DNA from: Lewinella sp. 4G2
Lineage (GTDB): Bacteria > Bacteroidota > Bacteroidia > Chitinophagales > Saprospiraceae
Assembly (NCBI RefSeq): GCF_001625015.1
Contig: NZ_LVWJ02000014.1
Location: forward strand, 2,356,001 to 2,420,000
Direction: 5' to 3'
DNA: 64,000 bases
The position numbers and the translations under genes were made by a program. This document shows, in pieces, positions 1 to 64,000 of this stretch; position 1 is the stretch's first letter, and each line of letters begins with the position of its first letter. The notes beneath the pieces were generated by a model. The model saw nothing but the letters and a program-made list of their open reading frames with translations. It was not told the DNA's origin and did not search any database.

Positions 1-1
1 G

Positions 2-184
2 ACGCTTTGGTCAGCAAGCGTTGATCCCTACGGGATTACACCCGTTTTAGTGGCCATTCTTTTTGCTGTTGCGGCCGTTACTTATTGTGTGGATCGGTTT
101 TTGGTGCAGTCACTCAGTCTTGGGAAAGTATGGTTTGTTGAGGTGGGGGTGATTGCGTTTGGTGCGATTGTTGTTGGGATGTAG
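2..184 (+). CDS. C-terminal fragment of a membrane protein (5' end outside window)
   Basis: An open frame enters from the left edge and ends at a TAG after 60 codons. It encodes two hydrophobic stretches, one around ITPVLVAILFAVAAVTY and one around VGVIAFGAIVVGM, so it looks like the last two membrane spans of an integral membrane protein. Too little is visible to name the family. An opposite-strand reading frame overlaps it but shows no protein-like features. Confidence 0.5.
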   Translation, partial: TLWSASVDPYGITPVLVAILFAVAAVTYCVDRFLVQSLSLGKVWFVEVGVIAFGAIVVGM

Positions 185-269
185 TATGCGAATACTTTAT
201 TGAATCCAAGCGCAAAGTGCGTAAACCTCGGTTTGGATGCTATAGAATTACCAACTCTGCAATGCCGTT

Positions 270-638
270 TCACCCAACCCGCAAAATCTTCTCCATCTTC
301 CGCCCCCGCGCCAATTCATCCACCAACTTATCCAGATACCGGCACTGGCGCGTCAGATCATTCTCGATCTCCTCCACCCGGTAACCGCAGATGACGCCTT
401 TGATGAGGTGGGCATTGGGATTAAGCGTGGCCCCCGCAAAAAAATCCTCAAAGGTGGCAGTGGGGGAGGTAATGAAATCCTGCAGCGATTCCTCGTCGTA
501 GCCAGTCAGCCAGGTAATGACTTCGTGGAGTTCGGCAACCGTACGGCCCTTCTTTTCCACTTTGGTGACGTAGTGGGGGTAGACGCCGAAGAACTTCATC
601 GTCCGGATGCGCTCGTGGTGTTTTTCGGAGGGAGTCAT
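270..638 (-). CDS. DUF2200 family protein
   Basis: A 122-residue protein matching DUF2200 along its whole length. Recognisable segments are [42 protein letters not shown] and the C-terminal [20 protein letters not shown]. It has no signal peptide or membrane span, so it should be cytoplasmic. The family has no established function. It stands alone on the minus strand, about 70 bp from its nearest neighbour on the same strand. The ATG start gives the charged N-terminus usual for the family. Confidence 0.85.
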
Positions 639-707
639 GAGAGTCGTATTGATATTTAAGTCCGTGCCTGCATTGCTTGGAGTGGCATTATGGGTAATGC
701 GAATAAC

Positions 708-1139
708 TTATTTCCCCCGCAACCCAATCGCCAGTGTCCCGCCCAACCAAGCCATCGGCAAGTAGGCCAGCACGATATCCACTACAGTAAACCAAAGGGG
801 GCCGGGGAGCATCACGTTCACGGCGATGCCACCAATCAGGAACAACACGCCGATGGCCAGCGCGTACCGCATCTTCCGCGTCCTGGCGATCAGGGCGGCG
901 ACGAGGGCACCTACGAACGTCCCCAGCGCGTGGCCGAGGAAGGGGAAAAGGAAATGCTTCGCCTCCATGCCGGGCATCGCCGCAGCCAGGGCCTCCATGT
1001 CGGAAAGGTCGATCCCCTCGAGGGGAAAAACCGAATGGCCAAGGGAAACCAGGCCCATGTTGACGGCGCTGCCGACTATCCAGCCAGCAATCATGGCCAA
1101 GATGCCGTAGAGAATGTTCTTTGATTTTTCGTTGCTCAT
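708..1139 (-). CDS. Small integral membrane protein, unknown family
   Basis: A 143-residue protein with about four predicted membrane helices: ILYGILAMIAGWIVGSAVNM near the N-terminus, FLGHALGTFVGALVAALIA in the middle, then ALAIGVLFLIGGIAVNVML and a last span near VVDIVLAYLPMAWLGGTLAI. Small and glycine residues abound in the helices. I do not recognise a named domain. It reads in the same direction as the DUF2200 gene downstream and the histidine kinase gene upstream but is not tightly linked to either. Confidence 0.7.
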   Translation of the reverse strand: MSNEKSKNILYGILAMIAGWIVGSAVNMGLVSLGHSVFPLEGIDLSDMEALAAAMPGMEAKHFLFPFLGHALGTFVGALVAALIARTRKMRYALAIGVLFLIGGIAVNVMLPGPLWFTVVDIVLAYLPMAWLGGTLAIGLRGK

Positions 1140-1212
1140 CGGAGACGCTTTGTTAGCGTTAAGCTATGGAATTTTATCCTCTTGTCTTGAGGTGCCGTTA
1201 GCTGTATTACCC

Positions 1213-3141
1213 CTACTCCGTTTCTGGAAAACGTAAAGTGACCGTCGTCCCGTTGGTTGTTGCAATCTGAAGCTCTGCCGCTAACTGCTCGGAAAGGGTA
1301 GAAATGAGCAGGCTGCCGAAGGAGTTGCGGGTGTCAGTAGCCGCTGGGTCGTATCCGGAACCATCGTCGGCAATTTGCAATACAATGTCATCTCCCACTT
1401 TTTGCAAATTAATGGAGAGTAGCCCGTCTTCTCTGCCGGTGAAGGCGTATTTGAGCGAATTGGTGATGAGTTCGTTAGCGATCAACCCGAGAGGTATCAT
1501 CCGGTCAATATCCAATTTAATGTCTTCCAGATGCATCTCTAGTTTCAGCGCCAATCCTTTCACGTTCAGTACCCCAAGCAATTCGGTGACTAACTGTTCT
1601 AAGTAGTCTTTTACGCCAATTTCCGGAGAAAGGCTATCGCGCAGGTACAGGCGTTGGTGAATGATGGCCATGGATCTAACCCGCTGCCGCCCCATCTCCA
1701 TCGCCGATAAGGCCGCGGGGTCGTCAATAAAACGACTCTGGAGAGATAATAGGCTGGAAATCATTTGTAGGTTGTTCTTTACCCGGTGGTGGATCTCCTT
1801 CAGCAGGGTCTCTTTTTCATTTAGCGCTACCTCAATAATTTGGTGTTGGCGGCTGATTCGTTGTCGCTGCTGCCAGATGAAGTAGAGAAATCCGGAGAGC
1901 ACGCTCATGATCAGCAGACCACCAATGATCAGGTTCCGTTGGCGGCTCAACTTATCCCGGTTGATGCCATCTTCGTAGGCTAACCGCTCTATTTCAGCCT
2001 GCTGCTCCTTAGTCTGGTACTTGGCCTCCATCTCCGCAATGGATTCAATCCGGTTCTTTTCGATAGCTGCCTCCCGCGTTGCGGCGGCCTTTTCAAGATA
2101 GTGTACGGTCGAATCCAACTGCTCGGTTTCCCGAAACACGAAGAGTAATCCCTTCTCACCACCGGCGATAATATTACTTACGCCGCGCGCGCCGGCGACA
2201 GCATTACGGTAGTATTTTTCTGCCTCATTGTAGCGCTTCAGTTTCAAGTGAGCCGTACCCAGCTGAAGGTTCATGAATGCGCGCTGGCGAAAGTATTCGT
2301 CTGGTTCGAAGGCGTGGATTGCTTTGGTAGCATAGTTAATCGCTTCCTCGCGATTGTTGCGGCTGTTTGCCAGTTGGGCCAAATTAAGGTACACATTCCC
2401 TTTATTGATGTCTCGCTTTTCTACGGGCAAATCGTCGGCGCGAGCCAGTGCCTGCTCGTAGTAGTCGTTTGCTCCGTCCAGGCGGTTCTGCTTTTTCGCA
2501 ATTATTCCGAGGGTTGAAAGGATGATCACTTCATTTTCGATCATCCCCAGTTTGCGAATCAATTCCAGGCTCTGCAAACTATAGGTCTCCGCTTTGTCGA
2601 AGTTGTTTAGCCTCCGGTGCGTATTACCAAGCTCACTGAGTAGGGATAAGGTGTACTCATCATCGTTTACCCGTTTAGCCTCTACCAACGCGCGTTGCTG
2701 GATCTTGAATGCCTCCTCTAACTTCCCCATTCGCGAAGCTACCAATCCAGCTAGTTCGCCGGCCCTGGCCGCTAGCCTGCCCTCCCCTAAGGATTGATGG
2801 ATGTCAAAGGAAGCAACTGCCGAGGCGAAAGCAACTGACCAATCTTGTACACTTTTCGCCCGGTAGGCCTCGGCATATTGGTAGCGGCCCGATCGACTGT
2901 CGTCGCCTTGGGTCAGTCCATTTAGGGTATCAAGAGCCTGACGACTGGCCGTAGTATCTCTTTCGTCCACCAGTAGCAGGACGACTGATTCATAGGCGGT
3001 AAAACGCTCTTCTTCGTTGGCGGTGGTTCTAAAAATGCTCCGCAAACTATCCACTGCTATACTTTGGGCGCTGACGCAGGTACCGGGCAGGAGGGCAAGC
3101 AACAAAGAACACCAGGAAAGACGTATTGCCAACTTCAACAT
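1213..3141 (-). CDS. TPR-containing membrane sensor histidine kinase (HisKA_2 type)
   Basis: A sensor kinase of about 642 residues. It has a signal-like N-terminus ending near CVSAQS, then a periplasmic array of tetratricopeptide repeats to about residue 390, one membrane helix (LIIGGLLIMSVLSGFLYFIW), a short coiled coil, and a HisKA_2 domain with the phospho-acceptor in KEIHHRVKNNLQ (near residue 450). The HATPase domain follows, with N-box GLIANELITNSLKYAF and G-box IADDGSGYDP. The chosen ATG lies just before the hydrophobic signal segment; an in-frame start 63 bases upstream would add an unlikely charged leader. No response regulator is adjacent, so its partner is unknown; kinases of this build often work with LytTR regulators. 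Confidence 0.9.
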   Translation of the reverse strand: MLKLAIRLSWCSLLLALLPGTCVSAQSIAVDSLRSIFRTTANEEERFTAYESVVLLLVDERDTTASRQALDTLNGLTQGDDSRSGRYQYAEAYRAKSVQDWSVAFASAVASFDIHQSLGEGRLAARAGELAGLVASRMGKLEEAFKIQQRALVEAKRVNDDEYTLSLLSELGNTHRRLNNFDKAETYSLQSLELIRKLGMIENEVIILSTLGIIAKKQNRLDGANDYYEQALARADDLPVEKRDINKGNVYLNLAQLANSRNNREEAINYATKAIHAFEPDEYFRQRAFMNLQLGTAHLKLKRYNEAEKYYRNAVAGARGVSNIIAGGEKGLLFVFRETEQLDSTVHYLEKAAATREAAIEKNRIESIAEMEAKYQTKEQQAEIERLAYEDGINRDKLSRQRNLIIGGLLIMSVLSGFLYFIWQQRQRISRQHQIIEVALNEKETLLKEIHHRVKNNLQMISSLLSLQSRFIDDPAALSAMEMGRQRVRSMAIIHQRLYLRDSLSPEIGVKDYLEQLVTELLGVLNVKGLALKLEMHLEDIKLDIDRMIPLGLIANELITNSLKYAFTGREDGLLSINLQKVGDDIVLQIADDGSGYDPAATDTRNSFGSLLISTLSEQLAAELQIATTNGTTVTLRFPETE

Positions 3142-3227
3142 ACCGCTAAAATACGGATGTATCCTGTTTGGACGTGGTGCAAGGTCAACCCCTTTTCTCC
3201 GCAAGTTTTAGACGTAAGGAGGCCCTG

Positions 3228-4448
3228 TCAAGCATTCACCCCCACAAAAATCTCCACCTCCGCAGCCTGCGGGTTCATCGCCTTAACGCCGTACACCTCA
3301 AAATCGGCCCGGTAGGCGCGGTTGAGATCGGTCGCCCAGATGTCGCGCCAGGCCTGGTAGACGACGCCTTGTTGGAGGTCACCCTTGCAGGTAAATTGGG
3401 CGAATTGGCCGCCGGGTACGGTGATGCCCGTAAAGCCCTCCGGCACCGCGTCGAGAGAAGTTACGCGGTAACCGAGCACGGTCAGGTATTCGCCGGTGTG
3501 GTCCGATTCGTAGTCGGTGTAGACGCAGTAGATAGTGCCATCCACTTTGTTCGGGATTTGGGTGGCGAGATTATCTCCCAGTAAGCGTTGCCAGAGACCT
3601 CCAATGGCGGCGGCGGCCGCTTGCGGGTCCGCATTCGAGGTGCGGACGGAGATGCCCACTACGGGGAAATCAGAAATTTGCTGGGTCGTCATGTCTTCGT
3701 TTTTTGGTGACGCCCCAAAGTTCCCGCCCCGCAGTGACAGCCCTATGTCAGGGGTGCGGTAATAATTTTTGCGGCACTCCCGCAGGTAGTCTTCCAGCGT
3801 CATCCGGTGAGGCTCGAAGTGCTCCGCTAGTTCCCGAAATTGCTGAATGCGGTCCAGGCGGAAGGCGCGGAAATCAGCCTTCGTGCGGCACCTGGCGATC
3901 ACGATCCAGTTACCCCCGGAGGTGTACACAGCGAAGGGTTCAATCACCCGTTCGCTCCGGTGGCCGCTCTCGGAAACGTAGGCCAAATGGCAGAGGTGGT
4001 GGTGGGTAATGGCGTGCTGCACGTCCATCAGGTGCACGCTCGTCCGCCGCGCCTCCGGGTTGTCGCGGGATTGCAGGCGGGCGGCCAGCAATTCCGAGCG
4101 GTCCTTGGCGGCGCCCGGTAAAATGGCCCGCAGTTTGGTCGTCGCTGCCCGGTAGGCCTCTACCAGCGAGGCGTCGCGGTTAGCCCGCACGAGTGTCTCG
4201 GCCGTGATCAGGGCCGCAGCCTCAGCTTCGGTGAACATCACCGGCGGCATCCGGTAGCCCTCCACCAGGGAGTAGCCCTTGCCCTCCACGTTGATGACGG
4301 GTACGCCGGCCTCCTCCAGCGTCCGCACGTCGCGGTAAATCGTCCGTACGCTCACACCGTGCGCCTCCGCCAATTGCTGGGCCGTCACCAATTTACGGGC
4401 TTGCAACTGGGTCAGCAGGGTCGTCAATCTGGTGAGGCGGTTGGGCAT
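3228..4448 (-). CDS. WYL-domain transcriptional regulator fused to a GyrI-like effector domain
   Basis: A 406-residue YafY-type regulator. The N-terminus (about 1-60) is a DeoR/HTH_11 winged helix (AEAHGVSVRTIYRDVRTLEEAGVPV). A WYL domain follows (VIEPFAVYTSGGNWIVIARC and DFRAFRLDRI). From about residue 255 a second module starts with MTTQQISDFPVVGISVRTS and runs to the end; it has the pattern of GyrI-like/Cass2 effector-binding domains (FTGITVPGGQFAQFTCKG, QAWRDIWATDL). Start: the ATG at MPNRLTRL matches family N-termini; the longer frame would add 57 unlikely residues. It probably senses a small ligand, but no target operon is evident. The two halves might have arisen by fusion of neighbouring genes. 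Confidence 0.85.
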   Translation of the reverse strand: MPNRLTRLTTLLTQLQARKLVTAQQLAEAHGVSVRTIYRDVRTLEEAGVPVINVEGKGYSLVEGYRMPPVMFTEAEAAALITAETLVRANRDASLVEAYRAATTKLRAILPGAAKDRSELLAARLQSRDNPEARRTSVHLMDVQHAITHHHLCHLAYVSESGHRSERVIEPFAVYTSGGNWIVIARCRTKADFRAFRLDRIQQFRELAEHFEPHRMTLEDYLRECRKNYYRTPDIGLSLRGGNFGASPKNEDMTTQQISDFPVVGISVRTSNADPQAAAAAIGGLWQRLLGDNLATQIPNKVDGTIYCVYTDYESDHTGEYLTVLGYRVTSLDAVPEGFTGITVPGGQFAQFTCKGDLQQGVVYQAWRDIWATDLNRAYRADFEVYGVKAMNPQAAEVEIFVGVNA

Positions 4449-4474
4449 TGGTGGTCGCTTATTTCTAACTTCTT

Positions 4475-4524
4475 GGGCGCCCCGACTGAGTGCGGGACTT
4501 ACTGCGTGGCGCTGTCGCAGGTGC
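4475..4524 (-). repeat. Full-length copy of dispersed ~50-bp hairpin element
   Basis: Read on the minus strand it starts with GCACCTGCGACAGCGCC, continues CACGCAGTAAGTCCCG and ends at TCGGGGCGC. CCCG and CGGG flank an 8-nt loop, giving a small hairpin. A copy at 54773-54822 shares 33 of the first 35 bases, including flanks beyond the 17-bp core. Lies in the spacer between the WYL regulator and the glycosyltransferase operon. Confidence 0.8.
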
Positions 4525-4615
4525 AGGGTGGGGGATTGAGTAATACGGTTGCAACGGACGAAAAAGGACCAATCCCTCAGCAAAAGCCCTATCCCCACTA
4601 CTCGATCCTTACTCC

Positions 4616-4665
4616 GCACCCGCGCGAGCGCCCAACTCGCCCCGCCAAGAATCGGGGGCAGCGCC
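4616..4665 (+). repeat. Second copy of the dispersed hairpin element, inverted relative to the first
   Basis: Begins GCACCCGCGCGAGCGCC followed by CAACTCG, then CCCCG, an 8-nt loop and CGGGG. The AACTC segment after the core is shared with the copy at 18740, so there appear to be two subtypes. Two inverted copies about 90 bp apart fill most of this intergenic gap. Confidence 0.7.
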
Positions 4666-4709
4666 CAAAAAATGCGTGACGAGTCAAGTAATGGACTAAC
4701 GCGTAGCCA

Positions 4710-5438
4710 CTACCCAAAAAGACCGTACTTAACGATGCAGTAGATGGCCCGGAAGCCATCCTTATAATTGATCTTTTTGCCCTCCGCGTAAGTGCGGCCG
4801 TAGTAACTGATGCCGACCTCGTAGATCCGGATATCGGTGAAACGGGAGGTTTTGATGGTCACCTCCGGCTCGAAACCAAAGCGGTTCTCCTGAATGTCGA
4901 TGGACTTGAGGACTTTGGCCGGGAAGAGTTTGTAACAGGTCTCCATGTCCGTCAGGTTGAGGTTGGTGAACATGTTACAGAGGAAGGTGAGCAATTTGTT
5001 GCCGATGGAATGCCAGAAGAAGAGGATGCGGTGGGGCTTTCCGCCGATGAACCGGGAGCCGTAAACGACGTCCGCGTGCCCATCCACGATGGGCTGCAGC
5101 AGCAGGTTGAACTCCCGTGGGTCGTACTCGAGGTCGGCGTCCTGGATGATGATGTGGTCACCCGTAGCGGCCTGGATGCCCGTGCGCAAAGCGGCGCCCT
5201 TGCCTTTATTTACCTGGTGGCGGGCCGTCAGGATATTACGATCGGGGTGGGCGGCGACGTATTCCTGCAGCAGTGCCAACGACCGGTCCGTGGAGCAATC
5301 GTCGACCACCACGATCTCCTTGTTGATGCCGGCGATGAGTTCCACCTCGTGGAGCTTATCGAGTACGCTAACGAGCGTAGCCTCCTCGTTGTACATGGGG
5401 ACGATAATACTGAGTAGTTGAGGAGCGGGATTATTCAT
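4710..5438 (-). CDS. Family 2 glycosyltransferase (dolichol-phosphate mannosyltransferase-like)
   Basis: A 242-residue GT-A fold enzyme. It shows [14 protein letters not shown] at the N-terminus, the nucleotide-sugar site [13 protein letters not shown], the metal motif in [11 protein letters not shown], and YGSRFIGGK, as in polyprenyl-phosphate mannosyl/glucosyl transferases. No C-terminal membrane segment is present, so it is the soluble type. It probably loads a sugar on a lipid carrier for the two membrane transferases encoded upstream. I chose the ATG at MNNPAP, which overlaps the upstream gene by 8 bp; an alternative ATG 12 bases earlier is possible. Confidence 0.88.
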
Positions 5439-7227
5439 ACAGGGCGGCAACGCTAAGATCGGTGACGGTAAAGGGAAGGGGGCTGCCGACGTTCCAGAAG
5501 TCGACGGTAATGGTATCGATGGGGATGAGGGGCTTACGGACGTCCAAAAATAAGCGTTTGGTTTCGCCGTGCTCCATGATGCGCTGGATCTTGTAAAAAT
5601 CGCGGGTGATCTGGGCGCCCTCGAAGTAGGTCTCGACCCGGAATTGGGTCATGTTGTAATGGTTCCACTCCTTGAGCCCCATCTGGCCGGTGACGTAGAC
5701 GCGGATCCATTCGTAGTCCTCCGGCAGCAAGTCGCTGGGAATCTTGGTGACGCCCGCCCAGGTATTGTCCGGGTTGAGCTCCTTCCGGTAGCTCGTGTCC
5801 CGGTACACCTCGACTTCGCGGGATGGCTCGCCGGGGAAAATGCGTTTCTGCCCGTCGAGCATCCGGAGCTTGACGGGATTCTTGTCGTAGGTGAACAACG
5901 TATTCCAGAAGTAAGCCTCCGTCATGACGCCCACGTGCAGCAAACCGCCCCGGTGCGCCTGGTGGGTGAACCAGAGATTGGCGTAGATGAATAGCAACGT
6001 GAGGGCACCCACGATCCACTTCATCACCGTTCTTCCCTTCAGACAGGCCGCCACGAACGCTGTGAGCGGAAAGGCAAGGATGGGGTAGCACTGCACCATC
6101 GTCCGTTGGCCGAGGGAGCCGCCGTAGGTCCAGTGGTCCCAGGCAAAAGCAACGTAAATGAAAAGGATGGAGAAAATGATGGTCGGGAAGAAAAGCCGGC
6201 GGTCCCGCCGGAACAGGAAGTAGAAGCCGATCAGGGAAAAGACCATCAATGGTGAGTACAGCAGCCAGCCCGATTCGTAGCTGACGAAGCCTTCCCTGAG
6301 GTGGGGTGCCAGCCAGCTGAAGCCCTCCTCCTCGTAGCTGTACACGATCCAGTTGCCCGTTGCGTGGTGCCAGTAAAACAATTGAAGACTGCCGATAGCC
6401 AGCGTAATCAGTGCGGCGGTGCCAAGTGCGGGAAGTTGGCCACCCAGGACCTTTAGACGTTGCTGAATGGACTCTCGCGAGGTCAGATCCACCCCCCACA
6501 AGAGCGGGATCAGGCAACTAAGGATCTCCGTCGGCCGCGTCAACGCCGCCAAACCCACCAATACGCCGATGATGGCTCCCTTCGCAAGATCGGGTCGCTC
6601 GTAAAAACGGATGGTCGTATAAATCAGCAGGGTATAAAGAACGAAGAGGGTGTTGTGCGTCATCGCCCCGTCCAGCGCCGTATAGTTGAGGTAGTTGGAG
6701 CCCAGCACGATGCCCGCCATTGTCAGCGCCACCGGCCACTCGTCGAAGTAACGGCGCAGGATCTTCCGTAAGAAAATGAGCCCGATGATGGCGTAAATCA
6801 GAAAGCCGATGGAAACGGCCAACTGATAGGGAAAGGAGTACCCATCCGGTGGATACTGAGGGCTCGCCGTTGCGTAAGCGTGGGCCGCCAGAAAGAAGGG
6901 CGTGTAAATGAGGGCCTGCCCGGCGGAATATTTCATGACGAGGTTGCCGGACTCCTCGTGCAAGAAAGCCTGGTTGACGTGGGGCGTAGGCATGTACTCA
7001 TCCACCACGTCCTGTAGGAAAACCGGATTGTCCAGCTGGTCGTGGATGAAGACCGCCGGCAGGTAGGCGTAGTAGCCGGATACGTCCCAGGAAATCGTCG
7101 TGTGCAAGCCCGTCTGCTTCCAGCGCGGCGCGTAGAAGAAGTGGGTCGCCAGCACCGTCAGGATGAGGGCCAACAGGGCGTAGCGGGATACCTTTCCGGA
7201 CCTGCGTTGGGGTGTAGCGTCACTCAT
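5431..7227 (-). CDS. Polytopic membrane glycosyltransferase (GT-C/PMT-like)
   Basis: A 598-residue multi-pass protein with about ten membrane helices in the first 430 residues and a soluble C-terminal domain. The first periplasmic loop carries [19 protein letters not shown], with an acidic residue placed as in GT-C transferases that use polyprenyl-phosphate sugars. The start overlaps the end of the upstream gene in an ATGAGTGA arrangement, and its end overlaps the GT2 gene, so the three genes are likely translated together. It likely transfers a sugar from a lipid carrier onto a surface glycan or protein; substrate unknown. Confidence 0.8.
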
Positions 7228-8722
7228 TACCTGAGGTAGAAGAATTGGATGGTGGAGGGGTAGGCTCTGGTGATTTCAATTTGAGGACCTTGACGCTACC
7301 GCGGGCCAAAAGTACGCTATCTACGTAGGGAACCAACTCCGCCGAATTGTGCCACTCCTCCAGCGTGGAGTAGAGGTAGTTAATGTTGTGGTTACTCACC
7401 AAGTCGTTGACCCACTCCACGGGTATGGGTTCCGTAAAGGCGTGCCCCCGCTTATCGATCCGGTAGGCCACCACGTCGTTGGATTGCTCGCTCATGATGA
7501 GGCACAGGGCATCGCGGGGGACGGCCGCCTTCAGTTCTTCGGAGTAAGCCAGGATGTCTTCGTTGACCCAGGATTCCTTGACGCCCCACCAGGCATCCGT
7601 CCGGCTCGGTGCGTAAAGGGCCGCCCAAATGCAAAAGGCGGGAGTGATGTACTTGAGGTAGGGGACGTCCAACAGCCACTTGAAGCCTAATCCCATTACG
7701 GGAAGTAACCAGGCGAAGAAGGGCATCAGGTAGTAGTCGTGGTTGGTATAAATCGGTTGTAGTTCCAGCGCGAGGAAAAGACAGGTGATGCCCGCCAGCG
7801 CCCAAATCCACGGATACTGTTTGGCTTTGCGGAATAGCTGGATGAGCCCAATCCAAAACGGTACCCACATGGGCGGGATGGTAATGAGGTAGGGGAACAT
7901 CTTATCGTAGTGCCATTTCAGCAGGTAGCGGATGAGTTCCCAGTCCGTTTCCCCGTCCATGCCGCCGGTGAGGACGGGGTTGTCCGTCCAGGTCGGGATG
8001 ACCCACGCGTACCAGGCCAGGGCGGGGGCCACCGTCAGTAATTGGATGCCGGCGTAGGCGAAGGGCTGGCGCTTTTGGGATGACTTCCCGAATAGGTCCA
8101 TCAGGAAGTAGACAATGCTCACGATGGCGAACATCAGGTAAGGCAACTTCGCTAGCGTGGCCAGCAGGAGGCAGAGGCTCGCCGCCCACAAGTGCTTTCG
8201 CCGCTGGCTTTCCCGGTGGGTGACGATGAAGTAGACGTACCAAATGGCCGCGGCCAGCGCCAAATGATCCGGCAGCGGGTTGATAGCGTAGTAATAAAAC
8301 ACGGGGGAGTACTGCAACAGCACGGCCGTCAGTAGCGCCGCCGGCCAGCTGTTGGTGAAGCGGTGAACGAGGAAGAACATCCCAAGCACCGAAAAGGCAC
8401 AGATGAGGAAAATGCTCAGGCGCACGGTCAGGATACTCTCCCCAGTCACCTTTTGTACCATGGCGATGGACCACTGCATGATGGGGAATTCCCTCCGCTG
8501 GATATCACTCTTGAACCCCGTTACGTCGTAGCTGCGCGGGTTAAAGATATTCGCGTCGTGGCGGACGAAGTTGCGGATGTTCCACACCGTCTGCGCCTGG
8601 CGGATCCCGTGCACCCCCTGAATCTCCGTATTTAAATGCGGCCCGTGCTGCAGCAAGCTGACGCCGATGGCCAGCAAAAGCAGGATAAAGCAGAACCGAA
8701 ACGAGTGGATGGTCTGGTGCAT
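7220..8722 (-). CDS. GT39/ArnT-like membrane glycosyltransferase
   Basis: A 500-residue polytopic membrane protein, first gene of a three-gene overlapping operon. After the first helix comes a periplasmic loop with EIQGVHGIRQAQTVWNIRNF, typical of ArnT/PMT-like proteins, followed by about nine more helices and a soluble C-terminal tail. The ATG at MHQTIHSF is preferred to an in-frame TTG seven codons upstream. It belongs functionally with the two downstream transferases, probably in envelope glycan or protein glycosylation. Confidence 0.78.
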   Translation of the reverse strand: MHQTIHSFRFCFILLLLAIGVSLLQHGPHLNTEIQGVHGIRQAQTVWNIRNFVRHDANIFNPRSYDVTGFKSDIQRREFPIMQWSIAMVQKVTGESILTVRLSIFLICAFSVLGMFFLVHRFTNSWPAALLTAVLLQYSPVFYYYAINPLPDHLALAAAIWYVYFIVTHRESQRRKHLWAASLCLLLATLAKLPYLMFAIVSIVYFLMDLFGKSSQKRQPFAYAGIQLLTVAPALAWYAWVIPTWTDNPVLTGGMDGETDWELIRYLLKWHYDKMFPYLITIPPMWVPFWIGLIQLFRKAKQYPWIWALAGITCLFLALELQPIYTNHDYYLMPFFAWLLPVMGLGFKWLLDVPYLKYITPAFCIWAALYAPSRTDAWWGVKESWVNEDILAYSEELKAAVPRDALCLIMSEQSNDVVAYRIDKRGHAFTEPIPVEWVNDLVSNHNINYLYSTLEEWHNSAELVPYVDSVLLARGSVKVLKLKSPEPTPPPSNSSTSGNE

Positions 8723-9091
8723 CAATAGGGTGGGGTGGAGCAAGCGGGCCTATTGGACCGGCGGGCGGGCAAGCGCCAACAAAGGTCGCACAATTATTTA
8801 ACCCGTACTAAAGTGGAGGGGGAGCCTTGCCTCCGAAATAAGGCCGAAATACGGACCAATTGGGGGAAAGTCAGACAAGCCCGATCCGGCGACCCTAAAG
8901 GAGGCAAAATTGGCTGACTACTAACGGTCTAGCAAGACGGTGCATTTGTCGGCTACTGCCATCGGGTTACCATTGGGAAACTCTTTACACTAAGGCGAAT
9001 AAATGCAGTCAACAAGGGGCGGAATTGTGGGTTAAGCAGGAGTCACTTGTTCTAACACCGGGCCAAAATCCGGACTTTAACCAGCCCGTAA
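8723..9091. other. Divergent intergenic region between glycosyltransferase and ABC exporter operons
   Basis: About 370 bp with no convincing gene; the short plus-strand frame inside it has no protein-like features. It must contain promoters for both operons. The only recognisable signal is the plus-strand promoter listed separately. I see no repeat core or strong hairpin here. Confidence 0.5.
8945..8975 (+). promoter_or_regulatory. Bacteroidota-type promoter for the ABC exporter operon
   Basis: A TTTG box is followed after 19 bases by TACCATTG, close to the Bacteroidota consensus of TTTG at -33 and TAnnTTTG at -7. It would start transcription about 110 nt before the ABC gene. One mismatch in the -7 box; untested. 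Confidence 0.45.
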
Positions 9092-10729
9092 ATGACCCAA
9101 ACGCCGCCCGTCAAAAGGTTTTGGAGCCTACTTACTCAGTACCGATCGGAACTGAGGGCGATTTACGTATTCGCCATCCTTAATGGTATTGTTAACCTGA
9201 GTTTACCGCTGGGTATACAGGCCATCATCAATTTCATCCAGGCGGGGGAAGCTACTTCCTCGTGGGTATTCCTGGTGTGTATTGTCCTTGCCGGCATCAC
9301 CATTACGGGGATTCTTCAGGTCCTGCAGCTCCGTATTTTGGAGGACGTGCAACAGAATCTGTTCGCTCGCTCCGCCTTTGAGTTTGCTTACCGCCTACCT
9401 AAGATCAGTTTTATTCAGCTGGACCGCGTCCACGCACCCGAGCTCGCTAATCGCTTTTTCGATACGCTCACGATTCAAAAGGGTTTGCCAAAGATCGTGA
9501 TCGACTTCTCGTTAGCGGCCTTTCAGATTGTGTTTGGGATGATCGTCCTGGCGATCTACAGCCCCTACTTTATTATCCTAGCGGTCTCCTTGGTACTGAT
9601 CCTGTACGTGATCTTTAAGGTGACCGGCCCCCGCGGCCTTGATACCAGCCTGATGGAGAGTAAGTACAAGTACCGCCTGGTACACTGGCTGGAGGAGATC
9701 TCCCGCAACAATCGGACCTTCAAACTGAATACGAGTAGCAAGTTTCACCTGGACCGCACCGACGACATCGTGGAGGGTTACCTTTCCAACCGGGAGAAGC
9801 ACTTCCAGGTCATCATCAACCAGTACCGCGCCTTCATTGGTTTCAAAGTATTCATTGCCGCTGGTCTGCTCTTTCTGGGGGGGTGGCTGGTGTTCGCCCA
9901 GGAAATGAACATCGGGCAATTCGTAGCCGCGGAGATCATCATCATCCTGATCATCAACTCGGTGGAAAAAGTGATGCGCATCATCGATACGATCTACGAC
10001 GTGTTGACGGCACTCGATAAGATTGGCTACGTGACCGACCTGGAGTTGGATAGCAACTCCGGCATGGCGACCGTCGATCAGGACAGCCCGATTGGCATCC
10101 GCGCCTCCGAAATTGAGTTCTCCTTCCCCGGCGACCGGCATAACGTGATCGACAATCTGTCCTTTAACATCGCGGCGGGAGAGAAAGTCATCCTCACGGG
10201 CAAGACCGGTAGCGGAAAGACCGTATTACTGCAAGTGCTGGCGGGTATCTACCAACTCAACGACGGGGAGATCTACCTCAACGGTATCCCCCTCACGACT
10301 TACAACCGGGAGGCGCTGAACCATAAACTCGGCGTCGCTTACCCCACCAACCAGATTTTTGAGGGCACCCTCCGGGAGAACATAACCCTCGGCCGGGAAA
10401 TTAACGGTCAACGCCTTGCGGAAGTCACGGAACTACTAAGATTAAACGATTACCTCGTCCACCAGCCAAAGGGCCTGGACTCCTTCGTGGATAGCGGTGG
10501 CCGCCGTTTGCCCCGCTCCATCATTCAAAAGATCATGATTGCCCGCCTCATCATTGGCTCCCCCAAACTGCTGTTGATGGAGGATCCACTCATGTTCGTC
10601 AGCGACGACGAGAAAGACCGCATCATTGAATACATGATGTCACCCGATCGCCCGTGGACGGCCGTAGTCGTCTCCAACTACCACTACTGGGGCAAGCGCG
10701 CTACCACTACCCTTAACCTAGACCGATAG
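9092..10729 (+). CDS. ABC exporter half-transporter with degenerate nucleotide-binding motifs
   Basis: A 545-residue protein with an ABC membrane domain (about residues 1-320, near six helices) and a C-terminal ATPase domain. Walker A is intact (GKTGSGKT, 370-377). The remaining motifs diverge: the LSGGQ region reads GGRRLPRSIIQKIMIAR, the Walker B end reads LLLMEDP with Glu497 and Asp498 swapped relative to the usual Asp-Glu, and the switch histidine is replaced by Asn529 (VVVSNYHYW). There is no C39 peptidase domain. The HlyD and TolC genes follow at once, so this is the inner-membrane engine of a type I secretion-like complex, or a descendant with reduced ATPase activity. Substrate unknown. 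Confidence 0.85.
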   Translation: MTQTPPVKRFWSLLTQYRSELRAIYVFAILNGIVNLSLPLGIQAIINFIQAGEATSSWVFLVCIVLAGITITGILQVLQLRILEDVQQNLFARSAFEFAYRLPKISFIQLDRVHAPELANRFFDTLTIQKGLPKIVIDFSLAAFQIVFGMIVLAIYSPYFIILAVSLVLILYVIFKVTGPRGLDTSLMESKYKYRLVHWLEEISRNNRTFKLNTSSKFHLDRTDDIVEGYLSNREKHFQVIINQYRAFIGFKVFIAAGLLFLGGWLVFAQEMNIGQFVAAEIIIILIINSVEKVMRIIDTIYDVLTALDKIGYVTDLELDSNSGMATVDQDSPIGIRASEIEFSFPGDRHNVIDNLSFNIAAGEKVILTGKTGSGKTVLLQVLAGIYQLNDGEIYLNGIPLTTYNREALNHKLGVAYPTNQIFEGTLRENITLGREINGQRLAEVTELLRLNDYLVHQPKGLDSFVDSGGRRLPRSIIQKIMIARLIIGSPKLLLMEDPLMFVSDDEKDRIIEYMMSPDRPWTAVVVSNYHYWGKRATTTLNLDR

Positions 10730-10733
10730 ACCC

Positions 10734-12113
10734 ATGCTGAACATCACCGAAAACACCATTTCCGGGTGGGTAGATACGGACCGACTTAAATCATTTCAAC
10801 TGGTCAAGGCTGCCCATGGCCACCGTTGGACGATGCTGGCTTTCTCCGCCATCATGTTCCTGGCGCTGGGCTGCTTGTTCCTTCCCTGGACGCAGAATAT
10901 TAACACGAAGGGCTACGTCACCACTCGTTCGCCGGATGCACGTCCGCAGGGTATTCAGGCCGTTATCGACGGGCGTATTGAGGAGTGGTACGTACAGGAG
11001 GGTGATTTCGTAGCCGCCGGCGACACCATCGCCTACCTGACGGAGATCAAAAATGAGTATTTCGATACGGCGTTGGTGGATCGTACCCAGGAACAGGTCG
11101 ACGCCAAGCGCCTGGGCGTGCAGGCCTACGATAATAAGGTGGATGCGCTTCGCGCCCAGTACACCGCTCTCCAGCAAGCCCTGACCTACAAGCGTGAACA
11201 GGTCCGGAACAAAATCATACAGGCCCGCAACAAGATCACTATCGACAGTGCGGACCTGGCAGCCAACGTAGCCAATCTAGAGATTGCCGAGAATCAGGTA
11301 GTACGAATCCGTGAACTGTACGAGCAGGGGTTAAAGTCGCTCTCCGATCTACAGGAGAAAGAACTTAAAGTACAGGAATCCCGCGCCAAGGTCACCTCCC
11401 AACGTAACAAGTTGATCAACCAACGTAATGAGCTTTCTAACGCCATCCTCGAGCAATCCCTGACGGAGCGCGAGTACGCTGAAAAGCTGGCTAAGGTGCT
11501 TTCCGACCAGCAAACCGCGCTTTCCTCCCGCGCCGAAGGCCTCGGCGAAACGGCCAAGTTGGAGAACCAGCTCAGCAATTATTCCTTCCGCCGGCAATTC
11601 TACTACATCCGGGCTCCCCAAAATGGCTACCTGACTAAAACGGTAAAACAGGGCCTGGGAGAGATTATCAAAGCGGGCAGCGACATCGCTACCATTGCGC
11701 CCAGTAATCCCGAACTGGCCATCGAGATGTACGTGCAACCCCAGGACCTTCCCTTGGTCGACATTGGGGAAGAGGCACGCATTCGTTTCGACGGTTGGCC
11801 CGCTATCGTCATCAGCGGTTGGCCCGAGGCTTCCACGGGGATCTTTACCGGAGAAGTAGTCGTCATCGATCGCTTCATCAGCGACAATGGGAATTACCGT
11901 ATTCTCATCAGCCCCAAACCGGGGGAACGGGACTGGCCGGAAGCCTTGCGGGTGGGTACCGGCGCCCGCGCGTTCTTGCTGCTGAACGACGTACCACTTT
12001 GGTACGAACTCTGGCGCCAACTGAATGGCTTCCCCGCCAAATTTTACGAGGAGGATGCTAAGGACCTTCCGGAAGAACTTAAGAAGAAAGCCCCGCTTAA
12101 ATCGGTTAAATAA
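10734..12113 (+). CDS. HlyD family membrane fusion (periplasmic adaptor) protein
   Basis: A 459-residue adaptor. A short cytoplasmic N-terminus precedes one membrane helix (about residues 35-57). Then come a split barrel-sandwich domain (VIDGRIEEWYVQEGDFVAAGDTI and FYYIRAPQNGYLTKTVKQG), a long coiled-coil hairpin between them (about 115-285), and a beta-barrel region (IEMYVQPQDLPLVDIGEEARI). It starts 4 bp after the ABC gene and ends 6 bp before the TolC-like gene, so the three form one export unit across both membranes. Confidence 0.88.
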   Translation: MLNITENTISGWVDTDRLKSFQLVKAAHGHRWTMLAFSAIMFLALGCLFLPWTQNINTKGYVTTRSPDARPQGIQAVIDGRIEEWYVQEGDFVAAGDTIAYLTEIKNEYFDTALVDRTQEQVDAKRLGVQAYDNKVDALRAQYTALQQALTYKREQVRNKIIQARNKITIDSADLAANVANLEIAENQVVRIRELYEQGLKSLSDLQEKELKVQESRAKVTSQRNKLINQRNELSNAILEQSLTEREYAEKLAKVLSDQQTALSSRAEGLGETAKLENQLSNYSFRRQFYYIRAPQNGYLTKTVKQGLGEIIKAGSDIATIAPSNPELAIEMYVQPQDLPLVDIGEEARIRFDGWPAIVISGWPEASTGIFTGEVVVIDRFISDNGNYRILISPKPGERDWPEALRVGTGARAFLLLNDVPLWYELWRQLNGFPAKFYEEDAKDLPEELKKKAPLKSVK

Positions 12114-12119
12114 CTGCTG

Positions 12120-13544
12120 ATGCTCCCCAAACAATTTCTCTGGAGTGTGCTCTTTGCTCTATGCATTGTCAGCGATCAGGCGATCGCCCAGACACCCGTG
12201 GGCGCGGAAGCGAATATCTTCACGCTGGAGGAATACCTGACCAACGTCCAACTCTACCACCCGATAGCCCAGCAGGCCGGCCTGCTGACGGAGGCCGCGC
12301 GGGCGGAGTTGCTTTTCGCCCGTGGTTTTCTCGACCCCATGCTCGAGGCGGATTGGTCACAAAAGAATTTCGACGATAAACTTTATTATCAGAATTACCG
12401 GGGCAAACTAAAAGTCCCGACGGTTTTTGGAGTAGACGTCGTAGCCGGTTACGAACAAACGGATGGCGTATTCCTAAACCCAGAAAATACGACGGATAAA
12501 TTCGGGCTGTGGAACGTTGGCTTGGAGGCTGACCTCCTGCAGGGACTCATCGTAAACGAGCGCCGGATCGCGCTGGAGCGCGCCCGCGTCATTCAGGACC
12601 TCAACGAAAGCGAACGACTGGTTGCGCTAAACGATTTGCTTTACGATGCTGGGATGGCGTACGTGGACTGGCAGCAATACTATAATAATGGTATCGTTCT
12701 GGACACCAACGTCGTGCTCGCCGAGACCTATTTTGAAAGCACGCGCCTCAGCTTTATTAACGGCGAGTATACGGCGATGGATACGCTTGAGGCCTTTATT
12801 CTATTACAGGATGCACTGACGGACCGCCAGAAGAATGAGAACGAATTAATTAAGGCTCGGCAATCACTGGAAAATTACCTGTGGTTTGATGGGACACCAC
12901 TGGAGTTGCAGCCCGGTATCATTCCGGCGCCCTTCCCCCCGGGCGTGCCGTTCTTCCAACTTGACCGGGCGGTTAATTTAATTGCGAATAACCCTACTAT
13001 TCAATATTACCTGAATAAGCAGGAGATACTGGAGGTGGAGCAACGGCTAAAGCGCGTCAAGGCTCGGCCAAAATTAAAGGTGAAGTACAATGCTCTTCTC
13101 GCAACCGGGGAGGAATCGGTTCGGCCTACCTACAGCGAAAATGATTTTAAATGGGGCTTTGATTTTTCCGTACCCATTTTTCTTCGCCAGGCCCGGGCGG
13201 ACGTGCAGTTGGGGCAAATCAAAATTCGGGAGAATGGCTTGACGCTCCAGGCCAAGCGTAACGAAATGGAGAATAAACTGCAGGCCAGCATTCAGCAACT
13301 GGATGTGCTGCGCGAACAGGTAGCCATCACCGAAGCGAATATTGATCGCTACGCGCTCTTGCTTGCAGGAGAGAATACCAAGTTTATTTACGGCGAGAGT
13401 TCCGTATTCCTCTTAAATAAACGCCAGGAGAAATTTATTGAGGCGCAATTAAAATTAATTGAGTTAAAGGCCAAGATCCGTAAGGAATTAATTAATTACC
13501 GTTTCTTGAGCAATAGCCTGACGACGCCTGCCCTCAGCAATTAA
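12120..13544 (+). CDS. TolC family outer membrane efflux protein
   Basis: A 474-residue protein with a cleavable signal peptide ending near ALCIVSDQAIAQ. The mature part has the TolC pattern of two repeated halves rich in long helices, for example EEYLTNVQLYHPIAQQAG at the start and RNEMENKLQASIQQLDVLRE near the end. It should form the outer membrane channel of the export complex encoded by the two preceding genes. The last 150 bases are noticeably richer in AATTAATT-type codons than the rest of the operon. Confidence 0.85.
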   Translation: MLPKQFLWSVLFALCIVSDQAIAQTPVGAEANIFTLEEYLTNVQLYHPIAQQAGLLTEAARAELLFARGFLDPMLEADWSQKNFDDKLYYQNYRGKLKVPTVFGVDVVAGYEQTDGVFLNPENTTDKFGLWNVGLEADLLQGLIVNERRIALERARVIQDLNESERLVALNDLLYDAGMAYVDWQQYYNNGIVLDTNVVLAETYFESTRLSFINGEYTAMDTLEAFILLQDALTDRQKNENELIKARQSLENYLWFDGTPLELQPGIIPAPFPPGVPFFQLDRAVNLIANNPTIQYYLNKQEILEVEQRLKRVKARPKLKVKYNALLATGEESVRPTYSENDFKWGFDFSVPIFLRQARADVQLGQIKIRENGLTLQAKRNEMENKLQASIQQLDVLREQVAITEANIDRYALLLAGENTKFIYGESSVFLLNKRQEKFIEAQLKLIELKAKIRKELINYRFLSNSLTTPALSN

Positions 13545-13551
13545 ATTCCGT

Positions 13552-13980
13552 ATGCGACTTAGCCCCGAAGATTTTAAAATCACCACCGAATTTCCCACGC
13601 ACTGGGGGGATATGGATTCCGCGCGCCACATCAACAACATCATTTACTTGCGCTGGGCGGAAACCGCCAGGGTGATCTACTTCAAAGCGATGGGCATGAA
13701 CATCGAGTTCGCGGGCGCTGGCGCGGGTGCCATACTGGCGTGGCAAGACTGTAAGTATATCTTTCCAATGGTTCACCCGGACGTAGCCGTGGTGGGCGTT
13801 CGTTGCACGGAGGTGTTGGAAGATAGGTTCACGTTGCAAACGGCCGTGTTCACTAAGGAGCATGGAAGGATTGCGGCAATCACCCACCAAAGTATCGTCC
13901 CCTACGATTACGCGAAACTTAAAAAAGTACCGATGCCCCAGGAGTGGAAAGACAGTATCGCGGCTCTGGACGGACTATAA
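13552..13980 (+). CDS. Acyl-CoA thioesterase, 4HBT hot-dog family
   Basis: A 142-residue YbgC/FcbC-like hot-dog protein. The family signature is clear in HWGDMDSARHINNIIYLRWAETAR, where the Asp in GDMD is the usual catalytic residue. It likely hydrolyses an acyl-CoA; chain length cannot be read from sequence. It starts 7 bp after the TolC-like gene, so it may be co-transcribed with the exporter, and its 3' end overlaps the convergent peptidase gene by 6 bp. Confidence 0.85.
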   Translation: MRLSPEDFKITTEFPTHWGDMDSARHINNIIYLRWAETARVIYFKAMGMNIEFAGAGAGAILAWQDCKYIFPMVHPDVAVVGVRCTEVLEDRFTLQTAVFTKEHGRIAAITHQSIVPYDYAKLKKVPMPQEWKDSIAALDGL

Positions 13981-15645
13981 CCAACGGTCCAGAAACTCCC
14001 TGCCGTTATCGTACATCACCCGGCGCAATTGCCAGCGGACGTCGCCCAGGTGATAGCGCTCCCGAAAGCCCGGGCCATCAGCCTCAATCAGGTCAATGAT
14101 GATCTCGTAAAGGTGGGCCTCCAACTCACTGAACTCAGTCGTGTTGACGCAGTTGTTGGGCGCGTCCACCAGTCCATCGAAGTCTGAACCGATACACACG
14201 ACCTTCCAGGCTTCTGCGCCGCCGATCTTGGCCACGTGCAGGAGGTTGTTCGCAATGTGCAATAGGTGTAGCCGTTTCCGTTTGCCGAGCTTTCGATAAG
14301 AGCGTACCCTATCTCCTCCCAAAGACCTCCGATCCGTATCGTAAGTTGATGGTTGGTCTTCGCCTTCATCTTCTCCGCCGAATAGTTCCTTGACGTTCTC
14401 CCTGAGACCACTTACCATTTCGCCGGCACTGAAACTGGGGAGGGAGAAATACTCGGAGAGCCCATCCTGCGTGAGGTCCTCGACTACTTCAGATTCATCG
14501 CTGGCCAATTCCATGCGCTGCCCTTCCGTTCGCGTATCCGCATCAAACTGAGTGGGGAGTGCGTACAGTTGGTCGTGGTCTTCCTTGGCGAAGTACTCAA
14601 ATGGTTTTTTGCCCGCCCCCAATTGCCGTTGGTCCATCATGATTCCAATCAGGCCACCAGACTGGACGATCGCCTCAATGTCCTCATCATACAGGTTAAT
14701 GGAAGCGGGATTGAAGTAGGATTGTAGTCCATCCAGTTCCAGGCCGGGTAAGCGATCGTACTTGATGGCCACCTGGCCCAATGCGCGGAGGTACTTGACT
14801 TCCTTGTGCAGCCGGCTTCTACTTTCCGGTGTCCAACTGTGTCCAGTAATGCCGACGTGCGAAGCAATGATGGGTAAATTCTTAATCGCAGCATCGCTAA
14901 CCTTCCAATCGTAAAACTGTTGCCGTCCGGATAGGCTGAGGTGCTTCACGTCCAGTAAAATCCGTCGCCCTGCGCTGTCATCGTAGGCGTGGTGTATAAC
15001 CCGCTTTCCCAGGTCGGTCAGGCCGGTTCCCGCGGGGAAGAAGACCGGGGCTTTTTCGGGGTTCACCAGCTTCATCGCAAAGGCGTGGTTACAAAGTGGG
15101 TTCTTGGTGAAGTGGCACAGCGTCAGGTAAAGAATTTTGTGGCGAAACCGTTTGAGTTCGTCTAACTTGGCGATGGGGTCATCCCCCTCATTCGGCGTAA
15201 GCACGTGGGCACCCTCAATGGAAAGCACCAGGTTATTGACTTCGGGGTCGATGTCGGCCGCCCGGGAAACAATTTGGAATGGTCTGCGCCCGCCCTTAGG
15301 CTCAAGGCTCCCTTCCAGATGGCGGACCTCCTCCATCAACTTATCGTAGTAGGCTGCCGGCTTGATGTCGCTCACCATATCCTTATCCAACTGGGAAATG
15401 ATGGGTGCGATCCTTTTGATCAGCCCGATTTCGTCGAGGCCGTTCTCAAAAGAGTAAAGGGCTGCCACCGCCACGTTGGTACGGCCGCGCTCAATCTGCC
15501 GGTAGCTGGCCTGAGAGTCGATGATGCTACCTACCGTAAAGTCGATACAGTTGCGGTAGGTCGTCCAGCAATCATCCCGTTTCTCTGGTTTTTCATCGGT
15601 GAGAAATGATTTGAGGGCGGGGTGGCAGTGGAGGTCAAAAAACAT
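13975..15645 (-). CDS. M19 family membrane dipeptidase-like amidohydrolase
   Basis: A 556-residue TIM-barrel metallohydrolase of the renal dipeptidase type. Zinc-site motifs are visible: FFDLHCHP at the N-terminus, LSIEGAHVL, IASHVGITGH and VCIGSDFDGL. It is longer than typical M19 enzymes because of an acidic, low-complexity insertion (about residues 370-455, around SDESEVVEDLTQDG and FGGEDEGEDQ) before the GSDFDG block. No signal peptide is seen, so it may be cytoplasmic, unlike many family members. The flavoprotein gene lies 51 bp downstream of... its start side on the same strand and may be co-transcribed. Confidence 0.82.
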   Translation of the reverse strand: MFFDLHCHPALKSFLTDEKPEKRDDCWTTYRNCIDFTVGSIIDSQASYRQIERGRTNVAVAALYSFENGLDEIGLIKRIAPIISQLDKDMVSDIKPAAYYDKLMEEVRHLEGSLEPKGGRRPFQIVSRAADIDPEVNNLVLSIEGAHVLTPNEGDDPIAKLDELKRFRHKILYLTLCHFTKNPLCNHAFAMKLVNPEKAPVFFPAGTGLTDLGKRVIHHAYDDSAGRRILLDVKHLSLSGRQQFYDWKVSDAAIKNLPIIASHVGITGHSWTPESRSRLHKEVKYLRALGQVAIKYDRLPGLELDGLQSYFNPASINLYDEDIEAIVQSGGLIGIMMDQRQLGAGKKPFEYFAKEDHDQLYALPTQFDADTRTEGQRMELASDESEVVEDLTQDGLSEYFSLPSFSAGEMVSGLRENVKELFGGEDEGEDQPSTYDTDRRSLGGDRVRSYRKLGKRKRLHLLHIANNLLHVAKIGGAEAWKVVCIGSDFDGLVDAPNNCVNTTEFSELEAHLYEIIIDLIEADGPGFRERYHLGDVRWQLRRVMYDNGREFLDRWL

Positions 15646-15696
15646 GGAGGGGAATGGGGAGGTGATGGTAAGGCCACGAAAAATACGACGGCTAGC

Positions 15697-16923
15697 CTAC
15701 TTGCTACGACCGATGAGGTAACCACCCGTCCAGGCCGCCTGAAAATTAAACCCACCCGTGATGGCATCAATGTCCAGCACTTCCCCTGCCAGAAAAAGGG
15801 TAGGGTGGACCTTTGACCGAAAGGACCGGAAGTCGATCTCTTTCAAATCAACTCCACCCGCAGTAGTGAACTCCTCCTTATTGGTACTCTTCCCCGTAAT
15901 GTTAAACTTGGCGGCCGTCAACTGAACCACCAGCGCCGCCCGGGATTGCTTGCTGAGTTCCGCCCATTTCTTTTCGGCGGGGATGCCCGCAGCTTCCACC
16001 AGGGATTTCCACAAGCGGACCGGTAAATCGAACTGGGCCCGGGTTCCCAACTGGCGCTTAGCCTCCGATTGTTGGATGTCCTTCAGGGCCGCCTCCACGT
16101 CGACGGGCCGCATCGCCAACCAGTTGACGACGAGCTTAAAATTGTACTTATGCGGCGCCAGGTCCCTTGCCCCCCAGGCCGAAAGGCGCAGTACCGCCGG
16201 GCCACTCAGCCCCCGGTGGGTGATGAGTAAGGGGCCATCCGCCTTCAACTTCTCTCCCTCAATGTGGAGTTGTGCCCAGGGCAGAGAAATACCTGACAAA
16301 CCGCGCAGCCGCGTATCCTTGGTGTCAAAAGCAAAGAGACTGGGCACTGGGTCAATCAGTTGGTGGCCAATTTTCTTGAGGATCTTCCAGACCGCTGGGT
16401 TACTTCCCGTAGTGATGACCAGCCGGTCCGCCACGTGTTCTCCCGCCGTGGAGGTCACCTTCCACTTACCGTCCTCCTCGGGAATGCTAAGGTCGACGAG
16501 CCGCGTTTTCGTCAGCACCCGGATGCCCTTAGCCTTTGCCGTATTCCACAAACAATCGATGATGCTTTGGGAGGAATCGGAGGTAGGAAAAATCCGCCCG
16601 TCCTCCTCGATCTTTAGGGGGACGCCCCGATCTTCGAACCAGCCCATCGTATCCCCGCAGGCAAAGTTGTTGAAGGGGCCAAGCAATTCTTTCCCGCCCC
16701 GCGGGTAATACTTGACGAGCTCCCGTGGGTCCCAGCAGGCGTGGGTCACGTTGCAGCGCCCGCCACCGGATATCCGCACCTTCTCCAGTACCCCCTTACC
16801 CCGTTCCAGGATGGTGATCTCCTCTTCCGGAAAGTGGTGGGCGCGTTGGATGGCGGTAAAAAAGCCGGCCGCGCCTCCGCCGATGATGAGCGTTTGGGGT
16901 CGTGATTGAGTTAAGGAGTCGAT
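15697..16923 (-). CDS. BaiN/HI0933-like FAD-dependent oxidoreductase, start codon apparently lost
   Basis: The reading frame encodes a full HI0933/BaiN-type flavoprotein: the FAD Rossmann motif IIGGGAAGFFTAIQ, then VRISGGGRCNVTHACWDPRE, and the C-terminal ITGGFNFQAAWTGGYLIGRS. The first ordinary start is a GTG at 16779, which lies after the Rossmann motif and would delete the FAD site. Between the in-frame stop at 16978-16980 and that motif there is no ATG, GTG or TTG. The end given here assumes an ATC codon where a start would be expected; without it the gene may be dead or translated poorly. A 177-bp inverted-repeat element begins 18 bp upstream. Members act on unsaturated or steroid-like substrates; the true one is unknown. 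Confidence 0.72.
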   Translation of the reverse strand: MDSLTQSRPQTLIIGGGAAGFFTAIQRAHHFPEEEITILERGKGVLEKVRISGGGRCNVTHACWDPRELVKYYPRGGKELLGPFNNFACGDTMGWFEDRGVPLKIEEDGRIFPTSDSSQSIIDCLWNTAKAKGIRVLTKTRLVDLSIPEEDGKWKVTSTAGEHVADRLVITTGSNPAVWKILKKIGHQLIDPVPSLFAFDTKDTRLRGLSGISLPWAQLHIEGEKLKADGPLLITHRGLSGPAVLRLSAWGARDLAPHKYNFKLVVNWLAMRPVDVEAALKDIQQSEAKRQLGTRAQFDLPVRLWKSLVEAAGIPAEKKWAELSKQSRAALVVQLTAAKFNITGKSTNKEEFTTAGGVDLKEIDFRSFRSKVHPTLFLAGEVLDIDAITGGFNFQAAWTGGYLIGRSK

Positions 16924-16941
16924 ATCAACTGTAGGTTTTTG

Positions 16942-17118
16942 TTTCGCAGGAGAGGTAGAGAATTGGAGTAAGAGGGATTAATATTAGAATGAATACTAAT
17001 CCTTCAGGGAATTTCTGAAACCGCGCATGGATACAAATAATTTGTAATACTCACTGGAAAATATCGGTGACGTTAGTCACCGACCCTAGTTCTCTTTATC
17101 TCTATCTCTCCTGCGAAA
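16942..17118. mobile_element. MITE-like element with 20-bp inverted ends
   Basis: The left end TTTCGCAGGAGAGGTAGAGA (16942-16961) matches the inverted right end (17099-17118) in 19 of 20 positions. Inside are two further palindromes: TACAAATAATTTGTA (17032-17046) and GGTGAC-GTTA-GTCACC (17066-17081). No gene is encoded. It sits between the symporter gene and the start of the BaiN-like gene, where the latter lacks a start codon. I could not identify a clear target-site duplication. A non-autonomous transposable element is the simplest reading; a structured regulatory region is the alternative. Confidence 0.6.
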
Positions 17119-17148
17119 TTACAACGCCCCCGCGGGAGCAAGATTAAA

Positions 17149-18678
17149 TTAAGTACCGGCTCTATCCGCAACCCGGCTCACCACCAATATCCCTACCAAT
17201 CCACACCCCATCGCAAACGTCCGGAACGGGAAATCAGCGGGGTAGGGGAGGTAGTCCGGCAAACCCAGCGTAGCATCCCCTCCCCCAAAACGGAGGAAGG
17301 CCGCTATCAGAAAACCTACCAGCGCACCCTGCCAATTCGCCCGGGGATCAAACAACGCACAAACCAGAGCGGGGAACAGCAGGCAGTACACGAAGTCCGA
17401 GCACAAAAACCACAACTCGTACACGCTCTGCACCCGAAAGGCGATCAGGGTAGCTGCTACCCCTACTATCCAAATGCTGCGCTGGATGAATTTGGCAAGT
17501 TTAGAATCCGGTAACCCAGGGTCCACCAGTGGGCGGTAGACATTCCAAACGCCCATGCTGGAAGCGCTCAGAACGGAGCTATCCACGCTCGACATCACCG
17601 CCGCCGCCACCGCACCCAAACCAATTACTGCCACCCACGGCGAAGTGAGATAGCGGACCACCCACGGCAGCGTCGCACTTGCCTCCGGAGGTGCGCCCGC
17701 ACTGATGGCGGACCAATCCACCGTCGCCGAAACCATGCCGATCAGCACCGGAGCCACCGCCGCCAGGACGCACACGACGCCGGCGATCAGGCTGAGCCGA
17801 ACGGCCGAGTTCTCATCCCGCGCCGACAGCACCCGCTGGAAATAGACCTGCCAGGGGATGCCACCGAAGATGAGCAACAGCGCGTAATCCCACCAGGTCC
17901 AGTAACTATCGCCGAGTGCTTCCCGGGAGGGCAGCAGACTGGCCGCCGCGCCGAACTTGTCCTGGTAGGCCGCGTAGGTGGCCGAAAAACCACCGGTGTA
18001 ATCCAGGGTGATGGGAACGATCAGGGCCAGGCCCACGAATAAAATGAGGAGTTGCACCACGTCCGTCATGGCCACCGCCCACAATCCACCGATCGCGGTA
18101 TAGGCCACGGCAATCGTGGCAGACAGCAGGATGGCCGTCTCCAGGTCGATATTGAGTACCGTGCCGAACGTCGCCCCCAGTGCCGTCAGAATGGCGGCCG
18201 TCCAGAATAATTCACCCGTGAGGGCCGGCAGGAAGAGGAGGGCAGTCATCCGTTTGCCGTACCGTTCTTCCAGGGGGTCGAGCATCGTCCGGTACTGGCG
18301 GCGGCGCATCGTCCGGGCGAAAAACAATCCACCGATCACGAGGGACAGGGCGTAGCCCCACGGTGCCTGGACCCACACTAATCCGCTCGTCGCCGTCATC
18401 TCGGCTGTACCGTTGATAAAGCCACCACCGACCCAAGTGGCGGACATGGTGAAAATACCGATCCACACCGGGACGCCCCGCCCGGCGAGCATCATCCCGT
18501 CGGCATCATTCGCTTCGGCGTCCTTCTTCTTACCCGCCAGGATGCCCACGTAATAAACGATGGCGTAGAAGACGGACATACTGATGAAGGCCGGCCAGTT
18601 CACGTCGTTATCTGTAAAAAATCCGAGGTAGAGGGCAGCCAATCCTAGTAGGCCAAAAAGTAGCAATAGCGGTCGCAA
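17149..18678 (-). CDS. Sodium:solute symporter, high-affinity choline transporter-like
   Basis: A 509-residue SSS-family transporter with about thirteen membrane helices. The segment WVGGGFINGTAEM, followed by WVQAPWGYALSLVIGGLFFA and TMLDPLEERYGKRM, closely resembles CHT1/SLC5A7-type choline symporters, so choline or a related compound is the likely substrate; this is an inference from similarity recalled, not a search. The start is a TTG, immediately before the first helix. It lies divergent from the GDSL gene. Confidence 0.82.
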   Translation of the reverse strand: MRPLLLLFGLLGLAALYLGFFTDNDVNWPAFISMSVFYAIVYYVGILAGKKKDAEANDADGMMLAGRGVPVWIGIFTMSATWVGGGFINGTAEMTATSGLVWVQAPWGYALSLVIGGLFFARTMRRRQYRTMLDPLEERYGKRMTALLFLPALTGELFWTAAILTALGATFGTVLNIDLETAILLSATIAVAYTAIGGLWAVAMTDVVQLLILFVGLALIVPITLDYTGGFSATYAAYQDKFGAAASLLPSREALGDSYWTWWDYALLLIFGGIPWQVYFQRVLSARDENSAVRLSLIAGVVCVLAAVAPVLIGMVSATVDWSAISAGAPPEASATLPWVVRYLTSPWVAVIGLGAVAAAVMSSVDSSVLSASSMGVWNVYRPLVDPGLPDSKLAKFIQRSIWIVGVAATLIAFRVQSVYELWFLCSDFVYCLLFPALVCALFDPRANWQGALVGFLIAAFLRFGGGDATLGLPDYLPYPADFPFRTFAMGCGLVGILVVSRVADRAGT

Positions 18679-18739
18679 GGGCAGGTTCTTTTCGTAAAGC
18701 TACGTACTCCCCGTTCCCCGCTATTTTATCCTTTACTTT

Positions 18740-18787
18740 GCACCCGCGACAGCGCCAACTCCTTAGTCCCCCATAAAGTCGGGGCGC
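18740..18787 (+). repeat. Dispersed hairpin element, full copy directly before the GDSL gene
   Basis: Starts GCACCCGCGACAGCGCC, followed by AACTCCTTAGT and a CCCC/GGGG hairpin ending GGGGCGC. It ends 16 bp before the ATG of the GDSL lipoprotein, so it must lie in that gene's 5' leader or promoter. Confidence 0.75.
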
Positions 18788-18803
18788 AATAAATTCTGCT
18801 GGC

Positions 18804-19478
18804 ATGATTCAATCCCTGCGTCTAGGCATTTGCCTTTTATGTGGACTCCTACTTACGACCTGTTCCGTTCCGCTGAGCGAAAAGAGCCTGCTCGTGATTG
18901 GGGACAGCAACGGTGAACGGAAGGGGTGGGTGTACCAATTGCAGGACCTGCGCGAAGGTGGCCCACTCGTCAATACCTCCATTAGTGGTAACACTGTTGG
19001 GTTCAGCTACGGTGGCAGCGAATTGCGCACGAATACACTGGAAAACCTGACGAACTACCTGCGCAAAGGCTACGCCGAAATGGGCAAAATCGACGAGATC
19101 CTGATCGGCCTCGGCACCAACGACTGTAAGGTGGAATTTCGCGGCCAGGAAAGCGACGTGGCGACTAATCTCGAAACGTTGCTCGACCGCACCGCCGCAT
19201 TCTTTACCGAACGGGGGCAAAAAATGCCCCGGATTGTCATTCTTTCGCCGCCCCCCCTGAACGACGTCGGCGTGATGCCCCTGTTTGCGGACGCTACGGC
19301 CTGCGTGAAGGACCTGACTGAGCGGTACCGGAAAATTGCAACCGAACGTGGGCACTGCTTCGTTGACCTACAGGCCAACCCCGGCCCCTCAGTGCTGGAA
19401 TACAGTAAGGATGGCATTCATTTTAGCCGCGAAGGCTACGTGATGATCGCCCGCAGCGTCCTCGATTCCTGCTACTGA
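18804..19478 (+). CDS. SGNH/GDSL hydrolase lipoprotein
   Basis: A 224-residue protein with a lipoprotein signal (LLLTTC, Cys20). Block I is VIGDSN with the nucleophile Ser35; SISGNT corresponds to block II, LIGLGTND to block III, and KDGIHFSREGY supplies the Asp-x-x-His of block V. It should be an esterase or deacetylase anchored in a membrane facing the periplasm or surface. The natural substrate is unknown. metG begins 36 bp downstream and may be transcribed with it. Confidence 0.85.
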   Translation: MIQSLRLGICLLCGLLLTTCSVPLSEKSLLVIGDSNGERKGWVYQLQDLREGGPLVNTSISGNTVGFSYGGSELRTNTLENLTNYLRKGYAEMGKIDEILIGLGTNDCKVEFRGQESDVATNLETLLDRTAAFFTERGQKMPRIVILSPPPLNDVGVMPLFADATACVKDLTERYRKIATERGHCFVDLQANPGPSVLEYSKDGIHFSREGYVMIARSVLDSCY

Positions 19479-19514
19479 TTTTTCGATTGATTGCCCCCAG
19501 AATACCTTAAGTCT

Positions 19515-21659
19515 ATGCGTACCCTTCTCACCTCGGCCCTCCCTTACGCCAACGGTCCACTACACCTCGGCCACCTGGCTGGTGCCTATCTGCCCGCCGA
19601 TATTTACGCGCGTTACCTGCGGCTGCGCGGGCGGCAAGTGCTCTGGGTGTGTGGTAGCGATGAACACGGCGCGGCCATCACGTTGCGGGCAAAAAAGGAA
19701 GGCATCAGCCCCCGGGAGATCATCGATACCTACCACAACCTGAACAAGGGAAGCTTTGAATCCCTGGGCATCAGCTTTGACTACTACCACCGCACGAGCG
19801 CTCCCCTGCACCACGAGACCAGCCAGGATTTCTTCAAAGCGCTGCTCGAAAAGGGCGACCAGTTCGAGGTCAAGACCACCGAGCAGTACTACGATCCATC
19901 AATTGACCAGTTCCTGGCCGACCGCTACATCAAAGGAGAGTGCCCCAACTGTGGCAACCCCGAAGCTTTTGGCGACCAGTGTGAAGTGTGTGGCCGCGAC
20001 CTCAGCCCCACCGAATTGATCAATCCCGTTTCCGTAGTGAGTGGCGCCAAGCCAGAACTGCGGGAGACCAAGCACTGGTTCTTCCGCCTCGACGAGCACG
20101 AAGCCTGGCTCAAAGAGTGGATCCAAAACGGCACCGTGGACGGCCAGCAACTGCACGATCCCAAAACCTGGAAAAAGCACGTGATCGGCCAGTGCATGAG
20201 CTGGCTCAATGAAGGGCTGCACGCCCGCTCCATTACTCGCGATCTTGACTGGGGAATCCAGGTACCCGTCGAAGGCGCCGAAGGAAAAGTGCTCTACGTT
20301 TGGTTCGACGCCCCGATTGGCTACATCTCCGCTACCAAGCAGTGGGCCGCCGAAAACGGTGGCAACTGGGAAGATTGGTGGAAGGGGGAGGACTCCCGCC
20401 TCGTCCATTTCATCGGTAAGGATAATATCGTTTTCCACTGCATCGTCTTCCCGGCCATGCTCAGCGCCCACGGAGAGTACAACCTGCCGGAAAACGTGCC
20501 GGCGAACCAGTTCCTCAACTTTGAGGGAGGCAAATTCTCCAAATCCCGTGGCTGGGGCATCGAGCTCCAGGAATACATCGACGAGTTCAAGGATTTCCCC
20601 AATGCCGCCGACGCCCTGCGCTGGGCCCTCATCCGTAACCTGCCCGAGCAGCAGGACGCCGACTTTACCTGGGACGGCTTCACCGAATACCACGACAAGG
20701 ACCTGGCGGATAAGCTGGGCAACTTCATCAACCGCGTAATGGTGCTGATGCACAAATACTACGGTGGAAAGATCCCCGAAATCCACCTCGCCACCGACGA
20801 CGTGATCAACGTAAACGCCAACGTCTTTTCGAGCCTACGCAAGATCGGTGACGACATCGAAGCCTACCGTTTTAAGGACGCCGCTACCGCCTTCGTGGAA
20901 CTGGCTACCTACGGCAATACTTACCTGCAGGATGCGGCGCCCTGGACGCTCTTCAAGGCTGACCCCAACGACCCGGCCATCGCCATCACGATGTACAACA
21001 GTGCCCAGATCGCGGCGGCGTTGGCCATTGCGGCGGCGCCCTTCATCCCCGAAGCATCGGCGAAACTGCGCGCGGTACTGCTTCAGAAGGAAGCGCAAGC
21101 CAGCGACTGGGAACTGGCCTTCGTGCTCCTGCAGAAGGGGCAGGCTTTGCTACCGAGTGGCCACGAGATTGGCAAGGCAGGTGTCCTCTTTCCCAAAATC
21201 ATTGACCGCAAGGACGATAGCCGCAACGCCATCATCCAGTTACAACGAAATAAAATGGCCAGTGCGCTCGCACTACGTGAGGAGGAAGAACTGGCCGCTG
21301 CGCCGGTTGTTGCGGAGCGGGCACCAGCCAAAGCGGAGATCACGTTCGATGATTTCCAGAAGTTGGATATGCGTACGGCGACCATCCTCACCGCGGAGAA
21401 AGTCAAGAAGTCCAGCAAGCTACTTCACCTGACGATCGATCTTGGTAACGAGGAGCGTTCCGTCGTGTCCGGCATCGCCAAGCACTTTAGCCCGGAGGAA
21501 GTCGTCGGTCGCCAGGTGGTCACCGTTACCAACCTCGCGCCCCGGAAAATGGCGGGGGTACTGAGCGAGGCCATGATACTGATGGCGGAAGACGATACGG
21601 GTAAACTGCAGTTCATCAGCCCACCCCCCGGTTTCGGAAATGGCTTTTTAGTCAGCTAG
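19515..21659 (+). CDS. metG: Methionyl-tRNA synthetase
   Basis: A 714-residue class I synthetase that charges tRNA-Met. The HIGH signature is HLGH (17-20), the KMSKS loop reads KFSKSRG (near 339), and a two-knuckle zinc site is present (CPNCGNPEAFGDQCEVCG). A C-terminal Trbp111/EMAP-like tRNA-binding domain (about 608-714) starts at FDDFQKLDMRTATIL. I chose the ATG at MRTLLTSALPYANG because it gives the family N-terminus; an earlier in-frame start adds eight residues. Confidence 0.97.
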   Translation: MRTLLTSALPYANGPLHLGHLAGAYLPADIYARYLRLRGRQVLWVCGSDEHGAAITLRAKKEGISPREIIDTYHNLNKGSFESLGISFDYYHRTSAPLHHETSQDFFKALLEKGDQFEVKTTEQYYDPSIDQFLADRYIKGECPNCGNPEAFGDQCEVCGRDLSPTELINPVSVVSGAKPELRETKHWFFRLDEHEAWLKEWIQNGTVDGQQLHDPKTWKKHVIGQCMSWLNEGLHARSITRDLDWGIQVPVEGAEGKVLYVWFDAPIGYISATKQWAAENGGNWEDWWKGEDSRLVHFIGKDNIVFHCIVFPAMLSAHGEYNLPENVPANQFLNFEGGKFSKSRGWGIELQEYIDEFKDFPNAADALRWALIRNLPEQQDADFTWDGFTEYHDKDLADKLGNFINRVMVLMHKYYGGKIPEIHLATDDVINVNANVFSSLRKIGDDIEAYRFKDAATAFVELATYGNTYLQDAAPWTLFKADPNDPAIAITMYNSAQIAAALAIAAAPFIPEASAKLRAVLLQKEAQASDWELAFVLLQKGQALLPSGHEIGKAGVLFPKIIDRKDDSRNAIIQLQRNKMASALALREEEELAAAPVVAERAPAKAEITFDDFQKLDMRTATILTAEKVKKSSKLLHLTIDLGNEERSVVSGIAKHFSPEEVVGRQVVTVTNLAPRKMAGVLSEAMILMAEDDTGKLQFISPPPGFGNGFLVS

Positions 21660-21679
21660 TTATTCATGCAACACAAGGG

Positions 21680-21696
21680 GGCGCTGCCGCAGGTGC
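21680..21696 (-). repeat. Core motif of the dispersed element
   Basis: A perfect copy of GCACCTGCGGCAGCGCC on the minus strand, 20 bp after the metG stop. The hairpin part of the long element is not evident here. Confidence 0.7.
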
Positions 21697-21703
21697 GAAA
21701 CAA

Positions 21704-21732
21704 TTTGATTGACAATGTGTCAGTCTTGTTTG
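21704..21732 (+). promoter_or_regulatory. Possible Hsp20 promoter with central palindrome
   Basis: TTTG (21704) and CTTGTTTG (21725) are spaced 17 bp apart like -33 and -7 boxes, and between them lies TGACA-ATG-TGTCA, a perfect 5-bp inverted repeat. This placement would suit an operator controlling the heat-shock gene. The -7 match is only partial. Confidence 0.3.
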
Positions 21733-21837
21733 TGTTTGAGTGACATTATGGCGTAAGGAGTGTACGACGATTGTTTTGGAACGGAGCTTGCCTTAATCGG
21801 GGCGTACACTTTCGTACGTAAGCTAAAATTCCGAACG

Positions 21838-22257
21838 ATGAAACTTGTAAATTATAACCGCCCTTTCCCAACTGATGTGTTCCGCTTCTTCGATGACCAC
21901 CGCACTCAGGCCCGCCAAGCGCAGCGCCCCGCGGTAAATATCACCGAGATGGACGATGCATTCGCCCTGGAACTCCTTGCCCCCGGCCGTAAGCGTGATC
22001 TCTTCAACATTGCCTTTAACGAGGGCACGCTCGAGATTTCCTACACTTCCGAAGCCGCTGGCGAAACTACTGACGCCGGTACCGTTCGCCGCCGTGAATT
22101 TGAACTGAAGGACTTCACCCGTTCCTTCAAACTCGACGACACGGTCATTGACGACGAAGCAATCAACGCTACCTACGAGGATGGCGTACTGCGCCTGACG
22201 CTTCCCAAGCGTGAGCAGGCATTGCCAAAAGCACCCCGCCAAATTGAGGTTGCTTAA
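21838..22257 (+). CDS. Hsp20/alpha-crystallin small heat shock protein
   Basis: A 139-residue small heat shock protein, an ATP-independent holdase. The alpha-crystallin domain spans most of it: VNITEMDDAFALELLAPGRKR opens the domain, and the conserved G-V-L pattern appears as ATYEDGVLRLTLPKRE near the end. The ATG at MKLVNYNRPF matches family N-termini; an upstream in-frame start would add 26 unlikely residues. It is monocistronic, ending at a bidirectional terminator shared with the convergent DUF389 gene. Confidence 0.92.
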   Translation: MKLVNYNRPFPTDVFRFFDDHRTQARQAQRPAVNITEMDDAFALELLAPGRKRDLFNIAFNEGTLEISYTSEAAGETTDAGTVRRREFELKDFTRSFKLDDTVIDDEAINATYEDGVLRLTLPKREQALPKAPRQIEVA

Positions 22258-22279
22258 TTTGCTTGAGCAACTCACGAAA

Positions 22280-22311
22280 AAGCCCCCACGGAATGGTTCC
22301 GCTGGGGGCTT
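22280..22311. terminator. Bidirectional intrinsic terminator
   Basis: AGCCCCCA and TGGGGGCT flank an inner GGAA/TTCC stem. A-rich bases precede it and T-rich bases follow, so it can end both the Hsp20 and DUF389 transcripts. Confidence 0.8.
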
Positions 22312-22313
22312 CT

Positions 22314-23777
22314 TTATTGCTCTTCGACGATGAGGATGACGGAGTCCCTCCCAAGCGCAACTTGTAAAAATTGTTGGAGGGCTGCTTTCTCTTGCTTGAT
22401 TGCCTTTAGCGGCGGCCTTCTGCCGGGACGTTCTAAACTTACCACGGCTAATGGCAAATCACCATTAGAGGATAAGGTGTCACCACTAACCTTGGCCCGC
22501 GATAGCGCCAGGTTTGTCACCATGGGGAATTGTTCGATTAACTGTCTTCGGGTTCTATTGAACGCTACGGTGTCGCGAAACTGAGCGGGTAGCTCCTCCA
22601 ATTGTGCTACCTCCTGCGCTAGCAATTGCAAGCGGTACTCTACGTCGGACAGTCTCGTCTGGTGGTTACTTACCGTTGAGAGTTTACGCTGAATGGAAGC
22701 CATGGCACTGGCGCTGAGACTAGTATCCGTTACAATACGTGCGTTTGTCAAGCCGTAGGGAGGTTCGCGTAAGATCTTGGTGTAGTGATCAATGCTATCC
22801 CGGCTCATCAGCCGATTTTTGATGGGGTAGATCAACAAGGGGGCCGCCTTATTCTCTCGATCCAGCAAGTAAGAGGAGGAGCTGGCGGGAAAAAACGTCT
22901 CCGTGAAACTCTTCGCCGCCTCGTTTTCGCGTAGCCTCACAAGAACGTCACTCAGGATGTAGACACTGGGGATGATCATCAGAATACTGATGGCTCCAAC
23001 GATGAGCATACTCTTGCGAGCGTCCGCTTTAGTGAGGTACTTCCGGTAGGGGAATCGCAACAGCCGGATGATGACGTAGGCCGTCGCCGCAATGAAGAAG
23101 GAGTTGATGAAGAACAGGTAGCTACTCCGCCAGAAGACCTGAAAACCAGCTGCGGGGTCAGTTAGGGCTAGTGCAATCCCATACCCAGCAACACAGAGCG
23201 GGGGCATCAACGCCGTAGCGATGGCTACACCCGGGATGGCGTTCGTCTTATCCTTGCGGGTAACGGAAATGATACCAGCCAGCCCGCCAAAGACGGCAAC
23301 GAGGGCGTCGAGAATGGTCGGTTCCGTCCGCGCCTGCATCTCCGGTGTAAAGGTGTCAATGGGCGTTAGCGCGAAATAGAGTACACTGGCCGTGAGGGCG
23401 ATGGCGATGGAGATACCAAAATTCTGGAGGGCCTTCCACAGCAGTGGCGTATCATTTGTACCCACGCCGAGCCCGATGCCGAGAATCGGATTCATTAACG
23501 GGCTGATGAGCATGGCCCCGATGATGACGGCGCCAGAGTTCAAATTCAAGCCGAGGCTGGCGATCAGGATGGAGCAGACGAGCATCCACGCATTGGAGCC
23601 CCGCATTTGCTTACCGCTGATGATGGATTCTACGGCCCCGGCACGGTCGCTACCGGTCCGTAGGTCCAGGAAATCATGGAACCATTCCGCGAGGCCTTCA
23701 CCGGGGGTGACTTCCTTTTCGTTGGTCGAAGAGGGAAGGGGAGTAGCGGGATGTTTAGGATCCTTGGGGTCTGCCAT
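22314..23777 (-). CDS. DUF389 family integral membrane protein
   Basis: A 487-residue protein whose N-terminal half carries the DUF389 (TIGR00341) helices: GSNAWMLVCSILIASLGLNL, SGAVIIGAMLISPLMNPILG and ATALMPPLCVAGYGIAL are characteristic. About six to seven membrane spans are followed by a soluble C-terminal domain with a helical stretch near residues 360-410. The family has no settled function. It stands alone, convergent to the Hsp20 gene. Confidence 0.88.
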   Translation of the reverse strand: MADPKDPKHPATPLPSSTNEKEVTPGEGLAEWFHDFLDLRTGSDRAGAVESIISGKQMRGSNAWMLVCSILIASLGLNLNSGAVIIGAMLISPLMNPILGIGLGVGTNDTPLLWKALQNFGISIAIALTASVLYFALTPIDTFTPEMQARTEPTILDALVAVFGGLAGIISVTRKDKTNAIPGVAIATALMPPLCVAGYGIALALTDPAAGFQVFWRSSYLFFINSFFIAATAYVIIRLLRFPYRKYLTKADARKSMLIVGAISILMIIPSVYILSDVLVRLRENEAAKSFTETFFPASSSSYLLDRENKAAPLLIYPIKNRLMSRDSIDHYTKILREPPYGLTNARIVTDTSLSASAMASIQRKLSTVSNHQTRLSDVEYRLQLLAQEVAQLEELPAQFRDTVAFNRTRRQLIEQFPMVTNLALSRAKVSGDTLSSNGDLPLAVVSLERPGRRPPLKAIKQEKAALQQFLQVALGRDSVILIVEEQ

Positions 23778-23845
23778 ACGAGTAGTGAGGTGGTGCCGCG
23801 CACCGCCGATGATGAAAGGCCGTAAAAGTAGGAATTGGGACGGAC

Positions 23846-24859
23846 CTAGCGGCGCTTGGCGGCTACTGGGCGGAGGGTGCCTCCCTGTTGGCCGGTGGTC
23901 TCTTCCAAGTAATTGAGGTGGGCACCATCTCCCTGGTCGAAGATGTCATCACCAATGATGGACTCGTTGCCGATGAACTTACAATTTTCGATGACGGGCT
24001 CGCCCTTGCCGGAATCCTTACGAATGTTGAAGATTGCGGCCCCGTTGATCAGGGAGACGTTGTCGATGAATTGACAGCCGATCAGCATGGGGGTGGTTTC
24101 TCCGTTGACGGAGTTGTTCGTCAGCCCCGCGCCGGTACTGCTGGCGTTATCGATGAATTCGCACTGCTCGAATACGGGGTTAGATAGTTTACCCTCGCCG
24201 TCGTTGTAGACGCCGCCACCGTTGAAGTCGGCGGTGTTGGTAACGAATTTGCAGTTAGAGAAAAGCGGCCGTCCACCACGGATGAGTACCGCCCCCCCGT
24301 TGTGTGCCTTGTTGTCTTCGAAGGTACAGTTGATGATCTGGTGTTGGGTGGTATAGTCCCCATTGCTCAGGACGATCATGCCGCCACCAGCGCTTTTGGG
24401 TGATAGCCCATCCTGGTAATTCTTACTATTGCCGCCGATAAGGTTAAATCCATCAACGACGCTGGATAAGTCTCCGGCTGCTTCCAGGGTCATTACGGTG
24501 TGCGCGTTATCGTCGTGGTTATGTGCTTCCCCTAGTTCTCCGCTTAGCGTCGACCGCCCGTCAACGGGCCGTTGCTGTAGTGATTTTTCCTTTCCACGGA
24601 AACCTCCGTAAACCTTTACACCCGCGGGAACGGTGAAGGTGGCGAGCGGATTGTTACTTGTAGAAGTTGGGTAGGTACCCATTGCCACCCAGATTTCGTC
24701 TCCTGCGACTGCGTGATTCAGTGCCTGGCGTAAGGTGGTAGCCCTGGACCACTTTTTCCCCGTATTCTTCGCCTTGGCGTTGGGGGTGACGTGGTAGATC
24801 ATCGCATTCATCGGGATGATGGAGACGAGAATAATAACAGCCGAAAGTAGGTACTTCAA
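23846..24859 (-). CDS. Secreted right-handed beta-helix repeat protein
   Basis: A 337-residue protein with an N-terminal signal segment and successive beta-helix coils of POMP-like form, for example CTFEDNKAHNGGAVLIRGG, CKFVTNTADFNGGGVYND and CEFIDNASSTGAGLTNN, each about 30-40 residues. The opening YHVTPNAKAKNTGKKW and ALNHAVAGDEIWVAMGTY are typical of secreted parallel beta-helix proteins. No type IX sorting tail is seen. The start is a TTG just before the signal segment. Role may be surface binding or polysaccharide interaction; no catalytic residues are recognisable. Confidence 0.75.
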   Translation of the reverse strand: MKYLLSAVIILVSIIPMNAMIYHVTPNAKAKNTGKKWSRATTLRQALNHAVAGDEIWVAMGTYPTSTSNNPLATFTVPAGVKVYGGFRGKEKSLQQRPVDGRSTLSGELGEAHNHDDNAHTVMTLEAAGDLSSVVDGFNLIGGNSKNYQDGLSPKSAGGGMIVLSNGDYTTQHQIINCTFEDNKAHNGGAVLIRGGRPLFSNCKFVTNTADFNGGGVYNDGEGKLSNPVFEQCEFIDNASSTGAGLTNNSVNGETTPMLIGCQFIDNVSLINGAAIFNIRKDSGKGEPVIENCKFIGNESIIGDDIFDQGDGAHLNYLEETTGQQGGTLRPVAAKRR

Positions 24860-25321
24860 GTTTTCCTATAATTTACCTAATGTGTAAAGACCGCTCAATT
24901 GCGGTGGTTTCTTGGTAGTTCAAGTGTCTGGGTGAGATATGACATCGGGTAAAAGGAAATCCGTCGGCAAATAAAACGAACCTGAGGCTTGAAATTGTAT
25001 TCTTGCTTTCGGACCGTGTGCCGGAAAAACTAGGCTAAAAATCGAACGCCCAAAACTAGCCACTTACTCGCTAATTACCAACAGTTTAACGGCAAATTAA
25101 TTATCCGAGCCGGCGGAGCGCTGCCGCAATCTAGCGGACATTATTCCTTAAGTGCGGATTGTATTGTACTTTTATCGTGTATTCCAAGCTAGACCCTCCG
25201 GCATTACTCATGGTGCCCAAGAAATAACCAACTCACAACATCAGCTCCGCCCCCAGCGCGGAGCGTACCGACGACCTACCATAGTATGAGAATACTTTTA
25301 CCATTTCATAGAATCTCACTC
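24860..25321. other. Divergent intergenic region upstream of the type IX secretion operon
   Basis: About 460 bp, AT-richer than its surroundings, with no supported gene. It holds a small hairpin (ACCGC-TCAATT-GCGGT near 24890) and a partial dispersed-element core (GCGCTGCCGCA near 25118). Promoters for the beta-helix gene and the porP-like operon must lie here, but I found no full TTTG/TAnnTTTG pair. Confidence 0.45.
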
Positions 25322-26383
25322 ATGAATTCTCCCCGCTCGCTCCTGGTAGCCCTCCTACTGGTAGGGCTGTCCTCCCTGTCTTATGGCCAGGATTTCCACT
25401 ACTCCCAGTTTTACAACGCACCGCTGCACCTCAATCCGGCCCTCACCGGAGTGTTCAACGGTGATGTTCGTTTTATGGGCAACTACAAATCCCAGTGGGT
25501 GGACGTACCGGTGGATTACCAAACCGTGACGCTGGCAGTCGATAAGCAGTTCCGCAAAACAAGCAATCCGAAGGGATTCTTCGCAGGTGGCCTTGCTTTC
25601 AATTACGACAATGCCGGTGATAGTAAGTTGACCTGGTTGAACCTGGACCTGAACGGATCCTACACCCGAGCACTATCCCAAACGGCCTTTGTCACCATTG
25701 GTGCCAAGGCAGCCGTGATCCAACGGAGTTTTGATGAAGGTGGCCTCCGGTTCGACCGTCAATTCGATCCGGTTCGTGGAGAATACGTCGAATCCCTTCC
25801 CTCACAGGAGTCCTTCGACAATACCAGTCAGATCTTCCCCGATTTCAGCGCCGGTATCAACCTTCGTTTGCAGAGCAAGCAGACGGATTACCTGGTTTTC
25901 CGCAATAACCGCCGCAGCAAGGTGGACCTTGGTGTTGCCCTTCACCACATCACTCAGCCCGAGCAGGCATTCTACGATGATGATGATGCACCCCTCGAGC
26001 GCCGTTTGAGCCCATACGTAAATGCTACGCTTCAAGTCCTCCCCATCGTTGACGTGGTTGGTAACATTACTTACCAGAACCAGGGAGCTTTCTACGATGA
26101 ACTCGTCGGTGTACTGGGTGGCCGGATCTGGCTAACTAACAAGCTGGGCCGCCAGATCAGCCTGATGGCTGGCATGGGTCTTCGCCGCGATGCTCGCCAG
26201 GATGCCTACTGGCCTACATTCGAGGTAACCTATAATACGTTACGGGTAGGCCTCAACTATGATTTCAATACAAGTGCTTTCGACATCGCCACGGAAAACA
26301 AAGGTGGTCTGGAACTGTCAGTACGCTACATCATCCGCAAAGCTCGCCCACTCCCCGAGTTTAAGGTTTGTCCACTGATTTAA
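25322..26383 (+). CDS. PorP/SprF family type IX secretion system membrane protein
   Basis: A 353-residue outer membrane beta-barrel protein. After a signal peptide (ending near LSYGQ) comes the family opening DFHYSQFYNAPLHLNPALTG and the motif FMGNYKSQW. Members work with type-B-sorted substrates in type IX secretion and gliding, often encoded next to their cargo, as here. The ATG at MNSPRSLL is chosen over one 12 codons upstream because it places the signal peptide correctly. First gene of a three-gene operon. Confidence 0.92.
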   Translation: MNSPRSLLVALLLVGLSSLSYGQDFHYSQFYNAPLHLNPALTGVFNGDVRFMGNYKSQWVDVPVDYQTVTLAVDKQFRKTSNPKGFFAGGLAFNYDNAGDSKLTWLNLDLNGSYTRALSQTAFVTIGAKAAVIQRSFDEGGLRFDRQFDPVRGEYVESLPSQESFDNTSQIFPDFSAGINLRLQSKQTDYLVFRNNRRSKVDLGVALHHITQPEQAFYDDDDAPLERRLSPYVNATLQVLPIVDVVGNITYQNQGAFYDELVGVLGGRIWLTNKLGRQISLMAGMGLRRDARQDAYWPTFEVTYNTLRVGLNYDFNTSAFDIATENKGGLELSVRYIIRKARPLPEFKVCPLI

Positions 26384-26410
26384 GCATCCAACTACTAGAG
26401 ATCCATTATT

Positions 26411-29167
26411 ATGCAAAGATTTATATACCTAATTGCACTTTTGTTCCTCGCGTCAGTTGCGCTTGATGCTCAGAACCAAAGTTTCTCCGGCTACATCGAA
26501 GCCGGCGATCGCGCCATGCAGAAGGACGATCACTATAATGCCTACCGACTCTACTCAATCGCTGCAGAAGATGAGTGGGATGGATCCGCTGGCCGCAAGG
26601 ACCGGCTTTCCGAGGTTTACTACAAAGCAGGTGTAGCCGCTTACAAAACGGCTGCCTACGAACAGGGGCAGATGTTCCTGATGAAGTTTGATTCTACTTC
26701 AAACAAGGGAGACTACCCACTGGCCAAGTACTACCTCGGTGCCAACCAGTTCCGCCAAGGATTCTACGACCAGGCCGTCGCTAGTTTCCAGACCTTCCTG
26801 GATATGCAACCTAGTGCGGATGCGAAAATGCGCATGGATGCCACCAAAAAGATTAAGGACTCCAACTGGGCCATCGACCAACTCGCCAAGGCGGAGGACA
26901 TGCAGATTCGCCACCTCGGCACGGATGTTAACTCTGATGACTCTGATGTCGCTTACACCCGTGGGCCAAACAATACCGTTTACTTCTCCTCCAATAAAAT
27001 GGAGTGGGACGGTGATAGTTTGACGCCAAACCGTACCATCAGTAAGATCTTCAAGCAGACGGGAACCGCTGGCATTCAGCCCCTCGCAGAAGGCATCAAC
27101 GTTGCGGACAAAAATGTTGCGCACACCGCCTTCACGAAAGACATGAAGATGGTGTACTACTCCGTCTGTGACTTCCGTGACTACGATCAACTCCGTTGTG
27201 ACTTGTATAAGGCTAACGTAGGTACGGACGGTAGCTGGACCAATGGCTCCATGCTGAAGATCAATCAAGCTGGCTACTACACCGGCCAGCCAAATGTTGG
27301 CGTCGATAAGAATACCGGCGATAGCTACCTCTTCTTTTCGTCCGACCGCCCCGGTGGTGTAGGAGGGCGCGACCTCTACCGTGCTAGCCTCAGCGCTGAC
27401 GGTACCGTCGGCACCCCCGAGAACTTACGGGACATCAACACGGAAGATGACGATGTCACGCCCTTCTGGCACGAAGGCCGCAACACCTTGTTCTTTGCTA
27501 CGGATGGTCGGTTCACCTTCGGTGGCCTCGACATTTACCGTGCTTCTCTTTCCGGCACCTCCTGGAGAGAACCCGTCAACCTCGGCTCTCCCATCAACTC
27601 CGCTGCTGACGACGCTTACTACGTACAGTACGACGAGACGGAACAGGCCTACATGGCCAGCCGCCGCCAAACTGGTGAAGCCATCTACTACGAAGATGCC
27701 AAAGAGGTATGTTGTTACGATATCTACGAGTTCACGCCTCCAACGGGCATCGAACTTAAAGTACTCACCTTCAACGACCTAACTAAGGAAGAACTCGAAG
27801 GTGTAACCGTAGCGCTATACGAGATGACTCCCGGTGGCCCCGTCCTCGTTGAAGAAATGACCAACCTCACCGGTAACGGTTTCGACTTCATCGTTGAGCC
27901 CGGTGGTAAGTACCAACTAAAGGCTACCAAGGATGGATTCACCACTGCCATGGATGAGTTTGATCTGAACAGCCCCGAGCTGGTGGACGAAACTTCCATC
28001 GAGCGGATGATGTACCTCGCACCGGCAGTCAAATTGGATGTATTCACCTTCAATAACGTCGATGAGCAGCCGCTACCCGGATCTACCATCAAGTTGTACG
28101 AAATGGCAGATAACGGAGCGCTCACCCTCATTGATGAGGTAACCAACACCGGCGGTAACGACAGCCACTTCGAACTGGAGATCGGTAAACGCTACAAGGT
28201 GGAGGGCATGAAAGCCGGATTCGGCGAAGCTTCTACGGAAGTTGATCTCCGTGACTACGATGCCAACAGCGGTTCAACGACCATCCGTAGAGATCTGTAC
28301 TTAGGGCAACAGCTCGAAATTCGGGTCATCGATGGTATTACTAAAGAGCCACTCTCCAATGCCGCCATTCGCTTAGTGAAGCGCAGCGGTAAATTGGTTG
28401 GAGAAGACGTCAACCCCAATGGTAACGACTTCTACTACACCGTGAATCTGGACGAACCCTTCTACCTAAACACTACCCGCGACGGTTACTTCCCCCGTCG
28501 GGATACGCTGACCTTTACACAGCAAGATCTGATCGATGGTGGTGGTAAACTAGTGTTCATCGTTCCACTCTTCCCAGATGACCCCGCTAAGTTCCTTCCG
28601 TTTGAAGTGTATTTCGACAATGACTTCCCGGATCCAGACGCCTACAGTTCCAGAACGCGCCGCAACTACGAGCAGACCTACTACCCTTACCTCGACCGCC
28701 AGCCCGTATTCCGGGAAAAGGCATCTGAGGGAATGGACAACCAGCAAGCTTTCTTGACGCGTAATAAGATCGACCAATTCTTCGATACGGAGGTTCGTGC
28801 TGGTTGGACTGAATTAACCAACTTCAGTGACGCACTGATCGCTTACCTGGAGCGTGGCAACACTTTCAATCTTGAACTGGCAGGCTTCGCTAGCCCCCGC
28901 GCCCCGACGGAATACAACCGCCGTTTGAGTGCACGCCGTAATATGTCTCTCGAAAAATTCTTCCGCGCTTACCGTGGAGGCGTGCTGGGTGGCTACCTGG
29001 ATAGCAAGCAACTGACCCTTTCCGAGACCGCGTTTGGTGAAACTACCGCGAAACTCGAAAAGATCTACGAGCGCATCGACCGTGAACGTGAATCAATCTA
29101 CAGCACCGAAGCATCGCTTGAGCGCCGTGTAGAATTGCGTAAGCCATTGTCCACGTCCAAGAAATAA
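26411..29167 (+). CDS. PorE-like OmpA-family protein with TPR, beta-propeller and repeated CRD modules
   Basis: A 918-residue secreted protein. Modules in order: signal peptide; TPR-like helices (about 20-180); PD40/WD40 beta-propeller (about 185-440, with YFSSNKMEWDGDS and FFSSDRPGGVGGRDLYRASL); three carboxypeptidase-regulatory-like beta repeats of about 95 residues starting near 448, 538 and 633 (each with a V-x-L-Y-E-M or similar strand); and a C-terminal OmpA-like peptidoglycan-binding domain (about 728-910). This architecture matches PorE of the type IX secretion system, though it has three beta modules. It lies 27 bp after the porP-like gene and likely links the outer membrane complex to peptidoglycan. 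Confidence 0.85.
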   Translation: MQRFIYLIALLFLASVALDAQNQSFSGYIEAGDRAMQKDDHYNAYRLYSIAAEDEWDGSAGRKDRLSEVYYKAGVAAYKTAAYEQGQMFLMKFDSTSNKGDYPLAKYYLGANQFRQGFYDQAVASFQTFLDMQPSADAKMRMDATKKIKDSNWAIDQLAKAEDMQIRHLGTDVNSDDSDVAYTRGPNNTVYFSSNKMEWDGDSLTPNRTISKIFKQTGTAGIQPLAEGINVADKNVAHTAFTKDMKMVYYSVCDFRDYDQLRCDLYKANVGTDGSWTNGSMLKINQAGYYTGQPNVGVDKNTGDSYLFFSSDRPGGVGGRDLYRASLSADGTVGTPENLRDINTEDDDVTPFWHEGRNTLFFATDGRFTFGGLDIYRASLSGTSWREPVNLGSPINSAADDAYYVQYDETEQAYMASRRQTGEAIYYEDAKEVCCYDIYEFTPPTGIELKVLTFNDLTKEELEGVTVALYEMTPGGPVLVEEMTNLTGNGFDFIVEPGGKYQLKATKDGFTTAMDEFDLNSPELVDETSIERMMYLAPAVKLDVFTFNNVDEQPLPGSTIKLYEMADNGALTLIDEVTNTGGNDSHFELEIGKRYKVEGMKAGFGEASTEVDLRDYDANSGSTTIRRDLYLGQQLEIRVIDGITKEPLSNAAIRLVKRSGKLVGEDVNPNGNDFYYTVNLDEPFYLNTTRDGYFPRRDTLTFTQQDLIDGGGKLVFIVPLFPDDPAKFLPFEVYFDNDFPDPDAYSSRTRRNYEQTYYPYLDRQPVFREKASEGMDNQQAFLTRNKIDQFFDTEVRAGWTELTNFSDALIAYLERGNTFNLELAGFASPRAPTEYNRRLSARRNMSLEKFFRAYRGGVLGGYLDSKQLTLSETAFGETTAKLEKIYERIDRERESIYSTEASLERRVELRKPLSTSKK

Positions 29168-29197
29168 TCTCCTCAGCGACTTTTAAAGTATTCTACC

Positions 29198-32100
29198 GTG
29201 AAAACAATTCTAAATCAACGCTTCTCCGCTGTGGCAGGTAATCTTTTTACCCTGGCTTTAGTGGCACTGGCATTTTCTTTCTCTATTAACCTCTCTGCTG
29301 CCGGCATCCGGGACGTTGCGCCTACGGCCGCTGATGCTCCGGTGATGCTCGAGGCAGAGAACGATGACCTAGGCAATTTCGCCTCTTTTGACTCCGAGCC
29401 GTTCAATCGTCTCGTAGCCACCATCACTAATCCCGGAGAAACCCTCTTTATGGGCCTCTCTGCAGAAGCCAACCGGGATGGTGATTTTTACACCACGCTT
29501 TCCGTATCGCGTTACCGCTTCCGCGTTCGCCGCATCAACGATGATGGCACACTGACTGTTGTACACGGTCCTTTCACCGTGGATAACAACAACGCCAACG
29601 TTAATGATTGGGCGGGTGCCGAATACGGTGTCTACGCAACTGATGCGATGCAGAATGGTGAATCTATCTACGCATTTACCCCAACGGAAGCTGGTGACTA
29701 CTCCATCGAATTTAGTGACCTTCCCCCTGACGTCAACGGTCGCCTCTTGATCCCATTCTGGGACTTCACGGTAGCCGACGCAGGTGGTGCCGCTATTGAT
29801 GGCCGTGTTTGGTCACGTAGCTGGTCCTTCCGTACCCCACCAATTAATGGGGAAGACCTACCACTCTGTGAATTCGACCGCCCCTTCAACGGTGATCTCT
29901 ACTCCTACACGGATGACGGGTTCGTATCCCGGATCGACTTTACCAATTCTGGATTCATCGGTTTGTCCTTTGACGTTGCCTTCAACGCTACTGGCCCCGG
30001 TACTTCTGGCGATCTCGCTGCGGACCGGATGTCCGTACCCGGTGTCAATGCTACTGGCCAGGCTGCTCGCTTCCCCATCTTCCTTACGCTTCCCGACGAG
30101 GCAGCGTTCCCAAGTGGAGAATGTGGAACGGTGACGGTTGCTGACCAATTCAGCTGTAACGGCCCCGATGAGTTCTGTCTTGACGTTAGTGTGTCCAATC
30201 CTGGGCAAGCTGACGTAATCCTTGACTTCGACGGTAACGGCATGTTCGACGAGGGAAGCAACGATGTACTTCTAGTATTTGAATTCACGGAGGACAACTT
30301 AATGGCTTGTATCCCTTGGGATGGTCTGCGTGGTGACGGTACTCCCGCAACGGATGTAGACACTGTCGATATCTTGGTGAACTACTCGCAGGGTGTCCAG
30401 CACTGGGCTGTATTCGACGTAGAATTCATGAGCAATGGCTTCTGTGTAGAAACCGTCCGCCCAGCTTGTGCGGCCACCGCAAACAACATCCTTTACTGGG
30501 ATGATCGCGACATCACGGAAGATCCGGGAACCGGTGCACCAAAAGACGCCCGTAACGGCGCCGTTTGTGACGAGACACCACGCTCGTGGGACTTCTTTGA
30601 AATCGCTGCCGGTCAAAACTGTCGGAACTTCCAGGATGATGAGACCGTCGGTTATGGCGATAAGAATACGCTTAATACCTACTGGTTTGCTAATACTACC
30701 GTCGAGTTCAGAGCCCGCGTACCCGTCGTATCCGTTCGGATCGAAGGTGAGTTGCAAATTTGTGAAGGAGGTGAGACGACGCTTACTGCGATTGACGAAT
30801 CCACTGCAGGAATTGTTTCTTACGCCTGGACGGGACCCGGGATCACTGGTGCCGTTACGGAATCAGTGGTGGTGACCGAGCCAGGTGAGTTCTGCGTCAC
30901 GGTTGTCAGCGACAATGGTTGTTCCAATACTGTCTGTGTCACCGTGGAGGTTATCGACTTTGACGTGACTGGCTTCCCCGACGATCTGTTCATCTGTTTC
31001 GGTGAATCCATTCAGTTTGACCAAGCTGGTTCTGAGGACCTCAACTACAGCTGGTCACCCACCACGGGCATCGATGATCCTAACTCAAATGACCCAACAT
31101 TCTCTCCGGAAGTAACTACGGAGTACATCGTAACAATCTCCAACAACGGAGGGTGTGAGGCAATGGACACCGTACTCGTGACCGTATCTCCAGAGATCGG
31201 CCTTGAAGTTAACGGTGGCGGCCCCATCTGTGAAGCAACCGCTACGGTAACGGCTACCACGGTCAATACGACTACCATTGAACTACTGGATGCTGACGGC
31301 AACGTCATTAACACGATGAGTGGTACCAATGCCAGCTTCGAAGTAAACGTAAGCGGAGCTACGGACTACACCATCCGTGCCACTAACGCGGACAATTGTA
31401 CCGAAGAGATCGACTTTGACGTCACCGGCGGACCCGTTGACATCAGCCTCCCCGATACGATTATCTCCTGTCTCAGCCAGGACCTCGAGCTATCAGTAGA
31501 GAACCTTGACCCTAACGATGTCCTGACTTACAGTTGGACCCCCGCCGACATCTTTGCTGCGGGTACCGAAACGACGGCTAACCCCGAATTTGTCGGTGAT
31601 GCCGGTATTTACGATGTAACGCTAGTTGCTACCAATCAATTCGGCTGTGATACCGAAGAAATGGTTACCCTGATCGTGATTGACGAAGACGATGCACTCA
31701 GCTTCACTTCCGAAACCGACTGTGATGGTTTGACGGTGAACTTCACCAATACCAGTACCGTAGATTTCGGTTACCTCTGGTTGTTTGGTGACGGCAGTTT
31801 CAGCCGCGAAGCGAACCCAACCTACACTTACTCTTCCGTTGGAACCTTCGAAGTAACCCTCACACTCTTCATCGACCAGGAGTGCGTTAGCGAGTTTACC
31901 ACTACGGTAACTACCGTAGAAGACCCACTCGTGCCGGAGTTCACGGCTGATCTGAATAACTGCGACGGTACCTCTGCTACTTTAGACTTCACCGACCAGA
32001 CTACTAACCTGACTGGTGGAGATCTTAGCTACAGCTGGACTTTCACCGGAGGTACGCCAACCACCTCTACGGATGCCAACCCCTCACTTACCGTGACGGA

Positions 32101-33817
32101 ATCCGGAACGGTAACGGCCACATTGGTCGTAAATACTTCCAACGGTTGTTCCGATGAAATTATGCGTACGGTTACCGTAGAGCTTAACGAACTCGAGCTT
32201 ACCGACGTGACCATCTGTCCGGGAGAAAGCACCGAGCTCAATCCCGGTGGAGAAGGTGATGGCCGGACCTACACCTGGTCACCATCTCCTGATTTCGACC
32301 CTAGTGAGAATAACCCAACTACTTCTGTGGCTGGTATCTACTCCGTAACCGTTACGTCCAACAATGCGGACTTCAACTGTGAAACGGAAACGACCGTAGA
32401 GGTAGTCATTGCCGATAGCATCAGCCTAATCATTAATGGTCCCGACGGCCCCCTTACCGGCCCAAATGCGCCTGACCCAGGCACTGGTGGCGGTGGTACC
32501 GGTGGCGGCGGAACCGGCGGCGGTGGCGGAACCGGTGGTACACCTGGCATCGTAATCCCCACGGTACAAACCTGTGGTGAAGACGTTGAACTGACGGTAG
32601 ACCTTAGCGATAACGGAGACAATACCATCACCGTTACCTACACGGACATCAATGGTAACCCAATTGGCGATGGCACCGGAATCACCCTTACTCCTAACGG
32701 TGTTGATACGGTCATCGTTACGGGTACTAACCAGTTCGGTTGTACGACGATGGACACCATCGCGATCCAGAACAACCAAGTGGACGCTGCCATCGACGCT
32801 GATTTGGCGGGCATCGCTATCTGTGGCGGTACGGATACATCGCTCACGGTAGTCAACAACCGTGAAGGTGACGAATTGACTTACGCCTGGGAGGCCAACG
32901 ATATCATCAACGGCCCACTGAATGAGGCTACAGTTATGATCACCACCCCCGCTGAAGGTTCAGTGGACCTCATGGTAGAAGTGACTAACCAGTTTGGTTG
33001 TGATACCACCATCACGGTTACCATCGCTGCGCAATCTCCCCCAACGCTCGTACTTAACGAGGTTAATGCCTGTGCGGGAGATGATGCTCCGCAGATTATT
33101 GCCGAAGGATTTGATAGCAATCTAGATTACACGTTTGAGCCAGCAGGTTCAGTCATGTTCGACGGTGAAGGCCGTCCAATCTTCGTCGGCACGGAAGACC
33201 AGACCATTACCGTCACCGCTACTGACCCTGAGACAGGATGTTCAACTACCGAAACGACGACGGCTACCTACCGTGATCTGAGCGGCCTCGGTGGCACAGC
33301 CGAACCTGACATGATCATTCTGGGCGAAACCTCTACGTTGACCGTTACCGGATGTGACGACTGTGATTACGACTGGACTATTCCTAACGGAAGTATTGAT
33401 CCCGATGACGGATCAACCGTAGTTGCCACTCCGGATGCACCCGGTGACTTTGTTTACATGGTGGATGTATCCTCCAATGGGTGTACTGAAGTGGTAGAAA
33501 TTGCCCTTCTCGTCGAAGATCCCGTTTGTGATGTAGACCGCGTATTCGTACCGAATGCCTTCTCACCAAACGGGGATAACATCAATGATGAGCTTCGGGT
33601 ACGCTCCAACTTCGGTGAGCGCCTCACTGAGTTCCGCTGGATCATCCACGACCGGTGGGGACAGGAAGTCTACGCTAGCGATTCCTTCCTGGAAAGCTGG
33701 GATGGTACGACGGACGGCGACCGGCTGGAGCCCGATGTTTACGGCTACTGGCTGCGCGTAGTTTGCCCGACGGGTGAAGAGCTCATCCAGCAGGGTAACA
33801 TCACGATCCTGCGTTAA
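29198..33817 (+). CDS. Giant secreted adhesin with PKD-like domains and type B (CHU_C) sorting domain
   Basis: A 1539-residue secreted protein. A signal peptide ends near SINLSAAG. Many Ig-like/PKD beta domains follow, the clearest near residue 833 onward (YLWLFGDGSFSREANPTY) and the next near 930. A glycine/threonine-rich linker of about 25 residues lies near 1093-1117. The C-terminus from about 1449 (VFVPNAFSPNGDNINDEL ... DRWGQEVYASDSF) is the gliding-motility-associated type B sorting domain, directing export by the type IX system and surface attachment. It is the likely cargo of the porP-like and PorE-like genes before it and ends in a strong terminator. Confidence 0.93.
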   Translation: MKTILNQRFSAVAGNLFTLALVALAFSFSINLSAAGIRDVAPTAADAPVMLEAENDDLGNFASFDSEPFNRLVATITNPGETLFMGLSAEANRDGDFYTTLSVSRYRFRVRRINDDGTLTVVHGPFTVDNNNANVNDWAGAEYGVYATDAMQNGESIYAFTPTEAGDYSIEFSDLPPDVNGRLLIPFWDFTVADAGGAAIDGRVWSRSWSFRTPPINGEDLPLCEFDRPFNGDLYSYTDDGFVSRIDFTNSGFIGLSFDVAFNATGPGTSGDLAADRMSVPGVNATGQAARFPIFLTLPDEAAFPSGECGTVTVADQFSCNGPDEFCLDVSVSNPGQADVILDFDGNGMFDEGSNDVLLVFEFTEDNLMACIPWDGLRGDGTPATDVDTVDILVNYSQGVQHWAVFDVEFMSNGFCVETVRPACAATANNILYWDDRDITEDPGTGAPKDARNGAVCDETPRSWDFFEIAAGQNCRNFQDDETVGYGDKNTLNTYWFANTTVEFRARVPVVSVRIEGELQICEGGETTLTAIDESTAGIVSYAWTGPGITGAVTESVVVTEPGEFCVTVVSDNGCSNTVCVTVEVIDFDVTGFPDDLFICFGESIQFDQAGSEDLNYSWSPTTGIDDPNSNDPTFSPEVTTEYIVTISNNGGCEAMDTVLVTVSPEIGLEVNGGGPICEATATVTATTVNTTTIELLDADGNVINTMSGTNASFEVNVSGATDYTIRATNADNCTEEIDFDVTGGPVDISLPDTIISCLSQDLELSVENLDPNDVLTYSWTPADIFAAGTETTANPEFVGDAGIYDVTLVATNQFGCDTEEMVTLIVIDEDDALSFTSETDCDGLTVNFTNTSTVDFGYLWLFGDGSFSREANPTYTYSSVGTFEVTLTLFIDQECVSEFTTTVTTVEDPLVPEFTADLNNCDGTSATLDFTDQTTNLTGGDLSYSWTFTGGTPTTSTDANPSLTVTESGTVTATLVVNTSNGCSDEIMRTVTVELNELELTDVTICPGESTELNPGGEGDGRTYTWSPSPDFDPSENNPTTSVAGIYSVTVTSNNADFNCETETTVEVVIADSISLIINGPDGPLTGPNAPDPGTGGGGTGGGGTGGGGGTGGTPGIVIPTVQTCGEDVELTVDLSDNGDNTITVTYTDINGNPIGDGTGITLTPNGVDTVIVTGTNQFGCTTMDTIAIQNNQVDAAIDADLAGIAICGGTDTSLTVVNNREGDELTYAWEANDIINGPLNEATVMITTPAEGSVDLMVEVTNQFGCDTTITVTIAAQSPPTLVLNEVNACAGDDAPQIIAEGFDSNLDYTFEPAGSVMFDGEGRPIFVGTEDQTITVTATDPETGCSTTETTTATYRDLSGLGGTAEPDMIILGETSTLTVTGCDDCDYDWTIPNGSIDPDDGSTVVATPDAPGDFVYMVDVSSNGCTEVVEIALLVEDPVCDVDRVFVPNAFSPNGDNINDELRVRSNFGERLTEFRWIIHDRWGQEVYASDSFLESWDGTTDGDRLEPDVYGYWLRVVCPTGEELIQQGNITILR

Positions 33818-33838
33818 GCGATCAGACCCCCGCGCTTG

Positions 33839-33878
33839 AATCCGCCGTCCAATGATTTGGGCGGCGGATTTTAGTTTT
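33839..33878 (+). terminator. Intrinsic terminator of the type IX secretion operon
   Basis: AATCCGCCG pairs with CGGCGGATT, with an inner CCAA/TTGG stem and a T-rich tail. It ends the three-gene operon. Confidence 0.85.
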
Positions 33879-33918
33879 AGCTCGTTCATTGGTTAACGGT
33901 TCGTCTTCCATTTGGCCT

Positions 33919-33935
33919 GCACCTGCGGCAGCGCC
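33919..33935 (+). repeat. Core motif of the dispersed element
   Basis: Exact GCACCTGCGGCAGCGCC in the spacer between the adhesin operon and corA. The bases that follow (ACTCAATTATTCGCGCGC) diverge from the long element. Confidence 0.7.
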
Positions 33936-34038
33936 ACTCAATTATTCGCGCGCTTATTGGGATATACACACCACTTTGATTTGTCCCGCCTAAGAAAATG
34001 CGAGTGACACCAGAGTGCTTACATAGTTGGCTAGCGAC

Positions 34039-34046
34039 TATCTTTG
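34039..34046 (+). promoter_or_regulatory. -7 box of corA promoter
   Basis: TATCTTTG is a perfect TAnnTTTG box 25 bp before the corA ATG. No good TTTG is found at the expected -33 position. Confidence 0.45.
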
Positions 34047-34071
34047 CCACCCATTACCAAAATCCTCTTCC

Positions 34072-35037
34072 ATGATCAGCTACTACGCCTACCGGGGCAC
34101 GCGTTTGGAAGAAGTGCCGGCGCTGGAAAACGACTGTTGGGTACACCTCTGCCCGCCCTTTGCACCGGATGAACTCAAAGGGGTCGCCGAGCGCCACGAG
34201 CTACCGATTGACTTCCTCACGGACCCACTGGATATTGACGAACGCTCACGTTACGAACGGGAGGAAGAGAATCGCCTGATCGTAGTGAATACCCCCGTTT
34301 TGTCCCGGGAAGAGCAGTCAGAAGAATCAAATGAAGGCATTTACGTGACGGTACCACTCGGTATCATTCTCACCGGTGGCTATCTGATCACGATTACCAG
34401 TACCGAAGTGCATCCTGTCCTGCGGCTCTTTACGGATAACAAGCTTAAGAACATCGACCCCGCTGACCAGGCAAAGTTCGTACTGCGCATTCTGGAGAAT
34501 ACGGTTTACCGGTATTTGACCTGCCTGAAGCGGCTCAACGTAAAGCGCAATCTGATCGAGCAGGAACTGTACGAAAGCAGCCGAAATCGGGAACTTAAGC
34601 AACTCCTCAGTATTGAAAAATCTCTGGTCTACTTCATCAACGCCCTCAACGGTAATGAACTACTGAAGGCTAAAATGAAACGTACGGATTTCTTGAGAAT
34701 CCGCCAGGACGAAGACCTGACGGACCTTTTTGAAGATATCGTGATTGACAATGGGCAGGCCCTGGAGATGGCGCACATCTACACCAATATCCTGAATGGC
34801 ACCATGGATGCTTACGGTTCCATTATCAGTAACAACCTGAATATTACCATTCAGCGGCTTACGCTAATCACCATTGTCTTGACCGTACCGATGGTAGTAG
34901 CCTCATTTTTTGGCATGAACGTCGCGGTACCATTCCAGGGGCAGAGCAACCTGCTGGCGTTCCTGGGCATCATTCTCATTTCTATCCTGCTGAGTTTCGG
35001 AGTCATCTACTACTTCCGCAGCAAGCGCATGTTCTAA
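34072..35037 (+). CDS. corA: CorA family magnesium/divalent cation transporter
   Basis: A 321-residue CorA protein. A large cytoplasmic domain (about 1-255) contains the long helix region KRLNVKRNLIEQELYESS. Two C-terminal membrane helices follow, the first ending in the selectivity motif GMN (FFGMNVAVP, near 281-283), then LLAFLGIILISILLSFGVIYYF and a basic tail KRMF. The ATG at MISYYAYRG is chosen over a TTG fifteen codons upstream; a TATCTTTG promoter box lies just before it and would exclude the longer form. Confidence 0.93.
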   Translation: MISYYAYRGTRLEEVPALENDCWVHLCPPFAPDELKGVAERHELPIDFLTDPLDIDERSRYEREEENRLIVVNTPVLSREEQSEESNEGIYVTVPLGIILTGGYLITITSTEVHPVLRLFTDNKLKNIDPADQAKFVLRILENTVYRYLTCLKRLNVKRNLIEQELYESSRNRELKQLLSIEKSLVYFINALNGNELLKAKMKRTDFLRIRQDEDLTDLFEDIVIDNGQALEMAHIYTNILNGTMDAYGSIISNNLNITIQRLTLITIVLTVPMVVASFFGMNVAVPFQGQSNLLAFLGIILISILLSFGVIYYFRSKRMF

Positions 35038-35041
35038 ACAT

Positions 35042-35058
35042 GGCGCTGCCGCGGGTGC
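35042..35058 (-). repeat. Core motif of the dispersed element
   Basis: On the minus strand GCACCCGCGGCAGCGCC, one base from the 17-bp consensus. It begins 4 bp after the corA stop codon. Confidence 0.65.
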
Positions 35059-35072
35059 AAAGTAATGGAGAT

Positions 35073-35106
35073 AAAAAAGGGCGACCGTCCACCAGGAACG
35101 GCCGCC
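35073..35106 (-). terminator. Intrinsic terminator of the DUF1800-DUF1501 operon
   Basis: On the minus strand GGCGGCCGTTCC pairs with GGACGGTCGCC, followed by CCTTTTTT. It lies 38 bp downstream of the DUF1501 stop. Confidence 0.8.
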
Positions 35107-35143
35107 TTCAGCAATTGGGAGTATGATGAATTAATACAAAATC

Positions 35144-36988
35144 TTAATTGATAATCAACTTCCGGGTTCGGTAATCACCGTTGTCAAAAGCGAAGCGTAC
35201 GGTGTAGGCACCAGCCGGTAGCCGGCCGAGCCCAAGGTTGATTCTGGTATCCCGACGGCCCAGCAAATTCGTGGAGTCTCCCGCTACCCGCTGGCCCGCA
35301 GCGTTGAAAATAGAGAAGCTGACGCGGCCATCAACGGGAGCATATACCTGAACGGTCGTCGCCGCCGTCGCCGGGTTCGGGAATGGATTTCCGACGGACC
35401 ACTCACCAAGGGCACTCCCCTTCAACCGCGCGGTCTTGACGGGAGAATATTCAAAAGCACCGTCCAAGTCACGTTGCCGTAGGCGGTAGTAGTACAAGGG
35501 GCCAACCGTAACATCCTGATCGCTTAGTTCGTAAGCGCGCACGCCCGACCGATCGGAGCTAGCTGCGGGAACCCAGCCAATGCGGCTAAAGGTTTGACCA
35601 TCCATACTACGCTCGACTTCGAAACCTTCATTATTGGTTTCGTTCGCCGTCTGCCAAGCCAGATCGATTGACTTCTGCTTACCGGTGGCAGTGAAGTCCA
35701 TTAGATCAACCGGTAGGGAAGCCGCACAGCCATTGGCGATTGGAAGGTACACAAAGCCAGGGTAGAGAAGGGTGCGGATATCAGCCTCAGGAACTTCGAA
35801 CCAATCCTTCAGAATGGATCCGTACACATCACGGAAGTCATACTGCATGGGGACGCCGGCATCCTGATCCACCTCAATATCGATGGTGGGGTTGTCGCCC
35901 AGTACGGTACCGCTGACGCAGTTGCCAAAGATGAATTGTGGAGCCGCCGTACCGTGGTCGGTGCCCATACTGTTGTTCTCCTTGATGCGCCGGCCAAACT
36001 CACTGACGGTCATACCCATCACGCGGTCGGCGATGCCCTGGGCTTCGAGGTCATTCTGGAGGGCGGCAATGGATTCGGATAAGTGTTCCAGCAGATTGCC
36101 GTGGTGGCCGGCACTGGAATCGCCACCTTCTACCTGGGTAGCGTGGGTGTCAAAACCATTAAGGGTGGCTACGTAAACCTGAGTCCTGAGGCCACCGCTA
36201 ATCAGCCGGACGATGTTCTGGAACTGGTTTTGTAACTGCCCCTCGGGGTAAGTAGCGGTGGTAGTACCCGCAACGGCGGCGTTGTTGATCACCGTACCGT
36301 ACTCATTCGTTTGCTCGATGGAGATTCGCAGAAACTCCAATTCATCACCGTAGGCATCGTCGGGGATCGGCGTATCACCCCCGGGGGAGAGAAAAGTCAG
36401 GTTGAAGGGGTTCTGAACCGTTTGGCTCAGGTTGGTCACTACCCCCTGGCACGTAGCATTGGCTACGTTACCCATGGAAATGGCCGGAGGATCTGTCTGC
36501 GTAGTGTTCGGGTAACCATCGGGGAAATTGGGAAAGTCCACATCGAGGTGGCGGGCCAGCCAGCCGGTATCCAGTTCGGTTGTTGCGTCCGATCCGGTAC
36601 TCCAGATGTCGGTACTGCGGAAGTGGCTACGATTCTGATTGGGGTAACCCACATCCTGAATGATACTCATCTTTCCCTCATTGAAGAGCTGCTGCATGCC
36701 GCCCATCCGGGAGTGCAAAGACAAACTGGTCGTAAGCGCTTTCAACGGACCAGTAGCCTGGTGGGTAACGGGCCGAACGGCTTGGTAGGCACCCAATTGG
36801 TCAGTAGGAATGAGCGTATTTAATCCGTCGTTTCCGCCGTTAAGCTGGATAAGGATAAGTACCCGGTCCGAATTACGCGGCAACAGGCTGGTAAGGAAGG
36901 AAGACCCCGCCGCCCGTACGCCGGGAAGGCCGGTGAGCAGGGGGAGACTTAGCGCGCCACTGCGGCGCAGGAATTTTCTACGATCCAT
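35144..36988 (-). CDS. DUF1501 family protein with Tat-like signal and type A sorting tail
   Basis: A 614-residue secreted protein. The N-terminus MDRRKFLRRSGALSLPLL looks like a twin-arginine signal. The DUF1501 region (about 35-430) includes RVLILIQLNGGNDGLNTLIP, YPNQNRSHFRSTDIW and SEFGRRIKENNSMGTDHGTA, the last part resembling sulfatase/phosphatase-fold metal sites. A fibronectin-like region and a C-terminal type A sorting domain follow (from about 530, VGNPFPNPATAATTVQVY ... YRTRKLIIN). It is the downstream partner of the DUF1800 gene, 73 bp away, a pair common in Bacteroidota and Planctomycetes. Enzymatic role not established. Confidence 0.88.
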   Translation of the reverse strand: MDRRKFLRRSGALSLPLLTGLPGVRAAGSSFLTSLLPRNSDRVLILIQLNGGNDGLNTLIPTDQLGAYQAVRPVTHQATGPLKALTTSLSLHSRMGGMQQLFNEGKMSIIQDVGYPNQNRSHFRSTDIWSTGSDATTELDTGWLARHLDVDFPNFPDGYPNTTQTDPPAISMGNVANATCQGVVTNLSQTVQNPFNLTFLSPGGDTPIPDDAYGDELEFLRISIEQTNEYGTVINNAAVAGTTTATYPEGQLQNQFQNIVRLISGGLRTQVYVATLNGFDTHATQVEGGDSSAGHHGNLLEHLSESIAALQNDLEAQGIADRVMGMTVSEFGRRIKENNSMGTDHGTAAPQFIFGNCVSGTVLGDNPTIDIEVDQDAGVPMQYDFRDVYGSILKDWFEVPEADIRTLLYPGFVYLPIANGCAASLPVDLMDFTATGKQKSIDLAWQTANETNNEGFEVERSMDGQTFSRIGWVPAASSDRSGVRAYELSDQDVTVGPLYYYRLRQRDLDGAFEYSPVKTARLKGSALGEWSVGNPFPNPATAATTVQVYAPVDGRVSFSIFNAAGQRVAGDSTNLLGRRDTRINLGLGRLPAGAYTVRFAFDNGDYRTRKLIIN

Positions 36989-37061
36989 GATCGGTATATT
37001 TTTGCGAAGGCCACCGTTGCACTAATTGCCGTGCAAGCGGAAGGCAGCTCCGGGATAGTTA

Positions 37062-38750
37062 CTATTGAAGGTGGAATTCAGCCATGCTGAAGAGGGAGCG
37101 GTAGAAGTCCTTGATCTTGTTGCGCAAGGGGTTCACCGTATCCGGATCGAAGGGGCTATCCAGGTAGTTGTTCCACTGAATCGTCCACTCGCCGTCTTCC
37201 TGGCCCTGGAGGAGTTGGTCCTTGAGGGCATCAAATTGGTCGGGGTGCAAGTCTCGCGGTAGGAAGATCTCTATGGACTCCTGCACTACTTCGTTGACGT
37301 CCGCCGGATTACTGAGCGCCTCCATGAAGCCCATCCAGTCGAAGGGGCGTGGGTCGTAGTCGCCGTCATTCGTCTGCGTGTACAGTCCCCCGTAGGTGAA
37401 GCTATTTACCGTGCGGCGCCGTTCCTGCAGCATGGAAGAGCTGATCCAGTTGCGGTAGTAGTTTGGCGTTTGGTAGTAGGCCTTCCAGCCAGCTACGGTG
37501 GGCGGGTAGAGGAAGTCCATGTTTAGGGAGTCCCCTTTCCAGTGGTAAGAGCGGCCGATATTGTAGATCGTCCAGATCTCAGGAGAGTTCTCGTTGCCCA
37601 CGAGGTTAAGACCGAGGTGAGTGTACCCGCCTAATGGCCGGGCAATCGAGAGCATGTACTCGTATGGATTCTTGATGATGGGCCCGCGAACCGCCATGTC
37701 GTAAAAGTGCTCGCTGCTGAAGAGTAGACGAAGCGTTGACTCCATGCTGAAGTCATTATCGATCATGTGTTGAGCGAGGGGCTCAATAACGTCCGCCTCG
37801 ATGGCGTCGGTAATGTCGTAGTACACGAAGAAGCGGTAGATCTCCCGGCACATAGCGCGGGCCGTTTCGGGTTGGTCGAAGATGATGGCGATGAGATCCT
37901 TATACTCATTCTCATCGTTGTTGGGGATGATGGCATTCCCGAACTTCTCGCTCAGTTGCTTGATGTTCTGATTCGGATTATTGGGGTCCGTCTCATCGTC
38001 GTGCCACTCTGCGAAGAAGTAGCTCTCTACGGGGATGTCCTCCTCACTCCACATGCCACGGTTGCGCCAACCGGTCAAAATCCGGGCCGCTACTTTAATG
38101 TCCTGCTCGGTGTAATGGGTGTAATCACCGGGAGCAATCTGGGGACCTTTTTGAATGGTAAATAGCTCCAGGAGTTCCCGGGCGTAATTTTCGTTGGGTT
38201 CCCACTTGTTGGAGTAATCACCGTTCAGGAAACGCAGCATGGCGGGGTGCACGGTGATCTTTTCGATCATCTCCTTGTAGCTGCCGGCGCCAAACTCCCG
38301 GAAGAGTTGGATGTACTGGTACTGCGCGCGCTGCTCACCGACGTCGGACATACCAAAGTGGTTGATCCAGAACATCGCCAGACGCTCCATGATGGTACCG
38401 GGCGCATCGATCAGGTGGTTCCAATACCAACCCCGGAGCGAATTGGAACGGTACGGGCCGACGTCAACGTTAGGGTTACGCGGCGAATTGACCCAAGTCT
38501 GACCCACGGCTACGTAGGGGTCATCGGGGAAGAAGTGATTAACGGGTGGGGCCGGGACGACGGGCGTCGCGAATAGCTTATCCAGGGTAGCGTCGAGGCC
38601 GTCAGCAACGGCATCATTAATCTCTACGGGTTTTGGGCCCATAATGCAGCGGCGTAGTAAATGGGCTGCCTGGGCCTTCTCCCACGGTCCGGTATAGGGG
38701 GACAGACCGGATACGGCAGCCGGTGCAACGGGTGCAGTGGATATAGTCAC
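37062..38750 (-). CDS. DUF1800 domain protein
   Basis: A 562-residue DUF1800 protein. Typical segments are AQAAHLLRRCIMGPKP near the N-terminus, RLAMFWINHFGMSDVGEQ, NENYARELLELFTI and the helix-rich C-terminal half (PPTVAGWKAYYQTPNYYRNW). No clear signal peptide is seen. The start is a GTG (MTISTAPV); no ATG precedes the first family motif. It is the first gene of the DUF1800-DUF1501 operon. Function is unknown; the pair has been noted in surface or polysaccharide contexts. Confidence 0.88.
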   Translation of the reverse strand: MTISTAPVAPAAVSGLSPYTGPWEKAQAAHLLRRCIMGPKPVEINDAVADGLDATLDKLFATPVVPAPPVNHFFPDDPYVAVGQTWVNSPRNPNVDVGPYRSNSLRGWYWNHLIDAPGTIMERLAMFWINHFGMSDVGEQRAQYQYIQLFREFGAGSYKEMIEKITVHPAMLRFLNGDYSNKWEPNENYARELLELFTIQKGPQIAPGDYTHYTEQDIKVAARILTGWRNRGMWSEEDIPVESYFFAEWHDDETDPNNPNQNIKQLSEKFGNAIIPNNDENEYKDLIAIIFDQPETARAMCREIYRFFVYYDITDAIEADVIEPLAQHMIDNDFSMESTLRLLFSSEHFYDMAVRGPIIKNPYEYMLSIARPLGGYTHLGLNLVGNENSPEIWTIYNIGRSYHWKGDSLNMDFLYPPTVAGWKAYYQTPNYYRNWISSSMLQERRRTVNSFTYGGLYTQTNDGDYDPRPFDWMGFMEALSNPADVNEVVQESIEIFLPRDLHPDQFDALKDQLLQGQEDGEWTIQWNNYLDSPFDPDTVNPLRNKIKDFYRSLFSMAEFHLQ

Positions 38751-39007
38751 AATAAAAATTATTTAGTTACAAAAGCAGGTTCCTTCCGCTCGCCGTTGCG
38801 AGCAGTCCAGTCAAGATAGTGATTTACTGTGGGGTTGGTTTACGTAAGCCGACGACAGTTGCCGTGCAAGGCGCTCCGTCGTAATTCGATTCTAAAGATA
38901 AGGCACGCACGGTCAACTGTGCAAGATTTTAACGTCTGCATAGTGCTAGGGTTCCATCACGTGTGCCAAATTCTGTGCCTGGCAAATGTCGCTACGTCCG
39001 GGTTTGG

Positions 39008-40066
39008 CTACAGGACGGAGGCAAACTGCTTCAGGAAGCGAACGTCGTTCTCAAACATCAACCGGATGTCCGTGATGTTGTAGAGCAGCATGGCCTGGCG
39101 TTCGATGCCCATCCCGAAGGCGTAACCGGTGTACTGTTCGGGGTCGATACCGCAGTTGATGAGCACCTGGGGGTCCACCATTCCGCAGCCCAGGATCTCC
39201 AGCCAGCCGGTTCCTTTAGTGATGCGGTAGTCATGCTCTGTTTCGAGGCCCCACCAGATGTCCATCTCGGCGCTCGGCTCGGTGAAGGGGAAGTAGCTGG
39301 GGCGCAAGCGGATTTTCGTCTTGTCCCCGTACATCTCGCGGGCGAAGTGCAGCAGGGTCGCTTTCATGTCGGCAAAGCTGACCTTTTCGGCGATGTATAG
39401 TCCTTCCACCTGGTGGAACTGGGCGTGGCTCCGCGCGCTGATCGTCTCATTACGGTACACCCGGCCGGGGGCAATGATGCGGATGGGTGGCTTTTCGTTT
39501 TCCATCGTCCGGGCCTGTACGGAACTGGTGTGCGTCCGCAGCAGCATGTCCGTATTATTCGGTCCGGAAGGCATTTGCTCACCAACGTAGAAGGTATCCT
39601 GCATATCGCGGGCGGGGTGGTCCTCCGGCGTATTCATGGCGGAGAAGTTGTGCCAGTCGTCCTCTACTTCCGGCCCCTCGGCGACGTTGAACCCAATGCG
39701 GCTGAAAATACTGATGATCCGGCGCATCGTCAGGGCAATCGGGTGGCGGCTGCCCAGGGGCATCGGCTCACCCGGCGCCGTCAGATCCAACCCGGCACCT
39801 GCGTCAGCGCCCGCTGCTTCCTGAATAGCGTCCTGCAGTTGGTCGAATTTTTCCTGCGCTACCTGCTTAGCCTTGTTCACGAGCTGGCCGAACGCACGCT
39901 TCTCCTCATTGGGGATGTTGCGCATCTCGCCCATCAGTGGCTTCAGCGTGTTCTTGGAGCCCAGGTACTTGATGCGGAAAGCTTCCACTTCCTGCGCCGT
40001 CGCGGCCGTCGCGCCATTGATCTCATCGATGATCGCTTCTACGCGACCGAAAACTTCGTTTGCCAT
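39008..40066 (-). CDS. pheS: Phenylalanyl-tRNA synthetase alpha subunit
   Basis: A 352-residue class II synthetase subunit. It has an N-terminal coiled coil with EAFRIKYLGSKN, then the catalytic core with PEVEDDWHNFSAMNTPEDHPARDMQDTF-type motif (in part DHPARDMQDTFYV), RSHAQFHQVEGLYI, PFTEPSAEMDIW and motif 3 GMGIERQAMLLY. The beta subunit is not in the window. Between the coiled coil and the core lies a short linker, AAGADAGAGLDL, which is encoded by a near-exact copy (16 of 17) of the dispersed repeat core at 39795-39811. Confidence 0.96.
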   Translation of the reverse strand: MANEVFGRVEAIIDEINGATAATAQEVEAFRIKYLGSKNTLKPLMGEMRNIPNEEKRAFGQLVNKAKQVAQEKFDQLQDAIQEAAGADAGAGLDLTAPGEPMPLGSRHPIALTMRRIISIFSRIGFNVAEGPEVEDDWHNFSAMNTPEDHPARDMQDTFYVGEQMPSGPNNTDMLLRTHTSSVQARTMENEKPPIRIIAPGRVYRNETISARSHAQFHQVEGLYIAEKVSFADMKATLLHFAREMYGDKTKIRLRPSYFPFTEPSAEMDIWWGLETEHDYRITKGTGWLEILGCGMVDPQVLINCGIDPEQYTGYAFGMGIERQAMLLYNITDIRLMFENDVRFLKQFASVL

Positions 40067-40074
40067 ATCGGCCG

Positions 40075-40082
40075 CAAATATA
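40075..40082 (-). promoter_or_regulatory. -7 box of pheS promoter
   Basis: TATATTTG on the minus strand matches TAnnTTTG exactly, 8 bp before the ATG. No matching -33 TTTG is evident, so the leader would be very short. Confidence 0.35.
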
Positions 40083-40134
40083 GCGCATTCGGTGGCGGCT
40101 TTTAGTGCGTTCGCACCTTGCTAATCCTAGTTTG

Positions 40135-40151
40135 GGCGCTCGCGCGGGTGC
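40135..40151 (-). repeat. Diverged core motif of the dispersed element
   Basis: On the minus strand GCACCCGCGCGAGCGCC, identical to the core of the copy at 4616, in the spacer between pheS and the O-antigen ligase-like gene. Confidence 0.65.
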
Positions 40152-40240
40152 GATGAAATGGGGGGTAAATAAGGGTGAGCGTGGCGCTAGAGGAAACACT
40201 TTAGAGCCTCCCGGTATCCTCTTGCTAACTTGCGCACGCT

Positions 40241-41494
40241 ATGTCGAGAGATCGGATCGAAACCTACCGGATATACCTCTACCTACTCTTCCTGGCCGGT
40301 GCCCTTTTCGGATTGGTGATCTCCCCACCCGTTCTTTCCATCGGGCTAATCGGCATCGTGGTGCTGGGCCTGCTGGACCCACTGAAGGGCCTAAATCCAA
40401 AGTGGCGGGCCGAGATTGGGGAATGGATTAAAAGTCCACTTCCCTTAGCGTTGATCGCCCTCTACGTTCTCCTACTCCTGGGCGGCTGGCAAACGGAAGA
40501 CTGGCCCTACTACCTCGAACGCCTCCGCATCAAGATCCCGCTGCTGAGCCTCCCCTTGATCTGGCCGGGCCTGCCAACGTTGGACCGGAAGACCGGTAAT
40601 TTGATCTTCGGCGGATTCGCTCTCTTCCTGGGCGTCGTCCTGCTGGGGGTATTCGTCAACTACGGATTTCACTTTGCGGAGATCAACGAACTCATCAGCC
40701 AGGGCCGGCCGATGCCGGTGCCGCGGAACCACATCCGATTCAGTTTGCTGGTAGCGATGGGTACGTTCTTCGCATACTACGCAGGACAACGGAAAGCGCT
40801 GGGCTACCAAAAGCGTTGGTGGGGCCTGGCCGGCTTCCTTTTTGTGGGGCTTCATCTCCTGGCCGTCCGCAGTGGGTTGGCGGGGGCGTACGCCGGGGTA
40901 GGGGTACTGATCCTGGCGGAGGGCTGGCGCCGGGGAACCTGGTGGCCCGCCGCCGTCGCCATCGCCGGATTGATCCTGCTGCCCATCGTCGCCTACGTAG
41001 CCGTCCCCAGCTTCCGGACGAAGATGGATTACGTCCGCTACGAACTCCTCCACCGCGACGTCAACGTAGACCAGCATGAGTACAGCGACGAGGGAAGGAT
41101 GACCAGCATTCGCATCGGCTGGGATATTTTTTTAGACCATCCGCAGCTGGGAATTGGCCCCGGTAACCTGCTGCAGGAAACGGACCGCCGCTACACCAAT
41201 ATCGGTCTCGGCCCCAAGGGGAAACGACCCCACAACCAATTCGTCAGCGCCCTGGCCGGTAGCGGCCTTCTTGGTGGAATCATAACACTGGGTAGTTTCT
41301 TGGTACTGGCCCGAATAGGTTTCCGCCGGCGTGATCCGGCATACCTCGCCATTTGGACGGTCTTTTTCCTGAGTTGCCTGGTGGAGAATACGCTTGAGAA
41401 TACGGTAGGGGTATCGGCTTTCGCGTTGATTTTGCTGCTCGTGGGAACCAGAGAGCCACCGGCTACAAATGAGCAACCCGACGCTCATTCCTGA
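40241..41494 (+). CDS. O-antigen ligase/Wzy-like membrane protein
   Basis: A 417-residue polytopic protein with about ten to twelve membrane helices. The large periplasmic loop in the second half carries the Wzy_C/WaaL pattern: DEGRMTSIRIGWDIFLDHPQLGIGPGN-type segment (for example GWDIFLDHPQLGIGPGN) and KRPHNQFVSALAGSGLLGG with the conserved His. It likely ligates or polymerises a surface glycan. It stands alone, convergent with a small monooxygenase-like gene; the glycosyltransferase operon at 4.7-8.7 kb may feed the same pathway. Confidence 0.82.
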   Translation: MSRDRIETYRIYLYLLFLAGALFGLVISPPVLSIGLIGIVVLGLLDPLKGLNPKWRAEIGEWIKSPLPLALIALYVLLLLGGWQTEDWPYYLERLRIKIPLLSLPLIWPGLPTLDRKTGNLIFGGFALFLGVVLLGVFVNYGFHFAEINELISQGRPMPVPRNHIRFSLLVAMGTFFAYYAGQRKALGYQKRWWGLAGFLFVGLHLLAVRSGLAGAYAGVGVLILAEGWRRGTWWPAAVAIAGLILLPIVAYVAVPSFRTKMDYVRYELLHRDVNVDQHEYSDEGRMTSIRIGWDIFLDHPQLGIGPGNLLQETDRRYTNIGLGPKGKRPHNQFVSALAGSGLLGGIITLGSFLVLARIGFRRRDPAYLAIWTVFFLSCLVENTLENTVGVSAFALILLLVGTREPPATNEQPDAHS

Positions 41495-41545
41495 ACGCCG
41501 GGTTGGCAGTAGTTGGCTATCGTCTGTTTGTAGGGATCCGGAACA

Positions 41546-41845
41546 TTATTCCATCCCCATCACCAGGTCCGCTTCCATGACCTCCGGGTCCTTGCGGAAG
41601 TGCTTTTTGATCTTGCCGAAGAATTTTTCGTGTTCCTCGTCGGCGACGTGCTGCTCGAAGTAGCTGTAATTCTCCCAGCATTCCATGGTTGCAAACTTGC
41701 TCGGGTCATCCTTATCGCGGATGAGGTAGAAAAAGAGGCAGCCCACTTTGGCGCGGCTGGCCTTGGCGTGCTTCTTGAAGATGGGGTAGGCTTTGTCGGC
41801 CTTCTTGAGATCGAACTTGGCGATTAGGTAAAGTTGCTTAGACAT
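41546..41845 (-). CDS. ABM-like (antibiotic biosynthesis monooxygenase) family protein
   Basis: A 99-residue dimeric ferredoxin-like fold protein. LYLIAKFDLKKADKAYPIFKK and FATMECWENYSYFEQHVADE match the ABM pattern of a first beta strand, a helix, and a W-x-N/x-H region. The biochemical role cannot be read from sequence; relatives include quinol and heme-handling enzymes. It is flanked upstream by a strong inverted repeat. Confidence 0.75.
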   Translation of the reverse strand: MSKQLYLIAKFDLKKADKAYPIFKKHAKASRAKVGCLFFYLIRDKDDPSKFATMECWENYSYFEQHVADEEHEKFFGKIKKHFRKDPEVMEADLVMGME

Positions 41846-41867
41846 GTTTGGTGCTTTGGTATTTTAG

Positions 41868-41911
41868 TTCTTTGGTGCGGCAATGCGCTCTCCGCACACT
41901 GCACCAAAGAA
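41868..41911. repeat. Inverted repeat with 11-bp perfect arms
   Basis: TTCTTTGGTGC (41868) and GCACCAAAGAA (41901) are exact complements around a 22-nt loop that has its own TGCGG/CCGCA pairing. A further TTTGGTGC lies at 41847-41854. It separates the ABM gene from the upstream 196-residue gene on the minus strand. It could be a terminator or attenuator, but lacks a clean T-run. Confidence 0.6.
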
Positions 41912-41987
41912 TCTGAGCACGCAATTGTTGCTGCCTATGGGTATCCTGCACCAGAAAGTTGGTCCGAATTCAAGAAGTTTGCACCAA

Positions 41988-42578
41988 TTACTCCGGCGGG
42001 TCGAAAAGCCGGAAGGAATCGAAAAATTTATTTGCCGCCTTGTTCGGTCCGGACGATTTGAGGCTGAAGACCTTCAGTTCGTAATACCGGTTACCTGCCA
42101 CGACGGCGAGCGTCCGGGCGGTGGCGCCGTCATTGTTGTAATCGATCCGCCACTGGCGGCCCGGGTAATTGGAGATCGTTTTTTCGGAGGCGTAGACGAG
42201 CGTCCCACCCACGGAGCGAATGGCTTCTTCTTCGGTCGTGGTCAGGAACTCCTGCACCAGTTCCGTACTATCGTGGTGAAGGCTGCCCGCCGGGTAATCG
42301 ACATAGCTAAGGACGTAAATCACGTTCTCCGCCTTGCGCGGGTCCGGCGTTTTAAAGAAATAGGTGTGGAAGGCTTGCTGGCCCAGTTCCGTCTCCAGGC
42401 TATCCACCTGGTGCTCGAACTCCTGGGGGGAGAGGAGTTGAAAACGGCCGTCCGCATTGTTAATTTGGTCCCAGTACCGTGTCTGCTCCCAGGTCGCCTC
42501 GTACTTCTTCGCCGACTGAGCCGTTTGGGCGGGCAGCAAGGTCGGAAGGCACAGTAAGAGAAAGAGGACGTACTTCAT
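41988..42578 (-). CDS. Secreted hypothetical protein
   Basis: A 196-residue protein with a clear signal peptide (MKYVLFLLLCLPTLLPAQ). The mature part has alternating strands and helices, with YPGRQWRIDYNNDGATARTL and RYYELKVFSLKSSGPN near the end, followed by a helix NKAANKFFDSFRLF, a layout seen in periplasmic lipid/ligand-binding folds such as PsbP-like proteins. I do not recognise a named family. It is 57 bp downstream of the TonB-like gene and probably in the same transcript. Confidence 0.7.
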   Translation of the reverse strand: MKYVLFLLLCLPTLLPAQTAQSAKKYEATWEQTRYWDQINNADGRFQLLSPQEFEHQVDSLETELGQQAFHTYFFKTPDPRKAENVIYVLSYVDYPAGSLHHDSTELVQEFLTTTEEEAIRSVGGTLVYASEKTISNYPGRQWRIDYNNDGATARTLAVVAGNRYYELKVFSLKSSGPNKAANKFFDSFRLFDPPE

Positions 42579-42635
42579 ACGAGGAATGACACCAGGTCTG
42601 CAAAAGGGTTGGTTGGTCGGTGATCGCCAGTCTGC

Positions 42636-43748
42636 TTACTCCTCGACGCCGCGGCAAAGGAGGGGCAAAACCTGATCGTACCAATCGATGAGCGCGATCC
42701 TCTTCGCCACCCGGAAGTCTTCGCAGGCGCCACCCAGCAGGTTGTTGTCCATCCGCGTTTGCCCCCGGATGATGCGGAAACGACCATCCTTGGGGAACTG
42801 GGCAATGGCCAGGTCCATTTTAGCCAGGCCGGCGTCGAGCTGATTGGTGTCCTGCACCATTACCTGGGCCTCGTTCATAGCCGCCGCGGCGGAGTTGTAA
42901 TTGGTCACCGTCGACTGGCAGGCGGCGGATTGGGGCGCAAAGACGACGCTGATGTCGTAAGCCGTCGTCACCTTGCGGCCCTGGTACTCGGCGGGCTTCC
43001 ACTGGCGGAAGGAATTGGTAGCGACGTTGATGGCTTCAAACGTAAAGTCAGTACCGAGGTCATTATAGTCGGTAATGTCCTGTACGGTAACGCTACCGTC
43101 CTGCTTGATGAGCAGCTGTACGTCCAATTGACCGATCTGGCAGGAGTCCTCCCCGGAGCTGGGGTAGGAGATGTTCTTATTGAAGTAGTTACCAAAAGTG
43201 CTATCCGCCCCGATAAATTTTGCGGGCTGCTCGAACTCGACGTACACCGTATCCCGGTCCGTCAGCACGTAAGGTTTGGGCGCTTCCAACTTAAAGCGAA
43301 TGGGCAGCGTGTAGCGGTAGCGGACGGGTTTACCATCCTTCATCGCTGGAATCCAGCGGACATTGGAAGCCATCTCCGCCACGGCGCGCAGGGCGCTGAT
43401 ACCGAGGCCACCACCCGGGTCACGCAGAATCCGCGCCTGGGAAATGATACCCTCTTTTTCTACGACAAAGGCGATGACCGCCGTGCCACTAATGTTCTGT
43501 CGACGCGCCTCCTCGGGGTAACCTGCGCGCTGGTTGACGTAATCCAGCACGGCAATGTCCGAACATTCCGTTTTTGCCTGCGCGGTCGTGTCGTAACGCT
43601 CACAGGGGGTAGGGAAACGCGCGGCCGCATCGGCGAAAGAGTAAATGGTCGTATCCCCGAGCGCTGCGGGAGCAAGGGTGTCCGCCGGAGCCTCCTGCGC
43701 AAACAAGAGGCAGGGTAGGGAAGCGAGGAAAAAGAGGATAAATTTCAA
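42636..43748 (-). CDS. Secreted protein with two TonB C-terminal-like domains
   Basis: A protein of about 370 residues. After a signal peptide (KFILFFLASLPCLLFAQ) comes a first TonB_C domain (YPEEARRQNISGTAVIAFVV ... VRWIPAMKDGKPVRYRY) and a second, more diverged one (YNDLGTDFTFEAINVATNSF ... WKPAEYQGRKV), then a helical tail resembling TPR. No inner membrane anchor of the TonB type is seen, so it may act as a periplasmic partner and not as a classical energy transducer. Start: a TTG directly before the signal segment is preferred; the upstream ATG at 43862 would place 38 unlikely residues before it. Confidence 0.72.
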   Translation of the reverse strand: MKFILFFLASLPCLLFAQEAPADTLAPAALGDTTIYSFADAAARFPTPCERYDTTAQAKTECSDIAVLDYVNQRAGYPEEARRQNISGTAVIAFVVEKEGIISQARILRDPGGGLGISALRAVAEMASNVRWIPAMKDGKPVRYRYTLPIRFKLEAPKPYVLTDRDTVYVEFEQPAKFIGADSTFGNYFNKNISYPSSGEDSCQIGQLDVQLLIKQDGSVTVQDITDYNDLGTDFTFEAINVATNSFRQWKPAEYQGRKVTTAYDISVVFAPQSAACQSTVTNYNSAAAAMNEAQVMVQDTNQLDAGLAKMDLAIAQFPKDGRFRIIRGQTRMDNNLLGGACEDFRVAKRIALIDWYDQVLPLLCRGVEE

Positions 43749-44061
43749 ACCGGTAAAATTTGGGGTAAAGCTAAATAGGTACGGCAGCTTGGTGCCGGAG
43801 ATTTTGAAACCATCCGCCCAACGACTTTTGAACGTCCCGTGAACCAAACCAATTTTTGGCATTGATCGGTGGGATTATCGGGTAGCCGCTCGGTGTCTGG
43901 CCAGCGTACACGCACTTATTACGTAGGTGCTAGCCGAAAGGACTCACAAAATTATGTTATTACCCGCTGATTCGGGAAGATTGCCCCTCACCAAAGGTTT
44001 TCCCTAACGTATTGGGTCGCAGAACTGACGTGGTAGTCAGGGTAGAATGCTTACGAATACA

Positions 44062-45150
44062 CTAGTCCGTAATCTCCGCCAGGTAAGCCAGCAACTCCTG
44101 GGCCCGGTGGGCGATGGTGTGTTCGCCGAGGATGCGTTCCCGGGCCTTCGTGCCCATCTTGCGGCGGCGGCCCTCGTCGGTGCCGTAGAGGACGTCCAGT
44201 ACGCTCTGCCGGTCCTCCACGGTGTAGATCTCACGGTCGGGTTCCAGGAAGGAGGATAGCCCTTCCCAGTGGCGGGTAAGCACTGGTACGCCACAGGCCG
44301 CAGCGGCCAGCAGCCTGCGGGTAGGCGTATAGCCCATTTCCTGCCGGTCCGCCCGGCTGATGACGAGGGTACAGAGTTGGCGGTTGTAAAAATCCACCAG
44401 GTTACTGGCGGGGAGGTGCTCCAAATAAGTCAGGTTGGAGGGCCAGTGTGAGCGCTCCGGATAGCCACTGCCGGCCAGGGCGAAGTTACGGGCCGGCGTG
44501 TACTCTGCGGGTTCGAAAAGGAGAGCGCCGAGCGTTTCCTTGCGGTCCTCCTTATAGTTACCAATGAAGCCCAATTCGTAGGTCTTAGTGGCGTCCGTCC
44601 GGTAGAAGTCGAAGGGGTCGATCGATTCGTAGAGGGGGCGGGCGCACTTTAGCCCATTTTCCCGGGCCAGTTTATCCAGGGCCGGGCCGCCAGTGGTGCT
44701 GAGGTAGAGGTTGAAGTTGACGATCGTCCGGCAACTCAGGCAGTCCCCCATCTTCTGGGCGGCGGAAAGGGAGGCTACCGTCCGGCTGAGGTCGGTATCG
44801 TAGTAGATGGACTTTCCCCGGGACTCTTCGCTGATCCAGACCGCGATGTCCTCTGCATCCTGCACGCCACTACCCATCATCACAATGTCGGCGGATCTGA
44901 TCAGAAGCGTGTACTGGTCCTTTAGGTGGCTGAGGCTGGCGTAGGTCCACACCTCACAGTAGGGAGAACGCAACATGTCGCGGAACTGTACGATGTTGGG
45001 CTCGGCGTACTCTAGGAAGATCGTCCGGTGCCCATGCTGGGCCAGTTCATTGATGAGGCCCCGGTACAGCCCCGCCGAGGGGTTGTCCACCGAAGAAAGG
45101 ATCGACCGGCCGATGATGACGAGGTCCAGTGGTTGGGAGCCAAATTTCAT
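44062..45150 (-). CDS. CgeB-like glycosyltransferase
   Basis: A 362-residue GT-B fold protein. The N-terminal domain opens LDLVIIGRSILSSVDNPSAG and contains EYAEPNIVQF; the C-terminal domain has the Glyco_trans_1_2 pattern: ELGFIGNYKEDRKETL, MGYTPTRRLLAAAACGVPVLT and FLEPDREIYTVEDRQSVLDV. This resembles CgeB/COG4641 proteins, which modify spore or surface glycans. No neighbouring glycan genes are adjacent. A terminal acidic/hydrophobic tail carries no membrane span, so it is cytoplasmic. Confidence 0.78.
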   Translation of the reverse strand: MKFGSQPLDLVIIGRSILSSVDNPSAGLYRGLINELAQHGHRTIFLEYAEPNIVQFRDMLRSPYCEVWTYASLSHLKDQYTLLIRSADIVMMGSGVQDAEDIAVWISEESRGKSIYYDTDLSRTVASLSAAQKMGDCLSCRTIVNFNLYLSTTGGPALDKLARENGLKCARPLYESIDPFDFYRTDATKTYELGFIGNYKEDRKETLGALLFEPAEYTPARNFALAGSGYPERSHWPSNLTYLEHLPASNLVDFYNRQLCTLVISRADRQEMGYTPTRRLLAAAACGVPVLTRHWEGLSSFLEPDREIYTVEDRQSVLDVLYGTDEGRRRKMGTKARERILGEHTIAHRAQELLAYLAEITD

Positions 45151-45412
45151 GGGGCGCTAAGGTAAGGTTTAGGCGGAATGTGGGGGAGGGTACGAAACCC
45201 TTAGTTTGAACCCTTACTTTAGCCGGCACCAGTGGTTAAGGTTGGGCTGGATTTTACCTAGGGTAAATGTGTAATTATCGCGCTATGCTCATCTTTGGTA
45301 CACTGCTACGATTGAGTAATCTTAAAGTGTCAGGCAAATACTCGAAATCTTTGCCATTCACTGTTGCTTCAATTCTGGGGGCAACGAGTTTACCAATTAA
45401 CCATTTACGCTT

Positions 45413-45910
45413 ATGTCCTCTCCGAAGAATGCCAACTTCAAATTAATTAAATGGGTAACCTGTCTATTACTTTTGGTAGGCCTATGTGAACTCCCCGCCC
45501 AAGACCTATCCCCAAATTTCGTCGCCAAGCTCCTCGACCAACTCCAAGCCGACAAAAAGATCAGTCGTGGTCCGGAGGATACGACCATGATTTATCAATT
45601 GACTTTCGTGCCACAGTACGAAATAGAAGATGAGGTAGCGGCCGCGCTAGTACTCGCGGAGGCCAATCCACCATATACGTCGGATCTGCTGAATGGCGGA
45701 GCACCGATTTTGCTAAAGCGTTCCTGGTTTAAAGATCTGGATCTTCATCTTTTGATGATTCCCGTGCTGATCGAATTAAACCAACACGCATTTACGCATC
45801 CGGTAAGTAGGGATGGAGATATTGATCAATGCGAGTATATCAAGAAAAAATTAGCGTTGGGGTATACGGTGTGTAAACCTCTTGTTTATTACTCTTGGTC
45901 CGGAACCTAG
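45413..45910 (+). CDS. Secreted hypothetical protein, first of a paralogous pair
   Basis: A 165-residue protein with a signal peptide ending near CELPAQ. No known domain is recognised. It shares an alignable core with the next gene: EDTTMIYQLTF against KDTTIIRYVDF, LLMIPVLIELNQ against RLLVPLVIRQNG, and LGYTVCKPLV against LGYEVTEPII. The region is visibly richer in A and T than the surrounding genes. Possibly a recently acquired or fast-evolving secreted protein. Confidence 0.65.
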   Translation: MSSPKNANFKLIKWVTCLLLLVGLCELPAQDLSPNFVAKLLDQLQADKKISRGPEDTTMIYQLTFVPQYEIEDEVAAALVLAEANPPYTSDLLNGGAPILLKRSWFKDLDLHLLMIPVLIELNQHAFTHPVSRDGDIDQCEYIKKKLALGYTVCKPLVYYSWSGT

Positions 45911-45959
45911 ATTTGAGATGCCTATTCAAATATCAATATCGTAAATAATAATAGTTGTA

Positions 45960-46460
45960 GTGAGCAAAGTAGCAGTTTCTGTCAGACGTATGTTGGTGTT
46001 TATCACAATATTCGCCAGCACAACCTTTGTGTGTGGCCAACATTCGTCTGACGAATTACTAAAAGTTGTCGCGAATGAAATTGTTGGCAACAACCTTTGG
46101 CCTTACGATAAGAATAAAGACACTACCATCATTCGGTACGTTGATTTTCATCTAGTGTCCGAAGATTCAGCCTCGGTTTCGGTGATACTCTCGGTAGTGG
46201 ACCTTAGCCTATCACCACGGATCCAAATAATTACCAAACCGAACCTCACGATAAGCAAGCGTGTGTTACCCGCTGGAAGTATTGCTAGATTACTGGTTCC
46301 CCTGGTGATCCGTCAAAACGGTAACTGGTCCACCGCACAATGGAACTCGGAACCCATCACCATAACTGCTGAAGAACAGTCAAAAATCATCCAGTCAAGT
46401 TCGCTCGGATACGAGGTTACAGAACCCATCATTCTGGGAGATACTGGATCACATTATTAA
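45960..46460 (+). CDS. Secreted hypothetical protein, second of a paralogous pair
   Basis: A 166-residue protein with a signal segment (LVFITIFASTTFVCGQ) and a diverged copy of the preceding protein, 49 bp downstream. It starts with GTG in the form given; an ATG at MLVFITIF ten codons later is an alternative. Conserved positions with its neighbour cluster in three blocks, suggesting a small beta-rich fold. Function unknown. Ends at a terminator. Confidence 0.65.
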   Translation: MSKVAVSVRRMLVFITIFASTTFVCGQHSSDELLKVVANEIVGNNLWPYDKNKDTTIIRYVDFHLVSEDSASVSVILSVVDLSLSPRIQIITKPNLTISKRVLPAGSIARLLVPLVIRQNGNWSTAQWNSEPITITAEEQSKIIQSSSLGYEVTEPIILGDTGSHY

Positions 46461-46466
46461 AATCTC

Positions 46467-46507
46467 AAAAAAAGCGCCCACCCCAACCAAGGAGTGAGCG
46501 CTTTTTT
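46467..46507. terminator. Bidirectional intrinsic terminator
   Basis: AAAAAGCGC pairs with GCGCTTTTT, with an inner CACCCC/GGAGTG stem holding one mismatch. It can end both the hypothetical gene on the plus strand and pdhB on the minus strand. Confidence 0.82.
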
Positions 46508-46550
46508 ATTTCATATCAAGTCAACGGCAGCAAAATCCGCTAACCAGTAC

Positions 46551-47534
46551 TTACTTCACGTAAGCCACTTCCTTCACCGCGCGGATCACCTTGTCCGCAT
46601 TCGGGAGGTATTCCTCAACGAAAGTCGGGGCGTAACCCAGGCTCGTATCGGCGCTATTTACGCGGATAACTGGGGCGTCGAGGTAATCGAAGGCGGCTTT
46701 CTGGATCTCATAGGCAACTTCGGAGCTGACACCGGCGAAGGGCCAGGCTTCGTCCACCACCACTGCGCGGTTGGTTTTTTTGACGGACTCCACGATCGTA
46801 CGGCGGTCGAGGGGGCGGATGGTCCGCAGGTCGATCACTTCGCAGGAAATGCCTTCGGCTTCCAATTTTTCAGCGGCCTCCATGGCTACGAGGACCATTT
46901 TGTTGTAGCTGATCAGCGTCACGTCGGTGCCTTCGCGGCGGACGGCGGCCTTGCCAATCGGCACGAGGTATTCACCCTCGGGCACCTCGCCTTCGTAACC
47001 GTAGAGCATTTCGGACTCCATGATACAAACGGGGTCGTTATCGCGGATGGCGCTCTTCAGGAGGCCCTTCGCGTCGGCGGGGTCGATGCAGGAGATCACC
47101 TTCAGGCCGGGGGTGTTGGCCATCCAGCTTTCGAAGGTCTGGCTGTGCTGCTGGGCCAGCTGTCCTGCGCTACCGGAAGGGCCGCGAAACACGATGGGGC
47201 AGTTGTACTGGCCACCACTCTGGCTCAGGGTCTTGGCGGCGTTGTTCACGATCTGGTCGAAGGCCAGGATGGCAAAGTTCCAGGTCATGAATTCCACGAT
47301 GGGGCGCAGGCCATTCATCGCGGCACCAACACCGATACCGGCAAAACCGAGTTCGGCGATCGGCGTATCGATCACGCGCTTGGGGCCGAACTCGTCGAGC
47401 ATCCCCTTACTCACCTTGTAGGCACCATTGTACTGGGCGACTTCTTCACCCATCAAAAATACATTTTCGTCGCGCCGCATTTCTTCGGACATCGCTTCGC
47501 GCAGGGCGTCTCTCAGGGCTAATTTTCTGGCCAT
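46551..47534 (-). CDS. pdhB: Pyruvate dehydrogenase E1 component, beta subunit
   Basis: A 327-residue transketolase-like subunit. Family motifs are KLALRDALREAMSEEMRRDENV, FLMGEEVAQYNGAYKVSKG, PIAELGFAGIGVGAAMNGLRP, and in the C-terminal part IDLRTIRPLDRRTIVESVKKT. It forms the E1 heterotetramer that decarboxylates pyruvate, or a branched-chain oxoacid. The alpha subunit is not adjacent; in many Bacteroidota these genes are separate. A TACTTTTG box lies upstream. Confidence 0.92.
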   Translation of the reverse strand: MARKLALRDALREAMSEEMRRDENVFLMGEEVAQYNGAYKVSKGMLDEFGPKRVIDTPIAELGFAGIGVGAAMNGLRPIVEFMTWNFAILAFDQIVNNAAKTLSQSGGQYNCPIVFRGPSGSAGQLAQQHSQTFESWMANTPGLKVISCIDPADAKGLLKSAIRDNDPVCIMESEMLYGYEGEVPEGEYLVPIGKAAVRREGTDVTLISYNKMVLVAMEAAEKLEAEGISCEVIDLRTIRPLDRRTIVESVKKTNRAVVVDEAWPFAGVSSEVAYEIQKAAFDYLDAPVIRVNSADTSLGYAPTFVEEYLPNADKVIRAVKEVAYVK

Positions 47535-47556
47535 AGTGGTTGCTTGGTTTGGGCGG

Positions 47557-47564
47557 CAAAAGTA
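47557..47564 (-). promoter_or_regulatory. -7 box of pdhB promoter
   Basis: TACTTTTG on the minus strand fits TAnnTTTG exactly, 22 bp before the ATG. Confidence 0.45.
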
Positions 47565-47591
47565 CGATTTGTCGGTGAAATTCTTTAAGTG

Positions 47592-47608
47592 GGCGCTGCC
47601 GCGGGTGC
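47592..47608 (-). repeat. Core motif of the dispersed element
   Basis: On the minus strand GCACCCGCGGCAGCGCC, same as the copy after corA. It lies in the divergent spacer between pdhB and the small lipoprotein gene. Confidence 0.65.
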
Positions 47609-47659
47609 GAGGTAAGGAAAATCCCCCGATCTTTGCGCCGATTAAAGCGCGAAAACCCT

Positions 47660-47714
47660 GGGGACCGACGTTAAAACTAACGTACCGCCCCGAATGAGGT
47701 TTCGTCGGTCCTCC
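47660..47714 (+). promoter_or_regulatory. Switch-like structured leader before the small lipoprotein gene
   Basis: GGACCGACG (47662-47670) pairs exactly with CGTCGGTCC (47703-47711). A second hairpin, ACGTTA-AAAC-TAACGT (47668-47683), uses the end of the same arm, so the two folds exclude each other. GGGG near 47660 could also pair with CCCC near 47688. It ends about 20 nt before the ATG, and a near-consensus GATCTTTG box sits upstream. No known riboswitch class is recognised. Confidence 0.45.
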
Positions 47715-47734
47715 AAAGAAAAAGCAACGAACAA

Positions 47735-47917
47735 ATGAAATCCCTTAAGTCCTCCACCACATCCCTGCGTACCGTTTCCATGCTCCTCGCCGGGGTGGCC
47801 GCCGTTAGCCTGAGTTCCTGCAACCGGGGGATGGGCTGCCCAACCAACTTCAGCCTCTCCGAATCAGTGGCCGACCTCGCCCAGTGTCTGTTGGCGACGC
47901 TTGCGCTGCTCGGCTAG
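47735..47917 (+). CDS. Small lipoprotein of unknown function
   Basis: A 60-residue protein with a lipoprotein signal ending in VSLSSC (Cys29). The mature peptide is only about 32 residues, starting NRGMGCPTNFSLSES, with one more Cys in the hydrophobic end DLAQCLLATLALLG. The MGCPTNFS motif looks familiar from short Bacteroidota lipoproteins, but I cannot assign a family. It is 55 bp from the ytxJ-like gene and likely heads that operon. Confidence 0.5.
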   Translation: MKSLKSSTTSLRTVSMLLAGVAAVSLSSCNRGMGCPTNFSLSESVADLAQCLLATLALLG

Positions 47918-47972
47918 GGCAGCCAACAACCATCGGTGAATTGCGGTGTTTGAGTTGCCTAAAGATTATAAT

Positions 47973-48308
47973 ATGAATATCAACTGGCAGTCGATCACGA
48001 GTATCCACGACGTCGAGGCAATCATCGAACGGAGCAAAGAAGTGCCCTGTCTCATCCTTAAGCACAGTACCCGCTGCCCCATCAGCTCGATGGCGATGCG
48101 CCGGCTGGAAGCCAGCTGGGACCTCACTGAGCAGGAGGTCGAAACTTACTACCTCGACCTCATCCAGTACCGGGCCGTCTCTAATTTTATTGCGGATGAA
48201 TTTGGCGTCCGCCACGAATCACCCCAGGCCCTATTGATTAAGAACGGCACTTGTGTTCACGACGCTTCTCACCTCGACATCAGCGTCGCCGGCCTCAAAG
48301 TAGCTTAG
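47973..48308 (+). CDS. ytxJ: YtxJ family bacillithiol-system thioredoxin-like protein
   Basis: A 111-residue protein of the YtxJ/DUF2847 family. The active-site segment is CLILKHSTRCPISSMAMRRL, with a single redox Cys, and HESPQALLIKNGTCVHDASH closes the fold. It is thought to act as a monothiol bacilliredoxin, reducing bacillithiol-mixed disulfides in the cytoplasm, which implies this organism makes bacillithiol. The ATG at MNINWQSI is preferred to a GTG nine codons upstream. The next gene starts 1 bp after its stop. Confidence 0.85.
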   Translation: MNINWQSITSIHDVEAIIERSKEVPCLILKHSTRCPISSMAMRRLEASWDLTEQEVETYYLDLIQYRAVSNFIADEFGVRHESPQALLIKNGTCVHDASHLDISVAGLKVA

Positions 48309-48309
48309 G

Positions 48310-49002
48310 ATGGTTTCGGACAGCAACGAACTATTCGTCACGGCGGACGGCAGCCACAGCTTAAGGAGTACCCGTTTTGACGTGTCCTACCACAGCGTCC
48401 ACGGTGCCATTCAGGAAAGCCAGCACGTATTTATTGAGGCTGGCCTTAACGATGTCCTGGCCCGGCCCGGCGTATCGCAGATCAACATCCTGGAAATGGG
48501 TTTCGGTACCGGACTGAATGCATTGCTGACCCAATTAGCCATTAAGGATCATCCTGAGGTCAACGTCACCTACTACGCTTACGAACGCTATCCCCTTGGC
48601 ATCGCACCCGCGGCAGCGTTAAATTATCCACAGGAACTCGACGTGGCGGAGGCTGATTTTCTCCGGCTGCACGAAGTACCCACCGATGGTTTGGCGCACG
48701 AAATTGCTCCGAATTTTAGCCTGGCGAAAGTGCAAGCGGATTTTCTGGACGGCCTGCCGAGTCATTGGGCCGCCGTCAATTTCGACCTGCTTTATTACGA
48801 TGCCTTCGCCCCCGCCAGCCAACCCGAATTGTGGACGCCGGTGGCGATGGACCTCGCCCACGCAGCGCTAGCGGACGGCGGAATCTTTGTGACCTACTGC
48901 GCGAAGGGCCAATTTAAACGCGATTTGCGCGACGCCGGTTTCACCGTGGAGCCGTTGCCCGGACCACCCGGAAAACGGGAGATGACGCGTGGACGGAAGT
49001 AA
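48310..49002 (+). CDS. mnmD: MnmD-like tRNA (mnm5s2U34) methyltransferase
   Basis: A 230-residue SAM-dependent methyltransferase of the MnmC N-terminal/DUF752 type without the FAD domain. Motifs: TADGSHSLRSTRFDVSYHS at the N-terminus, the SAM site INILEMGFGTGLNALL, and LLYYDAFAPASQPELW followed by GGIFVTYCAKGQFKRDLRDAGF. It completes the 5-methylaminomethyl group on the wobble uridine of certain tRNAs. It overlaps nearly with ytxJ, so thiol stress and tRNA modification may share a transcript; the link is only inferred. Confidence 0.88.
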   Translation: MVSDSNELFVTADGSHSLRSTRFDVSYHSVHGAIQESQHVFIEAGLNDVLARPGVSQINILEMGFGTGLNALLTQLAIKDHPEVNVTYYAYERYPLGIAPAAALNYPQELDVAEADFLRLHEVPTDGLAHEIAPNFSLAKVQADFLDGLPSHWAAVNFDLLYYDAFAPASQPELWTPVAMDLAHAALADGGIFVTYCAKGQFKRDLRDAGFTVEPLPGPPGKREMTRGRK

Positions 49003-49024
49003 AGGACAGTAGCCCCACAACGAG

Positions 49025-49063
49025 AAAAGCTCAGACCACCAAAAGGTGATTTGAGCTTTTTCT
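49025..49063. terminator. Bidirectional intrinsic terminator
   Basis: AAAAGCTCA pairs with TGAGCTTTT, with inner CACC/GGTG and T-runs on both strands. It ends the ytxJ-mnmD operon and the convergent HNH/AP2 gene. Confidence 0.82.
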
Positions 49064-49105
49064 AATTCTTAAAACAACAAACTATTCGCGTAGTGAGGGG
49101 AGTGT

Positions 49106-49753
49106 TTACTCCTTTTGATTTCTGAATTGCTCGCGCCCGTTGGCCCGCTCGCCTTTCTGGGCTATGATGCGGCCGATGCCAGCTGCATTGCCAATGGGAG
49201 AACCATCGGGAGCGGCGTGGGGGCGGATCACGTTGAGCTTGCCGGCCTTGCCGTATAGCTCAATGGATTTGCGGTTGTAAGCCATGGCGGCTTCTTCGGC
49301 GGTGGCGAACATCCCGATGTGAATGCTCTTGCGGTTCTGAGAAATGACCGCACGGTAGCGGTTGTTCTCTTTGTAGACGCCGGTGTAGCCCAGCTTGGAG
49401 CTGGATTTACGTTTGCGGCTCGCTTCGGCCCGGGAGCGGTACTCGAGGTTTTCGAGGCGGCAGTCCAGCTTATTGCCGTTGACGCAGCCTACGAGATTTG
49501 CCTGGGCAGTGCGGGTGTCCGCCAGGTAGCGCTCGGCTACGAGTTTGTGCAGGTAAATGGTCTCGGTACGGTACTTTCCGGAACCATCGTTGCGGGGGTG
49601 CGTCTTTTGAAAGACGACGCAGCGCGATGAATGGAGGCGAAGGTTGTTGAAGAAATTCACCTCCTGGAGGTGTTGGTCCCGCTGTAGTTCTTCGTACACT
49701 TGCGTGTCCAGAAGAACCCGCTCAGCGGAGTTCTTAAGAGATAGCTCAGTCAT
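49106..49753 (-). CDS. HNH-like and AP2-domain DNA-binding protein
   Basis: A 215-residue protein. The middle (about 65-110) has the HNH_3 pattern: YLHKLVAERYLADT and VNGNKLDCRLENLEY; His69 is kept but the second His is replaced by Cys90 and the Asp of the usual H-x-D-G by Val91/Asn92, so nuclease activity is doubtful. Residues about 121-175 form an AP2/ERF-like DNA-binding domain (GYTGVYKENNRYRAVI, HIGMFATAEEAAMAYN). HNH-AP2 proteins are often homing endonucleases; here it may be a domesticated regulator. It stands alone in a region without phage or intron signs. Confidence 0.78.
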   Translation of the reverse strand: MTELSLKNSAERVLLDTQVYEELQRDQHLQEVNFFNNLRLHSSRCVVFQKTHPRNDGSGKYRTETIYLHKLVAERYLADTRTAQANLVGCVNGNKLDCRLENLEYRSRAEASRKRKSSSKLGYTGVYKENNRYRAVISQNRKSIHIGMFATAEEAAMAYNRKSIELYGKAGKLNVIRPHAAPDGSPIGNAAGIGRIIAQKGERANGREQFRNQKE

Positions 49754-49975
49754 TACAAAATGATTTATTGCAGTTAAAAATCCAGTTTAAAAGGTCGGAG
49801 AATGGCGTTGAAAAAAATCAGTAGCAATACTGAACATCCAAGGTTCCTATCCGATGCTGGTAAATCTACTCCCCCCCGCAACCGTTATTTGCTTGGTGTA
49901 ACGATTGTTTGGGATGAAATTGGGAATACGTTGTATGAAATAGCGCATGAACTTGTCCTCACGCATTGTTAAGGC

Positions 49976-51058
49976 ATGAATACAGACACTAAGTATCTTT
50001 TTCGGACCGCCCAACTCGCATTGTTGGGTGATAGTAGGGTACTGGATTCCCCACGTGTAGGAAGTGTTTTGGTGCACGGCCAAAAAATAATTGGTGAAGG
50101 CTACCATCAACAAGCAGGAAAGGCCCACGCCGAAGTCAACTGTTTAAACAGTGTAATTCCGGAAAATCGACACCTCATCAGTGAATCCACGCTGTATGTC
50201 AGTTTAGAACCCTGTTGCATTGTTGGTAAGACCGGTGCATGCTCTACCCTGATCCTGAATCATGGCATCAAACGCGTCGTCATCGGCCAGCGGGATAGTA
50301 CCCCCGGCGTCGACGGCGGAAGCGTCGAGCTACTGCGAGCGGCAGGCGTAGAGGTCGTTGAGTATCCGGACTTTGAACCTACCCGAATTGCGGGGCAGTT
50401 CCGCGAAACCCTCGTTACAAAACACCGGCCGTACGTAACGCTGAAGTACGCTCAGTCCGCCGACGGCTATCTCCGCCCCGCAGACCGAGCGGCGGAGTAT
50501 TGGATCACCAACCCGATCAGTCGAAGATTGGTCCACCGCTGGCGGGCCGGGAAGACGGCCGTCATCGTCGGTGCCCGCACGGTACTGGATGACAACCCCA
50601 GCCTGACGACTCGCCTCTGGCCGGGCCCTTCCCCCCGACCGGTAGTCATCGACCCGCGTGGCCGGCTGACGGGTAAAGAGAAGGTCTTCTCCGGGCCTAG
50701 CTCGCCCATTCATTACACGAGCCGGCCCGTTGAGTTGCCAAGGGGGAATAGCGTGGTAATGCCAAATAATTTGGATAAAGCCACGCTGGAGTTAGTCCTA
50801 CAAGATTTGGCTGAGCGCCGGCTGGCCAACGTTACCGTTGAAGGTGGTGCAGCTATCCTGAATACTTTCTTGACCTCCGGGTTATGGGATGAGGCGAAGG
50901 TGTTTACCGGTGAGGTGCACTTTGGTGGGGGAGTGGTGGCGCCGGAGCCGGGTGCCTACGGGGGAAAGGTGACGGCTAGTTATGCTGTTGGGTCGGATAG
51001 GGTAGTTGAGTACCGCAATTTTGTCATAGCTCGGAGACCCGACCTCCGGTCGGGTTGA
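49976..51058 (+). CDS. ribD: Bifunctional riboflavin biosynthesis deaminase/reductase, 3' end rewritten by a repeat
   Basis: A 360-residue RibD. The deaminase domain (about 1-145) has the zinc motif HAEVN (His51, Glu53) and EPCCIVGKTGAC (Cys80, Cys89). The reductase domain follows with RPYVTLKYAQSADGYL and VEGGAAILNTFL. It carries out the second and third steps of riboflavin synthesis. The last native-looking residues are YRNFVIA; the final eight, RRPDLRSG, and the stop are encoded by the left hairpin of a 108-bp repeat. Riboflavin genes ribA/B/E are not adjacent. Confidence 0.9.
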   Translation: MNTDTKYLFRTAQLALLGDSRVLDSPRVGSVLVHGQKIIGEGYHQQAGKAHAEVNCLNSVIPENRHLISESTLYVSLEPCCIVGKTGACSTLILNHGIKRVVIGQRDSTPGVDGGSVELLRAAGVEVVEYPDFEPTRIAGQFRETLVTKHRPYVTLKYAQSADGYLRPADRAAEYWITNPISRRLVHRWRAGKTAVIVGARTVLDDNPSLTTRLWPGPSPRPVVIDPRGRLTGKEKVFSGPSSPIHYTSRPVELPRGNSVVMPNNLDKATLELVLQDLAERRLANVTVEGGAAILNTFLTSGLWDEAKVFTGEVHFGGGVVAPEPGAYGGKVTASYAVGSDRVVEYRNFVIARRPDLRSG

Positions 51059-51140
51059 AGGGGTGCGGGTACTTGAATCGCGGTAAATTTCGGGTGGTTG
51101 AAAAGAACACGACCATACCCCGACCGGAGGTCGGGGCTCC
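51033..51140 (+). repeat. Double-hairpin repeat, copy 1 (overlaps ribD end)
   Basis: The left end forms CCCGACC-TCC-GGTCGGG, the right end CCCCGACC-GGA-GGTCGGGG. The loops TCC and GGA are complementary, so the whole unit could also fold end to end. About 60 bp between the hairpins (with ATCGCGGTAAATTT and GGTTGAAAAGAACACGACC) is highly conserved among copies. Outer ends are GGAG and CTCC. Confidence 0.9.
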
Positions 51141-51142
51141 GA

Positions 51143-51249
51143 TATAGTCAGACCTCTAGTCGGGTTAGATGGGGCAAATACTTGAATCGCGGTAAATTTT
51201 GGGTGGTTGAAAAGAACACGACCATACTCCGACCGGAGGTCGGGGCTCC
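51143..51249 (+). repeat. Double-hairpin repeat, copy 2
   Basis: Directly follows copy 1 in the same orientation. The interior is nearly identical to copy 1; the left hairpin is decayed (GACCTCTAGTC) while the right hairpin keeps GACC-GGA-GGTC. A partial right-hand end follows near 51281-51307. Confidence 0.85.
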
Positions 51250-51369
51250 AATCACAAAGTCCCGGTCCGTACCAAATACACGGAGGTCGGGCCCCAAGCT
51301 CCGATCCAACATTTCAATTATTACCTTTAGTATACCTATTTACCACACCCCCTATCAAACCTACTCACA

Positions 51370-52293
51370 ATGACTACCGCCACCACCCTGACCGATTACG
51401 GTCGGGAACTAGACTTCCGCCAAGCTCCTAAAAGCATCTTTGGCCTGTACCGGGGCAACCTGATTAACATCATCCACGGAGGATCCGTCGACAGCCTCGG
51501 AGAAAAGGTGCTTTTCATTCAGACTGGAGAGATCAGCGAGGAAAACCAACAGTTGCTTAGTAGAAAACTCAATACTCGTAAGGATGATATCGGCTTCGAC
51601 GGTGAGCTCGTGGTTACCGAGGACACTATCCAACTCGTGTTCGAATCCACCATTCGTAAGATCAAAGCGGAGAAAATTGATCGGGCGCTCACCATTATTC
51701 AGGAGGGGTTGGATCAGTTCGGCATCCCCGCCCGGTTCACTGAGGAGGAAAGCCGCCACCACGGCTACTACGTCCTGGAAGGAACTGGCGTGGTTATGGA
51801 TACCAACGAAGCCAGCTCCCTGATGCGCGAATTGGACGACCACGACGAGCGCCGTAGGGAGGCAGAAAACGATTACACCATGGGCGCCGCCGGTGCCATC
51901 TTGGGCGGCATGCTCGGTGTAGCGGCCTGGGTGGCCGTCGCTTACTTCACGGGCTACATTACTACGCTGGGAGCCTTCGTAATTGTCTTCCTGAGCTACT
52001 TAGGCTACGGTAAACTAAATGGTAAACTTGGACCGCTTACGAAGCCCATTCTAATCGTCGTCAACCTGATCCTTATCGTCGTCGCCCAATTCCTGACCCT
52101 TTGGGCGGAGATCCGCAACGAGGGGTACAGCATCGGCGATACCTACCAAATCCTGGCGGAATTGCCCGACGTGCGCAAGGAGTTCTTCATCGGCCTGGCG
52201 CTCCCCCTGGTCTTCATGGCCGTGGCCATCTTTTACATCGTTCGCGACGTGAGCGTAGAAGGGGTGAAGTTGGTGAAAGCGGAGAAGTTGTAG
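51370..52293 (+). CDS. Membrane protein of unknown family
   Basis: A 307-residue protein. A soluble N-terminal region (about 1-165) with mixed helices and strands precedes four membrane helices: AAGAILGGMLGVAAWVAVAY, LGAFVIVFLSYLGYG, PILIVVNLILIVVAQFLTLW and FFIGLALPLVFMAVAIFYIV. The final residues EGVKLVKAEKL are cytoplasmic or periplasmic. No family is recognised. Repeat copies lie on both sides, 120 bp before and 26 bp after the gene. Confidence 0.7.
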   Translation: MTTATTLTDYGRELDFRQAPKSIFGLYRGNLINIIHGGSVDSLGEKVLFIQTGEISEENQQLLSRKLNTRKDDIGFDGELVVTEDTIQLVFESTIRKIKAEKIDRALTIIQEGLDQFGIPARFTEEESRHHGYYVLEGTGVVMDTNEASSLMRELDDHDERRREAENDYTMGAAGAILGGMLGVAAWVAVAYFTGYITTLGAFVIVFLSYLGYGKLNGKLGPLTKPILIVVNLILIVVAQFLTLWAEIRNEGYSIGDTYQILAELPDVRKEFFIGLALPLVFMAVAIFYIVRDVSVEGVKLVKAEKL

Positions 52294-52319
52294 GAGGCTG
52301 AGTGCCGAGGTCCATGCCT

Positions 52320-52427
52320 GGAGACCCGACCTCTGGTCGGGTCTGAGGGGTACGGGTACTTAAATCGCGGTAAATTTTGTGTGGTTGAAAAGAACACGAC
52401 CCTACCCCGACCAGAGGTCGGGGCTCC
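52320..52427 (+). repeat. Double-hairpin repeat, copy 3
   Basis: Left hairpin CCCGACC-TCT-GGTCGGG, right hairpin CCCCGACC-AGA-GGTCGGGG. Compared with copy 1 both loops have changed in a matching way (TCC to TCT, GGA to AGA), keeping them complementary. It lies 26 bp after the membrane protein gene and before the convergent lepA. Confidence 0.9.
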
Positions 52428-52523
52428 TTATGCAACCGTCGGAGGGCCTCCGTTTGTAGAATGGGCCGCCTAACGGCGTGCCATCGCTACGTAGGCCGGC
52501 CCTTCGGGACGGGGGGGCCTGGA

Positions 52524-54311
52524 CTAATCCAACTTCAAGCACTCCAAAAACGCCTTCTGTGGCACTTCCACCTTACCGAATTGGCGCATCTTCCGCTTAC
52601 CGGCCTTCTGCTTATCGAGGAGCTTGCGCTTCCGGCTGATGTCACCACCGTAACATTTGGCGGTTACGTCCTTCCGCATGGCGGAGAGGGTTTCGCGGGC
52701 GATCACCTTGGCGCCAATGGCCGCCTGGATGGCGATCATGAACTGCTGACGGGGAAGGAGTTCGCGCAATTTCTTACACATCCCGCGTCCAACGTAAGCG
52801 GCCTTGCTGCGATGGACGAGTGCGGAAAGCGCATCCACGTTCTCGCCGTTGAGTTTGATGTCCATGCGCACCAAATCCGTTTCTTGGTATTCCTTCGGCT
52901 GGTAGTCGAAACTCGCGTAGCCGCGGCTGATGGATTTGAGGCGGTCGTAGAAATCAAAGACGATCTCCGCCAGGGGCAGCTCAAAGTGGAGCTCCACCCG
53001 CTGCGGGCTGAGGTAAGTCTGCTTCGTCAGGTGGCCCCGCTTATCGATGCACAGGTTCATGATGGCGCCGATGTAGTCGGTCGTCGTAATGATCTGGGCG
53101 TTGATGATTGGTTCTTCCACCATTTGGCGGTTGTTCTGCTCGGGGAGTTCCGCGGGGTTGCGGATCTCGGTCACGTTCCCCTTCGTATCCGTCACGCGGT
53201 AGGTTACGTTCGGTACGGTGGTGATGACGTCCATACCGAATTCGCGGAAGAGACGCTCCTGGACGATCTCCAGGTGCAGCATCCCCAGGAAGCCACAACG
53301 GAAACCGTAGCCGAGAGCGGCGGAGGTTTCGGGCTCAAAAATGAGCGAAGCATCATTTAACTGAAGTTTTTCCAAGCTATCGCGCAGTGGCTCGAAGTCG
53401 TCGTTGTCGAGGGGGAAGATGCCGGCGAAGACCATCGGCTTCACTTCCTCGAAACCGGAGAGCATCTCGGCGGGGTTGTCCTTGGTCGTGATCGTGTCAC
53501 CCACCTTGATTTCCGAACTATTTTTCACGCCAGTCACGATATAGCCAACGCTGCCGCACTTCACCTCCTGCATGGGCCGGGGGTTGATTTCCATCGCACC
53601 TACTTCGTTTGCATCGTACTCGGCACCCGTCGCGATGAACTTGACGGTATCCCCTTTGCGGAGGGTACCGTTCATAATCCGTACGTATGCGATCACCCCG
53701 CGGAAGGGATTGAATACGGAGTCGAAGATCAGCGCTTGGAGGGGTGCTTCTGGGTCGCCTTCGGGGGCGGGGACGCGCTCCACGACGGCCGTCATGATGT
53801 CCTGCACGCCGATGCCGGTCTTGCCGCTGGCCAGGATGATGTCCTCCCGGTCACAGCCAGTCAGTTCCATCATTTGGTCGGCCATCTCTTCGATGCGGGC
53901 CGTCTGCATGTCTACCTTGTTCAGGACGGGGATGATTTCCAGGTCGTGCTCCAAAGCCAGGAAGAGGTTGGAGATCGTTTGGGCTTGAATCCCCTGGGTC
54001 GCGTCCACCAATAGCAGGGCACCTTCGCAGGCGGCGATGGAGCGGCTCACTTCGTAGGAGAAGTCCACGTGGCCGGGCGTGTCGATCATGTTGAACACGT
54101 AATCCGTCCCGTCCAGGTGGGTATAGTTCATCTGGATGGCGTGGCTCTTGATGGTGATGCCCCGCTCGCGTTCGAGGTCCATATCGTCGAGCTGTTGGTC
54201 CATCTTTTCCCGTTCACCGACGGCCTGGGTAAAGTCCAGCAGGCGGTCAGAAAGGGTAGATTTGCCGTGGTCGATGTGGGCAATGACGCAAAAGTTACGG
54301 ATGTGCTTCAT
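52524..54311 (-). CDS. lepA: Elongation factor 4 (LepA)
   Basis: A 595-residue translational GTPase of the usual length. G1 is [16 protein letters not shown]3 [12 protein letters not shown]4 NKVD. The LepA-specific C-terminal domain includes [19 protein letters not shown] and [19 protein letters not shown]. It back-translocates or remodels stalled ribosomes under stress. A TACTTTTG promoter box lies 9-16 bp upstream. Confidence 0.97.
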
Positions 54312-54319
54312 AATTAGCG

Positions 54320-54327
54320 CAAAAGTA
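54320..54327 (-). promoter_or_regulatory. -7 box of lepA promoter
   Basis: TACTTTTG on the minus strand matches TAnnTTTG exactly, 8 bp before the ATG, giving a very short leader. Confidence 0.4.
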
Positions 54328-54389
54328 CGAAACGTGCTAGTGGCGGGGCCGGCCGGCGCGTCACGGAAAGGTTATTTGTTAGGCTGCGT

Positions 54390-54493
54390 CGGCGGGCTTC
54401 CGAACGGTACGAAAACCGGGCGCTGCCGCAGGTGCGGAGTTCAGGGGCAAGAAGGAAAAAGAGATAGCTTACGTTACGACGGAAAGCCCGCCG
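54390..54493. repeat. Inverted repeat with ~14-bp arms enclosing a core motif
   Basis: CGGCGGGCTT (54390-54399) and AAGCCCGCCG (54484-54493) are exact complements, with a further CCG/CGG extension after a one-base bulge. The 84-bp interior contains the dispersed core at 54419. It may be a small insertion or a structured part of the lepA upstream region. Confidence 0.5.
54419..54435 (-). repeat. Core motif of the dispersed element
   Basis: Exact GCACCTGCGGCAGCGCC on the minus strand, about 110 bp upstream of lepA. Confidence 0.7.
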
Positions 54494-54544
54494 GGTAAGG
54501 AGGAAACGTCTTATGACGGGAACGGTTGCAAAATTTATTTGTCC

Positions 54545-54740
54545 GAATTCAGTGAAAATAGCTCCAGGTGGCGAACAACGGTGGTTACGTGTACGCTTTA
54601 CTATCAAAGGTGACCAAAGCGAATAATTGGGCCTACCTAACAAACACGCGCCAGTAGCGGCCCGTTGTTATAGACATACTCCAATATTATTCTATCTGAA
54701 CTGTTATTGCCCGCCCTTTTAGTCAGGGGCGGGCTTTTTT
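54545..54740 (+). ncRNA. Candidate small RNA inferred from an orphan terminator
   Basis: A strong plus-strand terminator ends here but no plus-strand protein gene lies upstream before the convergent lepA at 54311. The preceding 160 bp carry short complementary pairs (such as CAATA/TATTG near 54681-54708) and a weak TTTATTTG box near 54534. The 5' end is a guess. I could not match it to 6S, SRP, tmRNA or RNase P RNA. Confidence 0.3.
54709..54740 (+). terminator. Strong intrinsic terminator without an assigned gene
   Basis: GCCCGCCC pairs with GGGCGGGC around a 10-nt loop and is followed by six T. The orientation is plus, whereas both flanking genes are on the minus strand. Confidence 0.85.
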
Positions 54741-54772
54741 ATGGAGTATAGTCCCGATTTACCCATTCCCTG

Positions 54773-54822
54773 GCACCTGCGGCAGCGCCACGCAGTAAGT
54801 CCCGTACGCTGTCGGTGCGCGC
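54773..54822 (+). repeat. Dispersed hairpin element, full copy
   Basis: GCACCTGCGGCAGCGCC followed by CACGCAGTAAGTCCCG and a CCCG/CGG hairpin. The first 35 bases match the inverted copy at 4475-4524 with two differences. It lies 26 bp past the stop of the next minus-strand gene. Confidence 0.85.
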
Positions 54823-54848
54823 CTAAATTGGTGAGCGAAAGCCTAGCG

Positions 54849-55442
54849 CTAAAAATTAAGCAATAGACCCAAACCATCGGCGGTGCCGCCCAGTCGCAGG
54901 GGAAGCGTGCCATTCAATTTGGTCGCAATCACGTAATTGACCAAGTCAAACACAAAGAGAAAGCCACCCTGTAGCATGATGCTGTTACCGTACCCTTTCA
55001 GTTGGTCGGTATCGACGCCGGGCCGCTTTGCCCGCTCCGTCAGGTACAGGCCACCGAGCACGTAACCGACGTCTAGCCCCGTGTTGAATAACAAAATTTT
55101 CTGAAATTGCTGGTGTTTCTGCATACTCGTAGCCAGGTCCCAACCCGCCGGATCAGCCTGCAAATAGCTGTAGTAGCCAAAGCCGGCGATGGCCAGGTTG
55201 ACGGTATTCCAGAGCGCATTCATCTCGTGGAAGCGGCGGGTGGCACCCTCGGACCCACCACGCAGTGCCAGACCCGTGCCAATGTTCGCCACGGCCCACC
55301 CACCGAGCGTAAGCATGGCCACCTTTTGTTGCTGGAGGCTGGCCTGATTATAGGTAGCCAATAAATCCGTTTCCACCTGGGCAAAAAGCAGGCAGGAAGA
55401 CAGGAGAATGAGGGTGGTCAGGCCGGTTTTGAGAGACATCAT
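54849..55442 (-). CDS. Membrane-associated hypothetical protein (DUF6992-like)
   Basis: A 197-residue protein with an N-terminal signal-like segment (LTTLILLSSCLLFAQ) and several hydrophobic stretches, including KVAMLTLGGWAVANIGTGLAL, NTVNLAIAGFGYYSYL and IMLQGGFLFVFDLVNYVIA. The central RRFHEMNALWNTVNLAIAGF resembles proteins I associate with DUF6992, but this is from memory. Role unknown. Confidence 0.6.
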   Translation of the reverse strand: MMSLKTGLTTLILLSSCLLFAQVETDLLATYNQASLQQQKVAMLTLGGWAVANIGTGLALRGGSEGATRRFHEMNALWNTVNLAIAGFGYYSYLQADPAGWDLATSMQKHQQFQKILLFNTGLDVGYVLGGLYLTERAKRPGVDTDQLKGYGNSIMLQGGFLFVFDLVNYVIATKLNGTLPLRLGGTADGLGLLLNF

Positions 55443-55669
55443 GGACGGGGAAATTGAAAAAATCTTAATCCCCTGAGCGCATTTCGGTTCACCGCCGCAA
55501 GCTTTTATTTACGGGGCCTCGAGCGGATTAGTGGAGCAGGAAAATCACCACGTTGTTGTGGGGTGGGACTTCCCGTTATCGAACATGAGGTAGGGTTTTT
55601 CACGTTTAAAGAGCTGAATGCGGCCGTTGAACGCCGCTGATTTTGTGCATTTTTAAACTAACCAAACCA

Positions 55670-56704
55670 ATGAAAAAGTTTATTTCAACCCTGGCCTTGA
55701 CCGCCGTACTTGCCGCCCCATCATTCGCTCAGGTAGAGCGTGTCAATCCGATGAGTGACCGGTCCGCAGACGTGACCAGCTACTCCGACGATCGTAACTA
55801 CTCCGAAGATTACGCCAAGATGATTCGTAGCCAGTACGAAGTCGATATGCGGTCCCTGACCAGTAAAGCGTTAGGTCTTTCGAGCGAAGAGATCACCGGC
55901 TTCACGCCACTGCTGATGTCCTATATGGATGCCAAGAAGGCCCTCAACGTTGAGCGCAACGAATTGGTAGACGAATACGGCGAGGAGATGGCCGAAGACG
56001 ATACCGTGAAGGACGAGAACGAAGAAACCGCCGACTTCATCGAAAATTACATGGAAGTTGATATCCGTGAAATGGAGCTCAAGAAGGATTACTTCGACAA
56101 ACTCGAAGACGTAATCGGCTACGACAAAGCCCTAACCTTCTTTGACATCGAAAAGATGTACAGCGACCGTATTCAACGGATGGCCCTGGTGAAAACCATC
56201 CCCACCCAACCCGTACTGTACGTACTCGAACCCGTTACCTACAGCTACGAAACCCAGGTGAACGACTACAACAACTGGAATAAGATCTACATCAACGGTG
56301 AAGTAGGCTTGGACCACAACTACACCTACAACGGTCTGCAGAAGCTACTCACCGCCGCCGAGGCCATGGTAGCCGCCGAGGGCATCAACGTAGTGAACTT
56401 CGACAGCCGCAAAGCCATGATCATGGAGAAAGCCGGCCAGATGAAAGAGAACTGGAGAAGCCTCAGCCACGCCGACCTCGCCCGCCAAGCCTTCACCGAA
56501 ACGGCTAGCATCCTGAAGGACATCGCCAATGACGGCCGCTTCAGCGTAAGCGATACCTGGACCAACAAGTTGGTTAACAACGCCAAGGCCATCAATCCCA
56601 GCGTAAAGCTCACCGACCAGGGTGATGAAGTAAACGCATTCTTCAGCTCCGCCCAGTACATCGTCAACGACCTCGTCGATCAAGCCAACGGAATGACGAA
56701 ATAG
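55670..56704 (+). CDS. Secreted hypothetical protein, helix-rich
   Basis: A 344-residue protein with a signal peptide (KKFISTLALTAVLAAPSFAQ). The mature part is acidic and mostly helical in the first half, with KMIRSQYEVDMRSLTSKALG, MDAKKALNVERNELVDEYGE and EMELKKDYFDKLEDVIGY, resembling heavy-metal or stress sensor proteins with helical hairpins; the second half has YNGLQKLLTAAEAMVAAEG. No family is recognised. The ATG at MKKFIS is preferred to one nine codons upstream. It is monocistronic and ends at a clear terminator. Confidence 0.7.
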   Translation: MKKFISTLALTAVLAAPSFAQVERVNPMSDRSADVTSYSDDRNYSEDYAKMIRSQYEVDMRSLTSKALGLSSEEITGFTPLLMSYMDAKKALNVERNELVDEYGEEMAEDDTVKDENEETADFIENYMEVDIREMELKKDYFDKLEDVIGYDKALTFFDIEKMYSDRIQRMALVKTIPTQPVLYVLEPVTYSYETQVNDYNNWNKIYINGEVGLDHNYTYNGLQKLLTAAEAMVAAEGINVVNFDSRKAMIMEKAGQMKENWRSLSHADLARQAFTETASILKDIANDGRFSVSDTWTNKLVNNAKAINPSVKLTDQGDEVNAFFSSAQYIVNDLVDQANGMTK

Positions 56705-56733
56705 TAAGTGATAAAACCTACTTAACAGCAGAT

Positions 56734-56767
56734 GGCCCCCTCCTTTTCACTAAGGCGGGGGCTTTTT
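56734..56767 (+). terminator. Intrinsic terminator
   Basis: GGCCCCC and GGGGGC pair around a 15-nt loop with an inner TCC/GG pairing, followed by five T. Confidence 0.8.
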
Positions 56768-56801
56768 GCGTTTATACGACGGATCAGAATTGGTGACTTC
56801 C

Positions 56802-56861
56802 GTTCCCGGTAGGGAACACCAAGATAGCCCGTGATCAGACGAGACCGAAGGTCCGTCAGAT
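56802..56861. repeat. Pair of adjacent hairpins
   Basis: GTTCCC-GGTA-GGGAAC (56802-56817) is a perfect 6-bp stem. Then GATC, GAC and GACC at 56833-56846 pair with GGTC, GTC and GATC up to 56861 around a GAA loop with one bulge and one mismatch. The second, GACC-GAA-GGTC, is of the same form as the ribD-region hairpins. They lie before a small gene of unknown function. Confidence 0.5.
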
Positions 56862-56918
56862 CCCGGCGAATAAGGATGGAGAAGAAGAACCATTTACCTT
56901 TACCCCACAACCTCCCCA

Positions 56919-57128
56919 ATGCGCAAAGAACTCCCCGACCACGTAATCTGGCTCGTCGACGGCGACGAAGGGCGCTACGTCCACCAGTACGAATTTCGCC
57001 CCTTCGCCATTGGTGACGTCGCTACCTTTTACGACTACCACGAGGACGGCACCTTTGATTACGACTCCGCCACCACCTGCCGGGTAGAACGGGATGCCGT
57101 CTACGGCGAAATCGCCCGCAAAGTATGA
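56919..57128 (+). CDS. Small acidic protein coupled to the YheT-like hydrolase
   Basis: A 69-residue protein rich in Asp, Tyr and Val (VIWLVDGDEGRYVHQYEF, DYHEDGTFDYDSATT). No known domain, signal or membrane span. Its stop overlaps the start of the hydrolase gene in an ATGA, which argues that it is translated and coupled to it. Confidence 0.6.
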   Translation: MRKELPDHVIWLVDGDEGRYVHQYEFRPFAIGDVATFYDYHEDGTFDYDSATTCRVERDAVYGEIARKV

Positions 57129-58057
57129 CCGGGCTCAGAGGGCATTATCAAACCATCGTCCCCAACCTCTTCCGCAAAGTGCCGGTCAACTACCGGCGGG
57201 AACGGATCGATACACCGGACGGAGATTTTCTCGATCTGGACTGGCTGGACCAATCCGCCGCCAGCAAATTGGTCATCCTTTCGCACGGCTTGGAGGGGGA
57301 CAGCAGCCGCGTCTACGTCGCCAGCGCGGCTCGGTTCTTCCACGAGCGGGGGTGGGAAGTCTTGGCATGGAACTGCCGCAGTTGCTCCGGCGAAATGAAC
57401 CGCACCCCGCGGCTGTACAGCCACGGGCAATCGGAGGACGTCGAAACCGTCGTCAACCATGCGCTGCGAGATGATCGTTACGAGCAGGTAACCATGATCG
57501 GCTACAGCATGGGGGGCAACCTCACGCTAAAATATTTGGGCACGCTGGGAGACCGCGTCCCCGCCGTCATCACCCACGGTATTGCCTTTTCGGCGCCTGT
57601 TTTCATCGAGCACAGCGCAGATAGCCTGGACCACCCCGGTAATTGGGTGTACAGACGGAAATTCAAGCGGTCACTCTTTGCGAAGATCATGGCCAAGGAA
57701 GCCCAATTCCCCGGCCGCGTCAACGCTGCGGACATCTCCAAAGTGAAGCGCTGGCGGGATTTTGACCGTTATTTTTCCGCGCGCATCGGTGGTTTCGATA
57801 ACGTGGACGATTACTACGCCTACCTCTCCTCCGGCAACTTCCTGGCGGGGACTACGACGCCGGTCCTGATCGTCAACGCCAAGAACGACCCCATCGTACC
57901 GCCCGCCTGCTCACCGCGGGAATTAGCGGCGACGCATCCGCTCGTCCAATTGGAGGAACCCGCACTGGGTGGTCACGTTGGCTTCGCGCTGCGCGGCAAA
58001 CCGTATAATGGCATGGACGTACGGGCGCTTGCCTTCATCGAGGGACGCGAACCCTAG
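57125..58057 (+). CDS. YheT-like alpha/beta hydrolase
   Basis: A 310-residue COG0429 hydrolase. The fold opens with HYQTIVPNLFRKVPVNYRRE and ILSHGLEGDSSRVY; the nucleophile is in IGYSMGGNLTLKYLG (Ser), the acid in VNAKNDPIVPP, and the His in GGHVGFAL. Members hydrolyse esters of unclear physiological substrate; some eukaryotic relatives are acylglycerol lipases. Translationally coupled to the small upstream gene. Confidence 0.87.
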   Translation: MTGLRGHYQTIVPNLFRKVPVNYRRERIDTPDGDFLDLDWLDQSAASKLVILSHGLEGDSSRVYVASAARFFHERGWEVLAWNCRSCSGEMNRTPRLYSHGQSEDVETVVNHALRDDRYEQVTMIGYSMGGNLTLKYLGTLGDRVPAVITHGIAFSAPVFIEHSADSLDHPGNWVYRRKFKRSLFAKIMAKEAQFPGRVNAADISKVKRWRDFDRYFSARIGGFDNVDDYYAYLSSGNFLAGTTTPVLIVNAKNDPIVPPACSPRELAATHPLVQLEEPALGGHVGFALRGKPYNGMDVRALAFIEGREP

Positions 58058-58113
58058 CGTAGAGTCAGTCATTTTACCCATAACTCCGTACGTCCAAATT
58101 AGCCATTCACCCC

Positions 58114-58623
58114 ATGACCGATCAAGAAGTAGCCCTGTTGCCCGATTTGCCGAACCCGATGGACTCCGGGCTGTACCGGACCATCCCGCTGGCGGCCGTC
58201 ATCCTTGGCTTTGCGACCGTGGCAATGCTGTGGGGGGAGATCCCCGATCTGATCCCCATGAAGAATGACCTTGATCCCGACGATAACCTCATCACGAAGT
58301 ACGTCCTCTGGCTGGTACCGGTCGTCAACCTGGCCATCTTCGTGCTGCTGAAAAATGCCGTAAAACCGTCCTGGCAGAAGTACAACGTACCGCTCACGCC
58401 CATTACGCCGGAGAACGCCGAGCGGCAGCAACGCATCAATTTAGAGATGACGGCGCAGGTGCGTCTGGTCATCTGTTTGCTCCTCGCCTACATTGCCTAC
58501 GCGACGGCGCAGTCGGCGGCGGGGCTCACCAAAGGAATGGATATGCGCATCTTCTGGGTCCTCTTCGTCGCCCTGTTCGTCGTAATCGGGGTACAAGTTT
58601 ACCGAAGCTTGCGGGCGAAGTAA
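58114..58623 (+). CDS. DUF1648-like integral membrane protein
   Basis: A 169-residue protein with about four membrane helices. The N-terminal part IPLAAVILGFATVAMLWGEIPDL followed by TKYVLWLVPVVNLAIFVLL fits the DUF1648 pattern (proline-rich turn, then lysine before the second helix). The C-terminal half adds two more helices. It lies 57 bp after the hydrolase and 45 bp before purD in the same orientation. Function unknown. Confidence 0.65.
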   Translation: MTDQEVALLPDLPNPMDSGLYRTIPLAAVILGFATVAMLWGEIPDLIPMKNDLDPDDNLITKYVLWLVPVVNLAIFVLLKNAVKPSWQKYNVPLTPITPENAERQQRINLEMTAQVRLVICLLLAYIAYATAQSAAGLTKGMDMRIFWVLFVALFVVIGVQVYRSLRAK

Positions 58624-58667
58624 TTCCCTCGGTCGGTTACCTTCGCGGCGAACTCACCAATCGACTT

Positions 58668-59939
58668 ATGAACGTTCTCCTCCTCGGTGCCGGCGGCCGC
58701 GAACACGCCCTGGCCTGGCGCCTCACCGAAAGCCCCCTCTGCAAGCAACTTTTTATCGCTCCCGGAAACGCCGGCACGGAGGAATTCGGCACCAATCTGG
58801 CGCTCAACCCCAATGATTTCGACGCCCTCAAAACGGTGGTGCTGGAAAAGAACATCAGCTTAGTCGTCTGCGGCCCGGAAGAACCGCTCGTCCGGGGCGT
58901 GCAGAACTTCTTCAAGAACGATCCGGCGCTGTCGCAGGTGAGGTTTTTAGGACCGAGCAAGGAGGCCGCTCAGCTAGAGGGGAGTAAAGCTTACGCCAAA
59001 GTATTCATGCAGGAGTTCGGTATCCCGACCGCCGGGTACCGCGCCTTCACCAACGAAACTCTCTCAGAGGGTGTGGACTACCTCGCCATCTCAAAGACCC
59101 CGATCGTCCTCAAAGCGGACGGGCTGGCCGCCGGCAAGGGCGTCGTCATCCTCAACGACCGGGGTGAAGCCCAGGCAGAACTGAAGGCCATGCTCGACGG
59201 GAAGTTCGGCGACGCCGGCAGCGAAGTCGTCATCGAAGACTTTTTGGACGGGATCGAGTTTTCCGTATTCGTCCTTACTGACGGGAAGGACTTCGTCACC
59301 CTGCCGGTGGCTAAGGACTACAAAAGAATCGGGGTGGGGGATACCGGACCCAACACTGGCGGTATGGGTTCCGTAAGCCACCCACCTTTCGTCGACGCCG
59401 ACATGATGGCCAAGGTGGAGCACCGCGTCATCAAACCCACCCTGGAAGGCATCCAGGCGCGAGGGCTGGATTACAAAGGCTTCATCTTCATCGGCCTCAT
59501 CTCCGTCGAGGGGGAACCATACGTCATCGAATACAATTGCCGGATGGGAGACCCCGAAACCCAGTCCGTGATGGCCCGCCTCAACACTGACCTCATGCAA
59601 TTATGCCTGTTCGCAACGGACAGCGAAGTCTACCGCGCTACGGTGGATATTGAGCCGCGGCAAGCCGCTACGGTCGTCCTGGTAAGTGGTGGTTATCCCG
59701 GTTCCTACGAGAAAGGGAAGGTCATTACTGGTCTGAATGACGTAAGCGGTAGCCGCGTATTTCACGCCGGCACCAAGCGGGATGCGGACGGTGACATCGT
59801 TACGAACGGTGGCCGCGTCCTTGCCGTGACGAGCTACGGAGACACCTTCCAGGAAGCACTGGCCCTGAGCTACGAGAACGCCCGGAAGATTCACTTCAAA
59901 GGGGTTAACTACCGGAGTGATATTGGTTTTGACCTCTGA
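58668..59939 (+). CDS. purD: Phosphoribosylamine-glycine ligase
   Basis: A 423-residue ATP-grasp enzyme for the second step of purine synthesis. It opens MNVLLLGAGGREHALAWRL, and the ATP-grasp core has PIVLKADGLAAGKGVVI, DGKDFVTLPVAKDYKR and NTGGMGSVSHPPF. The sequence encoding DPALSQV (58925-58941) coincides with a 16 of 17 match to the dispersed repeat core. Other pur genes are not in the window. Confidence 0.96.
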   Translation: MNVLLLGAGGREHALAWRLTESPLCKQLFIAPGNAGTEEFGTNLALNPNDFDALKTVVLEKNISLVVCGPEEPLVRGVQNFFKNDPALSQVRFLGPSKEAAQLEGSKAYAKVFMQEFGIPTAGYRAFTNETLSEGVDYLAISKTPIVLKADGLAAGKGVVILNDRGEAQAELKAMLDGKFGDAGSEVVIEDFLDGIEFSVFVLTDGKDFVTLPVAKDYKRIGVGDTGPNTGGMGSVSHPPFVDADMMAKVEHRVIKPTLEGIQARGLDYKGFIFIGLISVEGEPYVIEYNCRMGDPETQSVMARLNTDLMQLCLFATDSEVYRATVDIEPRQAATVVLVSGGYPGSYEKGKVITGLNDVSGSRVFHAGTKRDADGDIVTNGGRVLAVTSYGDTFQEALALSYENARKIHFKGVNYRSDIGFDL

Positions 59940-59951
59940 GTAATGGTTGGC

Positions 59952-60000
59952 AGCGGATTATTACGGTCCTTAACCTAATTAGGTAGCAGCCGTAATCCGC
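59952..60000. other. Long hairpin with central palindrome after purD
   Basis: GCGGATTA and TTACGG (59953-59965) pair with CCGTAATCCGC (59990-60000), and the loop holds the 12-bp palindrome ACCTAATTAGGT. No T-run follows, so it may be a Rho-type boundary, an operator or a processed structure and not a simple terminator. Confidence 0.45.
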
Positions 60001-60089
60001 AACAATTCAATTAGGGCGGTTACGTCGGTTTCCCGTCGAGCAGGGTCAGGCAGCCGTAGCGCGCCCGAGAATCTCATTACCTTGGCGGT

Positions 60090-62882
60090 ATGCGGTTGCC
60101 GATGATGCTACTTCTTTGGTTAATGATGCTGGCTCCGGTGACGGGGCAGGTCCTACCACCCGCGAGTTCCTACTCACCGGATGTGTACGGCGCGGGCACC
60201 CAGAATTGGGCCATCAGCCAGGACGATCAGGGTTTTGTATACGTCGCCAATAATCAGGGCCTGCTCCAGTACGACGGGGAACGGTGGACCCTCCAGCCAT
60301 CCCCTAACGGTAGTATTGTGCGGTCGGTGAAGTCCATCGCTGACCGGGTTTACGTCGGAAGCTATATGGACTTCGGCTATTATCCCCAACCTGGCACCCG
60401 CGACAGCGCCTACGTCAGTCTGGCCGATCGGGTGCGGGATAAATTGCGGGCCGACGAGCAATTCTGGAAGATCGAGCAAGTCGATGACCTGATCCTCTTC
60501 CAATCCCTCAACAAACTCTATCTCTACGACCCGGCGGCCGAGACGGTGAAGATCGTTTGGATGCCGAAGGGCCTGACCAAACTCTTTTCCACCGAGGACG
60601 CCGTTTATTTTCAGACGGGTGATCAGGAACTGTTTCGCCTTGAGAATGAAGGCGAACCAACCCTGCTCACAACTGGGGGCAACCCCTACGTGCTCGTCAA
60701 CATCTGGGACCAAAACGGCGTGCTCTACGGTCAAACGGCTAACGATGGTACCGTGAAATTGGTGAACGGCATCTGGGAAGCCACCTCAGATTTCCCTTTT
60801 CTGCGGGGTAAGCGCCTGTACAGTTCCATCAATCTGCGCAACGGCGGGAAGGCCTTCGGCGCCATCTCTTCCGGCTTGTACGTAACCAATAAGCAAGGTG
60901 AACTGATTCACCACGTGGACCGCGTTTCGGGTTTGGCCAACAACACCGTGCTCTCCCTTTTCGAAGATGAAGTTGGTGACCTCTGGGCCGGCACCGACAA
61001 CGGAATCAGTATCGTCAACCTGCGGTCCCCCATCCGGAAGTATACAGACGTCACCGGCCAGATCGGTACCGTCCACGCTACCGCCGAGCACGAGGGGATG
61101 CTTTATTTGGGTACTAATCAGGGACTTTACGCCCAGTCGCTGAATGGTGTAGGGGAGCCCCAACTCGTGACGGGAACGCGGGCCCAGGTGTGGTCACTCT
61201 TCAAGTATGAAGGCACGCTGTTTTGCGGGCACGACCGGGGCACCTTCGTGATCGACGGCCTGGATGCTACGTTGATTGACCCGAGTACTGGAACCTGGTC
61301 CATTCAAGAAGTGCCCGGTCGGCCGGAGCTCTTATTGCAAGGGACGTACAACGGGCTAAGCGTACTCCGCCGGGTAGCGGACGGGTGGGCTTTCAGCCAC
61401 CGGGTGGAAGGTTTCGAGTACTCCGCCCGTTTTCTGGCGGTAACGGAAGCCCTGGAAGTTTACATCAGCCACGAATACCGGGGTGTTTACGGACTGCGTC
61501 TCAACGAAGCGGCTACCCGGATCACCGAACAGCAGCTCTACGAGCAGCCAGGCAAGTACCCGAACGCCGGCCTGATCAAGTACGAGGGAAAGATCTACCA
61601 CTACTCCGGGCTGGGCGTTTACCAGCTATTAGACTACGAGCGTGGCTTTGAGCGCGATAAGCGCTTGAGTGAATTATTGAACGCCGAAGAATATGCCTCC
61701 GGCACCATGGTAAGGGAAGGCCGCAGACTCTGGTTCTTCACGAAAACGGGGCTGACCTACCTGAGCCCCGCCGCCCTCGGCCGGGAAAATAAAGTGGAAC
61801 GAATTGCCCTGGACCGCCAACTGCTCGGGGCCAAACTCGGCTACGAAAACCTGATCGGAACGCAAGATGACCGTATCATTCTCGGGATCGCCGACGGCTA
61901 CCTCAGCCTCGATTTGGATGCGCTGCGGGATAACCGCCACGAGGTGTTTCTGCGCGGAGCTAGCGCGGTTTCCTCGAAAGGCGACCGCCGACCGCTTCAG
62001 CTGGATCAGGCCGGAAAATTGGCCCACTTTGAGCACAACCTGGAACTCCTCTTCGCCGTCCCGGACTACAGTAAATACCTCGGCCCGCAGTACCGGTACC
62101 GAGTGTTGGGTCTGAACGGTGACGACTGGACGGAGTGGCAAACGGAGGCCCGGGCCGAGCTGAATGAGATACCGCCGGGTACGTATACCGTGGAGGGACA
62201 GTCCTGCATCGGCGAGCAAGTTTCGGACAATAGGGTCACGCTTAGCATCAGCGTCGTCCGGCCCTGGTATGCTTCCCGGCTGGCGTGGACTTTATATCTG
62301 CTCGTGACTGGGCTAATGTTATACCTCGTTTACCGTTATAACCGTCGGTATTACCACCGCAAACAGGAGGCGCTCCGGCAGGATAATGAGCGATTGATCA
62401 AAGAGCAGCAACGAGAATCGGAACTGGCGCTGAGCCGGCTGCAGAACGATCGCCTGCGGGAGGATGTGGAGAGCAAATCCCGCGAAATGGCCTCCACGAT
62501 GCTGAGTCTGGTGAAGAAGAATGAACTGCTGCAGGAGATCAAGGAACAACTGGAAAAGAAGGCTGCCCCGGAACAGAATATCAGCCGCGTCGTCGAGACG
62601 ATCAACCACAATTTGAACGAGGCGGAAACCTGGTCCGTTTTCCGCGCCGCCTTCGAGAACGCGGACCGGGAGTTCTTCAAAAACATCAAGGAACGGCATC
62701 CCGCACTCACGCCGAGTGATCTCAAGTTATGCGCCTATCTGCGGCTCAATTTATCCACCAAAGAGATCGCCTCGATGCTGAACATCTCCCCCCGCAGCGC
62801 GGAAGTCAAACGCTACCGGCTGCGGAAAAAGATGGACCTGGAGCGGGAAACGGGTCTGGCGGACTACATCATGTCACTTTAG
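60090..62882 (+). CDS. Beta-propeller/Y_Y_Y-domain one-component regulator with LuxR-type HTH
   Basis: A 930-residue protein. A signal peptide is followed by a two-component-regulator-type propeller region (about 25-620, with WAISQDDQGFVYVANNQGLL and LSLFEDEVGDLWAGTDNGIS), a Y_Y_Y domain (about 640-725), one membrane helix (about 731-750), a long coiled coil, and a C-terminal LuxR-like HTH (about 869-925, LTPSDLKLCAYLRLNLSTKE). There is no kinase or receiver domain, so it probably couples a periplasmic signal directly to DNA. It lies right before a susC-type receptor, the usual context for nutrient-uptake control. A perfect repeat core is encoded at GTRDSA. Confidence 0.87.
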   Translation: MRLPMMLLLWLMMLAPVTGQVLPPASSYSPDVYGAGTQNWAISQDDQGFVYVANNQGLLQYDGERWTLQPSPNGSIVRSVKSIADRVYVGSYMDFGYYPQPGTRDSAYVSLADRVRDKLRADEQFWKIEQVDDLILFQSLNKLYLYDPAAETVKIVWMPKGLTKLFSTEDAVYFQTGDQELFRLENEGEPTLLTTGGNPYVLVNIWDQNGVLYGQTANDGTVKLVNGIWEATSDFPFLRGKRLYSSINLRNGGKAFGAISSGLYVTNKQGELIHHVDRVSGLANNTVLSLFEDEVGDLWAGTDNGISIVNLRSPIRKYTDVTGQIGTVHATAEHEGMLYLGTNQGLYAQSLNGVGEPQLVTGTRAQVWSLFKYEGTLFCGHDRGTFVIDGLDATLIDPSTGTWSIQEVPGRPELLLQGTYNGLSVLRRVADGWAFSHRVEGFEYSARFLAVTEALEVYISHEYRGVYGLRLNEAATRITEQQLYEQPGKYPNAGLIKYEGKIYHYSGLGVYQLLDYERGFERDKRLSELLNAEEYASGTMVREGRRLWFFTKTGLTYLSPAALGRENKVERIALDRQLLGAKLGYENLIGTQDDRIILGIADGYLSLDLDALRDNRHEVFLRGASAVSSKGDRRPLQLDQAGKLAHFEHNLELLFAVPDYSKYLGPQYRYRVLGLNGDDWTEWQTEARAELNEIPPGTYTVEGQSCIGEQVSDNRVTLSISVVRPWYASRLAWTLYLLVTGLMLYLVYRYNRRYYHRKQEALRQDNERLIKEQQRESELALSRLQNDRLREDVESKSREMASTMLSLVKKNELLQEIKEQLEKKAAPEQNISRVVETINHNLNEAETWSVFRAAFENADREFFKNIKERHPALTPSDLKLCAYLRLNLSTKEIASMLNISPRSAEVKRYRLRKKMDLERETGLADYIMSL

Positions 62883-63059
62883 CTACCTCACAGCACCACA
62901 ACATTACCCCAACATTAATGCCATCCCACGTATTTATTAGTGTCGGGTGGCTAACAAACGATTGCGGGAATGCTTGCCAAACAGTCAGTTCACGGCCATT
63001 TGTCCCCTAATGAAAGTTTTGTAGGGGTATGAAAAGATAGAAAACATAATGGGCGCGGC

Positions 63060-63067
63060 TACATTTG
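63060..63067 (+). promoter_or_regulatory. -7 box of susC promoter
   Basis: TACATTTG is a perfect TAnnTTTG, 71 bp before the ATG. No clean -33 box at the normal spacing; the upstream regulator may act here. Confidence 0.4.
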
Positions 63068-63138
63068 TAGACACGAACGTCGGACGCTTCTTGCTACTAC
63101 CCGGCTTCTCATCAGTTGATGTCTTTTCAAAGTTTATC

Positions 63139-64000
63139 ATGCGCATTTATACCATCGTTACGCTACTCCTCCTGGGTAGCCTGAGTGTCTTCGGCCAGGG
63201 TATTACGGTGACCGGAATGGTCACGGATGCCGAAACCGGCGAAGGCCTCATTGGGGCCAGTGTCATCGTTGTCACGGACGGCGCCCAGTCCGCCGGCCTA
63301 TCCGGAACGGTTACGGATTTTGACGGCTCATATAGTCTCAACAACGTGCCTACCGGCGCCACGCTGCGGTACTCCTACACCGGGTACGCAACAACGGAAC
63401 AAGTAGCCGCTGCCGCGGGTACCATCAACGTGGAAATGGGACCGGACGTCCAGGCTTTGGACGAGGTCGTCGTCATCGGATACGGCTCCCAGGTAAAGCG
63501 CAACGTCAGTGGATCAGTAAGTACGGTTGACGCCGAGACCATCGAAGAACTTAAGCCGGTGAAAATCGAGCAGGCGCTGCAGGGAACCGTTGCGGGCGTA
63601 AACGTTACGACCCAATCCGGCGCGCCGGGGGCTGGCCTAAACATTCGGATTCGCGGCGTTTCCACGAACGGGCAGAATGCACCTTTAGTCATCATCGACG
63701 GCTACCAGGGAGACTTGAGTACGGTGAACCCCAGCGATATTGAGACCATCACCGTTCTGAAGGACGCCCAGGCCGCCGTTTACGGTACCATCGGCGCCAA
63801 CGGCGTCATCCTGGTGACGACCAAGACCGGTAAGAAGAACTCACCCACTCGCTTTAGCTACAATACTTATATCGGTACCCAGCAGACGAGCCGCAAACTC
63901 AACCTACTCAACGCTACGGAATACGGACTGCTCCTCAACGAAAGCTACGCCGCCGGTGGTCAGGCACTACCTTTCCCCGATGCCTCCAACCTGGGGGCGG
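63139..64000 (+). CDS. SusC/RagA family TonB-linked outer membrane receptor (3' truncated by window)
   Basis: The open frame continues past the window. It starts with a signal peptide (LLLLGSLSVFGQ), then a carboxypeptidase-regulatory-like domain (VTGMVTDAETGEGLIGASVI), a TonB box region (LDEVVVIGYGSQVKRNVSG), and the plug domain (EQALQGTVAGVNVTTQSG, LNIRIRGVSTNG). SusC proteins import oligosaccharides or other large nutrients with a SusD partner, expected just beyond the window. Start: ATG 72 bp after a TACATTTG box. Confidence 0.92.
   Translation, partial: MRIYTIVTLLLLGSLSVFGQGITVTGMVTDAETGEGLIGASVIVVTDGAQSAGLSGTVTDFDGSYSLNNVPTGATLRYSYTGYATTEQVAAAAGTINVEMGPDVQALDEVVVIGYGSQVKRNVSGSVSTVDAETIEELKPVKIEQALQGTVAGVNVTTQSGAPGAGLNIRIRGVSTNGQNAPLVIIDGYQGDLSTVNPSDIETITVLKDAQAAVYGTIGANGVILVTTKTGKKNSPTRFSYNTYIGTQQTSRKLNLLNATEYGLLLNESYAAGGQALPFPDASNLGA

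Follow-up and report, generated by a model that had tools for sequence, protein, structure and literature searches.

The three repeats around ribD in Lewinella sp. 4G2 are very probably REPINs of a non-canonical RAYT/REP lineage, for which we propose as mover a RAYT that is encoded elsewhere in the genome. Directly observed were a repeat family, base pairing within its hairpins, a transposase gene between cognate repeats and, in a relative (G019), the same order of genes free of repeats. The window, i.e. the whole stretch of 64,000 nt that was analysed (C14:2356001-2420000), is part of a 5.2-Mb genome. An earlier reading of the sequence only had described three copies of 108 bp in it, two of them in tandem, and this was borne out: Relative to the start of copy 1, copy 2 begins at 109 nt and copy 3 at 1178 nt, with identities to copy 1 of 76% and 91%, respectively. 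The features of the region are as follows:

49976..51058, + strand: ribD; its reading frame passes through the left hairpin of copy 1
51033..51140, + strand: probable REPIN, copy 1; middle of 62 bp between two REPs in inverted orientation
51033..51055, + strand: left REP of copy 1; GGAG foot, 8-bp stem, loop TCC
51118..51140, − strand: inverted REP of copy 1; loop TCC
51142..51249, + strand: probable REPIN, copy 2, forming a tandem with copy 1; its left REP has decayed and carries the loop TCT
51228..51249, − strand: inverted REP of copy 2; loop TCC, one mismatch from the unit
51283..51298, no strand assigned: possible remnant, short and degenerate, that looks like a REP end (81% complementary, inverted pair I11)
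51370..52293, + strand: 307-aa ORF, flanked by repeats; its homologue in G019 (45% identity) has the same neighbouring genes
52320..52427, + strand: probable REPIN, copy 3; both loops TCT, between two convergent genes
52524..54311, − strand: lepA-like gene, neighbour to the right; its counterpart in G019 is 94% identical

Both ends of the repeat consist of one 22-nt unit, GGAG-N-CCCGACC-TC[C/T]-GGTCGGG, in opposite orientation. The ends had previously been described as hairpins of the form GACC-nnn-GGTC. In copies 1 and 3 such hairpins are indeed intact and the two ends pair mutually as inverted repeats of 22-24 nt; the stem, however, comprises 8 bp rather than 4 and is preceded by GGAG. At the left end of copy 1 it is formed by ACCCGACC and GGTCGGGT, which directly follow GGAG and enclose a 3-nt loop. 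Folding as DNA provided −8.9 and −9.4 kcal/mol for the two ends of copy 1. For the whole copies, z-scores of −6.45 (copy 1), −7.42 (copy 3) and −1.85 (copy 2) were obtained as RNA, and of −4.95, −6.77 and −0.75 as DNA. Among these window copies, to which folding was applied, copies 1 and 3 thus qualified as hairpins over the whole doublet and copy 2 did not, its end-to-end fold being weak because its left end has decayed. A search of the region 50500-53000 against Rfam returned only mir-54 at 25.1 bits, compared to a gathering score of 70, which is probably a by-product of the long hairpin.

The middle of the repeat behaved differently from its ends. Searching the own genome with copy 1 recovered no middles other than those of the three window copies, while dozens of further matches covered the ends alone. 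Elsewhere in the own genome and in 20 genomes of the genus, matches to the middle remained at chance level (best E 0.155 and 0.113, respectively). When the middles of the 12 convergent doublets described below were compared with each other at an E cut-off of 0.01, the one similar pair consisted of the two window copies among them, 1 and 3.

A pattern search of the whole genome allowing at most 3 mismatches resulted in 36 + 41 matches, compared to 3 + 5 for the reversed control. From the stretches around the matches of both searches we compiled a set of 42 REP units on 4 contigs, with at most 3 mismatches to the unit and at most 1 in the foot. Allowing 4 mismatches gave 44 rows, from which C14:1056986 and C19:277428 with 4 mismatches each were dropped. 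Also outside the set are C14:1596911 (foot ATAG, loop TCC, partner loop TCC), C14:2850121 and C14:250575 with other loops, and the decayed left end of copy 2 in the window. The foot reads GGAG in 41 of the 42 units and AGAG in one, at most one foot mismatch having been permitted in the search. The feet are thus not the canonical GTAG or GTGG of REPs, and GGAG is also the foot beside the transposase gene (see below). Forty-two units is a low copy number for REPs, which counts against the RAYT/REP reading.

Twenty pairs of neighbouring units were less than 1 kb apart. Twelve of them were convergent, four were oriented '--', three '++' and one '-+', an excess of convergent pairs over the expected quarter (binomial p = 9e-4). 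These convergent doublets span 105-173 bp in ten cases; the other two measure 76 and 818 bp, and the latter contains the transposase gene.

Two further groups of hairpins were seen. Ten hairpins of the CCCGACC-TCC-GGTCGGG type share the same or nearly the same core without the GGAG foot (e.g. C14:1006326, 1008582, 1149074, 1150747, 2576317 and 3880453); they were left out of the 42 units and are possibly terminators or another repeat class. Seven near-identical units form a subfamily, GGAGGCGCGACC-TCY-GGTCGGGC, with a G-G mismatch in the stem. They lie at L067 1486-3433 and L068 5926-12699, in one direction within each contig, and those of L067 are part of direct repeats, spaced by 180 and 166 bp, that follow two ORFs.

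The loops had been the main point of the sequence-only reading: They are complementary between the ends of copy 1 (TCC/GGA) and of copy 3 (TCT/AGA), which was taken as compensation and thus as a sign that pairing between the ends matters. The paired loops are present in these two copies, whereas copy 2 carries TCT on the left and TCC on the right. Complementary loops follow automatically, because both ends are one unit, inverted; what had appeared as an unusual end-to-end loop complement restates this orientation. We nevertheless considered that selection on end-to-end pairing, be it as a long hairpin or as loop-loop pairing, keeps the ends complementary. Such selection would be in agreement with the very stable folds of copies 1 and 3 as both RNA and DNA (z from −4.95 to −7.42), with the joint change of both loops in copy 3, and with compensatory changes across the long hairpin that an excerpt of PMC3116915 reports for REPINs of P. 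fluorescens. Across the family, however, the two loops are equally frequent (21 TCC and 21 TCT), such that agreement in a single doublet is a coin toss. They agree in 7 of the 12 convergent doublets (table 4,3 / 2,3; Fisher p = 1), a sample in which a weak correlation would be missed. Leaving aside the two that lie in the window, agreement is seen in 5 of 10 (table 3,3 / 2,2; p = 1). Adding C14:1596911 and copy 2 brings agreement to 8 of 14. A genome-wide correlation of the loops, on which the sequence-only reading had staked its claim, was hence not found in the 12 doublets, and we regard selection on end-to-end pairing as highly improbable.

Pairing within the single hairpins was of a different kind. 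Only 4 of the 12 doublets have the same base next to the foot (base 5) at both ends, while inside each unit this base pairs with base 23 in all 42 cases (19 A-T, 12 C-G, 9 G-C and 2 G-T). Since base 5 is free in the search pattern and base 23 lies outside of it, this pairing was not forced by the search. Shuffling gave a mean of 20.8 pairs, and none of 20,000 shuffles reached 42, in a test that ignores the shared descent of the copies. Without the seven-unit subfamily the bases still pair in 35 of 35 units (19 A-T, 12 C-G, 2 G-C, 2 G-T), and each of the three bases seen at position 5 (A, C or G) occurs with either loop. The constraint is one on each small hairpin and is not visible on end-to-end pairing.

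For copy 3 only, the matching loops could stem from quasi-palindrome correction, in which one arm templates the other, or from gene conversion. Copies 1 and 3 have a common middle and differ in both loops, as such a process would leave them. The foot-side pairs of copy 3 are, however, unlike (A-T on the left, C-G on the right), and unlike loops in 5 of the 12 doublets together with unlike foot-side bases in 8 speak against a general homogenisation. We consider such an event unlikely; it would be compatible with the copies being REPINs.

An associated transposase, which had been suggested as a thing to look for, was found in form of a Y1 gene that is related to TnpA-REP and lies between inverted REPs. 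The genome holds six Y1-type transposase genes and a seventh that was obtained from the homologue search. The gene on contig C12 (41843-42508, minus strand, 222 aa) is bracketed by two inverted perfect REPs, C12:41804(+) and C12:42600(−), both GGAGACCCGACCTCCGGTCGGG. The other six Y1-type genes are at least 11 kb away from any of the 42 units. The C12 protein matches PF01797 with 29.9 bits (cut-off 23) and contains the motifs NHVH and YILNNP; against NF047646 (REP_Tyr_transpos) it reached 54.6 bits, which is below the cut-off of 80. In an alignment of 21 of the 57 homologue matches, the two His residues of the NHVH motif are invariant, as is the Tyr of YILNNP, and NF047646 is matched by all 21 proteins at E 0.001 or better. 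A search of the PDB with the single C12 sequence returned no relevant chain, whereas the profile of the 21-member alignment finds E. coli TnpA-REP 4er8 at E 4.9e-4.

A second REP-transposase-like gene of 251 aa is located on C11 (L036 1195-1950; NF047646 55.8 bits). All 42 GGAG units are at least 139 kb away from it, and it may therefore have repeats of its own.

We extended the comparison to 59 relatives, 20 of them from the same genus. A transposase homologue at E 1e-10 is present in 24 of the 60 genomes including the own one, i.e. in 23 of the 59 relatives. The GGAG REP itself (at most 1 mismatch) was absent from all 59, compared to 39 matches in the own genome. From 30 transposase loci, L089, L094, L099, L102 and L103 were dropped since the contig end cuts their flanks. 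Of the remaining 25 loci including the own one, 17 have an exact inverted repeat of at least 14 nt within 600 bp on each side of the gene, compared to 20 of 600 pairings in a control that combined flanks across loci. Outward-facing hairpins with an NGAG foot stand on both sides of the own gene and of 9 of the 24 others, on one side at 8 loci and on neither at 7; the hairpins are not always the same, and these counts come from a scan without shuffle control, in which inward-facing hairpins were also met at several loci. The three closest full-length homologues (51-52% identity over the match) are without NGAG hairpins on both sides: L084 and L085 have such a hairpin on neither side and L083 on the left only.

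Two units taken from relatives were searched for in 21 genomes of the genus. The first gave 6, 13, 12 and 4 matches in four genomes; the second gave 89, 27, 23, 22 and 8 in five genomes and single matches in three, those with 22-89 being G004, G009, G015 and G017. Both gave none in the own genome. Relatives of the transposase are present at 15 named loci, nine of which belong to Lewinella or Neolewinella (35-54% identity); the other six are weaker, partial matches from Neobacillus, spirochaetes and one bacterium. At C50:54351-55178 of genome G020, eight GGAG-type hairpins follow each other in a nearly regular step of about 115 bp, forming a long tandem array.

We also compared the ribD locus itself with that of G019, which has the nearest RibD (66% identity) and was the one relative used for this comparison. 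In G019 ribD, the homologue of the 307-aa ORF and lepA occur in the same order and direction. The ribD stop ends at 799948 and the ORF starts at 800005 or 799954, leaving a gap of 56 or 5 bp; the gap between the ORF and lepA measures 23 bp, and neither gap contains such a repeat. In Lewinella sp. 4G2 the corresponding gaps amount to 311 and 230 bp and contain the repeats. The 23-bp gap of G019 (L172) holds TTGGAGACC, letters that also start many units of the own genome; this may be chance, a target or a short remnant. The gene at 52524..54311 is one that we take to be lepA, going by its sequence. The 307-aa ORF has no match in Pfam or NCBIfam, shows hydrophobic segments by eye and is present in 5 of the 21 genus genomes including the own one.

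The left hairpin of copy 1 is coding, since the ribD frame ends just past it: At 51032-51058 the first REP encodes the C-terminal tail RRPDLRSG of RibD, and the in-frame stop (51056-51058) comes directly after. This tail was absent from the 15 RibD C-termini of the genus that were read, out of 16 loci of which the short L159 gave none (L157, L162, L169, L170 and L171 were left out).

Given their position, the repeats might act as terminators or as 3' hairpins stabilising the mRNAs of ribD, the 307-aa ORF and lepA. Copy 1 coincides with the end of ribD and copy 3 separates two convergent genes, both form strong RNA hairpins, and PMC6006769 reports that REPs increase the stability of mRNA and bring about termination. 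By eye no long T-run follows the hairpins, though, and the unit is present at many further places, including both sides of the transposase gene, while the G019 genes do without the repeats. We thus think it rather doubtful that this is what the repeats are for; it could be a second role next to being REPINs.

REPINs as the identity of the repeats agree with the likeness to a REP doublet (BIME) noted at the outset, which is supported by the genome-wide copies, by the transposase gene with this repeat on either side, and by the repeat-free interval in G019. The REPINs would be non-autonomous miniature elements ending in inverted 22-nt REPs, with the RAYT (TnpA-REP type) that is encoded between two inverted REPs on C12 as putative mover. 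By analogy to E. coli TnpA-REP, each REP would fold into its own small hairpin in single-stranded DNA, and the HUH/Y1 enzyme would bind hairpin and foot, cut beside the hairpin and rejoin the ends. Binding, cutting and mobility are what we infer. Doublets may in this manner be copied or moved as units into intergenic gaps. Because the middle is common to the three window copies, the tandem and the third copy are probably products of a local duplication, or of a renewed insertion, of one doublet together with its middle.

The system would work like RAYT/REPIN, most of the defining features considered being present, apart from the canonical GT[AG]G foot. This assigns the repeats to an established class of miniature mobile DNA, and the idea that the loops compensate each other from end to end is dropped. 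What remains useful is the non-canonical foot, as the RAYT/REP literature cited here, in the parts available, centres on GT[AG]G and on Proteobacteria. A separate RAYT/REP lineage might exist in Lewinella-like Bacteroidota, with an NGAG foot and with transposase and hairpin diverging together between species, and hence with a probably different cutting specificity; we put this forward tentatively, at somewhat less than even chances. A genus with many diverged pairs of transposase and hairpin would allow tests of how foot and stem are recognized. A literature search on REPINs in Lewinella provided no match, and a broader one provided none on the genus by title among the matches listed.

The following comparisons draw on excerpts of the cited papers. 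With the REPINs of P. fluorescens (Bertels and Rainey 2011, PMC3116915) the repeats share the inverted REPs with a spacer, the short spacing, the possible long hairpin and the link to a RAYT. The commonest REP-to-REP spacings given there are 71 and 110 bp. They differ in number, with 430 doublets there and about 40 units here, and in the GGAG foot. In P. fluorescens SBW25, deep reads were also searched for excised doublets. The paper further mentions nearly identical REPINs that cluster in tandem, which covers copies 1 and 2.

The RAYT/REP systems of Nunvar et al. 2010 (PMC2817692) are alike in the transposase gene between inverted REPs, in the strain-specific REP sequence and in a palindrome that is kept while its sequence changes. 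The REPs in the table of that paper have GTAG or GTGG feet, unlike the GGAG found here, and by its criteria homologues were found only in gammaproteobacteria. TnpA-REP subclass 2.6 of PMC6006769 is closer in taxonomy, being from Bacteroidetes, and its flanking structures lack the GT[AG]G consensus as well. These structures are, however, called weaker, while the hairpin described here has a perfect 8-bp stem. The protein motifs also deviate: NHVH, W then D, and YILNNP are found here instead of WQ and YIH[QN]NP. In the aligned relatives the residue after W is mostly E or A and the Tyr motif reads YVLNNP, most proteins fitting Y[IV]LNNP. The motifs misfit the 2.6 row, and the 2.4 row in the W motif.

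TnpA-REP of E. coli (4er8) is a distant homologue of the C12 transposase. According to PMC8266576, both hairpin and foot mediate its binding to single-stranded REP, next to which it cuts. The E. coli system resembles the present one in having a hairpin with a conserved tetranucleotide foot, inverted pairs and tandem BIMEs. Compared to the E. coli BIMEs described there, the Lewinella repeats have a perfect stem, a 3-nt loop, a main form without bulge and a GGAG foot.
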